A stretch of DNA of 46,448 bases from Vulcanimicrobiota bacterium (lineage in GTDB: Bacteria > Vulcanimicrobiota > JAJTBE01): positions 1 to 46,448 of the forward strand of contig JAIORV010000049.1 of NCBI GenBank assembly GCA_021107945.1, read 5' to 3'. The translations under genes were made by a program, and so were the position numbers. The notes under the pieces are model-generated. The model had not been told where the DNA came from, did no database searches, and saw only the letters and a program-made list of their open reading frames with translations. Shown here in pieces: positions 1-46,448 of this stretch; within the stretch, counting starts at the first letter, position 1; each line of letters begins with the position of its first letter.

Positions 1-116
1 CTCAAATTACCAGAGTTGGGCAAAGCCATACACCCGGGATTGGTGGTCGGATCCGTTACTCAATACTGATAAGATGTTGTTGTTTTTTAAAAAAATACTT
101 GACAAGAATAAACCAG
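1..116. repeat. Left copy of a 116-base perfect terminal inverted repeat
   Basis: Bases 1-116 are identical to the reverse complement of 46333-46448. Base 117 differs (A against G), then 118-128 match again before the two arms diverge. I find no gene in it. From about base 117 inward it continues into a copy of the foldback element, whose usual first third (as at 328-430) is replaced here by this sequence. It may simply be a contig end inside a genomic repeat. Confidence 0.95.
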
Positions 117-287
117 AATCTCAACCCCCGTAGTATGGAGGAGCAAATATTAATAAGAATGATTGTTGTGAGAAGAACCCGGGGGAAGAGATCCTTCGCT
201 GTGGAATAAATCGGAGATATGCAAAATCCATTCTTGCCAAGGCTTCATTTGTTAAAGTAAAGCGCTCGTATTCCGCTCAGGATGACA
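117..287 (+). repeat. Foldback element, right part (copy 1)
   Basis: This is the right-hand two thirds of the foldback element. It holds the inner block AGATCCTTCGCTGTGG and ends with the terminal repeat TTCCGCTCAGGATGACA at 271-287. The left third is missing and is replaced by the terminal inverted repeat of the window. No coding content is visible. Confidence 0.85.
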
Positions 288-327
288 ACATGGCGTGTGA
301 TTCATTATTAAAGATAATCCTTGCAAT

Positions 328-595
328 TGTCATTCTGAGCGGATCACGAATGAAATACTTGATTCCGACGACTTTTTCAAGACGGAACTCAATTTATGTT
401 CGCGTTTTTACACAGCGAAGAATCTCAACCCAATGGCATGGAGGGAGCAAGTCTCAATTTGAGGAAGAATTGATTCGAGGAAGAACCCGGGAGAGGAGAT
501 CCTTCGCTGTGGAATACATCGGAGATATGCAAAATTCGTTCCTGCCAGGGCTTCATTTGTTGAAGTAAATCGCTCGTATTCCGCTCAGGATGACA
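328..595 (+). repeat. Foldback element, complete (copy 2)
   Basis: A complete copy of 268 bases. It starts TGTCATTCTGAGCGGA at 328-343 and ends TTCCGCTCAGGATGACA at 579-595, so the ends are inverted. A second inverted pair lies inside: CACAGCGAAGAATCT on the left and AGATCCTTCGCTGTGG on the right. It has no gene of its own, so it looks non-autonomous and MITE-like. I see no convincing target-site duplication. Confidence 0.88.
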
Positions 596-703
596 ACCTC
601 TGGGGATCGTCTTTGAGGAGATCCTTCGCTGTGGGACACATCGGAGGAATGTAAAATCCGTTCCTGCCATGTTTTATTCCTGAATAGATACGAATAAAAC
701 AGA
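596..703 (+). repeat. Partial tandem copy of the foldback element's right half
   Basis: Just after copy 2, bases 614-690 repeat the right-half motifs (GAGATCCTTCGCTGTGGG, an ACATCGGAGGAATG block, then CGTTCCTGCCATG) but lack the terminal GATGACA end. This is a truncated tandem copy abutting the 3' end of the diguanylate cyclase gene. Confidence 0.75.
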
Positions 704-2497
704 TCAGCCAATCTCATCTTGTAATATAGTATGAATTTCCGGAATTTCTTCCATAATTTTTTCCATTTCAGATTCCTGTGCTTCCGGTGGTAATGAGAAT
801 GGTGTGACCTTGTTTCTTCCTTCTTCTTTAGAACGATACAGGGCAAGGTCGGCCTTCCTGATTAATTCCTGGGGATCTCTTGCGTCCCTGGGGAATGTTG
901 CAATTCCGATGCTGACAGTAACATTTAATAGGAATTTCCTGAACCTGACTTCCTCGTTCGCCACTTCTTTGCAGAGTCTTCTTGCAATTATCAAAGCTCC
1001 TGTTGTTGAAGTTTCTGGAAGTAAAATGCAGAATTCCTCTCCACCATATCTTCCACAGACATCTGTTGCCCTTGTGGCGCGTTTAAAAATCTTTGACACT
1101 TCAACAAGAAACTTATCGCCGGCCTGATGGCCGTAAGTGTCATTTAGTTTTTTAAAGTGGTCAAGATCAATCATCATCAGGGACATTTCGCGTCCGTACC
1201 TTCTTGCGCGGCGAAATTCCTCGTTCATTCTCTGCATGAAATGACGGCGAATGAATAATTTTGTCAAGCTGTCGGTAACCGCCATCTCGTAAAGTCTGGC
1301 ATTGTTAATGGCAACCGCCGCTTGATCTGCAAGTGTTTCTATAATGCCCAGGTCTTCCTTGGTGAAAGTCCCATTCTTTTTATTGCTTATATTTATTACC
1401 CCGATTGTTTCATCATAGACTTTAAGTGGTATGCATATGATATTATCAACATTCGAGCGTTTTGAAGCAAGAAACCGGGAGTCGGTTGACGTGTCTTGAA
1501 TAAGAAGCGGATCTCCTGTTTGCGCAACCCGCCCCGCTATTCCCTCGCCGAGTCGTATCCTTGTGCATTGGATCTCACCGTTCAATATCTTCTCTTCGGT
1601 GATCTTGTCAATACCTCTTACCACCTTCACGGCAAGTTCATCTCTTTCAAGGAGCATCAGGGAGCCTTTTGAAGCTTTTACAATATCAATAGCCTGATCA
1701 ATAATCATTACAAGCAGCTTGGTAAGATCATCAATGAAATTCAACGCTTGTCCTATGTCATAGAGAATTTTCAGGTTATGCATTTGTCTGTCGAGTTCTT
1801 TTTGTGACACACCGATTTCCTGGTAAAGAAACGCTGTTTCAAATGATGCTGCGGCCTGATCCGCCAGAAGACTCAGATATTCAAGATGTGTATGGTTTAT
1901 ACTCTTTTGATCAAGTGTTATAATGCCTATGAGCCTGTCTTTTGCTTTCAGAGGGATCCACGTGGAAGATTCAAGCAATTCCAGCTTGTTCTCCTTGAAA
2001 ATAGTTTCAAACCTCAGGTTCCCTTCAATATCGACGACCGATATGGGAATTCCGCTACCCAGCAGTTGCCAGAAAAGTCCCTCTTTATACTTGTAATGAA
2101 TACCTCTGACAGTGTCTTCATCCAGTCCAATCTGATGTGAGATCACAAAAGCGCCGTGTTTCTTATCATGAAGTAGAAGCGCGCATTTCTGTATGGGAAG
2201 CCGCTCCGCTATCATGGCTAGCAAAATTTGAGAAAGTCTCCGGGGATCCGGAGTGGAAGTGAATACTTTTCCCGCCTGGGATATGGTGAAGAGGTCGAAT
2301 ACTTTTTGATCCAGGTCTTTTGTCTGGAGTTTCAGGCTCTGTACCTTCTGGAGCAATTTCATGTTAGTTTTCTCCAGATTGTTTGATTTATCCTGAAATC
2401 TCTTTAACTTTTTTAAAAGAATTTCTTCTCGTCGGTCAACAATGGTAAACTCAACAGTATCTTTTTCATTCTTAAAAGGTTCCATATAACCCGGCAA
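704..2497 (-). CDS. Diguanylate cyclase with two GAF domains (GGDEF protein)
   Basis: This 597-residue protein should make cyclic di-GMP from two GTP in response to a sensed ligand or redox signal. A short charged coiled coil (about residues 20-62) is followed by two GAF-type sensor domains (about 65-200 and 225-390) and a C-terminal GGDEF domain (about 400-570). The active-site loop reads RYGGEEF, and a candidate product-inhibition site RATD lies five residues before GGEEF, the usual spacing for an RxxD I-site. No transmembrane segment is seen, so it is probably cytoplasmic. I prefer the TTG start at 2497 because GGGGG lies eight bases before it; an ATG four codons in (2485) is the alternative. 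It is a single gene whose 3' end abuts foldback repeats. Fold and activity are confident, the signal is unknown. Confidence 0.93.
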   Translation of the reverse strand: MPGYMEPFKNEKDTVEFTIVDRREEILLKKLKRFQDKSNNLEKTNMKLLQKVQSLKLQTKDLDQKVFDLFTISQAGKVFTSTPDPRRLSQILLAMIAERLPIQKCALLLHDKKHGAFVISHQIGLDEDTVRGIHYKYKEGLFWQLLGSGIPISVVDIEGNLRFETIFKENKLELLESSTWIPLKAKDRLIGIITLDQKSINHTHLEYLSLLADQAAASFETAFLYQEIGVSQKELDRQMHNLKILYDIGQALNFIDDLTKLLVMIIDQAIDIVKASKGSLMLLERDELAVKVVRGIDKITEEKILNGEIQCTRIRLGEGIAGRVAQTGDPLLIQDTSTDSRFLASKRSNVDNIICIPLKVYDETIGVINISNKKNGTFTKEDLGIIETLADQAAVAINNARLYEMAVTDSLTKLFIRRHFMQRMNEEFRRARRYGREMSLMMIDLDHFKKLNDTYGHQAGDKFLVEVSKIFKRATRATDVCGRYGGEEFCILLPETSTTGALIIARRLCKEVANEEVRFRKFLLNVTVSIGIATFPRDARDPQELIRKADLALYRSKEEGRNKVTPFSLPPEAQESEMEKIMEEIPEIHTILQDEIG

Positions 2498-2973
2498 GAT
2501 GTTAACCCCCGATTTTTTCTTGAATCAATTGCTTATATTTGCACGGATTGCACATCAATCCTTTAGAATGGAATAATAAGAATTAAATCCAGATAATGAT
2601 TTTAAATTCACCGCAGAGATCGCTGAAACCCTGAAACCCTGAAACAAGTTCAGGGCAGGTAAATTCCCTGAAATGAACTCAAGGCAGGCAGTGCAGGCGC
2701 GGAGGGCGAAGAGAATTTATTATATACAAGGGTTTACCGCTAATCAAGTGCACCAAACTTCAGGCATTCTCCGATATAATTTTATACCGGCGAGAAATGG
2801 ACTTTTCCCCCGGTAAAAAGCTACAACACAGCAATTACAAGACTCCAAATGCATTTTTATGGTTTAAAAAAAGTCTTTTGCACATGCCCTGGCGAAGGCC
2901 GGGGCCATTTGCTTCTTTGCGGTTAATTTTAGTCCTTCAAATATTTACCCACACAATATAGCAAAGAGCTCAT
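2498..2973. other. Non-coding gap with degenerate repeats
   Basis: I see no gene here. The gap holds a TTCACCGCAGAGA fragment (2607-2619), a CCCTGAAACAAGTTCAGGG hairpin with a diverged second copy (2637-2688), and at 2886-2910 a CCTGGCGAAGGCC block that recurs inverted at 16455-16476. In both places that block lies beside a TTTGCGGT-type repeat. Confidence 0.7.
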
Positions 2974-3654
2974 TTACTTCCCACGCTTTTTAAGTCTCTT
3001 GAGACGCCTTATTTCAAGTACCTCGGCGTCATCCCTCATTCTCTCCGGGGTCAATTCTTCTTCCTCTTCTCCCGAAAGAACCTTGAATTTCCACTTCCTG
3101 AATGCATTCAGACTGAAATACACAAGTATAATACAAACCGGCAGGGCAATCATCGGGCTAACTATCCCAAGGACGACACCTCCCAGAGAGAGTACATCCT
3201 CTGTGATGCTGAGATACAGGTTGTAATTTCCATAGCTTATGGCGTCTGATAGTATCTTGCAGCTTGCCCGGAAGCTTTGAACGGGAAGAGTTATGCCCGC
3301 TCCGAATCCCAGCGCAATTATATAGTTCACAATCGGATCCGGATGATTGAGAACCGCAAGGCAGGCAATAACTCCAGCGATCGGCCTTAATACAAGGTGA
3401 AGTCCGTCGAGAAAACTGCTTGCCGAGGGGACCTTGTCTCCGAGCACTTCAATAACGGTAAATATTACTATAACAAAGAATACCGTATCATTCTTGGCAA
3501 GATAGGGATAGAGATCGGGATTTAAGAATTTTGCCCCGAGCAAGCCACTCCGGGCCGCCCAGCAAATAGCCAAAAGAGGCACAAGAGCCCGAAGCCCCGA
3601 ACACATAGCCAGAGTTCCTGCAAGAAGAAGTTGTTGAAGAAATCCCATAGTCAA
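2974..3654 (-). CDS. DUF4126-family integral membrane protein
   Basis: A 226-residue protein with about five or six hydrophobic segments and a highly charged cytoplasmic tail (residues 190-226, with EEEEE and KRLKKR runs). The N-terminal pattern (GTLAMCSGLRALVPLLAI), the EVLGDKVP motif and the following LRPIAG segment match the DUF4126 family as I know it: small membrane proteins of unknown function. An ATG two codons in (3648) is an equally possible start. It is monocistronic and flanked by repeats. Family placement is moderately sure; no function can be given. Confidence 0.8.
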   Translation of the reverse strand: MTMGFLQQLLLAGTLAMCSGLRALVPLLAICWAARSGLLGAKFLNPDLYPYLAKNDTVFFVIVIFTVIEVLGDKVPSASSFLDGLHLVLRPIAGVIACLAVLNHPDPIVNYIIALGFGAGITLPVQSFRASCKILSDAISYGNYNLYLSITEDVLSLGGVVLGIVSPMIALPVCIILVYFSLNAFRKWKFKVLSGEEEEELTPERMRDDAEVLEIRRLKRLKKRGK

Positions 3655-3779
3655 ATGTCTCCACTAAAAAAGTATTAATATATTCCCCATAACAAGGGTG
3701 TTTCCTCCTCAAAACATTGGTATCTCAAATACAAGCTGTTTTCAATAAGTAATGTCGTTTTTATTGAAATCTTAATAAA

Positions 3780-3864
3780 ACCGCAAAGAAGCAAAGAACG
3801 CAAAGACCTTTTTTTAATTCTTTGTGGTCTTTGTGGTCTTTGTGGTCTTTGTGGTCTTTGCGGT
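3780..3864. repeat. Nine-base tandem repeat forming a long imperfect hairpin
   Basis: Bases 3820-3864 are five head-to-tail 9-mers, four of CTTTGTGGT and a last CTTTGCGGT. Bases 3780-3808 hold the inverted counterpart (ACCGCAAAGAAGCAAAGA and onward), so the block can fold back on itself around an AT-rich loop. It belongs to the CCGCAAAGACCACAAAG family seen in most gaps of this window and lies about 110 bases before aroA. Confidence 0.9.
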
Positions 3865-3972
3865 GAATATCTATGAATTTTTAATTATTCTGGAAAAAAG
3901 AGATAAAAGAGGGTAAAATAAAAGGGAGCTCAAACAAATATTATTCCAGGACAAGTCCCGGGAGGAAAATTT

Positions 3973-5292
3973 ATGAGAAAAATTATTCCTATAAAGACGA
4001 TAAAAGGGAACTTTATCGTACCATCCGATAAATCAATATCACATAGGGTTATCATCCTTGCTGCATTGTCAAATGGAAGAAGTCTTATCAGGAATTTCCT
4101 GTTTTCAAATGATTGTATCTCCACGATCGAATGTTTCAGGAAACTGGGAGTCACAATAGAATGCCGCAGAAAAGATAAAGTCGGGAAAGACAATGATAGA
4201 GAAAACGCCGGTGAGATAATTATTCATGGCAGGGGATTAAAAGGACTTTGTAAGCCCCCGGAAATTCTCGATGCCGGAAATTCAGGAACGACAATGCGCC
4301 TTATTTCAGGAATACTTGCCTCTACAAACTTTCTTAGCATTATTACAGGAGATGATTCTCTCAGATTCAGGCCTATGGGAAGAATTATCAAGCCGCTGAA
4401 AATGATGGGAGCGGAGATTTACGGTAGAAACGAAAACAAGTATCCCCCTTTGACAATTATCGGAAAAAAGCTGAAAGGCATTGAATATTGCCTGCCGATT
4501 CCTTCAGCGCAACTAAAATCATGCATTCTTCTGGCCGGACTTTCATCGGAGGGGACTACAATAATAGAAGAGCCTGTTGTCAGTAGAGATCATACAGAAC
4601 GTATGCTAAAAGCACTTGGCGCATCAATAAAACATGAAGGCAGAAGAATTATTCTTGAAGAAAAAAGCAAACTTGCTCCTTTTGAAACGTGGGTTCCCGG
4701 CGATATATCCTCCGCATCCTATCTCATTGCCTCAGCACTGCTTCTGCCTGAATCCAAAATCTCCATAAGAAATGTGGGTTTGAATCCCACAAGAATGGGA
4801 TTTGTGAATGTACTAAAAAAAATGGGAGCCAATATCAGGGTAACAAAAAAAGACACCACTCTTTTAAACGAACCATACGGTGAAATTGAAGTTCAATTTG
4901 GTCCATTGAATGGCATAAAAATAGGTGCCGACGAAATCCCGACCTTAATCGATGAAATCCCTCTCCTGGCAATAATCGGTGCAAAAGCAAAAGGCAGGAC
5001 AATAATATCCGGCGCCGGCGAGTTGAGAGTTAAAGAGACCGATAGAATATCAGCAGTCGTGGAAAACATCCGGTGTATGGGAATAGAAATCGAAGAGAGG
5101 GAGGATGGGTTCATCATAGATGGGGAGCAGGATTTCAAGGGAGCGATGCTGGAATCCAGGAAAGACCACAGGATCGCTATGACATTTGCCGTGGCGGCAC
5201 TTTCTGCCAAAGGAGAAACCAAAATAAAGGGCGCAAGCATCGCCGGAATTTCATACCCGGGATTCTGGGAGTTACCTCTTTTTCAGGATTGA
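3973..5292 (+). CDS. aroA: 3-phosphoshikimate 1-carboxyvinyltransferase (EPSP synthase)
   Basis: This 439-residue enzyme joins phosphoenolpyruvate to shikimate 3-phosphate to give EPSP, the sixth step of the shikimate pathway to aromatic amino acids. Family signatures occur in order: PSDKSISHR near residue 17, LDAGNSGTTMRL near 100, GDDSLRFRPMGR near 126, PSAQLKS near 178, EIPTLIDEIPLLA near 322, GAGELRVKETDRI near 344 and DHRIAMTFA near 398. Length is typical (about 420-450). The ATG follows GGGAGG at a good distance. No other aro gene, cmk or rpsA is adjacent; it stands alone between repeats and faces the adaptor gene on the opposite strand. Confidence 0.97.
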   Translation: MRKIIPIKTIKGNFIVPSDKSISHRVIILAALSNGRSLIRNFLFSNDCISTIECFRKLGVTIECRRKDKVGKDNDRENAGEIIIHGRGLKGLCKPPEILDAGNSGTTMRLISGILASTNFLSIITGDDSLRFRPMGRIIKPLKMMGAEIYGRNENKYPPLTIIGKKLKGIEYCLPIPSAQLKSCILLAGLSSEGTTIIEEPVVSRDHTERMLKALGASIKHEGRRIILEEKSKLAPFETWVPGDISSASYLIASALLLPESKISIRNVGLNPTRMGFVNVLKKMGANIRVTKKDTTLLNEPYGEIEVQFGPLNGIKIGADEIPTLIDEIPLLAIIGAKAKGRTIISGAGELRVKETDRISAVVENIRCMGIEIEEREDGFIIDGEQDFKGAMLESRKDHRIAMTFAVAALSAKGETKIKGASIAGISYPGFWELPLFQD

Positions 5293-5439
5293 GGGTGAAT
5301 GATTTAACGCAGAGGACGCGGAGTCCGCAGAGTTTTATTTTATATGGAATTAACGCATTGGATTATGATTGCTGGATCTGAATGGGAATAATTATTGTTT
5401 TCCTTATTTCCTAATTTTCTTAGAAAACCCCATCCTTCC

Positions 5440-6762
5440 TCATAATTCATTATCAGGCTTTATCGGGTAAGGCTCTTTATCCGGTGAGACAAATTTCTGC
5501 GCTCCAAGGGACTTGACAATCCTGCATTTATCTCCATCTTTGAGGTATTCCTGTCCCGACAGGGAAATTCTCGATTTATCGGAAATATTGCCCGAGATCA
5601 TCGCTGATTCGTCCTGAATCTTCAATACTTTGATGTGTACTTTGTGAGCAATATCTTTATCGTCTATAATGAAGATAAAGAAGCCCTTATCATCCATCTT
5701 TTTCACCAGGCAAGCGATGGGAACAAAAGCTCCCCTGTGTTTTTTTCCGAGATGGAAGGTCGCTTTGCCGATATTTCCGACAAAATCTTTGAGGTCAGGA
5801 TATTCAAGTAATCTGAGTTTTATGCGGAAAGATCTGGATGCTTCATCCGATATCGGCTGAATTTCCCTTACTTTCGCTTTTACTGTTTTGTCCGGTTTGT
5901 TTGTAAAAGAAACTTCCGCGATATCGCCTATATTAATCTCATCAATGTGCTTTGTGGGGACATAGATAATCACATCATTGGCTTTGGCAGACTGGATTTC
6001 ATAAATGGGATTCTGAGAACTCACCAATGCTCCTATGTCAACTAATTTTCTTGACACTATCCCGTTCACCGGTGAACGAAGAAGGGTGTACGAAAGCTGA
6101 ACTCTTGCCGTCTCGGCGTTGCTTTGCGCAACTCCGACATTTGATCGTGAAATTTGGATGTCTTCCTTGATGGGACCTCTTTTTTTCATATTATACTGGT
6201 CTTTAGCCGCCTTATATTGTTGCACGGCAACCTTATGTTGATTCACCACAGAATCATATTGCTGTTTTGGAAGGGCGTCTTCTTTATATACCTTCTCATA
6301 TCTATTCATTTCAAGTTGTGCATGCTCCAGATTCGCTTCTGCCTGGAGCATATTCGCTTTTGCAATCTCTTTTTCTTCCTCGCGGCTACCCACAAGAGTG
6401 CGATCAAGGTTTGCCTGTGCATAACCAACCTGTGATTGTGCAGTCCTGAGATTGGCAACATATTGCTTTTGATCGAGTCTGGCCATCAAGGCTCCTTTTG
6501 AAACGGGCTGACCCACATCAAAATACATTTGCTCGATATTGCCTGACGCCATAAATGCTATTTTTGTAATCAGCGGCGCGTCAGTAGTGCCCGGGAAAGT
6601 AAGAGTCTCCTGGAAATACCTGAAATTTGGTTGTATTGTCTGAACGGAGACCTTATACTCTTCCGTGGGTTTGGGTTTTTCCTTTTCGCATCCCGATGCA
6701 AAGCAAAGAAATGCTATAAGGCAGATTGAAATTATTATAAGCCTGCTTTTGGTACCTGGCAC
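5440..6762 (-). CDS. Periplasmic adaptor (membrane fusion) lipoprotein, HlyD/RND type
   Basis: A 440-residue adaptor that would link an inner-membrane pump to the outer-membrane channel encoded just upstream. The N-terminus is a lipoprotein signal (LIAFLCFASGC), so Cys25 should be lipidated. Then come the lipoyl/barrel-sandwich half-motifs (FDVGQPVSKGALMARLDQ near 82; LRSPVNGIVSRK near 228), a long alpha-helical hairpin (about 110-220) and beta-barrel/membrane-proximal domains (about 250-400). The start is GTG with GGAGGGG seven bases before it, 40 bases after the TolC-like gene, so the two are almost certainly one operon. No RND, ABC or MFS pump gene is nearby, so the substrate is unknown. 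Confidence 0.9.
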   Translation of the reverse strand: MPGTKSRLIIISICLIAFLCFASGCEKEKPKPTEEYKVSVQTIQPNFRYFQETLTFPGTTDAPLITKIAFMASGNIEQMYFDVGQPVSKGALMARLDQKQYVANLRTAQSQVGYAQANLDRTLVGSREEEKEIAKANMLQAEANLEHAQLEMNRYEKVYKEDALPKQQYDSVVNQHKVAVQQYKAAKDQYNMKKRGPIKEDIQISRSNVGVAQSNAETARVQLSYTLLRSPVNGIVSRKLVDIGALVSSQNPIYEIQSAKANDVIIYVPTKHIDEINIGDIAEVSFTNKPDKTVKAKVREIQPISDEASRSFRIKLRLLEYPDLKDFVGNIGKATFHLGKKHRGAFVPIACLVKKMDDKGFFIFIIDDKDIAHKVHIKVLKIQDESAMISGNISDKSRISLSGQEYLKDGDKCRIVKSLGAQKFVSPDKEPYPIKPDNEL

Positions 6763-6802
6763 TTTTTACCCCTCCGGTATTTTTTAATTGACGAATTCAG
6801 AA

Positions 6803-8515
6803 TTAATTATTATCTTCCAAATCCTTTCCCGTTGCTTTTTCCAAGGCCGCAAGGTAAGTGAAATTATCGTATTTTGCGGTAACCAGATCCTGTCTTGCCT
6901 GATTCAGAGTTCTCAGGGCGTCTTCCATCTCGACCGACAATGACAAGCCGTTTGCGTATCTCACTTTTGCCATGTGATAGCTTACACTTGCCTGTTGAAC
7001 ATTTTTTATGGAGGTATAATAATTAATCCTGGATTCCCTGAGATCAAGGAAAGCTTGCTCTATTTCGAGCTTGATCTGCCGTTTCAGATTATCCAGGGCA
7101 ATCTCGGCGGTTCTGACTACAGATTCCGATTCCTTTATCTTGCCGCTTTTCGCTCCTCCGTCAAAAATTGGAATTGATAATGAAAGTCCCACATCCCAGG
7201 AGTGATCATTGGTCACTGACGAGCTGGTCTGCTTTGTGTACTTACTTGAAAGGCTCACAACAGGATTGGTCTGAGCCTTGGCGGCTCGCAACAGCGCCTT
7301 GCTTGCGGATATGTTTGCATTCATTGCCAATATTTCATGACGGTTTTCCATTCCAATTTTTTGAAGTTCATCAAGCTTATATAGTTTGGCGGGAATCTTC
7401 ATCTTGTCGGGAGTGACCCTGAACTGGATTTTATCATCATATTCCAGTAGATATAAGAATGAAGATCTTGACAGTATAACCATTTTCTTGGCGGATATCA
7501 GGCTCTGCCTTGCAGTCGATACCATATACTCGCCCCTGACAACGTCCATCTTGGAAACAATTCCGTTTTTATACAGACTGTTGGCGTTTTCAAGGTGATC
7601 CTGTGTCGAGTTAACATTATCTTTCCTTACTCCAACCATTGCAATGGCTTTTAACATATTATAAAACGACGCCCTGACATTATATGTGACCTGCATTTCT
7701 TCAGATTCATAATTTTCCTGTGTAATCCGGATATTTACAAACGAAGCTGAAATCTGGTTTTCAATATTCCCGAATGTCGTTATAAGATATCGCAGGGAAG
7801 CCTGCCCATAATACATATAGTCTCTTTGAAAAATAATTTTTGTGTCAAAAGGAAAAGGAAGTGTAATCTCCTGAGTCGGTCCCTGTTTGATAGCGGCGGC
7901 ATCAAGCTGCAAGGTTGGATTCTTGGCGGCTTTTAATTGCTTGTATTGCGCAACCGCCTGCTTGATTTTCTCTTTCCCCTGGCGCAGTTGGGCGTTCCGG
8001 GCAATTGCAATCCGGACACTTCGCCCGATTGTAAGGATTTCATTGGGAACAAGCTCCGTCGGCCTCGGGGGTTTTATCAGGTCTTCCTTTTTAAATTCAT
8101 CAGGCTTTACCAGTATTTTATCGATATCAACACTGTCAAAGATGGGGTCATTATAGACTTCATTGTCAGTTTTATCGAGGATGAAGTTTGCAGCCCCCGG
8201 TTTTGTTTTAATTTTTTGAGTGGGCTTGGAAGTTGGCTTCTTCTTCCTGGACTCAACAGACTTCTTGGTGGACTTTTTCTTCACAGGACTAACTGTTTTT
8301 TTGTTCTTTTTATTGAATTTTTCCTCCGTCATCTGCTTGTGTTGATAAGGAACGGAAGAATCTTTGCCGTTATTACTTTCAGCCCACGCGTATTTACTAA
8401 TCCAATATTTCCTGTTAGAATTAATATTGTATTTTCCAGGCTCTTCTGCATGTCGAAAAGAAAAAAACGACAGAAAGACAAATATAACCGCAATTACGTA
8501 ATACTTTATTTTCAT
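6803..8515 (-). CDS. TolC-family outer-membrane efflux protein with lysine-rich N-terminal extension
   Basis: A 570-residue TolC-type protein forming a trimeric outer-membrane channel and periplasmic tunnel. A signal peptide (MKIKYYVIAVIFVFLSFF) is followed by an unusual Lys/Ser/Thr/Pro-rich stretch (about residues 66-106, with KKNKK, KKKSTKKS and RKKKPTSKP), then a linker, then the paired outer-membrane efflux repeats from about 165 to the end. The end YLAALEKATG is typical of the family. The ATG at 8515 has AAGG ten bases upstream, inside a tandem duplication of AAGGTATTTAT. It is first gene of a two-gene operon with the adaptor. The basic extension is not usual for TolC and might contact peptidoglycan or polyanions (inference). 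Confidence 0.9.
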   Translation of the reverse strand: MKIKYYVIAVIFVFLSFFSFRHAEEPGKYNINSNRKYWISKYAWAESNNGKDSSVPYQHKQMTEEKFNKKNKKTVSPVKKKSTKKSVESRKKKPTSKPTQKIKTKPGAANFILDKTDNEVYNDPIFDSVDIDKILVKPDEFKKEDLIKPPRPTELVPNEILTIGRSVRIAIARNAQLRQGKEKIKQAVAQYKQLKAAKNPTLQLDAAAIKQGPTQEITLPFPFDTKIIFQRDYMYYGQASLRYLITTFGNIENQISASFVNIRITQENYESEEMQVTYNVRASFYNMLKAIAMVGVRKDNVNSTQDHLENANSLYKNGIVSKMDVVRGEYMVSTARQSLISAKKMVILSRSSFLYLLEYDDKIQFRVTPDKMKIPAKLYKLDELQKIGMENRHEILAMNANISASKALLRAAKAQTNPVVSLSSKYTKQTSSSVTNDHSWDVGLSLSIPIFDGGAKSGKIKESESVVRTAEIALDNLKRQIKLEIEQAFLDLRESRINYYTSIKNVQQASVSYHMAKVRYANGLSLSVEMEDALRTLNQARQDLVTAKYDNFTYLAALEKATGKDLEDNN

Positions 8516-8675
8516 TGATAAATACCTTGCAATAAATACCTTGTTTTTGAAGATTTGGGTATAATAATTATAAATACATTTTACTTGATTACCGGTTCTT
8601 TTTCGCGAATATTGGATTTTCGTGAAAAGACATATAATTCCTCTAATCTTATGATTTCATCAATTTCTAATGTCC

Positions 8676-8710
8676 GGGAGAGTCCCCTCGATTTTTTTGG
8701 GGAAACTCCC
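8676..8710. promoter_or_regulatory. Hairpin in the divergent tolC-like/YbjN-like intergenic region
   Basis: GGGAGAGTCCCC (8676-8687) and GGGGAAACTCCC (8699-8710) form a 12-base-pair stem with two central mismatches around an 11-base T-rich loop. No T-run follows on either strand, so it is not a standard terminator. It could be an operator or a leader structure for either divergent unit. Confidence 0.45.
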
Positions 8711-8770
8711 AATAATAAAAAATATTAACAGGGAAATTGAGTTGGAACTCGTATTTTTAAAGATATGATA

Positions 8771-8790
8771 ATTGGATAGTTTTATCCAAT
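8771..8790. promoter_or_regulatory. Perfect inverted repeat just before the YbjN-like gene
   Basis: ATTGGATA-GTTT-TATCCAAT is an 8-base perfect inverted repeat ending 23 bases before the ATG at 8813 and just ahead of the GGGGGTG ribosome-binding site. Its place fits a repressor operator or a translation-control hairpin. Confidence 0.45.
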
Positions 8791-8812
8791 ATTCTCCATA
8801 GGGGGTGTATTC

Positions 8813-9247
8813 ATGGAAAAAGTGACTCCAAAGCTAGATATATTAAGAGATAAATTAATAGGCTACCTTGAAGACGGACTGGGGCAATATGTTCAGGATA
8901 AAGAGGGGGATTTCTCAATATTCTATGAATCGGTTCGTGTATTTGTTTGCCCCCGGGAATGGACCGACGGGAAAACAATAGTTAAGATTTTTTCCATAAC
9001 AAACCTGGATGTAATGGAAAGTGCCGCCCTTTTTAAATTCCTTGTAACGGAAAACTTGAAGCTTTTGTTGGGACATTTCTCGTATGACGAAGATAACCTT
9101 GCCGTATGGTTTGAGCATGTTCTGCTGGGCGAAGAAATGAGCAAAGAGGAACTTCTCACCGCTCTTTCCACAATTGCAATCCTTGCGGATAAATATGATG
9201 ATATAATAAGACAAAAATTCGGGGGGATATTATATACGGAGGCATAA
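8813..9247 (+). CDS. YbjN-like / type III secretion chaperone-fold small protein
   Basis: A 144-residue acidic cytoplasmic protein. The pattern fits the YbjN / class I secretion-chaperone fold: an N-terminal helix, beta strands around residues 30-63 (GDFSIFYESVRVFVCPREW; VKIFSITN), a helix with NLKLLLGHFSYDEDNLAVWFEH, and a C-terminal helix after LGEEMSKEELLTALSTI. Such proteins act as chaperones or stress modulators, but the family is loose and no partner can be named. The ATG follows GGGGGTG. It lies 30 bases before the DUF6978-like gene, so it may be first gene of a three-gene unit. I recognise the fold pattern only moderately. Confidence 0.7.
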   Translation: MEKVTPKLDILRDKLIGYLEDGLGQYVQDKEGDFSIFYESVRVFVCPREWTDGKTIVKIFSITNLDVMESAALFKFLVTENLKLLLGHFSYDEDNLAVWFEHVLLGEEMSKEELLTALSTIAILADKYDDIIRQKFGGILYTEA

Positions 9248-9277
9248 ACAACTAATTTTCATAAGGGTGATAATAGC

Positions 9278-9718
9278 TTGATTACATCGACAGAAGCCAA
9301 GCGGCTGATAGAAATGGAGAAAGTATATTCGGGACAACCAGGAATTATTTATTTTCCAACGCACGGACAATTTCTAAATTTAGAATTTTCAGGCAGGCAG
9401 AAAAAGGAAAATTTTCTCGTTGACATAAGCCGCAAGTATTTCAGGGTAACAGGTTGCACATTCCAGGAAAGATATAGGGTAACAATTCCCTTGATTCGCC
9501 TTGACATTGACGGGAGAACCCATAAAAATCCGGATAATACATATCTTCAATGCCCACATATTCATATTTACAAAGAAGGTTATATGGACAAATGGGCATA
9601 TCCGTTGGATACCAATGTATTTCCAGATTTAAATGATATATATAAAACCATGGAAGATTTTTTCAGGTATTGCAATATAACAGATTATCCCATAGTTCAG
9701 GAGGGATTACCATTATGA
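9278..9718 (+). CDS. DUF6978-like protein, probable partner of the next gene
   Basis: A 146-residue soluble protein. Features include HGQFLNLEFSGRQKKENFLVDISR, an RYRVTIPLIRLDIDG strand pair and CPHIHIYKEGYMDKWAYPL followed by a helical C-terminus. I recall this arrangement (small DUF6978-type protein upstream of a DUF1828 protein) from accessory regions of other bacteria, but the family call is from memory. The only sensible start is TTG at 9278, with AAGGGTGA about eight bases upstream. Its stop overlaps the next start as ATGA, which predicts translational coupling. A toxin-antitoxin or defence role is plausible but unproven. Confidence 0.65.
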   Translation: MITSTEAKRLIEMEKVYSGQPGIIYFPTHGQFLNLEFSGRQKKENFLVDISRKYFRVTGCTFQERYRVTIPLIRLDIDGRTHKNPDNTYLQCPHIHIYKEGYMDKWAYPLDTNVFPDLNDIYKTMEDFFRYCNITDYPIVQEGLPL

Positions 9719-10485
9719 ACTTACAGGAATGCCAGGACTTGATAAATCAATATGTAAAATGGCTTAAAGAAGGCTTGAAGATACAAAAGATTAACGATGT
9801 CTATGAAATTACAACTCCATTTCTTGACAGGCATAATGATCTATTGCAAATTTACATAGAACCTGGAAATTCCGATAACAGTTTTTATTTGACGGATTAT
9901 AGCTATACAATCAATGATTTGCGCCTTTCCGGCATGGAATTCAACACTCCTCGCCGCAAGAATTTGTTGAATACAATAATCAACGGATTCGGAGTCAGAC
10001 TTAAAGGCGAGGAACTTTTTGTTGAATCAAATAAAAAGAATTTTCCCCGTATGAAGCATAATCTTTTACAAGCGATGTTATCTGTTGATGATCTATTTGC
10101 TCTTGCCTCCCCGTCCATTGCTCAATTCTTTTTAGAAGATGTTGAAACATTTTTTTTAGAGAAAAATATAAGATATATAAAAGATGTGAAATTTGCTGGC
10201 AAAAGCGGGTACGATCAAAAATTCAATTTTGTAATTCCGGCTTCTGCAAAAAAACCTGAAAGAATACTAAGCGCAATAAACAAACCCGATAAGCAAAAAA
10301 TATTTTTACTTGATTTCGGTTGGAGTGATGTAAGAGAAACAAGATCTAAAGATACAAGATGTTATGCCGTTCTTAATGATGAAGAAAGAATTAGCGCAGA
10401 ATTGTTAAGGGCTTCGAAATCTTATGGAGTAATACCTGCGCCATGGAGTCAGAGGGAGAAATTCGTGGAAGAATGGGCTGGATGA
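9715..10485 (+). CDS. DUF1828/DUF1829 domain protein
   Basis: A 256-residue protein with two parts I recognise as DUF1828 (about 1-110, with ITTPFLDRHNDLLQIYIEP and YLTDYSYTINDLRLSG) and DUF1829 (about 120-240, with KFNFVIPASAKKPERILSAI and IFLLDFGWSDVRETR). These domains are usual in accessory and prophage-like islands and have no established biochemical role. I place the start at ATG 9715 because AGGAGGG lies nine bases before it and it overlaps the upstream stop; the longer reading from 9670 has no comparable site. With the DUF6978-like gene it forms a tightly coupled pair. Confidence 0.75.
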   Translation: MNLQECQDLINQYVKWLKEGLKIQKINDVYEITTPFLDRHNDLLQIYIEPGNSDNSFYLTDYSYTINDLRLSGMEFNTPRRKNLLNTIINGFGVRLKGEELFVESNKKNFPRMKHNLLQAMLSVDDLFALASPSIAQFFLEDVETFFLEKNIRYIKDVKFAGKSGYDQKFNFVIPASAKKPERILSAINKPDKQKIFLLDFGWSDVRETRSKDTRCYAVLNDEERISAELLRASKSYGVIPAPWSQREKFVEEWAG

Positions 10486-10507
10486 ATAATTATTAAATCA
10501 AGATAAC

Positions 10508-11284
10508 TCATAATAAATCTCTTATTTCCCCCAATTGTCTTATAATAAGATCCTTCCTCTCCTCATCCCCCAATTCTATTGGTTTCTCTTTACCCATAAT
10601 CCTGAAAGACTCTATTGTTATTGTGTCGTTATACCCGCTCTTCTTAATTAGCTTGATTATCTTTGCAAGCTTTTTTGTATCCTGAAAAAATAAATGATCG
10701 TATTCTCCGATATTGTCATGAAGATGAATATGCCCGATCTTATCGCCGATAATATTGAGGAAATTAACAAACTCGGAATCCGAAGTTATATTTGCATGAC
10801 CCACATCAAGAGTTATCATGATCGAGGGAATTTTTTCAATAAGGTCTTTAAGATTAACTGCCCTGTTATAAGGAAATGTTTGAAGGTTCTCCACAAGCAT
10901 TTGAACACCGTTTTCTTCACAAAAACCGGCAATCTCCCCCAGACTTTTTATGTTGTTTGTCCTTATTCTTTCTATAGACCCTCCATTACCGGCCGAGGGA
11001 TGAACAGTGGATTTGCGTGCTCCGATTTTTTTATACATACCGATAGTTTTTTGCGCTTTGTAGATATTTTGAGGCTTCCCCTGGGAAAAATCATATCCCC
11101 AGTGGACATGCCCCATTACCTTGAAACCCCTGAGGATGTCATTCATGCTTGAAATGTATTTTTTTGAATATATTGACAGGTCTCTCTTAAAGGTTATCTC
11201 TATATAATCAAAATGCTTCTTGGCAAATGCTATTTCCGGTAGAATATCCTCGCTGTATATACTTGGCATATATCCGATTTTCAT
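10508..11284 (-). CDS. Sugar-phosphate isomerase/epimerase, xylose-isomerase-like TIM barrel
   Basis: A 258-residue single-domain TIM barrel of the AP-endonuclease-2 / xylose-isomerase-like superfamily. Likely metal ligands and catalytic residues are visible in order: a VHPS His, the VEN Glu, LDVGHAN (Asp and His), HIHLHDN (His, His, Asp) and the TIES Glu. Members epimerise or isomerise sugars or act as endonuclease IV; with no pathway genes beside it the substrate is open. I prefer ATG 11284 (AGGA seven bases upstream) over an upstream TTG at 11299 that has no ribosome-binding site. Confidence 0.85.
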   Translation of the reverse strand: MKIGYMPSIYSEDILPEIAFAKKHFDYIEITFKRDLSIYSKKYISSMNDILRGFKVMGHVHWGYDFSQGKPQNIYKAQKTIGMYKKIGARKSTVHPSAGNGGSIERIRTNNIKSLGEIAGFCEENGVQMLVENLQTFPYNRAVNLKDLIEKIPSIMITLDVGHANITSDSEFVNFLNIIGDKIGHIHLHDNIGEYDHLFFQDTKKLAKIIKLIKKSGYNDTITIESFRIMGKEKPIELGDEERKDLIIRQLGEIRDLL

Positions 11285-11530
11285 TTTTTTTCCTATCAAA
11301 GGTGGTTGCGAAAGTTGTTGATGCCGTAAGAAATGGGAGTAATTCCAGCATGCCGAGATTGATCATAATACAGAAATTCCCGCCGGCATGAAAAATCTTT
11401 CCTGTGAGATTCCCCGTCCGGCGAGGATTTCTTTGCCTACCTTGTTTGAAAAAATGCTACCCATGGTGTCAACGGGAAGAAATCGATACTTCTTCCAGCA
11501 AAGACCATTACATCCCAAAACCGGCAAAAA
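11285..11530. other. Short gap, nothing recognised
   Basis: These 246 bases lie between two minus-strand genes. I see no convincing gene, RNA or repeat family member. A weak inverted match (GCATGCCGAGA near 11350; GCCGGCATG near 11381) is too short to call. Confidence 0.5.
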
Positions 11531-14500
11531 TCACCGCGCCAGGATGATGGAAATACTGTCAACGCCAGAAATCGTGTTTGCAATGTCAGGTTTGGTGTCG
11601 CCGTTGAAATCGCCTGTCGTTATGCCGTAAGACCCGTTTCCTGTTGAATAATTTTCCGCCGCCTGGAATGTTCCGTCACCGTTTCCAAAAAGCACAGAAA
11701 CATTGTAAGAGTTGAGATTAGCTGTAACAATGTCAAGTTTACCGTCACCGTCAAAATCGCTTATAGCCACACTAATAGACATGTCTGCCGTGTCATAATT
11801 TACCGCCGCCTGGAATGTGCCGTCACCGTTTCCAAGAAGCACAGAAACATTGTCAGAGCCTTCATTAGCGATTGCAAGGTCAGGGTCGCCGTCACCGTTA
11901 AAATCGCCTGTCGCCATGCCAGAAGGCTGGTTTCCCGCTGCATAATTTACCGCCGCCACAAATGTCCCGTCTCCATTTCCAAGAAGCACAGAAGCATTGT
12001 TAGCGTTATAATTAGCGGTTGCAATGTCAAGGTCGCCGTCGCCGTTGAAATCGGCTGTCACTACACTATCAGTCCAGCCTGCTGAGGCGTAATTTACCGC
12101 TGCCACAAATGTGCCATCGCCGTTTCCAAGAAGTATAGAAACATTGCTAGTGTTAAAGTTAGCGCATGCAATATCAAGATCGCCGTCGCCGTTAAAATCT
12201 CCTGTCGTTATACCGTAAGGCCCGTCTCCCGCTGCATAATTTACCGCTGCCGCGAATGTGCCGTCGCCATTTCCAAGAAGCACAGAAACATTGTCATCAA
12301 TAGCATTGCCGACTACAATGTCAAGGTCGCCGTCTCCGTTAAAATCGCCTGTCGTAACTGCAATAGGCCCATCTCCCACAGCATAATTTACCGCTGCCAC
12401 AAATGTGCCGTCGCCGTTTCCAAGAAGCACGGATATATTGTCAGTGCCATTATTTGCGTTTGCAATGTCCAGATCGCCGTCGCCGTTAAAATCGCCTGTC
12501 ACCACGCTATAATCCTCGTCTCCTGCGGCATAATTTACCGCCACCTCAAATGTGCCGTCACCGTTTCCAAGAAACACAGAAACATTGTCGTTGAGAGCAT
12601 TAGCTGCCGCAATATCAGGTTTGTCATCGCCATTATAATCAAATGCCGCCAAGCCTCGAGGCCCGTTTCCCGAGGAATAATTTACAGCCGCCTGGAATGT
12701 ACCGTCGCCGTTTCCAAGCAAAACGGACATATTGTCATCATCATAATTAGCGACTACAATGTCTGTGTCGCCATCGCCGTTAAAATCGCTTACCGTAATT
12801 CCCATAGGCTTATCTCCCGCGGCATAATTTACCGCTGCCACAAATGTGCCGTCACCGTTTCCAAGAAGCACAGAAATGTTGTCAGAGAAATAATTTGCGG
12901 ATGCAATGTCAAGGTCGCCGTCACCGTTAAAATCGGCTGACACTAAACAATAGGGCTGGTCTCCTGTGGCATAATTTACCGCCGCCACAAATGTGCCGTC
13001 GCCGTTTCCAAGAAGCACGGACATATTGCCAGCGTTCCTGTTAGCTGTTGCAATGTCAGGGTCACCGTCACCATTAAAATCGGCTGACACTATGCTATAA
13101 GGCGCGTCTCCCGTTGCATAATTTACTGCTGCCGCAAATGTGCCGTCACCATTTCCAAGAAGCACAGATATATTGTCAGAGAAAATATTTGCGACTGCAA
13201 GGTCAAGGTCGCCGTCGCCGTTAAAATCGCCTGTCACCACGCTCCCCGGCCAGGTCCCCGCGGCATAATTTACTGCAACTTGAAATGTGCCGTCGCCGTT
13301 TCCAAGAAGCACAGAAACATTGTTAGAAGATTGATTGGCGACTGCAATGTCAGGGTCGCCATCACCATTAAAATCGGCTGCCGCTAAGCAATAGGGCTGG
13401 TCTCCTGCGGCATAATTTACCGCCGCCTCGAATGTGCCATCACCATTTCCAAGAAGTACGGACACATTGTCAGAGCCTATATTGGATGTTGCAAAGTCAG
13501 GTTTGCCGTCGCCGTTAAAATCGGCTGTCGTCACGCTGTTAGGGAAGTCTCCCGTCTGGAATTGCTGAGCGGCAATAAAGCCGAAAAATTCCTGTGGTGG
13601 AGTTGGGGGGTTGGGTCCTGGTGAATATGTCGGACTGGGTGAAGGGGAAGATGTGGGAGAAGGTGTGGGGGATATAGTGGGTGTTGGTGTCGGTGTGTAT
13701 GTGGGTGATGTTGTGGGAGATGGTGTGGGTGAGGGCTCTCCGCCTGTTGTGGTGGTCAGAATTATTCCTCCTGCCCCTGAAATGTACCCGCTATTTTTAT
13801 TGTAAAAGTGAACGCCTCTGAGGATTCTGTTTGTACCTGAAGCCTGAGTTGCCCAATTCCCCTTTCCAGTGGTGGTATGTAGAATAACGCCGCTGTCTCC
13901 AACTGCCCATCCGTTCAGGGAATCTACAAAGTGAATTCCATAAAGATTACTTTGAATTCCTGAAACCTGTGCAGTCCAGGTTGTCCCGCCGTCGGAAGTA
14001 TGTATAATCGCGCCACCCGCGCCTGAAGCCCATCCGGTCAATGAATCGACAAAAGAAACACTATAAAGATCCCCGTTGACTCCCGGGCTCTGCTGGCTCC
14101 AGGTTGTCCCGCCGTCGGCGGTGTATAATGCAACGCCGCTTCCTCCGACAATCCATCCGGTGTTTGAGCCTACAAAACATACATCATACAAAGTCGTTGT
14201 TACGCCTGATGTTTGAGAAGACCATGTGCCTCCGGAATCTGCAGAATAAAGTATAGCTCCGCTGTCTCCAACCGTCCACATTTTAGACCCGACAGCAAAG
14301 ACGCTGTGCAGGTTTAGAGAGACCTGGCGGGAGCTGCCTTCTCCCTCAGACCAGGTTGCTCCGCCGTCAGTGGTGGTGAGAATAGATCCCGAATCTCCCA
14401 CCACGATACCTGTATTAATATCTGTGAAACAAACTCCATTCAGGTTATTTGATGTCCCTGATGTTTGAGACGCCCAACTGGATCCGGCATCCGTAGTCTT

Positions 14501-14737
14501 CAGGATAGTCCCCTCGTTCCCCACGGTCCATCCTGTGTTTTCGCTTGCAAAAAAAACATCATTCAAATCCTGTGTCGTCCCGGTAACCTGTGATGTCCAC
14601 CCAGAGGAAGTGGGTGTTGGAGTAACATCTCCTCCACCGTCACTACTACCGCCGCCGCCGCCGCATCCTGCCATAATGGCGACAAGCCAGATGAAGATGA
14701 CTACAAAACTTAATAATACCCTGAATCTCTTATTCAC
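11531..14737 (-). CDS. Giant surface lipoprotein: YCF48-type repeats plus FG-GAP/VCBS-type repeats
   Basis: A 1068-residue exported protein. A lipoprotein signal (VAIMAGC) is followed by poly-Gly, then seven YCF48/BNR-like repeats of about 41 residues (45-335; pattern GW.VG..G.I..T.DGG.TW), a Pro/Thr/Ser linker (about 336-385), and 14 FG-GAP-type repeats of 49 residues (DFNGDGDxDIA, then LGNGDGTF); the last is partial. The DFNGDGD cores look like calcium-binding loops of the integrin beta-propeller type. Two stacked propellers on a lipid anchor suggest a surface adhesion or polymer-binding role (inference). The start is GTG with AGGGAGGG upstream. The 147-base DNA repeats are very alike, so copy number may vary or be mis-assembled. 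Confidence 0.9.
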   Translation of the reverse strand: MNKRFRVLLSFVVIFIWLVAIMAGCGGGGGSSDGGGDVTPTPTSSGWTSQVTGTTQDLNDVFFASENTGWTVGNEGTILKTTDAGSSWASQTSGTSNNLNGVCFTDINTGIVVGDSGSILTTTDGGATWSEGEGSSRQVSLNLHSVFAVGSKMWTVGDSGAILYSADSGGTWSSQTSGVTTTLYDVCFVGSNTGWIVGGSGVALYTADGGTTWSQQSPGVNGDLYSVSFVDSLTGWASGAGGAIIHTSDGGTTWTAQVSGIQSNLYGIHFVDSLNGWAVGDSGVILHTTTGKGNWATQASGTNRILRGVHFYNKNSGYISGAGGIILTTTTGGEPSPTPSPTTSPTYTPTPTPTISPTPSPTSSPSPSPTYSPGPNPPTPPQEFFGFIAAQQFQTGDFPNSVTTADFNGDGKPDFATSNIGSDNVSVLLGNGDGTFEAAVNYAAGDQPYCLAAADFNGDGDPDIAVANQSSNNVSVLLGNGDGTFQVAVNYAAGTWPGSVVTGDFNGDGDLDLAVANIFSDNISVLLGNGDGTFAAAVNYATGDAPYSIVSADFNGDGDPDIATANRNAGNMSVLLGNGDGTFVAAVNYATGDQPYCLVSADFNGDGDLDIASANYFSDNISVLLGNGDGTFVAAVNYAAGDKPMGITVSDFNGDGDTDIVVANYDDDNMSVLLGNGDGTFQAAVNYSSGNGPRGLAAFDYNGDDKPDIAAANALNDNVSVFLGNGDGTFEVAVNYAAGDEDYSVVTGDFNGDGDLDIANANNGTDNISVLLGNGDGTFVAAVNYAVGDGPIAVTTGDFNGDGDLDIVVGNAIDDNVSVLLGNGDGTFAAAVNYAAGDGPYGITTGDFNGDGDLDIACANFNTSNVSILLGNGDGTFVAAVNYASAGWTDSVVTADFNGDGDLDIATANYNANNASVLLGNGDGTFVAAVNYAAGNQPSGMATGDFNGDGDPDLAIANEGSDNVSVLLGNGDGTFQAAVNYDTADMSISVAISDFDGDGKLDIVTANLNSYNVSVLFGNGDGTFQAAENYSTGNGSYGITTGDFNGDTKPDIANTISGVDSISIILAR

Positions 14738-14838
14738 AATATTACCCTCCCTGAATTATTTTGATAATTAGGAGTCGTTATAAACAAAAATTGAAAAATG
14801 TTAATACTCCCGTTTCAGACCTCTGACGTCGGTTATCC

Positions 14839-15288
14839 TTACAACCATCTATATATGCATCTTTCATAATCAAGAATCTCTTCATCCTTGAAGAAAATCG
14901 GGATCTCTCTTAATGCGCTTTCCAGGGAATCAGATCCATGAACACAGTTGTTATCCACTCTCTGCCCGAAATCACCGCGAATTGAACCCGGGTCAGCTTC
15001 GTTTGGCCTTGTTGCGCCGTTCATTTTTCGAACCTGATTTATGGCGTCAAATCCCCCGACAACTACCGCCACGATTGGAGAGGATGTCATATACTCAACA
15101 GTCGGTTCGTAAAATGATTTTCCCACATGGGGAGAGTAAAGATCCTCCGCTTGCTCTCTTTTCATCCATATAAGCTTCATTGCGGAGATGTTGAAGCCTT
15201 TCTCTTCGAAACGATTAATAATTCTTCCTATTAATCCCCTGTGAACTGAATCAGGTTTGATTAAAAGAAGTGTTCTTTGTTTTTCCAT
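14839..15288 (-). CDS. ndk: Nucleoside diphosphate kinase
   Basis: This 149-residue enzyme moves the gamma-phosphate from ATP to other nucleoside diphosphates through a phospho-histidine. Seen here: LLLIKPDSVHRGLIGRII at the N-terminus, the GATRPNEADPGSIRGDFG segment and the active-site motif NNCVHGSDS, whose His is the phosphorylated residue. Length is usual. The ATG follows AAGGAGA. It is monocistronic and divergent from the degenerate ABC ATPase gene across 140-150 bases. Confidence 0.97.
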   Translation of the reverse strand: MEKQRTLLLIKPDSVHRGLIGRIINRFEEKGFNISAMKLIWMKREQAEDLYSPHVGKSFYEPTVEYMTSSPIVAVVVGGFDAINQVRKMNGATRPNEADPGSIRGDFGQRVDNNCVHGSDSLESALREIPIFFKDEEILDYERCIYRWL

Positions 15289-15387
15289 TTAAGTCTCCTT
15301 TTTGGGTGATAATGTTGTATATTTCTTATCGAGCCTTTTATATTCCTTTGTTAATTAACTGTAAAATGTTAACATAATTTCTATGGA

Positions 15388-15403
15388 CATGTAGTTTTAC
15401 ATG
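15388..15403. promoter_or_regulatory. Inverted repeat between ndk and the ABC ATPase gene
   Basis: CATGTA-GTTT-TACATG is a perfect 6-base inverted repeat with the same GTTT centre flanked by TA as the site at 8771-8790. A TATAAAAT sequence follows at once (15405-15412) and could be a -10 element for the downstream gene. It is a possible operator. Confidence 0.35.
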
Positions 15404-15437
15404 CTATAAAATAAAAAAAAATGAAAAGGTGAAAATA

Positions 15438-16388
15438 TTGTCGGCAACGCTTGAAGTAACTGATCTTACAAAAGAAGTAAACGGGCATGATGTAATTTCC
15501 GGGGTTACATTCAAATTGCCCGGTGGTAAAATCGTAGGCTTATTGGGTCCGGTGGGAGCGGGTAAAACGACGGTTCTGAATATTATCTCGGGGCTTGATA
15601 CGGAGTATTCCGGGGAAATCAGGATAGACGGTAAAATATTGGAAGGCAAGGGAAAGAAAAACAGAAATATTATAGGCTATGTTCCCTCGGAAATTTCTTT
15701 TTACCCGGAACTATCGGTAATTGACAACCTTGAATTTTTCGGTGGCATATACGGACTTTCCGGGGGGAAGTTGTCCGGCAGTATAAACGGGGTTATGAAG
15801 CTCCTTCAACTCAGCGCCAAAAGGGAAGAGAAGGCGAAAAATCTTTCAACCGCAATAAAGCGAAGGCTCAACCTTGCATGCTCAATACTTCATGCTCCTC
15901 AATTATTACTGCTTGATGAGCCCGTGAAGGATCTCGATTTTCAAAACAGTATATTCATTCTGGATTGCATCAGTGAAATAAAGAAAAAGAACAACTGTAC
16001 AATACTTTATGCAGGCACGTTTCTCAAAAAGCTGGAAACTCTCCTTCAGTATGTTTTGATAATCCGGGGAGGGCGAATAATAGCCGAGGGCAATGTGGAA
16101 GAGCTTGTCGCCAGGCTTTCCGGCGGTATGATTTACCTTACGCTGGAATCATCGGGGACGGAGATTTATGATAGATTGAAATCAATTCCTGATGTTCTGG
16201 ATGTAAGCTGTGAGAGCGGGGTTTTTGTTATACGCTCGAAAAATTGCCAGGAGACGCTGAATGACATTGTGCCGGCGGTTCACGATATGGATTATGGAAT
16301 CAGTGAGATCAAAGTGTTGAAGCCCGGGTTCGAGTCGGCATATGTCCACCTGACGCGAAATCTGGATTATGAGGAAAAGCTGGGTTGA
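15438..16388 (+). CDS. Degenerate ABC-type ATPase, orphan
   Basis: A 316-residue protein of the drug/antibiotic-export ABC ATPase type (a domain of about 220 residues plus a C-terminal extension). Walker A (GPVGAGKTT) and Walker B (LLLLDEPVKDLD) are intact, but three catalytic motifs are altered: the signature reads LSTAI rather than LSGGQ, the Q-loop position reads GYVPSE rather than GYVPQE, and the switch region reads YAGTF where a His is expected. It may bind ATP without hydrolysing it well, or pair with another ATPase. No permease is adjacent. I prefer TTG 15438 (AAGGTGA five or six bases before) to GTG 15429. Confidence 0.85.
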   Translation: MSATLEVTDLTKEVNGHDVISGVTFKLPGGKIVGLLGPVGAGKTTVLNIISGLDTEYSGEIRIDGKILEGKGKKNRNIIGYVPSEISFYPELSVIDNLEFFGGIYGLSGGKLSGSINGVMKLLQLSAKREEKAKNLSTAIKRRLNLACSILHAPQLLLLDEPVKDLDFQNSIFILDCISEIKKKNNCTILYAGTFLKKLETLLQYVLIIRGGRIIAEGNVEELVARLSGGMIYLTLESSGTEIYDRLKSIPDVLDVSCESGVFVIRSKNCQETLNDIVPAVHDMDYGISEIKVLKPGFESAYVHLTRNLDYEEKLG

Positions 16389-16454
16389 GTTTTGATTTAT
16401 CTTAGAGGGAAAAGGGATCTGAATAATCACATATAAAATACTACTATTATTGAA

Positions 16455-16520
16455 TGACCCTGGCCTTCGCCGGAGCAGGCGCAAAGAAAATCATTTAAAA
16501 CTTTGTGGTCTTTGCGGTGA
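16455..16520. repeat. Repeat block upstream of the S41-like gene
   Basis: A CCTGGCCTTCGCCGGAGC block (recurring inverted at 2886-2910) is followed by CTTTGTGGTCTTTGCGGTGAA of the CCGCAAAGACC family, about 50 bases before the start codon. The insertion probably lies inside the 5' region of this gene's transcript. Confidence 0.7.
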
Positions 16521-16570
16521 AGAAAATGTTATTAATAACTATAAAAAGCATTGAAAGCGGTGTAATTAAT

Positions 16571-17878
16571 ATGCGGAAAAAGTCGTACATTATTCATATA
16601 GTATCATCACTAACGCTCCTGTTACTAATTCTAATAACCACCGGTACGGCGCATGCCAACCATTACACGCCATTCATAAAGGGAAAAAAGAAACTCGGTT
16701 TCAAGCCCTCCAAAAAGTTTATTGAGCAGATATATTGGAGTATAAAGCAGAGATACCCCACACCGGTAGGGGATAAAACCATATTCTCCGGTGCCAAAGG
16801 AGAATTGAAGTCCCTTTTAAAGGCTTATGGAATAAATCCCTCCGGCATCGACTCCATGCCCGCCGACGGAAGTATTCTCACAAAGTTCAGGAAAAAATAT
16901 GGCAAGAAAGTGAACAGGGATCTATCCTATTATGCCTGTGCAAGGGGTATGGTAAAAGGACTTGATGATACTGAGTGCGATCTCATCCTCCCATCCGAAT
17001 CGAAAGATCCCAGGCGGGATGAGATTCCCCAGGGATATGGCGGATTGGGGATCCTCATAGAGAAGAGGAACGGGAAGATTGTGTTGATTCATCCTTTTGT
17101 GGGCGGTCCCGGCAAAAAAGCCGGATTGAAACCCGGAGACGTATTTCTTTCTATTAATAACAAATCAACAAGAGGAATTGATCTTGACACTGCAAGACGC
17201 AGACTTATCGGTAAAATCGGTAACAATGTCAAGGTCGTGATACTTCGAGGTAACAAAAAATTTGCAAAAATCATAAAGCGGGAAAAAGTAAAAATAGTCC
17301 CTGTCCATGCAGGTATCGATAAAAACAATATCGGGTATATCAAAGTGGTTTATTTTTCAATGGATGTTCCCACTCTTGTTTATGGCGCTCTTAATACATT
17401 CAAGAAAAAGGGAGTAAAAAAATGGATCCTGGATCTCAAGGATAACAGCGGAGGAGCGATAAACGCCGTGATAAATTTTGGCGGACTATTTATCGCCCGG
17501 AAAAAACCGGTAATGTATATAAAGTACAGGAAAAACAATAGAAAAATCACATCCAACTTCGAGAAAAACTATATGCCGCCTTCTGTGATTGTCGTGAACA
17601 ACTATACTACGGGATCTGCCGAGGTTATATCGGGTACTCTCAGGGAGGTGAAAGGAAGCCGAATATTCGGACTTCCCACACAGGGGCATACATCTGTTGC
17701 CGAATACATCAAGCTCAATGGCGGCGCAACACTGAAGCTTACCGTGGGATTCATGCTCACCGCAAAAGGGAAATCCTTGCGAAAGAGGGGACTTAATCCC
17801 GACGTGAAGATTCCCGGAGCAAACAATCCTGCAAACGACGCAAAAACATTCAAAAGAGTTATGCAGAAAATAAGATAG
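16571..17878 (+). CDS. S41 (C-terminal processing peptidase)-like PDZ protein lacking the usual catalytic dyad
   Basis: A 435-residue exported protein: signal peptide (IVSSLTLLLLILITTGTAHA), N-terminal helical region, PDZ domain (about 150-230; GGLGILIE, AGLKPGDVFLSINN) and an S41-type domain (about 245-415; KKWILDLKDNSGG is a clear family match). In the register set by VVNN, the conserved Glu and the GLPTQG turn, the catalytic Ser position is Gly (TTGSAE for SASASE) and the Lys position is His (TQGH for TFGK). It is therefore probably a non-catalytic relative or uses other residues. ATG 16571 is chosen; a longer reading from 16505 would start inside a dispersed repeat. The PDZ gene at 18324 may be a functional partner. 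Confidence 0.85.
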   Translation: MRKKSYIIHIVSSLTLLLLILITTGTAHANHYTPFIKGKKKLGFKPSKKFIEQIYWSIKQRYPTPVGDKTIFSGAKGELKSLLKAYGINPSGIDSMPADGSILTKFRKKYGKKVNRDLSYYACARGMVKGLDDTECDLILPSESKDPRRDEIPQGYGGLGILIEKRNGKIVLIHPFVGGPGKKAGLKPGDVFLSINNKSTRGIDLDTARRRLIGKIGNNVKVVILRGNKKFAKIIKREKVKIVPVHAGIDKNNIGYIKVVYFSMDVPTLVYGALNTFKKKGVKKWILDLKDNSGGAINAVINFGGLFIARKKPVMYIKYRKNNRKITSNFEKNYMPPSVIVVNNYTTGSAEVISGTLREVKGSRIFGLPTQGHTSVAEYIKLNGGATLKLTVGFMLTAKGKSLRKRGLNPDVKIPGANNPANDAKTFKRVMQKIR

Positions 17879-17946
17879 AATTATTCACCACAGAGCCACG
17901 GAGAACACGAAGACAATAAATGATAACGGAGACCGTTGGTCGGATC

Positions 17947-17974
17947 TGTAGGAGGGACGTCCCCGTCCCGATAA
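17947..17974 (+). repeat. 28-base palindromic element, copy 1
   Basis: Starts TGTAGGAGGG, ends CCCGATAA, with stem GGGACG/CGTCCC around the loop TCCC. Confidence 0.9.
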
Positions 17975-18070
17975 ACGTGTCGTGCAGGATGTACGTGTTT
18001 TTTCACCACAGAGGACACAGAGACCACAGAGGGGTTCGGAGAATGGATGACGGATGTCGGAGGTCAGATC

Positions 18071-18098
18071 TGTAGGAGGGACGTCCCCGTCCCGATAA
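18071..18098 (+). repeat. 28-base palindromic element, copy 2
   Basis: Identical to copy 1 over all 28 bases (stem GGGACG/CGTCCC, loop TCCC). Confidence 0.9.
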
Positions 18099-18323
18099 AT
18101 GGATAACGGATACCGGATGTTGTAAAACGGAATAAGGAATGCAGGAAGTTGAGGAAATAAGGAATTTTGGCTCTAAGGAAATGAGGAAATAAGGAAAATA
18201 GAGGACGGATGGCGAATGCTGGATTACGGAGAACGGATGACAGAATTCGGAAGTTAGAGATCGGAGGCCGGATCCCGTTTCCCACGTCCCCTTTCCCATT
18301 TCCCTTATGTGAGGTGGAAAATT

Positions 18324-19481
18324 TTGGAACATTCCAGATATAAAATCCCATGTTACTTGCTTTTTATTTGTATTATCATCTTTTTTATCACCGGCACATC
18401 ATACGCAGCTGAAAAGCAATTCGAGGCAATGGGAAGCTTTGAAGGCATAGGCGTGGTCGCGGAGCCTGTGTCCAAAGGATATATTGTAAAAGGAATTTTT
18501 AAGGAATCGCCTGCACAGGGAAAGATTCAAAAAGACGACATTATAAAGGCAATTGACGGAAAAACGACCGTCAATATCACTATGGACAATTTTTGCGAGA
18601 TGATGAGAAAACCGGTGGGATCAACGCTCAAGGTTCTCCTCGATAGAGAAGGCGGGGAGAAAATAATCGAATTAAAAACAAAAAAAATTGAGATAACAAA
18701 GGAATCGATTCCAAAAACAGGCAGGCCCGGCGGAAAGGTTTTGGGAATGGAAACTCCATCCAGACTCATCAGCAACCTGTCTCGTTTTGACAAGGTAAAA
18801 TCAGGCGACGTATTCTTCCTTTTCAGCGGTGAACGACACATTGGATATACAAGGGTAATGGAGGTCTATGAATCCAGGTCGTATCTGTCGGTGTTTGAGT
18901 CCTGCGAAAAACCGGAGCCATCTGATTCATATAAATACCGACTGGTCTATTTCGCCCATTTGCCCGGGTCACACAGATATTCGATCAAAACCGACACTCC
19001 GACAATAGAAAAGTCAGGTGCGCCTGACGGTCAGAACAAATCGGAAACCGGAAACAATGCGGGAGATAAGGGAACGCATGAAAGCTCAAAAAAGAATGAA
19101 AAATCAAAAGAAAACATCTCAAAAAAGGACGGCAAGCCTATTATAAAGGTCGAGTCATATACTCTCTTTTTCTCCTCAACCAGAAGACTTCGCTCCAAAG
19201 TGCGTTTCAGGAACATAGGCGATGCAAAAGCGGACAACTTCATCGTAACCTGTTATTTCGTCGGAAACGGCAGAGAGAACTTGGGACAGGGAACGCTGTC
19301 ATTCAGGGATGTCCAACCGGGGAAGACAGTAGTGGGGCTTTTTACATCGGGCATAACAATCAATCCAAGAAAGAATTTTGCTGAATTTACGAATGGCGGC
19401 AGGATTTTGAAAATATATTCATCCACTTCAAAAGTAAGCAGGACTCTTTATAGTGTGGAATGCAAGTTCACATTTGAATGA
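18324..19481 (+). CDS. Secreted PDZ-domain protein with a C-terminal FxLYD-like beta domain
   Basis: A 385-residue exported protein. A signal peptide (YLLFICIIIFFITGTSYA) is followed by a PDZ domain (about 35-120: GSFEGIGVVAEP; KDDIIKAIDGKTT), a middle domain of unknown type (about 125-225), a Lys/Ser/Glu/Gly-rich flexible linker (about 232-265) and a C-terminal beta domain (about 268-385) resembling FxLYD-type modules (VRFRNIGDAKADNFIVTCYF). No protease motif is seen. I choose TTG 18324 (GAGGTGG six bases before) over GTG 18309. The last bases of the upstream repeat form its 5' region. A scaffold role with the S41-like neighbour is inference. Confidence 0.75.
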   Translation: MEHSRYKIPCYLLFICIIIFFITGTSYAAEKQFEAMGSFEGIGVVAEPVSKGYIVKGIFKESPAQGKIQKDDIIKAIDGKTTVNITMDNFCEMMRKPVGSTLKVLLDREGGEKIIELKTKKIEITKESIPKTGRPGGKVLGMETPSRLISNLSRFDKVKSGDVFFLFSGERHIGYTRVMEVYESRSYLSVFESCEKPEPSDSYKYRLVYFAHLPGSHRYSIKTDTPTIEKSGAPDGQNKSETGNNAGDKGTHESSKKNEKSKENISKKDGKPIIKVESYTLFFSSTRRLRSKVRFRNIGDAKADNFIVTCYFVGNGRENLGQGTLSFRDVQPGKTVVGLFTSGITINPRKNFAEFTNGGRILKIYSSTSKVSRTLYSVECKFTFE

Positions 19482-19673
19482 GGAATGAGGAATGCGGGAA
19501 GATGAGGGAATGAATGAGGAATTTTCACCGCTAAGGAAATCAGGAAATAGGGAAAATGGATTACGGAAGTCGGATTTTCTGACCACGAAGACACGAAGTT
19601 CGCGAAGAATCTTAAATCAAAAACTCTGTGACCTCTGTGTTCTCTGTGGTAAAAAAATCTTTGAGTTAAAAAA
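19482..19673. repeat. Purine-rich block and CACGAAGACACGAAG-type element
   Basis: A purine-rich block (19482-19575: GAATGAGGAATGCGGGAAGA, later AAGGAAATCAGGAAATAGGG) is followed by a foldback pair: CCACGAAGACACGAAG (from 19583) and CTCTGTGTTCTCTGTGGT (ending 19650). Both belong to families found throughout the gaps. Confidence 0.8.
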
Positions 19674-21169
19674 TCAATGCTCTTTATTCGCATCTCTTCC
19701 AACCTTCAGGAGAAGAGATACAATTTTGAGGAAAACGAAAATACTCGTATAGAAAATAACTCCCAGGAAGAATGTTGGGATCTTGAGACCCCCGAAAATC
19801 TGAACCAAACCGAATTCACCATCCGGTTTCCATATAGAGAGCAAAACAAACACAGGTTGGACAAAAATTCCCGATAGCAGACCCAGCGTCTTTTTACCGC
19901 CGCTTGTCGCCATTGAAATAAGCCAAAACACAAGGGGGATGAGATTAACCACAATCAACAGGGGGTAGAAAATGAATATGGGTCTGATTCTCCTGTTGAA
20001 GATGTAATGTAGCTCACCTGTTATAAGGAAAAACATCCAGATAAAGAATGTATATGTATGACCCAGTCTTGCATGAAGAGGAATAACGGCGCCGCTGTAA
20101 GGCATCCTGCAAATGTAAAGAACAGGGGGAAGAAGTATTTATTGGAAGTAAGGGATTTTCTGAATATCGCCTGTTCTTTTTTTGAGACAAAACTGCTCTG
20201 CTCCGTGAAACATCCCAGGAGAAAAACTGAAGCAATAGTGAAGAAAATCCAGTTGCTCGCAAGGATCACATTATCAAATTTACCGAAGACTCCCAGTTTC
20301 CAACTCATTCCGGATACGGCGAAAAATCCTGCCACCCCGCCGATAACACTTATCAGGAAGGCAAAAATGAACAGTCTGTGAATGGCAAGGATATTTTTTG
20401 CTCTGGGCCTGATGTAATTTGCTGTCTTGTAAAAAAGAAAAAGAAAGATCCATATCACATTAATATAGGCGGAAATCCAGGCGATAATCTCGGGAAACTT
20501 GAAACTATATCCCACAAATTGCCCGCTTTTAACAAAGTAGGCCATATATGGTATTCCAACAATAATACCCAGGAGTATCAACATCCCGTAACTATGCCTA
20601 GTAGCGACCGATGAGCGTTGTTCCCTCGATGAGAAGAAAAGCGCCATTGCCGACATAATCAAACCCCAGGCAAAAAGAGCCATATAGTTGACAAAAACCT
20701 CAATGGGACTGACTCCTCCCATGAAAAACACGAGAGCGACAAGAGGAAGTGAAGACGCCAGGAGAAGGAAAATATACGAGCCTGCATATGCTATTTTGCC
20801 CAGGATTATCTCAGTGGAGTCCAGCAGGGTGACCATAAGCATGTCATATGTCTTTCTTTCTCTTTCGGAAGAAATCGCCGTGCTGGTCAGGGAAGGCGAC
20901 ACCAGTATAATCAAACACCATTGCACTATACATAATACTTTGAAGAAATTTCTGCCGGCTTCCCGATAATCATAGGATTGATAAGAATGATAATCCTTGA
21001 AGGTGCTGAACAAAATAATAAATGCCACTACACCCAGGATCAGCATATATATTGTCTGGATTATAAAGACTCTCTTCTCGCGAAGACCTATACGCAATTC
21101 TTTTATTAAAAGAGGGTTGTTTAAAAGACCTTCCTTGAGTTTTAATAATCCGTTCATTGTTTTGGACAT
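19674..21169 (-). pseudogene. ABC-2 type permease, frameshifted
   Basis: Two overlapping minus-strand reading frames (21169 to 20021, then 20105 to 19674) together match the neighbouring intact permease (21550-23100) end to end. Shared stretches include NPLLxKELRIGLRE, VFIIQTIY, ISSERExKTxDML, LPLVALVFFMGGVSP and NYIRPxAKNILAxHR in the first frame, and the MNLIPAVSWII-like VNLIPLVFWLIS in the second. The switch is to the -1 frame, near 20085-20115. I see no classic slippery heptamer, so a true mutation or a one-base sequence error near the CCCCC run at 20126 or the GCGGCGCC is likelier than programmed shifting. If repaired, the product is about 500 residues with some 12 membrane segments, working with the ATPase at 23100-24167. 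Confidence 0.85.
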
Positions 21170-21231
21170 TTAAGCTCCTCTTATATCTTTTATCTATTCA
21201 CCGCAAAGACCACAAAAACCACAGAGTTTTT

Positions 21232-21259
21232 TGTAGGAGGGATGTCCTCATCCCGATAA
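21232..21259 (+). repeat. 28-base palindromic element, copy 3
   Basis: Same flanks as the others, but the stem is GGGATG/CATCCC around TCCT: a compensatory C-G to T-A change relative to copies 1 and 2. A CACCGCAAAGACCACAAA-type element lies just before it (21199-21228). Confidence 0.9.
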
Positions 21260-21295
21260 TATCCCTTACGCATTTTCAAGAAAGAAATGCATGAA

Positions 21296-21542
21296 ACTGT
21301 CATCCTGAGCGGAATACGATCTTTCTCTTTCTTGAATAAACCTTGGCAAGAACGGGTTTTACTTGCCTCCGATGTCTTCCACAGCGAAGGATCTCTACCC
21401 ACGACAAATGATCTCCTGCAGGCAATTATTCAAGGGATTCTTCGCTGTGTTAATCCTCGAATACAAGAGAATCCCGTCTTTGAGAAAGTCATTGGAGTAA
21501 AGCAAGTCTTTCGTGATCCGCTCAGAATGACAATTGCGTTAG
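21296..21542 (-). repeat. Foldback element, complete (copy 3, reverse orientation)
   Basis: A 247-base complete copy with inverted ends (TGTCATCCTGAGCGGA at 21296-21311; TCCGCTCAGAATGACA at 21527-21542), lying between the two permease genes of the ABC operon. Read on the minus strand it aligns with the copy at 328-595. It carries no gene of its own. Confidence 0.88.
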
Positions 21543-21549
21543 TCCTGTT

Positions 21550-23100
21550 CTACGTGGGTTTCTCCTTTAATTCCTGTGGCTTTATCAATGATTTACCTTT
21601 CTTCCTCGTTAAAGCTGAAAGAATTATTTTTAATAATACAAAAACACCGGAATAAAACAATAGACTTACAATGAATGTGGGCATTTTAATCGATTTTGTG
21701 ATTGCAACCATACCCAACTTCCCGGCCGGATCCCATATAGAAGCAATGCTCAATAAAGGATGTGAGTATGCAAGGGAATAAATGGGCAGGTCCGACATTC
21801 CGGCAATATCTGCTATAATCCAGGATACTGCGGGAATCAAGTTCATCAGTAAAAAAACTAATAAGTATATAAAAGCCGGGCGCGCTTTCTCTTTGAAAAT
21901 CATAAATAGTATTTTTGTAATAAAAATCATAATCCATAAATACAGAACAAAGAGGAACATGCTGGCCCATATCTGGAAAACAGCGTTTCCTGCGTTATGG
22001 ATATTGATAAATAAAGCATCCAGTGTCAGAAACAGTCCCATTACAATACCCGTTCCCATAAAAAAGAATGGCATGGCATATGGGTGTGAAGTGATGGATT
22101 TGTTAAAAACCGCTTCTTCCTTTTTTGATAAAAATGCATTTCTTTCAATAAAACAACCCATAAAGAAGATTCCCGATAAAAAGAAAATTATGAAAATCAC
22201 TGGAAAATAGTCGTCATAACCTTGAGAGGAATATCCTGTCCTTACCCCGATAAATATCCCCAGGAGGCATATAGTATTAATAATAAATCCAAAAATGAAG
22301 ATCCTGTGGAGTGCTAAAATATTTTTTGCCTGGGGCCTGATATAATTTGCTATCTTATAATACAAAAAGAGAGCTGCCCAGATGACATTCGTAATAAGAA
22401 GAATTGTCCAGGATATCCTGGATGCAAATGTCATGTTTGTGAACAGGTCATTGTTTTCCCAGTGATAATAAAGGTCGAAGTAACCCTGTAGTACAAAGAG
22501 TATGATTCCCGTAAGTATCAATGCTCCATAGCTCATAAATGTTGCAAGCGATGAACTTTTCGACCTGGACGAGAAGAACAGGGACAACAGGCATACGAGA
22601 ATTCCACTACCGAGAATAATCGAATAATAGACAAGTACCTCCCACGGGCTCACACCGCCCATGAAGAAAACAAGGGCAACAAGGGGTAGGGATGTGGCGA
22701 GGAGGAGAATCAAGTATAACACGGCATAGGCAAGTTTCCCGATAAGTATTTCACCCGTGCTTAGGTTTGTAACCAGCAACATATCGAATGTCTTCTTTTC
22801 TCTTTCGGATGAAATAGATCCTGAAGTAAATGAAGGTGAAATCAAGATGACAAGAAAGAACTGAAGAATACAGAGAGCCCTGAAGAAGTCCTTGCCCGCT
22901 TCCGTGTAAATATATTGGGAAGAGCGACTTGTTATATCAATAAGGAAAAAGCAAGTAACAACACCCAGAATTAAAAGATAGATTGTCTGGATGATAAATA
23001 CTTTATTTTCCCTGAGCCCGATTCTCAATTCCTTGGTGAGAAGCGGATTTTGGAAAAGTGTTCTCCTTAAAATATTGATACAGGTCGCAACCCGGCTCAT
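21550..23100 (-). CDS. ABC-2 type transporter permease
   Basis: A 516-residue polytopic protein with about 12 hydrophobic segments, starting with a cytoplasmic ELRIGLRENKVFIIQTIY helix and the SISSEREKKTFDMLLVT motif typical of ABC-2 permeases of the ABC-exporter class (YhaP/GldF-like). The ATG at 23100 overlaps the ATPase stop (TGATG), with GGGGAGAGG upstream, so it is coupled to the ATPase. The downstream frameshifted permease is its paralogue, suggesting a heterodimeric transporter at least in ancestors. The substrate is unknown. Confidence 0.9.
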   Translation of the reverse strand: MSRVATCINILRRTLFQNPLLTKELRIGLRENKVFIIQTIYLLILGVVTCFFLIDITSRSSQYIYTEAGKDFFRALCILQFFLVILISPSFTSGSISSEREKKTFDMLLVTNLSTGEILIGKLAYAVLYLILLLATSLPLVALVFFMGGVSPWEVLVYYSIILGSGILVCLLSLFFSSRSKSSSLATFMSYGALILTGIILFVLQGYFDLYYHWENNDLFTNMTFASRISWTILLITNVIWAALFLYYKIANYIRPQAKNILALHRIFIFGFIINTICLLGIFIGVRTGYSSQGYDDYFPVIFIIFFLSGIFFMGCFIERNAFLSKKEEAVFNKSITSHPYAMPFFFMGTGIVMGLFLTLDALFINIHNAGNAVFQIWASMFLFVLYLWIMIFITKILFMIFKEKARPAFIYLLVFLLMNLIPAVSWIIADIAGMSDLPIYSLAYSHPLLSIASIWDPAGKLGMVAITKSIKMPTFIVSLLFYSGVFVLLKIILSALTRKKGKSLIKPQELKEKPT

Positions 23101-24167
23101 CACACAACCTCTCCCCTGGTGATTTTCATGAATACATCTTCAAGGTCGGTTCCCTTCTCGGCAAATTCTATCACTTTTAATTTCTCTGCCACAAGGTATT
23201 CCAGGAAGTGATTCAAATCTTCAAGTCCCCCGCTGAAATCGACAACGAAACCCGAATTCTCGCGCCGGGCATGGTGAACCCTGTCGTATGCCTCCAACGC
23301 TTTCAATAGCTTGTCATCACCCGCCAGAGCGCGGATTTTCACCGTTCTGAGGGCAGACGTATCCCATAAATTTTCAGTAAAATCATCCATTGATCCACAG
23401 GCAAGTAATTTCCCCGCTTCAATTATGCCAATCTTATTGCATAGGTCCGACAACTCCGGAAGTATATGAGACGAGATAAAGATGGTCTTTTTCATCCGGG
23501 TAAGCTCCCTGAGCAATTCCTTCAACTCAATCCTCGCTCTGGGATCCAGCCCTGCAGCGGGCTCATCAAGTATCAGTACCCTGGGATCGTTCAGTAATGT
23601 CTTCGCAACACACAGCCTCTGTTTCATTCCCTTGGAAAGCGTCTCGATGAATGTGTCTCTTTTTCCCGTGAGATCCGTTATCTCAAGCACATCCGAGATA
23701 AGAGCCTTTCTTTGTGAGGGTTTTGTATGGTATGCGGAGGCGAAAAAATCCATATATTCCCAGACCTTCATTCCGTCATAGACACCGAAATAATCAGGCA
23801 TATAACCTATAGCTTCCCTGACTCTCTCGGGATCGTCAAGAACGGGTATTCCATCAATATATACCTCTCCGCTGGTCGGCTCAAGGAGAGTCGCCAATAT
23901 CCTGATCGTTGTCGTCTTGCCGGCGCCGTTGGGTCCGATAAACCCGAAGGCATCGCCCTCCTCGACCGTGAAAGACAGATTGTCAATGGCTTTTACATTT
24001 TTGAACTTCTTGCATAATCCCCTGACATCGACAACCGGAGTTTTACCCCCGCTATCGACAGCAACGTTCGGAGAGTCTCTTGTTATTTCAATGTCGGTGG
24101 TCTCGATTTTCTTTTCTTCATCGGTGTCTTCTTTTGGGCCGACCACCTTGTCCGCTTTGAAAGCCAT
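23100..24167 (-). CDS. ABC transporter ATP-binding protein (ABC-2 exporter class)
   Basis: A 355-residue ATPase with all motifs intact: Walker A GPNGAGKTT, Q-loop region GYMPDYFGVY (Asp where Gln is usual), signature LSKGMKQR, Walker B VLILDEPAAGLD and a switch His in ISSHILPEL. An acidic N-terminal extension of about 45 residues precedes the domain, and a C-terminal regulatory region of about 90 residues follows. It drives the two ABC-2 permeases encoded just downstream. Upstream, 387 bases of repeats separate it from the MoxR-linked membrane-protein gene on the same strand, so the two sets may or may not be one transcript. Confidence 0.92.
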   Translation of the reverse strand: MAFKADKVVGPKEDTDEEKKIETTDIEITRDSPNVAVDSGGKTPVVDVRGLCKKFKNVKAIDNLSFTVEEGDAFGFIGPNGAGKTTTIRILATLLEPTSGEVYIDGIPVLDDPERVREAIGYMPDYFGVYDGMKVWEYMDFFASAYHTKPSQRKALISDVLEITDLTGKRDTFIETLSKGMKQRLCVAKTLLNDPRVLILDEPAAGLDPRARIELKELLRELTRMKKTIFISSHILPELSDLCNKIGIIEAGKLLACGSMDDFTENLWDTSALRTVKIRALAGDDKLLKALEAYDRVHHARRENSGFVVDFSGGLEDLNHFLEYLVAEKLKVIEFAEKGTDLEDVFMKITRGEVV

Positions 24168-24259
24168 ATTATCATCCTTCCAGGCAATTATTCACCGTAG
24201 GGTTCTGCGTTAAAAAAATCACTTATTCGATAGCCTCTCATTCGTCCCCCATCTCGGGA

Positions 24260-24356
24260 AGACGCTGAAGCGTCTGAAGTAGTAGGGGTTGTGTGTGCTT
24301 CCTTCTTCCCCCGGATAAATCCGGGGGTTATTCTCATGGGAGGTTTAAAAACCTCC
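24260..24356 (-). repeat. Three-hairpin composite repeat, copy A
   Basis: On the minus strand: hairpin I GGAGGTTT/AAACCTCC (24339-24356), a CATGAGAATAA spacer, hairpin II CCCCCGGAT/ATCCGGGGG (24308-24327), a spacer of about 32 bases, then hairpin III AGACGCT-TC-AGCGTCT (24260-24275) followed by TCCCG. All three stems are perfect. Confidence 0.9.
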
Positions 24357-24378
24357 TTTTCCCTCCTCTGTAATACGT

Positions 24379-24406
24379 TTATCGGGACGGGGACGTCCCT
24401 CCTACA
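24379..24406 (-). repeat. 28-base palindromic element, copy 4 (reverse)
   Basis: Reverse complement identical to copies 1 and 2 (stem GGGACG/CGTCCC). Confidence 0.9.
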
Positions 24407-24421
24407 GTTTCGGCATCCGTC

Positions 24422-24472
24422 TTATCGGGGTTAGGACTGCCCTGAACTTGTTTCAGGGAAACCCCTCCTACG
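24422..24472 (-). repeat. Enlarged variant of the 28-base element with an inner hairpin
   Basis: On the minus strand it keeps the outer GTAGGAGGGG and CCCCGATAA, but the stem is GGGGTT/AACCCC and the loop is replaced by CCCTGAAACAAGTTCAGGG, a hairpin found separately at 2637-2659 and 45676-45698. It is a nested structure. Confidence 0.8.
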
Positions 24473-24554
24473 TTCCGTTATCCATTTTCCTCATTTCCTC
24501 ATTTCCTTAGAGATAAACCTCCTCATTTCCCCATCTTCCTGCATTCCATTTTCC

Positions 24555-26456
24555 TTATCTCACAAAAAAGAGATTGACATTGTAAACCTTTGCCCCTTTC
24601 TTGTTTAGTTTAGTTTTTAGCGTGTCGTCGTTGCTCCAGCCCAGCAAAATCACCTTATTGCCTGATGACCTGAGCATAATGTCGCAAATCGCATTTATTG
24701 CATTAATCCTGGCGTTTTTCATCGGATCCTTTTTGTTCGAACCCTTTTTCAGGTTATATGAATCGATCAGGTATCTTGCAAGAGAATGTGAAGCGAGCTT
24801 TTGCTTTGCCGCCGGAAATGAAATATCTTTTGACCCCGTGGGAAGATCAAAGGAAGGTGATATATTACCCCTGTAATAGAGAACACATTTATTTAAAATT
24901 TTCCCTGTCCTATTATGAATAACTCCCTTGAAAAAATTATCCTCCGTTTTGACATCCATTTCCAAAGGTCCCTTGAATTTCTGACTTTTGACCGCCTTGA
25001 ACTGTCTCATACTCCACATATCAACCCTGAGATCTTCAAGGGTAAACACTTCGTTTTCCCTGGTCAGAGTTCTTGGAAGATCATACCTATTTCCCATTTC
25101 CCAACCTGTCGCCGTCGGGTCAAGAAGTGAAATGTCATAGGATGTCTTTGAGGGTGAAAAAAGTGAAATAATAGTATCGTTAAGTCCCGCCGACTGCTTG
25201 TTGGGGAGATATATAATGCTGAATTTTCTAAAAATTATCTTTGAGCCTTTTGTCGAATACCCCAGTAAGAAGATCCCGGTTGAGAATAAGATAGATATCA
25301 GTGGCACTGTTAAAAAAAGGTACATCAATTTGTCTTTTTTCTTGAGGTAAAAGTAATTGACCGGTCCGATCAGGATGATATACACAAGGAGCGCCCAAAA
25401 AATGGCTCCCAGGGGCGGAGATGCAAGCTCGGGAAGGTTCGAGAGTATCCTCTGGTTGTCAATTGTTAAATTAGCTGTTTTTGCTCCTTCCCTGTCATCA
25501 TATATTGCTTTCCAGATAATATCCTGCTCATAATCCTGATTAAAGGGTCTCGTTGAGAGATCAGCCGTGAGGAAATATATCCATCCCAGGCCGTACCTTT
25601 TTTTTATAAGAAGTGGAATCTCGCCATGTTTTACAATTACTTCTCCGTCAACTTTCCCCCCCATTACTACAACTTCACTTTTGATGAAAGTCGCACCCGG
25701 CGCATTATCGATAGCAAGACTTCCCGTGGACTTGATCGGAATATGGTCTTTAAAAATGGAGCCGTTAAACTCGTTTGGATCGAGATTGGAAGAAAAAATC
25801 AGGGTTCCGCCGGTTGCAATATATTCAAGCATGGCCTTTTCATGCTTCCTGCCAAGGTTGAGCGATGGAAGATTGTTTATCAAAATAAAATCCACATTGT
25901 CATACCCCTTCCACATAACGGGCAATTTGTCAGGCTCAGGATATGTCGCATAGAAGGAGGCGTTGTGTGACAGGACTCCCTTGAACCCCATGAGATACGC
26001 TAATCCGCCTCTTTCCTTATTCAGAATCATCACAAGGCGGTCATTATTTTGCATCCTGGTAAACTGTAACTTTGTAAAATCCCTATATTCATTATTTCTT
26101 GTTATACTGATTTTTGGCTGAACATAGTAATATAGATTCCGGGGCATATATAAATAATACCTTTTACTCCCGTTTTTCGGTATATTTATGTCCCGATAAT
26201 AAACAACAGACCTGCTTCGAATTCCCCTTTCGATCATAAGCTGAAGCTTGCCGACAAAATTCTCCCCCATATTGGTAACGTCTATGGTTACAGGCAGTGA
26301 GCCGTTGATTTTAATGTATTTTCCCGTTGATATGCGTGCATCGACTCTGAGGGGATGTTTGAGATTGTCAGCATTTACGGAATTTATAGACAGATACGAA
26401 AAAAGCAGAATGACGGCAGTAAATATCAGTAAATCACGAGTTCTTTTCAGATTCAT
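24555..26456 (-). CDS. Membrane-anchored periplasmic protein with GATase-like domain, MoxR-linked
   Basis: A 633-residue protein: N-terminal signal/anchor (LLIFTAVILLFSYLSI), a beta-sandwich region (about 35-125; VTIDVTNMGENFVGKLQLMI is CARDB-like), a Rossmann/GATase1-like region (about 130-340; DFILINNLPSLNLG, YIATGGTLIFSSN, GLGWIYFLTADLS), two transmembrane helices (about 350-410) and a C-terminal region with a further beta domain. I know this layout as large proteins lying beside MoxR and ABC-2 genes, with no established activity. Its ATG lies inside the 3' end of the MoxR gene (23-base overlap) with AAAGGAGGT six bases upstream, so the two are co-translated. Confidence 0.75.
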   Translation of the reverse strand: MNLKRTRDLLIFTAVILLFSYLSINSVNADNLKHPLRVDARISTGKYIKINGSLPVTIDVTNMGENFVGKLQLMIERGIRSRSVVYYRDINIPKNGSKRYYLYMPRNLYYYVQPKISITRNNEYRDFTKLQFTRMQNNDRLVMILNKERGGLAYLMGFKGVLSHNASFYATYPEPDKLPVMWKGYDNVDFILINNLPSLNLGRKHEKAMLEYIATGGTLIFSSNLDPNEFNGSIFKDHIPIKSTGSLAIDNAPGATFIKSEVVVMGGKVDGEVIVKHGEIPLLIKKRYGLGWIYFLTADLSTRPFNQDYEQDIIWKAIYDDREGAKTANLTIDNQRILSNLPELASPPLGAIFWALLVYIILIGPVNYFYLKKKDKLMYLFLTVPLISILFSTGIFLLGYSTKGSKIIFRKFSIIYLPNKQSAGLNDTIISLFSPSKTSYDISLLDPTATGWEMGNRYDLPRTLTRENEVFTLEDLRVDMWSMRQFKAVKSQKFKGPLEMDVKTEDNFFKGVIHNRTGKILNKCVLYYRGNISPSFDLPTGSKDISFPAAKQKLASHSLARYLIDSYNLKKGSNKKDPMKNARINAINAICDIMLRSSGNKVILLGWSNDDTLKTKLNKKGAKVYNVNLFFVR

Positions 26457-27432
26457 GAGGGACCTCCTTTATCAGGTCGTCCAGGATATTTTCCACGGGA
26501 ATGCCCTCGGCCTGAGCTTCAAAATTCAGTATCAATCTATGCCTGAGCGCAGACTTCAGACTTTTTACAACATCATCAAACCCCACGTTGAACCTGCCGT
26601 CCATTATTGCATTGACCTTTGCCGCGATTACCAGTGCCTGGGCTCCCCTGGGACTTGAGCCATACCTGATGTATTTTCTTGTGGATTCAATTGCATTCTC
26701 GGAATCGGGATGGGTGGAAATGACAATTCTGGAGACATAATCTCTGACCGGTGTAGCTACCAGCACTTCTCTTGCCAGTTTCCTCAGCTCGAGAATATCA
26801 TTGCCGTCAATTACTATCTCTACCGGAGGAAGCTCGATCCCTGTGGTTCTGTCCAGTATTAAATTCAATTCTTCCATTTTGGGAAATTCAACTGTTGTCT
26901 TGAAAAAGAACCTGTCCACCTGCGCCTCGGGTAGGGGATATGTGCCCTCCATTTCAATGGGATTCTGTGTTGCAAGCACCATGAATGGCTGCGGCAGTTT
27001 GTACCTTGTCCCGGCGGCTGTTACGGTATGCTCCTGCATCGCTTCCAACAGCGCGGACTGCGTCTTGGGTGTGGCGCGGTTTATCTCATCGGCGAGAACC
27101 AGGTTGGCAAAAACAGGACCTTTCTGAAATTCAAACACCCTCCTGCCGGGCTCTCTCTCTATAACGAGATTTGTACCGGTGATATCCGCCGGCATAAGAT
27201 CCGGTGTGAACTGAATCCTGGAAAAACTTAAGTTGAGCACCTCGCCGAGGGTTCTTATAAGTAATGTTTTTCCGAGTCCCGGGACTCCCTCCAACAGGAT
27301 ATGCCCCCCTGCAACCAGAGCCACAAGTGTATCCCGGACGACTTCTTTCTGACCTACGATTACCTTCCCTATTTCAACGCTTATCAAGTCTATTTTTTTC
27401 TTAAAGTCTATTACCCTGTCTTCTACCTGCAT
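26434..27432 (-). CDS. MoxR-family AAA+ ATPase
   Basis: A 332-residue AAA+ ATPase. Walker A GVPGLGKT, Walker B LVLADEINRA, the ATQNPIEMEGTYPLPEAQ(V)DRF block of sensor 1 and arginine-finger type, and a helical lid are all present. MoxR proteins act as chaperones that mature partner proteins, often with a DUF58/VWA protein; here no DUF58 gene is present and the overlapping partner is the 633-residue membrane protein. I take ATG 27432 as the start (AGGAG six or more bases upstream) instead of ATG 27459, which has only a weak site. Confidence 0.93.
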   Translation of the reverse strand: MQVEDRVIDFKKKIDLISVEIGKVIVGQKEVVRDTLVALVAGGHILLEGVPGLGKTLLIRTLGEVLNLSFSRIQFTPDLMPADITGTNLVIEREPGRRVFEFQKGPVFANLVLADEINRATPKTQSALLEAMQEHTVTAAGTRYKLPQPFMVLATQNPIEMEGTYPLPEAQVDRFFFKTTVEFPKMEELNLILDRTTGIELPPVEIVIDGNDILELRKLAREVLVATPVRDYVSRIVISTHPDSENAIESTRKYIRYGSSPRGAQALVIAAKVNAIMDGRFNVGFDDVVKSLKSALRHRLILNFEAQAEGIPVENILDDLIKEVPHESEKNS

Positions 27433-27701
27433 TGTCTTCTCCTGAAGTTTATTTGCCATTATTCCGGGTATGATAGATTTAAGTTTTGTTTTTCTATGTG
27501 TAAAATCCTTTAAACTAACATATACAGGTCAATTTACCACCATTCATCACAGAGGTCGCCAAGATAAGAAAAAAGTTGAATGGTTACATTAATTTGCACT
27601 AAATATAATAGTAGTATATTTCCGATAATTATTCTATCCGATTCAAAGGTAATTCCCCCTTCTTTGAGGCTAATCTTTGATGACATTTTTTTAAACCGCA
27701 A

Positions 27702-27796
27702 AGACCACAGAGGGTTCAGGGGGTTGATAGACCAACGATCGTATTTCTGATTGCAAATGATGTACCTCGTTTACACCTAAAGATGTATATAAAGAT
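27702..27796 (+). repeat. Direct repeat, uninterrupted copy
   Basis: About 77 bases (27702-27778: AGACCACAGAGGGTTCA through GTACCTCGTTTACACCT) then AAAGATGTATATAAAGAT (27779-27796). The same two parts recur at 27984-28059 and 28169-28186. Confidence 0.9.
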
Positions 27797-27811
27797 TTGA
27801 ATCTTGGTAGC

Positions 27812-27916
27812 GGAGGTTTTTAAACCTCCATGAGATTAACCCCCGGATTTATCCGGGGGAACAAAGGCAACCCACCACCGTTACTGCATTAGCCGCTTTA
27901 GCGGCTTCCCGATAAG
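27812..27916 (+). repeat. Three-hairpin composite repeat, copy B
   Basis: Hairpin I GGAGGTTT/AAACCTCC (27812-27829), an ATGAGATTAA spacer, hairpin II CCCCCGGAT/ATCCGGGGG (27840-27859), AACAAAGG, CCCACC, then hairpin III AGCCGCT-TT-AGCGGCT (27891-27906) followed by TCCCGATAAGG. Hairpin III differs from copy A by a C-G to A-T pair exchange. Confidence 0.9.
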
Positions 27917-27983
27917 GAAAGAATGAAAACGGATGACGGATAGATCCCCCCCCAGTCTTGGTCTTATCTTTTTTTTGCCACAG

Positions 27984-28186
27984 AGACCACAGAGGGTTCA
28001 AGGGATTATGGACCAACGGTCGTGTTTTCGATTGTAAACAATGTACCTCGTTTACACCTCATGTTTTTTATGCTCCCCATAAAAAAAATATTATCCGGAG
28101 AGTCGGCTTTGCGGGAATCTTTGCACTCTTTGCTTCTTTGCGGTTTATCAAGAAAATCACAAATAATTAAAGATGTATATAAAGAT
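27984..28186 (+). repeat. Direct repeat, copy split by a 109-base insertion
   Basis: Bases 27984-28059 and 28169-28186 match the copy at 27702-27796; 28060-28168 is extra. The extra 109 bases end with GAATCTTTGCACTCTTTGCT and TTGCGGTTTATC, part of the TTTGCGGT repeat family, so it looks like a repeat insertion (or a deletion in the other copy). Confidence 0.8.
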
Positions 28187-28393
28187 CAGCTCTTTGAGGG
28201 GGGACGAAGGGGGGAGCAAAAAAATAATCTATTCTGGAAAAAGTTTAATTACTTTAGTTGTAAAAATTTCATCCTCTGGTTGACTAGTTTACCCCTCAAT
28301 TTCATCTTTTTAGTGGATGTAAACTTGACGACAAAGTAGTAAGATAGTAAGCAGTGGGAAAGTATACTTCTGTATCTGGAGAGATTTTGAGAT

Positions 28394-29431
28394 ATGAAAA
28401 CACTAACCATGCAAAAAGAAATACCATTAGATGACAGAACAACTCGAAGAATGACGGAAGTTCTCATTAATGAAATTTCCGGACGTATTAAGAATCGAAG
28501 AAAAGAAAGAACCTCATCAATTCTCCAGCCGGATTTCAACAGCCTTTCTGCATATCTCACGGAAGTAAGTAAAATTCCCCTCCTGACCGCTGATGAGGAA
28601 ATTGCACTTTCTTACAGAGTAAGAGAGCATGACGACGAGGAATCGAGAAAAGCTTTAATTGAATCAAACCTGCGATTGGTTATCAGTATTGCAAAGAAGT
28701 TTCTGGGATTGGGACTGACACTACAAGATTTGATCCAGGAAGGAAACCTGGGGCTAATAGAAGCGGTTGAGAAATTTGACCCTGAAAGAGGATGCCGCTT
28801 CGCCACTTATGCCACGTGGTGGATCAGACAATCGGTTATTCGCGGAATAGCAAACAACGGAAGAACTATAAGGTTACCTGTACATATCTCTGATATATTC
28901 CAACGATTCCTGAAGTACTCACTAAGGTTCCTGCAAAAACACAACAGGCCGCCAACAATAGAAGAAACCGCCCTGGTACTCCTGCCTGTATCACGAGAAA
29001 AAGCATGCAAGAAAGTCGTTCGCAAACTGAAAAGACAGATTCCCCTTGATCATCCGCTCGTTGATGCCAAGGTAAAAGAAATGGAAAAAAAGATGGAATA
29101 CCGGATCAAGAACATTCTGAACGTAGCACAGGACCCGGTTTCCCTTGAAGCACCACTGGGAGAAGAAGATACAACGGTGGGGGATTTTGTACCGATCGAA
29201 GACGCCAAGAAGCCTGACATATTGATGGAAGAGCTGGGCGACCTGTTTGACGTATTAAACGAACGAGAAAAGAAGATTCTCTGCCTCAGGTTTGGGTTAA
29301 TTGATGGAACAACAAGGACATTACAGGAAATAAGCGACCGTTTCGGCATAAGCAAGGAAAGAATCAGACAGAAAGAAGAAGATGCCCTTCGAAAACTACG
29401 AACCGTTATGAATAGAAAAGATTGGCTATAA
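28394..29431 (+). CDS. RNA polymerase sigma factor, sigma-70 family (RpoD/RpoS-like)
   Basis: A 345-residue sigma factor. Region 1.2 is [20 protein letters not shown] (about 50-70); region 2 is the strong block [32 protein letters not shown] and [13 protein letters not shown] (about 91-146); region 3 follows; region 4 is [15 protein letters not shown] and the helix-turn-helix [18 protein letters not shown] (about 290-335). The usual primary-sigma region 1.1 is missing and the HTH end reads [10 protein letters not shown] instead of RIRQIEAKAL, so this is more likely a group 2/alternative sigma than the housekeeping one. It could read promoters in this genome that differ from consensus. GGAGAG lies upstream of the ATG. 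A 28-base palindrome starts eight bases after its stop. Confidence 0.93.
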
Positions 29432-29438
29432 GGAAGTT

Positions 29439-29466
29439 TGTAGGAGGGACGTCCCCGTCCCGATAA
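29439..29466 (+). repeat. 28-base palindromic element, copy 5
   Basis: Identical to copies 1 and 2; begins 8 bases after the sigma-factor stop codon and could act as a 3' stabilising hairpin, though no T-run follows. Confidence 0.9.
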
Positions 29467-29768
29467 ATAAATTGCGGAAAACGGAGGCCGGAAGCCAGAG
29501 TCCGGATCCCGACTCTCGACCAATAAATCGATTCCATGTCTCGATATATGGGATTTTTTTTATGATACATAACCGGTTCAATACACCCTGAGTCTGCTTT
29601 AAACTTTTTCATGGTCAGGGATCTTAAAGAGGATATCAAGATTGAGGTTAGAAATAAGAGGTTGGAAATTGGATCTAACTTCCAACCTCTAACATCCAAC
29701 TTCCAACTTCCCTTTGTGGTCTTTGCGGTGAATAGTCAAAATCATACCGGAAGAAGTTTTTTTTATCC
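29467..29768. other. Gap with a perfect 11-base-pair hairpin and repeat remnants
   Basis: No gene is visible. It holds a purine-rich remnant (29470-29520), a perfect hairpin AGAGGTTGGAA/TTCCAACCTCT (29657-29690) with a 12-base loop, further TTCCAAC units, and a TTTGTGGTCTTTGCGGTGAA element (about 29712-29731) just before the metallophosphoesterase gene. Confidence 0.75.
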
Positions 29769-30818
29769 ATGAGAAGACTCCTTATAATATTAATCCTGAT
29801 TATCACATCCGCCAGTATAGCACATCCTTTCTCCGAGGATAAATCTCACGGCGGAATATATTGTCGCGTCGATGGAGCGATAATCCAGAAAATGAAACCT
29901 GATATTATCGTATCAAAGCTTATTCAGCCGACGGCGGAGTTTTATATCAAGAACAGAGGAAGAGCAAAGAGTAAGATTCGCCTTAAAATCATCAACATAA
30001 ACCCATCCTTTGCATATATAAAATCGGGCAAAGGGAAAAATGTGAGGATATTGTATGCCGTTGAGAACTATGCGATGCTTGAGGTCAACATTCCCGCGGG
30101 GAAATCTGCCCGATTTACTATATCCTATAAATCAAACAATCCGGAAAAATTCACATTCGCCCTTGTTGGTGATCCTCAGGGCAATATGAAAATATTTTCA
30201 GGAATGCTGGCGGAAATAAAGAAGAAAAAACCGCTATTTATCATAGTAATGGGAGACCTTGTGGAGCGGGGAACATCCCGGGAATACAGCGAATATTTAA
30301 AGACGATTTCAGGTTTCCCCATTCCCATATATCACATTCCGGGCAATCACGATATAACAGACGGTGGAAGGAGCAGGTTCCTGTGGGATGTCTCCCCCGC
30401 TGATTATTCTTTTGATGTGGGAAAATTCCACTTCACAATGCTCGACTCTTCCCGCTGGTACCTGCGCAAAAATCAGTGGAGATGGCTTGAGGGTGAGTTA
30501 AAAAAACACTCAAATTGTTTTGTTTTCATGCATGTGCCCCCGTTTTCACCCATAAAGAGGTTTGATGAATATACGCTTGCCTATAAGGGCCAGAAGAAAA
30601 GGTTCCTGTCTGTGATGAAAAGGCACAAAGTCCGGTCGGTGTTTTCCGGCCATGTTCATGGTTTCCAGAAGGAAGTAAGGGATGGTGTGCAATATTATGT
30701 GTCGGGCGGCGGCGGTGCAAAATTACATCTATTTCCCTGGAACGGGGGATATTATAATTTTCTAATTGTGGATGTTGATGATATGAAGTTCAGAGTGAGC
30801 GTGGTGAAGTATCAATGA
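29769..30818 (+). CDS. Secreted calcineurin-like metallophosphoesterase
   Basis: A 349-residue exported protein. A signal peptide (LLIILILIITSASIA) leads to an N-terminal beta domain (about 30-120), then a calcineurin-like phosphoesterase domain (about 125-345) with motifs in order: LVGDPQGN, VMGDLVERG, PGNHD, MHVPPF and SGHVHG. The first metal motif is DxQ here, where most family members have DxH; DxQ is known in some subfamilies, so activity is still likely. It would hydrolyse phosphate esters in the periplasm or at the surface. Start ATG 29769 has only a weak site (AAGAAG). Confidence 0.88.
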   Translation: MRRLLIILILIITSASIAHPFSEDKSHGGIYCRVDGAIIQKMKPDIIVSKLIQPTAEFYIKNRGRAKSKIRLKIININPSFAYIKSGKGKNVRILYAVENYAMLEVNIPAGKSARFTISYKSNNPEKFTFALVGDPQGNMKIFSGMLAEIKKKKPLFIIVMGDLVERGTSREYSEYLKTISGFPIPIYHIPGNHDITDGGRSRFLWDVSPADYSFDVGKFHFTMLDSSRWYLRKNQWRWLEGELKKHSNCFVFMHVPPFSPIKRFDEYTLAYKGQKKRFLSVMKRHKVRSVFSGHVHGFQKEVRDGVQYYVSGGGGAKLHLFPWNGGYYNFLIVDVDDMKFRVSVVKYQ

Positions 30819-31383
30819 GGAATGCGGGAAGATGAGGAAATAAGGATTTTACCTCTAAGGAAATAAGGAAATGAGGAAAAAACAGGACGGATTACGGAGG
30901 GTGGAGAACGGAAATCAGAGGTCGGCTCCCACTTCTCACCTCTCACATGAGAGTATCGAAAAACATAAAAATCCCGTTGTTCCCTTTTTTTCCCGTTTCC
31001 CTTTTCTCGTTTCCCGTTTCCCATTCACCACAGAGCCACGGAGGACACGGAGTTTTTAATTTTTTTCACCACAGAGGACACAGAGGACACAGAGATATCA
31101 ATGAGATTGCCTCCCCGTTCATACTATGAGACCAATCCTGCTATGAGATCAATCCCGGCTCATGTCATGAGATTAACCCCCAGGTTCACCTGGGGGAACA
31201 AAGGAATCCCACCCTCCCCTTACTTGTTCAGCCACTTCAGTGGCTTCCCGGTAAGGAAATTTCGATTTGATTTTCTCTGCACTCTCAGCCTCAAAAAACA
31301 TTTTCAATACCCTGATTTTCTACCCGCAGTTTGCAATATTCACTGGTTTTAATATCATAGAAATGATATAATATCTAACAAAT
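30819..31383. repeat. Repeat-filled gap before tatC
   Basis: No gene is visible. It has a purine-rich block (30820-30945), a pyrimidine-rich stretch with CCCGTTTCCCTTTTCTCG (about 30992-31021), two CACCACAGAGGACACAGAG-type units (31022-31093), three ATGAGAYCAATCC-like units (about 31124-31175) and the three-hairpin composite (31159-31258). Confidence 0.85.
31159..31258 (+). repeat. Three-hairpin composite repeat, copy C
   Basis: Hairpin I is replaced by CTCATG-T-CATGAG (31159-31171). Hairpin II is CCCCCAGGT-TC-ACCTGGGGG (31177-31196) and hairpin III AGCCACT-TC-AGTGGCT (31230-31245). Against copy B, two pairs change in stem II and one in stem III, each with its partner, so both stems stay perfect. 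Confidence 0.9.
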
Positions 31384-32148
31384 ATGAAAACAGATAATGA
31401 AAACACAAATAAAAACATAATAGAAGATTCCATTTTGGAGGATGAATTCGATCCCCGGATGGACCTTGTCGATCACATGGCTGAATTACGGCGCAGAATA
31501 ATCATCTCGATTGTAGCCTGGGCTGTGGGGACCTTTGCCGGATGGTTTTTGACGCCTTCTATCATAACTTACATAAAAAGCTTCCCCCAATTGAAAGATA
31601 TCGAACTCATACTAATTCGCCCGCCGGAAGCGTTCTTTGCCAGGTTGAAACTTGCCGTTGTCGTCGGGCTTCTCTTTGCAATCCCCATTGTAATATATCA
31701 GGTTGTCCTGTTCATAATTCCCGCGTATCAACAACATAAAAAATGGGTAATGCGCTTCGTCCCCGCTTCTATAATTCTTTTCTACCTGGGCGTTTTGTTC
31801 TTCATGTGGGTTCTTGTCCCCATTACGCTTGAGTTTTTCCTCATACGCATGGCGGAGGGAATCGCGAAACCGCAGTTGTCACTGGGAGAATATGTGAATT
31901 ACCTTGTTTCAATGACGCTTCTGGGCGGGCTTGTATTTCAGGTTCCCATCCTTCTCTTTTTCCTTACGATGGCGGGAGTACTCACATCCAGGCAATTAAT
32001 GTCCGGTTGGAAATATGCCGTAGTGATCACGTTTATTGTGGCCGCATTCGCCACTCCTCCCGATCCCTTCTCGCAAGTTGTTGTTGCGGTCCCGATGCTT
32101 GTTCTTTACGGTCTTTGTGTATGGTTCTCAAGGTTGGCGGGAAAATAA
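31384..32148 (+). CDS. tatC: Sec-independent protein translocase TatC
   Basis: A 254-residue protein with six membrane segments, the receptor of the twin-arginine pathway that exports folded proteins. Family signatures: DHMAELRRRIIIS near residue 29, RPPEAFFARLKLAVVVG near 78, and the late FATPPDPFSQVVVAVPMLVLYG. The 25-residue acidic N-terminal tail is longer than usual. No tatA or tatB is nearby. The ATG has no clear ribosome-binding site. Flanked on both sides by repeats, so it is probably monocistronic. Confidence 0.96.
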   Translation: MKTDNENTNKNIIEDSILEDEFDPRMDLVDHMAELRRRIIISIVAWAVGTFAGWFLTPSIITYIKSFPQLKDIELILIRPPEAFFARLKLAVVVGLLFAIPIVIYQVVLFIIPAYQQHKKWVMRFVPASIILFYLGVLFFMWVLVPITLEFFLIRMAEGIAKPQLSLGEYVNYLVSMTLLGGLVFQVPILLFFLTMAGVLTSRQLMSGWKYAVVITFIVAAFATPPDPFSQVVVAVPMLVLYGLCVWFSRLAGK

Positions 32149-32335
32149 GGAATGAGGAAATCAGGAGTTATTACCTCTAAGGAAATCAGGAAATCAGGAA
32201 ATAAGGAAAACGGAGAACGAATCCGGTTTCCCGTTTCCTGCCTCTTTTTTAGAGATGTCAATGTTTTTTTCTTTGATTATCCTCTGCGTCCTCTGCGATC
32301 TCTGCGTTGAAAAATACCTTTTGGCCGGGTGACAA
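32149..32335. repeat. Purine-rich block and CTCTGCGTCCTCTGCG element
   Basis: Bases 32150-32245 hold the AAGGAAATCAGGAAATAAGG block followed by TTTCCCGTTTCCTGCC, and 32282-32312 hold a CCTCTGCGTCCTCTGCGA element. No gene is seen. Confidence 0.75.
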
Positions 32336-33889
32336 TCATTCTCCGAGTAACCGGGATGCAGCCATCTCCATGTTCAATGTTGAATAGTTATATCCTGTCA
32401 TTGTTATGTCGGCGTTTTTGGGTAATCCATAAGGGCTCAGGAGAGAAATCAATATAACGAAAACTCCCTTTTCATGTAATCTCTTTATTATCTGCGTCCA
32501 TTTCTCTGCTGTGTCGGCAGGCATTCTCCCCCTTGAGAAAAGCTCAAACACAACAATGTCAGGGTTATACTCAAATGATTTTTCAGAAACGATTGCTTCC
32601 GGATCCTCAAGATTATAGACAAACCTTTTGGCATTATTATTTATTTTCTTGATATACGGAAATACAGAAGCCCCGGTGTCCGATTCTTCCAGTAGTGTTC
32701 TAAAAAGTCTGTCGGGAGAAAATACCAATACCTTTTTCCCTGATAAATCAACGGGGATTTTTTCGTTTCCATTAATTATCGTGATACCTTTTTGTGTTGC
32801 CTTGCGTGTAAAGTCAATTCTCTCCTGTGTCGGAATTAGTGATGCCGGAGTTGGATTCACTATATACCTCTTTTTAAAATCAAGTATTCTTTCTACCGAT
32901 TCATCAATTCTCTCTTCACTTATTTCCCCCGTCCTCACGCTTTCCAATACCGCATCGTATCCCTCCACCTGGGTTTCAAAATGTCCCAGCATCAATATTA
33001 TATCAGCTCCCGCCTTCACGGTCATCACGGCGGATTCGACGGGTGAATAGTTATCCGCAATTGCTTTCATTCTCATGGAGTCTGTGACTATCAAGCCGTT
33101 GAAGCCCATCTTTTTTCTGAGCAGTTCTGTAAGTATTTTATATGATAATGTAGCCGGGACGGGATCGTCTGTGTCAAATGCGCCAAAGATGATATGTGCG
33201 GTCATAATTGCTTCCACCCCTGCATCAATGGCCTTTTTGAACGGGTGCAGCTCGACTTTTTCAATTCTTTCTATAGGTGCGTCAATCCGGGGAAGTTCGA
33301 GGTGAGAGTCAAGAATTGTGTCCCCATGTCCCGGAAAATGCTTGGCACATGCGCTCAGTCCCGCCGATTGCATTCCCCTGACGGCCGCAGATGTCATTTC
33401 TCCCACGTCAATGGGATCGTCTCCGAATGATCGAACGCCGATAAGGGGGTTGTCAGGATTCGAATTCACATCGGCAACGGGAGCGTAATCCATGTGAAAG
33501 CCTAACTCTTTGAGCTCCTGCCCGCTTATTCTATACATTTTTTCCACCATATCAATATCGCCGCCGGCTCCCAGTGCCATATTTCCCGGCAGGAGATTCA
33601 TATCTGGAAAATCCGCCCTGTTTACAATTCCACCTTCCTGATCAAGGGAGATCATCATAGGGAGTTTGTCGTTCAGTTTCATCAGGGATTGGTTTAAATT
33701 TTCAGTCTGCTTTCTTGATTCAATATTTTTTGCAAAAAGAATAACACCGCCCCAGGATATATCCCTGAAATGACGGCGGGTTCTATCATTTATTTCATGC
33801 CCCGGAAAATCAATAATGAACATCTGGGCAACTTTTTCCTCAATAGATAATTCACTGATATCCGGCAAGCTCTTTTTTAATGTTTTCAT
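32336..33889 (-). CDS. nagZ: Beta-N-acetylhexosaminidase-type glycoside hydrolase family 3
   Basis: A 517-residue GH3 enzyme with the two-domain layout of Bacillus NagZ-type proteins: a TIM barrel (about 15-345) with the KHFPGHGDTILDSHLELP loop (His/Asp general acid-base pair) and the nucleophile Asp in LIVTDSMRMKAI, then an alpha/beta domain (about 370-517). It would remove N-acetylglucosamine from muropeptides in cell-wall turnover. No signal peptide is seen, so it is probably cytoplasmic. ATG 33889 has a good AAAAGGAG site. It is monocistronic. Confidence 0.92.
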   Translation of the reverse strand: MKTLKKSLPDISELSIEEKVAQMFIIDFPGHEINDRTRRHFRDISWGGVILFAKNIESRKQTENLNQSLMKLNDKLPMMISLDQEGGIVNRADFPDMNLLPGNMALGAGGDIDMVEKMYRISGQELKELGFHMDYAPVADVNSNPDNPLIGVRSFGDDPIDVGEMTSAAVRGMQSAGLSACAKHFPGHGDTILDSHLELPRIDAPIERIEKVELHPFKKAIDAGVEAIMTAHIIFGAFDTDDPVPATLSYKILTELLRKKMGFNGLIVTDSMRMKAIADNYSPVESAVMTVKAGADIILMLGHFETQVEGYDAVLESVRTGEISEERIDESVERILDFKKRYIVNPTPASLIPTQERIDFTRKATQKGITIINGNEKIPVDLSGKKVLVFSPDRLFRTLLEESDTGASVFPYIKKINNNAKRFVYNLEDPEAIVSEKSFEYNPDIVVFELFSRGRMPADTAEKWTQIIKRLHEKGVFVILISLLSPYGLPKNADITMTGYNYSTLNMEMAASRLLGE

Positions 33890-34433
33890 TTTTGTACTCC
33901 TTTTACATGGGCCTTCGGGCTCCGCATTTGCAGACTTATTAGATTTCGCACACCCGATATCTTTTAATATAGATCACTCAATTTGCTAAAAACGCAATTG
34001 AAATAATTTCTTTAATTGCCTTATAGCCATCTTTCACTGTGTTTATAAAATTTCGATCTTTTAAGACAATACACGGATTTTAATCGGGTGGTTAGAAGCC
34101 TATAAAACCTACCTCTCATCTCAACTAAACCGTTTCAACGGTTTCTTGATGAGATAAACCACTGAAGTGGTTAGGACGTTGTAGCGGTGGGGTTTACAAT
34201 CAATTCACCACAATAAATTGTGGTGCTGTCTTAAACACCTTAAAACACCTGTTATCACCTTAATACACTTGAAATATGTTCTATTACTTCTTAACAAATT
34301 AACAAGTGCGAAATGTGGGGACTCATCTTTTATGATATTTATTATGTCTTTGCAACTACAACCTTTTAATCTTGACTTTGTTGTTCTATTCCAACGGAAG
34401 ATGCCCTTCCTTATTGAAAAAAGCATTGCAAAT
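33890..34433. other. Gap with a fourth, divergent hairpin composite
   Basis: No gene is visible. It holds a possible nagZ promoter on the minus strand (TTGTCT at about 34062, TATAAA near 34043; weak), the related hairpin composite at 34110-34196 and AT-rich sequence of no clear kind up to the foldback element. Confidence 0.6.
34110..34196 (-). repeat. Hairpin composite, divergent copy D
   Basis: On the minus strand CCCACC is followed about 18 bases later by AACCACT-TC-AGTGGTT (like hairpin III of copies A-C), a TATCTCATCAAG spacer and AAACCGT-TGA-AACGGTTT. An ATCTCATC/TGAGATGAG pair brackets the second hairpin. The architecture is related, not identical. Confidence 0.65.
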
Positions 34434-34720
34434 TGTCATTCTGAGCGGATCAAGAATGAATTACTTAATTCCGATGACTTCCTCAAAGACGGAATATTCT
34501 TGATGTACGAATATTCACACAGCGAAGAATCTCAACCCCCGTTGGTGTGGAAGAAGTAAGGTTTGGCGATGGTGGAGGGAGCAAGTTTCGAAAAGAGAGA
34601 GGATTATTTTGAAGGGGAACCCGAGAGAATAGATCCTTCGCTGATTATTATATCGGAGATATGCAAATCCTGTTCTTGCCAAGCTCATTCAGGAAGTATT
34701 GACTTTTGCATAACATGACA
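34434..34720 (+). repeat. Foldback element, copy 4 with a damaged right end
   Basis: Starts TGTCATTCTGAGCGGA (34434-34449) and matches the other copies inward (CACAGCGAAGAATCTCAACC; GAGGGAGCAAGTTTCG; AGATCCTTCGCTG), but its right end is only CATGACA (34714-34720), without CCGCTCAGGA. Its middle is closest to the right-terminal copy (46161-46332), including AAAGAGAG and TATTTTGAAGG. Confidence 0.85.
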
Positions 34721-34854
34721 ACTCACATGTTCTGTTAAGGAATATGCGATGTCAATAAAATAAAAAGGGGTTTTGATAAAAACGACAAAATTTGTACATC
34801 CCAATATCTGTGAGAGCAATTGATGCAACCCCACGGATTGTATGAAAATATGAG

Positions 34855-35388
34855 GTGATTTACATCGGGAGATATACGAAGGGATTGAAGATTTTCCCTG
34901 CGATTGCTATACTTTTTTTTCTGTTAATGCCCGGGTTTTCATTTTCCCAGAGTTCGCTATATGAGTTCCGGGAGTTCAATGTCCGGGTGGAAAAGTATCC
35001 CCCCCAGAAAAATCCGATGGTAAGTGTTGACATTAACCTGGATGGTACCGGCACATACAAGAAAAGCATTACAAGCGACAGGGGAACTTTTGAGAAAACA
35101 AAGCAATTCAGGGTAAACGCCAAACAGTTGGAGTATGTATATTTCCAGGTGATGAGAGCGAACTTTTTTGATATCGAAGAAGTTCTGGGTAGTCCTGATA
35201 TGAAAAAAGGTACGATAATAAAAGTTACGGTGAAAATTGATCATCATATGCATTCGGTTACAATGTACGGCGAGCGATACCTTGCGGTTGATGATATAGT
35301 GAATGCCGTGCTGAAATTCATGCCGGATGATTTAAAGAAGGATTATAACAGGAAAAACTTCAATTACTCTGAGATAAAACTTCCATAA
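34855..35388 (+). CDS. Secreted hypothetical protein
   Basis: A protein of up to 177 residues with a clear signal peptide (FPAIAILFFLLMPGFSFS) and a small alpha/beta domain. The pattern of alternating strands (PMVSVDINLDGTGTYKKS) then a helix and IIKVTVKIDHHMHSVTMYG recalls DUF6438-like or emfourin-type small secreted domains, but I cannot name a family. Start is uncertain: GTG 34855 has no ribosome-binding site, while TTG 34885 would place the signal peptide right at the N-terminus, with GGGAG 12 bases upstream. It lies 87 bases before ridA. Confidence 0.6.
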   Translation: MIYIGRYTKGLKIFPAIAILFFLLMPGFSFSQSSLYEFREFNVRVEKYPPQKNPMVSVDINLDGTGTYKKSITSDRGTFEKTKQFRVNAKQLEYVYFQVMRANFFDIEEVLGSPDMKKGTIIKVTVKIDHHMHSVTMYGERYLAVDDIVNAVLKFMPDDLKKDYNRKNFNYSEIKLP

Positions 35389-35474
35389 TATAAAAAGGGG
35401 AACAGTGTCTTGATTTTCCCGATAAAGAATTACTAAACTCAAGACCTGATCCTTATCTTACAGGAGGAATATAT

Positions 35475-35858
35475 ATGCCTGCAAAAACAATATTACAAAC
35501 AGAAAAAGCACCAGGGGCTATTGGACCATATAGCCAGGGAATAAGATGCGGAGAGTTCGTATTTGTATCAGGTCAACTTCCCATTGATCCGGAAACGGGT
35601 GAATTTGTTGACGGCGGAATCGCAAACAAGACAAAGAGAGCCATGGACAACGTGGGGGCTGTGCTGGAAACTGAAGGTCTTACATACAAGAACCTGATGA
35701 AAGTTACCATATACACAACCCAGATGGATCAATTCCAGGAAATAAATGAAGCTTACTCATGGTACTTTGTCGGCGCACCGCCCGCCCGCGCCGTTGTGGG
35801 AGTATCATCTCTTCCAAAAGGAGCAAGCATAGAGATCTCGGCAATTGCCATGTGTTGA
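35475..35858 (+). CDS. ridA: RidA-family reactive enamine/imine deaminase
   Basis: This 127-residue protein hydrolyses reactive enamine/imine intermediates from PLP enzymes; some relatives (RutC) act in pyrimidine breakdown. Family motifs: APGAIGPYSQGIR near the start, FVFVSGQLPIDPETGEF, the substrate-binding Arg in PPARAVVGV, and the C-terminal IEISAIA with the conserved Glu. ATG 35475 has AGGAGGAAT upstream. The uracil permease gene follows 32 bases later, so a shared transcript is likely and hints at a role in pyrimidine metabolism (inference). Confidence 0.95.
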   Translation: MPAKTILQTEKAPGAIGPYSQGIRCGEFVFVSGQLPIDPETGEFVDGGIANKTKRAMDNVGAVLETEGLTYKNLMKVTIYTTQMDQFQEINEAYSWYFVGAPPARAVVGVSSLPKGASIEISAIAMC

Positions 35859-35890
35859 TGTTTTAATGGCGGGAGTATATGGAGCATACA

Positions 35891-37138
35891 ATGAATGATT
35901 ACTCTTTCAGGGCAAAGGACAGTCTAGTCGGGGCTCAAATGCTTTTCGTTGCGTTTGGCGCCCTTGTACTTGTGCCTCTTCTCACGGGTCTCGATCCGAA
36001 TGTCGCCCTGTTCACGTCGGGTGTTGGCACTCTCATCTTTCAGCTTGTAACAAAAAGGTCTGTTCCCATTTACCTTGCCTCGTCGTTTGCATTTATCGCC
36101 CCGATTATTTACGGCGTTAAAACCTGGGGTATTCCTTCAACGCTATGCGGACTTGCGGCGGCAGGGGTCCTGTACCTGGTTTTTGCCGCCCTGATAAAAA
36201 TAAAAGGGAAAGAGATACTTGAGAAGATATTGCCCCCTATCGTAACCAGCCCCGTTATCATGGTCATAGGACTCGTGCTTACTCCCGTTGCAATCAACAT
36301 GGCCACAGGCAAGACAGCGGATGGAGCGACTGTCCTCTTCCCTCAAAATCAGGCTGTTCTCCTTGCCGTTGTGGCGTTACTTACCACCTCGCTTATCAGT
36401 CTTATAGGGAAAGGGATTTTCAAATTCATACCGATTCTGTGTGGGATCGCCGCAGGCTATATTCTCTCACTTTTCCTGGGTGTTGTTGACTTCAGTCCGG
36501 TTATGAAAGCTCCATGGTTTGCGATTCCCAGTTTCACATTCCCGAAATGGAATTGGTCTGCAATTATATATATCGTACCTGTTGCAATCGCCCCGGCAAT
36601 CGAGCATGTGGGAGATATTGTTGCAATAGGCTCAATTGCGGGTAAAGATTATATCAAGGATCCTGGAATTCACAGAACAATGGCCGGCGACGGACTGGCA
36701 ACTATCGCAGCTTCGCTCATGGGAGGGCCTCCCAATACAACATATTCGGAGGTGTCCGGTGCCGTGGCGCTGACAAGGTGCTTTAATCCGGGTATAATGA
36801 CATGGTCGGCAATCTTCGCAATACTTTTCAGTTTCAGCGGCAAATTGGGAGCGGCCCTGCGCAGTATCCCGTCCCCTGTAATGGGAGGTGTAATGATACT
36901 CCTGTTCGGGGCGATTGCGGTTGTGGGATTGAGCGGACTGGTCAGGTCGCAGGTAGATGTTATGAAACCCCGGAACCTGGTGATAATTGCCATAATACTT
37001 GTATTCGGAATCGGTGGAATGTGCTTCTCTTTCGGAAAATTTGCAATAAAGGGAATAGGACTTGCGGGAATAGTTGGAGTGCTTCTCAATCTATTATTGC
37101 CGGGTCGGGAGGAGCAATCTCAGAAAGATTCAGTATAG
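35891..37138 (+). CDS. uraA: Uracil/xanthine (NCS2) permease, UraA-like
   Basis: A 415-residue membrane transporter with 12-14 segments; UraA-type proteins take up uracil with protons. The substrate-site motifs are present: AIEHVGDI (Glu and His in the TM8 half-helix) and GGPPNTTYSEV (Glu of TM10). Uracil fits these motifs better than xanthine, but no binding test is possible here. ATG 35891 has GGAG seven bases before it; an earlier in-frame ATG at 35879 lacks room for one. Its last 19 bases overlap, on the opposite strand, the end of the rRNA methyltransferase gene. Confidence 0.92.
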   Translation: MNDYSFRAKDSLVGAQMLFVAFGALVLVPLLTGLDPNVALFTSGVGTLIFQLVTKRSVPIYLASSFAFIAPIIYGVKTWGIPSTLCGLAAAGVLYLVFAALIKIKGKEILEKILPPIVTSPVIMVIGLVLTPVAINMATGKTADGATVLFPQNQAVLLAVVALLTTSLISLIGKGIFKFIPILCGIAAGYILSLFLGVVDFSPVMKAPWFAIPSFTFPKWNWSAIIYIVPVAIAPAIEHVGDIVAIGSIAGKDYIKDPGIHRTMAGDGLATIAASLMGGPPNTTYSEVSGAVALTRCFNPGIMTWSAIFAILFSFSGKLGAALRSIPSPVMGGVMILLFGAIAVVGLSGLVRSQVDVMKPRNLVIIAIILVFGIGGMCFSFGKFAIKGIGLAGIVGVLLNLLLPGREEQSQKDSV

Positions 37139-37923
37139 GCATTGTAAAGTACAATAGATGCACTCACACCTAAATTTAAGGAATCCACCCTGTTCGCCAT
37201 CGGGATTCTTATTTTTTCGTTACACTTTTCTTCAAGAATATCTCCGTAGCCTTCCGTCTCTCCCCCAAAGATATACACGGTTTTTTTGTCTTTTTCGAAA
37301 AGCTTAACATCGTTCATCAAATTCTCGCTGTCTGTGGTAAATAAGAATTTCTTTATATTATAAATGTCCATAGCATCAAGAAATGTGTTTTCATCCTTGA
37401 ACGAAACAAACGGCATCTCCAGAATATATCCGGCGGTTGCCCTTACCACTTTCGGGCTGTACCACGCCACGCATTCGCCCACGAGAATGACCCCCGCGCA
37501 TCCGAATGCTCTTGCGGAACGGATAATCGTGCCCAGGTTTCCCGGGTCTCTTACCAGGTTAATTGCAATGAAATAATTTCCTTTTTCGATAACCTCATCA
37601 GGATTCCACGAATTTTGCGGCAAAATTGCCATCATTTTTTGTGGTGAAGATGCCGGGCTAATGTATTCCATTATTTCATCAGAAACAAAAAATGTATTAT
37701 CTGCTTTTTTACATAAAAACTCCACCAGAATCATATCGTGCTTATCCCGAATTCCCGGGCTGTAGTACAGGGTTTCCACGGGGTAGTCTGTTTTCATTAC
37801 CTCGCGAAGAGCCCTTGCGCCTTCCATCAGGAAGGCTCCCTCTTGTTCACGATATTTTTTCCGGTGGAGCTTTCTTGCTCTTTTAACCGCTGGATTTTGT
37901 CTACTTTGAATTGCAATCATCAT
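37120..37923 (-). CDS. SpoU/TrmH-family RNA 2'-O-methyltransferase
   Basis: A 267-residue enzyme with a small N-terminal substrate-binding domain (about 8-95) and a knotted SPOUT domain with motif 1 DPGNLGTIIRSARAFG (near 126), motif 2 VYIFGGETEG (near 220) and motif 3 IPMANRVDSLNLGVSASIVLYN (near 243). It methylates ribose in rRNA or tRNA; the exact target is unknown. It sits downstream of rplM-rpsI on the same strand (gap 21 bases), so it may share their transcript. Two adjacent ATGs (37923 and 37920) are possible starts. Confidence 0.93.
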   Translation of the reverse strand: MMIAIQSRQNPAVKRARKLHRKKYREQEGAFLMEGARALREVMKTDYPVETLYYSPGIRDKHDMILVEFLCKKADNTFFVSDEIMEYISPASSPQKMMAILPQNSWNPDEVIEKGNYFIAINLVRDPGNLGTIIRSARAFGCAGVILVGECVAWYSPKVVRATAGYILEMPFVSFKDENTFLDAMDIYNIKKFLFTTDSENLMNDVKLFEKDKKTVYIFGGETEGYGDILEEKCNEKIRIPMANRVDSLNLGVSASIVLYNAYTESF

Positions 37924-37944
37924 GCTATATTGCAGATAACAATG

Positions 37945-38355
37945 TTATCTCTTCGTCCACTGGTATCCTTTTCTGGCGCGCTTCTTACCGTATTTTTTGC
38001 GTTCCTTTTCCCGGGGATCCCTTGTGAGAAGACCGGCCTTTTTTAATGTCGCTCTCAAATTTATGTCGTGCTCACATAAAGCTCTTGCAATTCCATGACG
38101 AACCGCTCCAGCTTGGCCTGCCTTTCCACCGCCGCATGCATTAACAAATACATCGAACTGTCCGGTGGTTTTTGTGAATTCAAAAGGCTGCTCGATTTTT
38201 AATTCCAACATCTTTCTCTGGAAGTAATCGGCCATTGACATACCGTTTACGATAATCCTGCCGCTTCCCGAACCGAGTCTAACCCTGGCCACTGCGTTTT
38301 TGCGTCGGCCTGTAGCCCATATTAATCCTTTGGAGTCAATTGATGGTTTTCCCAA
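37945..38355 (-). CDS. rpsI: 30S ribosomal protein S9
   Basis: A 136-residue basic protein with [14 protein letters not shown] near the start, the family core ([19 protein letters not shown]) and an Arg/Lys-rich tail ending WTKR where most bacteria have QFSKR (the tail contacts P-site tRNA). It is 18 bases after rplM, the usual pairing. The ATG has an AGGAGGAC site. Confidence 0.98.
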
Positions 38356-38373
38356 AATCCTTGTCCTCCTAAC

Positions 38374-38805
38374 CTATTCCATTATCAATTCAACAGGCTT
38401 CTGAGCCTGAAGATTGTGCTTTGGACCTGTAAAAATTTTCAGTCTTTTCATTCTCTTTGCGCGAAGCTTGTTTTTGGGTAGCATTCCCGCAACGGCTAGC
38501 TTGATAACCCTCTCCGGATGTTTCTTGAGCATATCACTTAAAGAAGTCTCTTTCAGACCTCCCGGATATCCCGAATGACGGTAATAAAGCTTGTCAGTCA
38601 TTTTGTTTCCCGTTACTTCAAACTTGCCGGCGTTTACAACTGCCACAAAATCGCCGACATCTATGTTGGGGGTGTAAGTTGGTTTCGTCTTGCCCATGAG
38701 GATCATTGCAATTTTAGTTGCAGTCCTGCCCAGGTTCTTACCCTCCAGGTCAATCAGATGCCAACCCCTTGTCACCTCACCTTTTTTGGGGACATACGTT
38801 TTCAC
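38374..38805 (-). CDS. rplM: 50S ribosomal protein L13
   Basis: A 143-residue protein with the family signatures WHLIDLEGKNLGR near the start, GKTKPTYTPNIDVGDFVAVVNA and KLAVAGMLPKNKLRAKRM. It is the first gene of the rplM-rpsI pair; the ATG has a GGAGG site. Confidence 0.98.
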   Translation of the reverse strand: MKTYVPKKGEVTRGWHLIDLEGKNLGRTATKIAMILMGKTKPTYTPNIDVGDFVAVVNAGKFEVTGNKMTDKLYYRHSGYPGGLKETSLSDMLKKHPERVIKLAVAGMLPKNKLRAKRMKRLKIFTGPKHNLQAQKPVELIME

Positions 38806-39165
38806 GGTTTTTCCTCCCTGCCAAATGTCTCAATAATAAAAAAAATCCCTGAAACTTGCTCACATATTCTAATATAAAAGGATAGTACTGTCAAGTGATT
38901 ATGTGATTTTTTCCATGTTAATTTGCTTTATTTGTATATATTCACCGCAAAGACCACAAAGACCACAGAGTTTTTTTGTAGGAGGGATGTCCCCATCCCG
39001 ATAATATTCCTTATGTAATCCTTCATTATCAGCAATTATCATAAAAATATGCCATGTATTCATTTCGAAAATACAGATAAAAAGGATGAAGAAAAGGAAT
39101 TTTCCACTCGTGGAATAATTCTGGTTATAGAATTTACTTATTTATTAATGAATATGGAGGGAAAT
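38806..39165. other. Divergent intergenic region of rplM and the Ntn-hydrolase gene
   Basis: The gap contains a CACCGCAAAGACCACAAAG-type element (38941-38970), the 28-base palindrome copy (38977-39004) and an AT-rich stretch in which an upstream in-frame ATG (39049) is not used, as I judge. A promoter cannot be assigned. Confidence 0.65.
38977..39004 (+). repeat. 28-base palindromic element, copy 6
   Basis: Stem GGGATG/CATCCC around TCCC: the same compensatory pair as in copy 3. It is directly preceded by the CACCGCAAAGACCACAAAG-type element, as in copy 3. Confidence 0.9.
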
Positions 39166-40254
39166 ATGACGGTAGTCAGCGCGATGAAATTCAACTTCCA
39201 CCAGGGAGCGCTTGTATGCGACGAGCAAACGACATTCGGAGACAATAGATATGCATATCTATCGGATAAAATAAAGCCTTTGATTCCACCGGAAGTGACT
39301 GAAAGAACCGGCATGGTTGCTGCATACGGAGGATCGGGGACACAGTCGGTTGCGGCGGAAGTAGTGAAGAAAACCTATGGAGAGATGTTGCAGGCGGCTG
39401 AAGATATAAAACCGTTCTCGCATAAGAGTTATATGTTCAGAACCATTGAAGATGTTGCCCGCTTTTCCATGAAAAAGCTTCTTGAAGTGAAACATCACCA
39501 TCTCAATGATAAGCTCTATTCCAATTTTCACTTCAACATGGACGACTTTAACCGGGGTTATTATGAGCTTGATGGTGAAAGATATGATATCAAACAGGAT
39601 AATGTAATCGAGAAAGCTACCGAATATATCACCTGGAAAGATTACCAGCCTGACGTGGATTCAATATTCAAGAATAGAGCTATCGTAGCGGGCTTTGACC
39701 CCACAAGCGGATTTGAGATTTATAGCCTGTCCCTGATGGACAATGAATGCTTTTTTAGCGGGGGTCTTTATGAGAGTATCGGTTCGGGAGCCGACATTGC
39801 TTCTATAAGTCTCAATGATTTTATCAACACCAAAGTATTGAGCATCAGGAGAACAAAGATTGATCCCACCGAGGGTGTAGTTGAGCTGATTCGTGCCACA
39901 AACGCTTGCGCCAGGAGAAATTATGGTGTGGGCGGATATTTCAATATAGTTCTCATCGATGGGCGGAAATCCCCTGAAAAAGCATACACGGAAATAATGG
40001 ATCACAGCGCCCGTCTTGCCTCGGAGATTGTCTTTGCCGGCGGATACGAGTTAATCGATCATAATGATATGATGACTTTGATTAACAAGCTTGTATTTAA
40101 AGGCGTGCCTTTTGCTGATGTTGATTCTGAATTTTGTAAGATGGCAAAAGATACGAAGAAATTGAGTTTACTTCTCAGGGGATATAAATTAGAGCGACTT
40201 TTCAACAATAACGGCAAGGATGAGAAGACAGATGAAGATTCTGGTTGCTGTTAA
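39166..40254 (+). CDS. Proteasome-like Ntn hydrolase, single chain
   Basis: A 362-residue cytoplasmic protein whose N-terminal third resembles proteasome beta-type (Anbu/HslV-like) subunits. Starting from ATG 39166 (GGAGGG upstream) it begins MTVVSAMKF, so removal of Met would leave Thr1 as the nucleophile, with Asp18 (VCDEQTTFG) and Lys34 (LSDKIKPL) near the places of the proteasomal Asp17 and Lys33. Later, IVAGFDPTSGFEIYSL and GSGADIASISLNDF match the beta-subunit core. A 40-residue longer reading from 39049 would block Thr1. It is longer than known Anbu or HslV (about 180-280), so the C-terminal part may be a separate domain. It overlaps the Usp gene by 23 bases. Confidence 0.7.
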   Translation: MTVVSAMKFNFHQGALVCDEQTTFGDNRYAYLSDKIKPLIPPEVTERTGMVAAYGGSGTQSVAAEVVKKTYGEMLQAAEDIKPFSHKSYMFRTIEDVARFSMKKLLEVKHHHLNDKLYSNFHFNMDDFNRGYYELDGERYDIKQDNVIEKATEYITWKDYQPDVDSIFKNRAIVAGFDPTSGFEIYSLSLMDNECFFSGGLYESIGSGADIASISLNDFINTKVLSIRRTKIDPTEGVVELIRATNACARRNYGVGGYFNIVLIDGRKSPEKAYTEIMDHSARLASEIVFAGGYELIDHNDMMTLINKLVFKGVPFADVDSEFCKMAKDTKKLSLLLRGYKLERLFNNNGKDEKTDEDSGCC

Positions 40255-40657
40255 CGAAGATGATTATTCAAAAGAATTGATAAAAACTGGAGCGACACTT
40301 TCATCACAGTTTCGCTCCGAGCTTTATATTGTCTATGTTTATGAGGTCCCCCTCGCATTACCTCTCGATTCCGACTCACCGGAAGAAATCGAGAAAGGAG
40401 ACAGGATCCTCGATTTTGCTTCCGGCATTGCAGATGAAGCAGGAATATCTGCGCAAACGGATATCATCCAGGCAAGGACGGTGGGGGCGGGAATTGTAAA
40501 TGAAGCCAGAGATCTCGGTGTAGATTTGCTAATAATCGGCATGAAGAAGTATCCGGGGCATGGAGAAAACATAATCAGCAGAACTGTTGATTATGTGATG
40601 AAAAAAACTCCCTGCCGGGTAATGCTGATGAGAAGAGGAGAGAGCGATGGGGAATAA
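40232..40657 (+). CDS. Universal stress protein (UspA family)
   Basis: A 141-residue protein beginning MKILVAVNEDDYSKELIK, with the alternating strand-helix core and an end VMKKTPCRVMLMRRG typical of Usp proteins. The ATP-binding motif G-2x-G-9x-G(S/T) is not clear: the segment reads GMKKYPGHGENIISRT, so it is perhaps a non-ATP-binding subclass. I chose ATG 40232 over 40220 for spacing to AAGGA. Overlap with the Ntn-hydrolase gene predicts co-expression. Confidence 0.88.
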   Translation: MKILVAVNEDDYSKELIKTGATLSSQFRSELYIVYVYEVPLALPLDSDSPEEIEKGDRILDFASGIADEAGISAQTDIIQARTVGAGIVNEARDLGVDLLIIGMKKYPGHGENIISRTVDYVMKKTPCRVMLMRRGESDGE

Positions 40658-40894
40658 GGAATATTGCTTCTGAGGAAATTAGGAAAATGTATAGTAGGTG
40701 CCAGATCACGGAAAGCGGATGATGGAGAATTGATGGCGGAACTGTAGGAGGGACGTCCTCGTCCCGATAAACGGATGACGGAGGTCGGATGAGAGTATAT
40801 CGAAATAACAAATGTTCACTACAAAGACTTGAAGATCGAGAAGAATTAATAGTCAAGAAAACTCCGTGCCCTCTGTGGTAATTATATATTAACA
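40658..40894. repeat. Gap with purine-rich block and palindrome copy
   Basis: Bases 40660-40740 are AGGAAATTAGGAAAATG- and GCGGATGATGGAG-type sequence, 40743-40770 the 28-base palindrome, and 40815-40880 a foldback pair (CACTACAAAGACTTGAAG; GTGCCCTCTGTGG). Confidence 0.8.
40743..40770 (+). repeat. 28-base palindromic element, copy 7
   Basis: Stem GGGACG/CGTCCC with loop TCCT; same flanks. Confidence 0.9.
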
Positions 40895-42748
40895 ATGAAC
40901 AATAAAGATCAACAAAAAAATAAAAAACAGTCCGAACAGCCTGAACCGGAGTATATCTCCGGGACTCTTCCCGGCGACAAGTCCATCAGAAAACGTCGGG
41001 AACGTCCTGCATCCCTCAAGAGAACTCTGGGGGTAATGGGTATATTCAGCATTGCTTACGGCAACCTGGGTTCGTCCATTTACTATGCCCTGGGAGTTAC
41101 CGCCCTTTTTGCGATGGGAGCGACTCCTTTCGTGTTTATGCTGGCGGCGCTTTTCTTTATATTTACGGCGGCGTCATATGCGGAGGGAACCGCAGCGATC
41201 CCTGAAGCGGGAGGATCTTCCAGCTTTGCAAGGAAAGCGTTTAACGAGTTCGTGAGTTTTATCGCAGGATGGTGCCTCTTACTGGGATATGTGGTAATTA
41301 TCGCTATCGCATCATTTACCGCGATAAACTACCTCGGTCACCTGCCCCATTTCTCATACCTGGCCACAAAACCCTGGAAGATCGTTGGAACGGGAGCTCT
41401 ACTCCTGATTCTCATGCTTATAAATATCATAGGAACCCGTGAATCCGCTGTTTTCTCGACGGTCTTCACAATTATAGACATTGCCACCCAGTCTTTTCTC
41501 GTTATTATAGGGCTCTTTCTTTTTCTCAATATGCCCAAGATGATAGATAGAATACACCTGGGCGTCGTCCCAACATGGAATCAGTTGATCATCAGCTTTT
41601 ACATTGTGATGATATCATTTACGGGAATCGAAACGATTTCAAATCTTGCGGAGGAGTCCAGGGAGCCAGGCTCTACAGTTCCACGGTCGATATGGTGGTC
41701 TATGGGTGTTGTACTTGTGATGTTTTTCCTGATTTCATCAGTTGCACTTTCCGCGATGCCCGTGGAATACAGAGCTGAGGGTTATATCTATACAATGTCT
41801 AAAGTGGCGGATGAGAATGTGGATGTGGAAGAATTGAATCCGACACAGAAACTTATTTATTATAAGGATGTTAAAGACAGTCCCCCTGGTTTTCCCGTTA
41901 ATAATGTCACGGTAAAAGTAACACAATTGATTCCACTGTCGGATAATAATTCAAGTCCTGGAACATGGAGAACCTGGACTGATGAAAACGGGAAATTTGA
42001 AATAAGGGGAATAGCTTTTGGCAAACATTCTTTCAAGCTCTTTAAAAAAGGCTATGTCGCCAAAGAATTTACATTTGACACATCAAAACCAAAAACAGTC
42101 CCTATAAAAGGGCAATGGACAACCGATCTCACTCGAAAATGGGAAAATGATCCTGTTTCCGGAATCGCCTCGGCAATATCGAAAAAACTCCCCATAATGA
42201 AAGAGCCTCTTGAAACATGGGTAGCCATCGTCGCATTTACCATCATGGTCATCGCCGCCAATGCAGGTATCATGGCAGTATCCAGGCTGATTTACTCGAT
42301 GGGCTCAAATAACCAGGTTCCCCCCATACTTGCAAAAGTAACGAAAAAATCCAGATCGCCTTATGTGGCAATAATTATATTTTCCGCAGTGGCGTTCATA
42401 ATCACTCTTCCGGGGGATCTTGAGAAACTCACACAGGTTTATGCCTTTTCCGCGCTCATATCATACACAATTGCACATGTGTCGATAATTGCCATGAGGA
42501 TAAAGTTCCCCGACATGGAAAGGCCTTACAAAATACCTTTCAACATCAGGATAAAAGGGAAAGAGATCCCCATCTCGGCAATAATCGGCGGACTCGTCTG
42601 CTTCAGCATATGGCTCATAGCGGCATTTTACCGTGATTACGGGAGAAATGTGGGTATCCTGTTTATTCTGTCGGGAATACTGATATATTGGCTCTACCGC
42701 AGGCATAAGGGATTGTCACTTACGGAGACGAAGAAGAAAAGGAAGTAG
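40895..42748 (+). CDS. APC-superfamily amino-acid permease with an inserted beta-sandwich domain
   Basis: A 617-residue transporter of the amino acid-polyamine-organocation superfamily with about 12 membrane segments (the first signature is GVMGIFSIAYGNLGSSIYYALG near 46). Between the segment ending ALSAMPVEYRAEGY (about 296) and the DDPV-like NDPVSGIASAI loop (about 418) lie about 110 extra residues. Their core, VNNVTVKVTQ, TWRTWTDENGKFEIRGIAFG and KHSFKLFKKGYVAKEF, looks like a carboxypeptidase-regulatory or Cna-B-type beta sandwich, placed on the outer side of the membrane by the loop's position. The rest matches a normal permease (AANAGIMAVSRLIYSMG). The ATG has only AT-rich sequence upstream. 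The substrate is unknown. Confidence 0.88.
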   Translation: MNNKDQQKNKKQSEQPEPEYISGTLPGDKSIRKRRERPASLKRTLGVMGIFSIAYGNLGSSIYYALGVTALFAMGATPFVFMLAALFFIFTAASYAEGTAAIPEAGGSSSFARKAFNEFVSFIAGWCLLLGYVVIIAIASFTAINYLGHLPHFSYLATKPWKIVGTGALLLILMLINIIGTRESAVFSTVFTIIDIATQSFLVIIGLFLFLNMPKMIDRIHLGVVPTWNQLIISFYIVMISFTGIETISNLAEESREPGSTVPRSIWWSMGVVLVMFFLISSVALSAMPVEYRAEGYIYTMSKVADENVDVEELNPTQKLIYYKDVKDSPPGFPVNNVTVKVTQLIPLSDNNSSPGTWRTWTDENGKFEIRGIAFGKHSFKLFKKGYVAKEFTFDTSKPKTVPIKGQWTTDLTRKWENDPVSGIASAISKKLPIMKEPLETWVAIVAFTIMVIAANAGIMAVSRLIYSMGSNNQVPPILAKVTKKSRSPYVAIIIFSAVAFIITLPGDLEKLTQVYAFSALISYTIAHVSIIAMRIKFPDMERPYKIPFNIRIKGKEIPISAIIGGLVCFSIWLIAAFYRDYGRNVGILFILSGILIYWLYRRHKGLSLTETKKKRK

Positions 42749-42810
42749 TAACTATTCTTTTTTAGCATAAGGGCAGAGTTCGCGGAGTTTTAACGAACGC
42801 TTACAAGAAA

Positions 42811-44067
42811 TCAGTTTTTCTTCGTGAGGAATCTTTTATCAACTTCTCCGGCCTTAAATATGGCATATTTTGCGAAATAGGGACCTATAATCTCAAATAC
42901 AAAGACTGTGGCGGCGATTACAGACATGACAAGCGTTGCAAGATGCTCCCCCTCGGGGCTGATATTCCGGAATGAATGGGATGCCTCAATTGCAAGTCCT
43001 ATAGCTACTCCAGCCTGTGAAAGCAATCCGAATCCCAGGTATTTTCTAACATTTTCTTTCGCTTTGGAAATTGTGGCTCCCGTCCATGCTCCCAGTAATT
43101 TGCCGGCTATTCTGAATATAATGTATAGGATCCCCAGAAGTCCCATCTGGGGAAGAATGCTGATATCAACATGTGATCCTACTATAACAAACAGGAGTAC
43201 ATAAAACGGTGGGGTAAATCGATGCAGGACGTCGAAAGCAGCTCGATTTTTCTTCGAAACATTGGCAAGCACAACTCCAAGAGCCATACTTGTAAGGATG
43301 AGTGAAAGTCCCAGTGTTCTTGCTATCCCGGCACATAAAAGAACCGCTCCAAGGGATATCATCAGGATGTCCACTCTTTTCTGAAGAGTTTTCATGATCT
43401 GATTCACCAGCAGGGCAATTATCGCGCCGATGGCGAGTGAGCCAAGGATCTCGATTATGGGAAGCAAGAGCATAAACCCGAGGTGGAATTCCTTCTGATG
43501 CATCAGGAGTGTCCGGGCGAACGAGGATGCAAATGCAAATAAAATAAGCGCCATGGCATCGTCAAGTCCTACAACGGAAAAAATGGTTGTAGTAAGGGGA
43601 CCTCTTGCATTATATTGCCACAACACGTTTACAGTAGCTGCGGGGGCGGTTGCCGCCGCAAGTGAGCCGAATATAAGTCCGTATGAAAGTTTGTGTGTAA
43701 ATAGAAAAATCCCGACAAAAACAAAAAGGAAGGCCATCGTGGATTCAAATATGGTTATTACAGGTATTGTCTTTCCTAATTCTTTTATTTCCGAGTACCG
43801 TAATTCTCCGCCTATTGAAAAGCCCACCATTGCCAGGGCAAAAATACTTAATATTTCTATATGGTGATATATCTGTGGGTTGATTATATTGAGAACGGAT
43901 CTGCCAAGAATCAAACCGATAACAATATAGCCCATAACATGGGGGAAGTTGAAACGTTCCGATAGTACCTTGCCCAGGTAGCCCAGAGCAATCATCAGTC
44001 CTATGATGAGTAGTATGTCAAGCCCATGTTCATATACACCTAAACTCTCCCAAATGTCATTAGGCAT
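42811..44067 (-). CDS. Cation:proton antiporter, CPA2 (Kef/NapA-like) type
   Basis: A 418-residue membrane protein with about 12-13 segments. Family motifs: GYIVIGLILGRSVL near 46, AATAPAATV (the unwound helix Thr-Pro) near 138 and GLDDAMALILFAFA (the ion-binding Asp pair) near 166. It would exchange Na+ or K+ for protons. Unlike KefB/C it has no C-terminal Rossmann (TrkA-N) domain, and the CBS protein encoded just upstream may be its regulator. Start ATG 44067 lies 71 bases after the CBS gene. Confidence 0.9.
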   Translation of the reverse strand: MPNDIWESLGVYEHGLDILLIIGLMIALGYLGKVLSERFNFPHVMGYIVIGLILGRSVLNIINPQIYHHIEILSIFALAMVGFSIGGELRYSEIKELGKTIPVITIFESTMAFLFVFVGIFLFTHKLSYGLIFGSLAAATAPAATVNVLWQYNARGPLTTTIFSVVGLDDAMALILFAFASSFARTLLMHQKEFHLGFMLLLPIIEILGSLAIGAIIALLVNQIMKTLQKRVDILMISLGAVLLCAGIARTLGLSLILTSMALGVVLANVSKKNRAAFDVLHRFTPPFYVLLFVIVGSHVDISILPQMGLLGILYIIFRIAGKLLGAWTGATISKAKENVRKYLGFGLLSQAGVAIGLAIEASHSFRNISPEGEHLATLVMSVIAATVFVFEIIGPYFAKYAIFKAGEVDKRFLTKKN

Positions 44068-44138
44068 AATGATCTTGCTTTTTTTACCTCCAAATCCGTC
44101 TATGATATTTCAAGTGAATTCAATCCATAATACATTTA

Positions 44139-44585
44139 CTACAATGTACCTGAATCGAGAAGCTCATTGCAAACCTCCGCTCTTCCCACAACGCCGACAA
44201 GTATTCCGTCGCGGGTTACGGGGAGCACTTTGAATCCCTGTTCCAGGATTATTTTGACTACATCTATAATGGGATCATTCTCGGTTACACACACGGGATT
44301 GATTGTCATAAAATCTTCAACTTTCTGATTGCCCACACTGGACAATCTTTTAGCCATTCCCGCGAAATCCCTGATAAGAAAGTATCCGTTTCCACGATCA
44401 TAATGGGGAAATTCGGACTTTACAAGATCCTTGTCGGAAATAAATCCGACGACTTTTCCCTCGATGTCCACAACCGGAACTCCATGAAAACGGTGGTTTG
44501 CAAGTACCCTGGCAAAATGCCTCATTGTATTATCAGGGGTAACAGAGGTTATATCTCTTGTCATTATATCCTTTACAAGTTTCAA
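44139..44585 (-). CDS. Two-CBS-domain protein, probable regulator
   Basis: A 148-residue protein of two CBS motifs (about 5-62: IMTRDITSVTPDNT, HGVPVVDIEGKVVGFISDKDL; and about 92-145: FMTINPVCVTENDP, VLPVTRDGILVGVVGRAEV) that likely binds adenine nucleotides. Start TTG 44585, with AAGGAGGT seven bases upstream, overlaps the kinase stop as TTGA, so the two are translationally coupled. It is followed by the antiporter, which it may regulate (inference). Confidence 0.93.
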   Translation of the reverse strand: MKLVKDIMTRDITSVTPDNTMRHFARVLANHRFHGVPVVDIEGKVVGFISDKDLVKSEFPHYDRGNGYFLIRDFAGMAKRLSSVGNQKVEDFMTINPVCVTENDPIIDVVKIILEQGFKVLPVTRDGILVGVVGRAEVCNELLDSGTL

Positions 44586-45517
44586 TATATTACCTCCTTA
44601 ACACTAACATTGTCAAGATGTTTGGAAATATCTTCCAGTGAGTAAATATTTCCGTTCAGATTTAAAGCTGTTGCTGTTGCGCAGGCCATCCCTGTTTTAA
44701 TGGCATCCCTGACACTTCCACCTCTTGAGAGCTCATAGACTATACCTGCGATCATGCCGTCACCCGTCTTGAGCCTGCTTTGTATTTCAATTTCAGGAGG
44801 TGATGCCTCAAAACAGCCTTGTGGTGTTGAAATCAGGAAGTTGATTCCGTCAAATGTTACGACCGCAATATTCGTGCCTTTCTTGAGAATGGAGCAGGCT
44901 GCCCTGTAGAGGTTCTCTGCCCCTTCAACGGGAATACCGAGTATTCCGTCCGCTGACCTTAGATCCGGCATAATAAGATAAGGATGAAATTTCATGCATT
45001 CCAGCATATTATCCTCTACAGTATTTAATATAGTCATAATTCCCTTTTCATTTGCCATTGAAAGAAGCTTGCAATAAAACTTAAACTGAACATTCCTGGG
45101 AAGACTTCCTGCGATTATTACAATTTCACTTCTGTGAAGCAGTCTTTTATAAGTCTCAATAAAAATATCCAACTCTTCACTTGTAATTATCGGTCCTTCT
45201 TCATCTATAAGTGTTCTATTATCATTAATCGGATCAACAATAAAATAATTATGCCGGGTAACACCGCCGATATGTACAAAATTCGTAGTGATGTTTCTCT
45301 TGTGGAGTCTCTCCTGGATAAACCGACTGGGGGCTTTGCCCAGAAAGCCGGTTGCCAGCGTCTCTACTCCCATCGCTCCCAGCATCATTGCAATATTGAT
45401 TCCCTTGCCTCCGGGATGTCTCTCAAGGTCTCTTACTCTGTTGAGATGCCCCGGCATAAAATTGTCCGCCTGCACAAAGTGATCTATGGCGGGATTTAAT
45501 GTAACGGTAGTAATCAG
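44582..45517 (-). CDS. PfkB-family hexose kinase (1-phosphofructokinase-like) with a CTG start
   Basis: A 311-residue ribokinase-fold sugar kinase of the FruK/LacC type, which phosphorylates fructose 1-phosphate or tagatose 6-phosphate. The conserved start (I)TTVTLNPAID, HPGGKGINIAMML near 36 and KTGDGMIAGIVYEL (catalytic Asp) near 250 are all seen. No ATG, GTG or TTG lies between the in-frame stop (45536-45538) and the conserved segment; CTG at 45515-45517 aligns with the family's initiator Met and has GGAGGT seven bases before it. A GTG at 45475 would cut off the conserved N-terminus. It is first gene of the operon with the CBS and antiporter genes. Confidence 0.9.
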   Translation of the reverse strand: MITTVTLNPAIDHFVQADNFMPGHLNRVRDLERHPGGKGINIAMMLGAMGVETLATGFLGKAPSRFIQERLHKRNITTNFVHIGGVTRHNYFIVDPINDNRTLIDEEGPIITSEELDIFIETYKRLLHRSEIVIIAGSLPRNVQFKFYCKLLSMANEKGIMTILNTVEDNMLECMKFHPYLIMPDLRSADGILGIPVEGAENLYRAACSILKKGTNIAVVTFDGINFLISTPQGCFEASPPEIEIQSRLKTGDGMIAGIVYELSRGGSVRDAIKTGMACATATALNLNGNIYSLEDISKHLDNVSVKEVIY

Positions 45518-45887
45518 GTCAAAAACCTCCCCCGTTTATCATAATATATTAAATTTTTTATGTATCTGCCATATATCCTCTATTATGTTACCTATGAATT
45601 ATTAAAAAAAAGGACACGATAGCGGTTTGAAGAATTAAGGGACGGAGGCTGGAGACCGGAAATTCACCATGAAAGCCTGCCCTGAACTTGTTTCAGGGAC
45701 ACGAAGGACATGGAGTGAAATGGGATGATGGAATACGGATACCAGAGAATGGATCCATTTTCCAATTTATTTTTTCTTTTATCCTTTTTGTGGCTTCGTG
45801 GTGTAATAATAAATATCTCGTTTCCCACCTTCTATTTCCCGCCTCTCGCTTCTCGACTCCCGTTTCCCACTTAAGGAGGTGACTATT
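45518..45887. other. Gap with repeat remnants before the last gene
   Basis: The region holds AT-rich sequence, a GGGACGGAGGCTGGAGACCGG remnant of the purine-rich family (about 45639-45659), the CCTGCCCTGAACTTGTTTCAGGG hairpin (45676-45698), a GTGGCTTCGTGGTG fragment (45790-45803), and a pyrimidine-rich run (45820-45870) that ends at the ribosome-binding site of the small gene. No other gene is seen. Confidence 0.7.
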
Positions 45888-46148
45888 TTGGAGAATAATC
45901 AAAACGAAGAAGAAAAACAAATTTCCAAAGAAGAGGCACTCGAATCGCTTAAAAAAGACTTTGGCGAGGAGGGACTGGATACACTTCTCTCAGGGATGGA
46001 TGCAATGATTGATCTTACCGGAAAATTTGAAATGCCCTACGATAAAATGGTCGGAAAGATGAATGAAGATGATGATGCCGGACTGGTGAGAAAAGTCGGA
46101 GACACAATTATTGCCGTGGAAAAAGTAGAGAAAGATGCTACTATTTAG
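45888..46148 (+). CDS. Small acidic hypothetical protein
   Basis: An 86-residue, strongly acidic protein (KEEALESLKKDFGEEGLDTL; KMNEDDDAGLVRKVGDTI). It is predicted mainly helical, with no membrane segment or signal. I do not recognise a family. I take TTG 45888 as start because AAGGAGGT is seven bases before it; GTG 45879 overlaps that site. It lies between repeats; a real gene judged from the site and codon structure, with moderate confidence. Confidence 0.65.
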   Translation: MENNQNEEEKQISKEEALESLKKDFGEEGLDTLLSGMDAMIDLTGKFEMPYDKMVGKMNEDDDAGLVRKVGDTIIAVEKVEKDATI

Positions 46149-46160
46149 GTACCACCACCT

Positions 46161-46332
46161 TGTCATCCTGAGCGGAATACGATCTTTACCATTCCTGAAT
46201 AAGCCCTGGCAAGAACGGGTTTTACTTACCTCCGATAAAATAACTCAGCGAAGGATCTCTACCCCGGGTTCTCCTTCAAAATAATACTCTCTCTTTTCGA
46301 GACTTGCTCCCTCCACCATTGGGGTTGAGATC
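46161..46332 (-). repeat. Foldback element, right-terminal copy
   Basis: Starts TGTCATCCTGAGCGGAAT at 46161 and read on the minus strand aligns with copies 1-4 (GAGGGAGCAAGTCTCG, AGATCCTTCGCTGAG, AAACCCGTTCTTGCCAGG). It passes directly into the 116-base terminal inverted repeat, as copy 1 does at the other end. Confidence 0.88.
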
Positions 46333-46448
46333 CTGGTTTATTCTTGTCAAGTATTTTTTTAAAAAACAACAACATCTTATCAGTATTGAGTAACGGATCC
46401 GACCACCAATCCCGGGTGTATGGCTTTGCCCAACTCTGGTAATTTGAG
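46333..46448. repeat. Right copy of the 116-base perfect terminal inverted repeat
   Basis: Reverse complement of bases 1-116 without mismatch. It holds a TTGTCAAGTA/TACTTGACAA stretch and T/A runs, but no gene. Confidence 0.95.

Follow-up and report, generated by a model that had tools for sequence, protein, structure and literature searches.

A catalytic subunit from a Vulcanimicrobiota bacterium belongs to a proteasome-like family, unnamed in Pfam and NCBIfam, that probably works as paired live and dead subunits

A stretch of 46,448 nucleotides from a Vulcanimicrobiota bacterium (contig JAIORV010000049.1, here called the window) was found to carry a gene whose product is probably a catalytic subunit from a proteasome-like family of Ntn hydrolases that mostly work as two-subunit complexes. 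The family of the window protein is without a name or model in Pfam and NCBIfam, in line with the original prediction of a branch of its own. That prediction had described a single-chain, stress-linked enzyme; the results given here support it in part and redirect it towards a proteasome-like family of two-subunit enzymes, of which the window holds a solo member.

An ATG at position 39166 opens a frame of 362 codons (MTVVSAMKF...) that ends with a TAA stop at 40252-40254, and Thr directly follows Met as predicted. This start was favoured over 39049, 39148 and 39154 because a GGAGGG motif lies just upstream of 39166 only. The coordinates of the gene, its residues and its neighbouring features are listed in Table 1. 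Residues are counted from Met, so D19 and K35 correspond to the predicted Asp18 and Lys34, which were counted from Thr as residue 1.

Table 1. Positions of the proteasome-like gene, its key residues and structural elements, and associated features
Feature	Position	Strand	Basis
Catalytic-type proteasome-like subunit, 362 aa	39166..40254	+	Frame, AlphaFold2 model, alignment
Shine-Dalgarno-like GGAGGG	39156..39161	+	4 nt before ATG 39166, read from sequence
Thr codon	39169-39171	+	
Asp19 codon	39220-39222	+	
Lys35 codon	39268-39270	+	
Ser207 codon	39784-39786	+	
Insertion after helix H2 and before the following core strand (residues 122-170, approximately)	39529..39675	+	Model compared with PMC8665760 layout
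C-terminal helical extension, about residues 280-341	40003..40188	+	Model and alignment
Universal stress protein (Usp, PF00582)	40232..40657	+	Pfam E 1.8e-15; overlaps hydrolase gene
Kynureninase-context loci (five genomes)	L027:4107-10542, also L028, L031, L109, L110		L027 proteins match PF04199 and PF22580 (Pfam, L027 only)

At the sequence level, kinship to the proteasome was marginal. Searched alone, the window protein matched no Pfam or NCBIfam model with an E value of 1 or lower, and no PDB entry at E 10. When profiles were searched against PDB, all 31 matches of profile A1 were proteasome (best E 0.028), as were 21 of 27 for profile A8 from the catalytic members (best E 0.084) and 18 of 28 for profile A9 from the pseudo-subunits described below (best E 0.0029). 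Profile A5 matched only pyrin, and when it was compared by hhalign with a small HslV/Prc alignment the probability was 1.1. The model phrog_1040, 'peptidase HslV family', matched 6 of 23 members (best E 1.2e-4). Curated HslV models matched one of the 23 members each, with E 0.019 (TIGR03692) and 0.043, and did not match the window protein. The Pfam proteasome model PF00227 matched two of 34 catalytic members with a best E of 0.02, not above the cut-off, and family loci scored at most 15.7 bits in the genome-wide search with this model, against a cut-off of 22.4. The assignment to the superfamily therefore rests on the fold and the residue pattern.

The fold was computed for the window protein and for one pseudo-subunit (L032:4552-5595) with AlphaFold2, both models drawing on one input alignment of 23 sequences. 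They reached pLDDT 86.2 and pTM 0.84, and pLDDT 88.0 and pTM 0.86, respectively. The best PDB matches listed for both models were all proteasome or Anbu chains. Foldseek placed the window model with proteasome subunits and Anbu at E values down to 2e-9, with Anbu as the top match, and matches in the viral library were led by phage HslV-like proteins. In VIA-align the window model reached Z values up to 24.1 (rmsd 2.9, 200 residues) and the pseudo-subunit model up to 22.9 (rmsd 2.5, 195 residues). In many VIA-align rows, residue 2 of the window model fell on the first residue of a mature beta-subunit chain. The predicted proteasome-superfamily fold was thus borne out, and a structural match to Ntn hydrolases, whose absence had been set beforehand as a refutation test, was present.

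The window model has the first helix pair (residues 60-79 and 94-121), followed by an insertion made of a helix, a beta hairpin and two helices, with these elements spanning residues 125-168. The C-terminal helical extension ends in an LRGYK motif conserved in the alignment. In the H3/H4 region the model shows helices 209-221 and 234-251 with a short helix 225-230 between them and no long insertion. Fuchs, Alva and Lupas 2021 (PMC8665760) described 22 novel proteasome homologs, for which they reported neither informative genomic contexts nor AAA+ partners, and it is possible, though doubtful, that the present family is one of these clusters, most likely PHI or PMI, so that only the pairing is new. 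Both clusters are distant proteasome homologs with insertions, the helical insertion of PHI lies at the same site (after H1/H2), and a table in PMC8665760 assigns PMI-1, 2, 4 and 6 to Bacteroidetes as well as to other bacteria. However, PMI-2 to PMI-6 have an H3/H4 insertion where the window model has only the short helix, and PMC8665760 places PHI among the tightest links to the proteasome clusters, whereas PF00227 hardly recognised the present family. The main text of that paper contains no occurrence of 'tandem' or 'paralog' and, as far as the available part goes, no pseudo-subunit pairing. The preferred reading, a proteasome-like family of mostly paired subunits, is developed below.

Altogether 68 gene copies, fragments included, were found in 16 genomes, and 64 of them were full-length and distinct. 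The sources include metagenome-assembled genomes. The alignment of 64 leaves out three truncated copies, namely the pseudo genes of L036 and L106 and the catalytic gene of L098, as well as four duplicates (L091 = L029, L095 = L034); one more fragment, G159:C355, lies outside the fetched regions. The window's own genome (G000) has five copies, namely the solo gene in the window and two tandem pairs on other contigs, and the family occurred in two of 149 genomes of its own phylum. A first scan of the genome-contig collection gave no family match, and a second scan, using profile A2, picked up 12 loci; their source MAGs bear the labels Bacteroidetes, Ignavibacteria, candidate division CSSED10-310, 'bacterium' and Bacillota. 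Whole-genome searches detected the family in 7 of 60 relatives of G155 and 7 of 79 relatives of G149; among 79 relatives of G161 it was carried by the same seven genomes as among the G155 relatives. In a sample from the phylum of G149 it was present in one of 296 genomes. Some genomes carry up to nine copies and up to four tandem pairs. No family match was found in plasmids, in viral contigs (one scan with profile A2) or in phages queried with a homolog from G003.

The 64 aligned members fell into two classes without intermediates. Both T2 and K35, by which the catalytic class is defined, were present in 34 members and both were missing in 30; no mixed member was found. Asp19 was present in all 64 members, and Ser207, in a GSG motif at the position of proteasome Ser129, was found in 34 of 34 catalytic members vs 2 of 30 of the others. 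The Thr-Asp-Lys pattern proposed for the window protein therefore holds as T2, D19 and K35 throughout the catalytic class (34/34), including the conservation of Thr2 in orthologues. In the second class Thr is replaced by Ala (18), Gly (7) or Ser (5). These proteins begin with M[AGS]xV right at the first strand, the one in L006 being three residues longer. We call them pseudo-subunits and not alpha subunits because nothing precedes the first strand as an N-terminal extension.

The proteasome beta subunit also carries Asp166 and Ser169. In the 34 catalytic members the position of Asp166, assigned by hand, is N in 21, D in 5, T in 4, E in 2 and V in 2, and that of Ser169, also assigned by hand, is V, I or C and never Ser, which counts against the proteasome-like reading. 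These two residues are absent among the defining residues of proteasome homologs in the accessible part of PMC8665760. G55 (31/34) and G58 (34/34) of the catalytic members lie in the stretch in which a counterpart of the oxyanion-hole Gly47 would be expected.

The two classes are tied together by gene order. Each of the 32 pseudo-subunit genes, truncated copies counted, has a catalytic gene directly downstream. Fifteen pairs share 4 bases and three share 1 base, giving 18 overlapping pairs, and the largest gap is 99 bases. Counted from the other side, 32 of 35 catalytic genes (truncated copies included) directly follow a pseudo-subunit gene, another is the second catalytic gene in a triple, and two are solo, namely the window gene and L033. 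The description 'single-chain' in the original prediction does not fit this arrangement. In the triple, at L094:5701-8937, a pseudo-subunit gene precedes two catalytic genes that differ from each other and share 4 bases.

Co-diversification of the partners was evaluated by comparing their distance matrices. The matrices of 29 pairs were correlated with r = 0.911, a value that none of 5000 shuffles reached (highest 0.354). Since shared species history could produce such a correlation, shuffling was also restricted to pairs within the same genome. For 20 pairs from seven multi-pair genomes r was 0.867, compared with a mean of 0.12 after shuffling, and again none of 5000 shuffles reached it, thus indicating that partners stay faithful even among paralogs of one cell. 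From this fidelity we infer a physical partnership of pseudo-subunit and catalytic subunit. Together, the class split, the tandem pairing and the co-diversification indicate that the typical unit is a two-subunit enzyme and not a single chain. In the tree the window gene is the first branch of the catalytic clade, which has support 0.993, with 0.943 for the remaining members, so its solo state need not reflect a recent loss of the partner. The pseudo-subunits formed no clade in the tree as rooted by the script, in which the root is not settled.

How such an enzyme would work can be outlined from these features. Removal of the start Met would expose the Thr2 nucleophile of the catalytic subunit, which, with Lys35 and Asp19, would attack an amide bond inside an oligomer. 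The upstream gene would supply a pseudo-subunit of the same fold that lacks Thr1, Lys33 and usually Ser129 (proteasome numbering) and may serve as a scaffold or substrate guide. The two subunits probably assemble together, as a ring or a similar oligomer, and the complex may cut peptides or unfolded proteins or act on one specific substrate. The window copy, solo at the base of the catalytic tree, may act alone as a homomer or with pseudo-subunits from other loci.

Among known systems, the 20S proteasome (Psm alpha/beta; PrcA/PrcB in bacteria) shares with the family the fold, the Thr1-Asp17-Lys33-Ser129 pattern and the presence of two homologous subunits, one catalytically dead. In contrast to the 20S proteasome, the family has no propeptide, identity is only 8-20% in structural alignments, and the post-H2 insertion and the C-terminal helices are additional. 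The dead subunit lacks the helical N-terminal extension that forms the gate in proteasome alpha, and Pup, Mpa and PafA were not seen beside family genes at the loci examined. HslV is likewise a bacterial Thr-nucleophile subunit of the same superfamily, but the window protein is about twice as long and has no HslU gene beside it among its neighbours in the window; most of the family genomes carry HslV in addition. Anbu resembles the family in that Thr is freed by Met removal; it differs by having one subunit type and an operon with transglutaminase, ATP-grasp and Alpha-E genes, none of which neighbours the hydrolase gene in the window. The greater length relative to HslV and Anbu had been predicted and is borne out at 362 aa. 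The missing propeptide, also part of that prediction, proved ordinary. PMC5666114 states that the catalytic Thr of Anbu is exposed by removal of the start Met with no propeptide, and among the homologs a propeptide is confined to most proteasome beta and HslV (PMC8665760).

No description of a catalytic and pseudo-subunit pair outside the 20S proteasome was found in the open-licence literature, and the available parts of PMC10936438 and PMC13022661, which cite Fuchs et al., held nothing further. Relative to the literature found, a proteasome-like degradation machine encoded as a live and dead gene pair would be new. The origin of dead alpha and live beta in the proteasome is an open question on which the family bears: a bacterial family with its own live and dead pair, and with no alpha-type gate, offers an independent comparison. 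The paralogous pairs also provide material that can be expressed and mixed for asking what the pseudo-subunit is for.

The gene neighbourhoods bear on what the complex might act upon. No third gene conserved across the whole family was found among the matches listed, and neighbours differ by subfamily. An alternative to a general degradation machine is that the complex is a specific protein ligase (compare the connectase ligase), amidase or processing peptidase tuned by its insertion, pseudo-subunit and operon. We regard this as rather unlikely. It would agree with the lack of a conserved AAA+ neighbour among the loci seen and with the different metabolic contexts of the subfamilies. At five loci a kynurenine-formamidase-like gene of the cyclase family stands on one side of the pair and a kynureninase gene on the other, followed by an FAD monooxygenase-like gene (Table 1). 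At three others the pair comes after a gene from an M20-peptidase cluster, as assigned by Pfam for one of the three. The up to nine copies per genome also suggest specialised substrates. Direct evidence for any substrate was lacking, however, and connectase itself differs in structure. It is a distant proteasome homolog with Thr1 and no propeptide, known only from methanogenic archaea, but it lacks the first helix pair and has a two-helix S3/S4 insert (PMC8665760), whereas the window protein keeps the helix pair. A two-subunit proteasome-like complex, with its substrate range left wide, is still preferred. As a separate observation, kinase-domain proteins with beta-propeller repeats are encoded near three pairs in two genomes (L006:4080-6074, L032:7324-11103 and L035:2728-4761).

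HslU was considered as a partner ATPase. Among the 16 family genomes, 14 have HslU over the cut-off and 12 keep a PF00227 match over the cut-off, so HslU as a general partner of the family was not supported. Four genomes of the CSSED10-310 clade (G155, G157, G158 and G159) have HslU and no PF00227 match over the cut-off. In G151 the gene order, with names read from sequence, is dprA, topA, xerC, hslV, hslU and a lipoprotein gene; the four genomes keep this order minus hslV between xerC and hslU (L139 begins inside xerC). Their HslU genes (L136, L137, L138 and L139, compared with L144) have intact Walker A, Walker B and GYVG pore loop motifs, and the tail ...LSRYIL is exchanged for a conserved ...EN[IV]RKKxKxGF. 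According to PMC4106860, the HslU C-terminal tail is the activator of HslV. The usual ending [YF][IV]L was present in 43 of 48 HslU proteins and altered in five, namely in the four genomes and in G165, whose tail is unrelated to the other four and which has no family member.

HslV was absent from the fetched flank of all five altered-tail HslU genes, as judged by a limited search with a profile built from two sequences (the motif filter passed 2 of 11 loci). For G155, G157, G158 and G159 the absence is backed by the genome-wide Pfam search. HslV was also absent from the fetched flank beside normal tails in G000, G160, G173, G177, G183, G185, G207 and G211; in G000, the only one of these eight checked genome-wide, HslV is on another contig. 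As HslV is missing also beside normal tails, the tail change is in better accord with a loss of HslV than it is proof of a new partner, and because the usual tail is gone in G165 too, a genome outside the family, we treat a link between tail and family as hypothetical. The altered-tail HslU is therefore a speculative candidate partner in these four genomes. The fuller scheme, in which a two-subunit machine independent of the 20S proteasome, with nearly every catalytic subunit co-evolving with a dead sister, is fed in CSSED10-310, a lineage without HslV, by an HslU with an exchanged HslV-docking tail, seems improbable to us. Such an orphan HslU with a replaced tail is a test case for a change of unfoldase partner. 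Separately, a cluster in G156 (labelled CSSED10-310 through L036) at L142:607-4106 looks like Pup, PrcB, PrcA and PafA; both Prc genes are over the PF00227 cut-off and the other names are from sequence. It sits on a short contig and may be contamination.

In the window, the hydrolase gene is neighboured by genes for the Usp, a permease, a Na/H exchanger and rpsI/rplM-type ribosomal proteins (ribosomal names from sequence). No ATPase gene adjoins it, as had been predicted. The Usp gene overlaps it by 23 bases when the inner ATG at 40232 is taken as its start, which agrees with the predicted overlap, and by 35 bases from the alternative start at 40220. From this overlap, a solo homo-oligomeric hydrolase regulated by a co-transcribed Usp had been proposed, a reading that we consider very improbable. 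The gene does stand without a pseudo-subunit neighbour, and its position as the deepest catalytic branch does not require a recent loss of the partner. However, a Usp adjoins only one of 34 full-length catalytic genes, that of the window, and was beside no other family member searched. A conserved hydrolase-Usp pair was rejected, as the window Usp, compared by blastp with every ORF of 35 sources (33 distinct sites), matched nothing but itself. Upstream of L033, the other solo copy, lies an ORF with a transposase domain, and no Usp accompanies it. Regulation of the window enzyme by the Usp would hinge on this single, non-conserved overlap, and the window gene is better read as a solo member of the two-subunit family.

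Two further observations were made around this gene. The hydrolase-Usp unit is bracketed by a 27-base repeat with hairpin potential, at window positions 38978-39004 and 40744-40770. The repeat had 260 exact matches in its own genome vs none for the reversed control, and it looks like a REP-type dispersed repeat. In the amino-acid permease encoded at 40895-42748, the matches to the permease profile are split by a CarboxypepD_reg-like stretch (residues 326-399), an unusual insertion.
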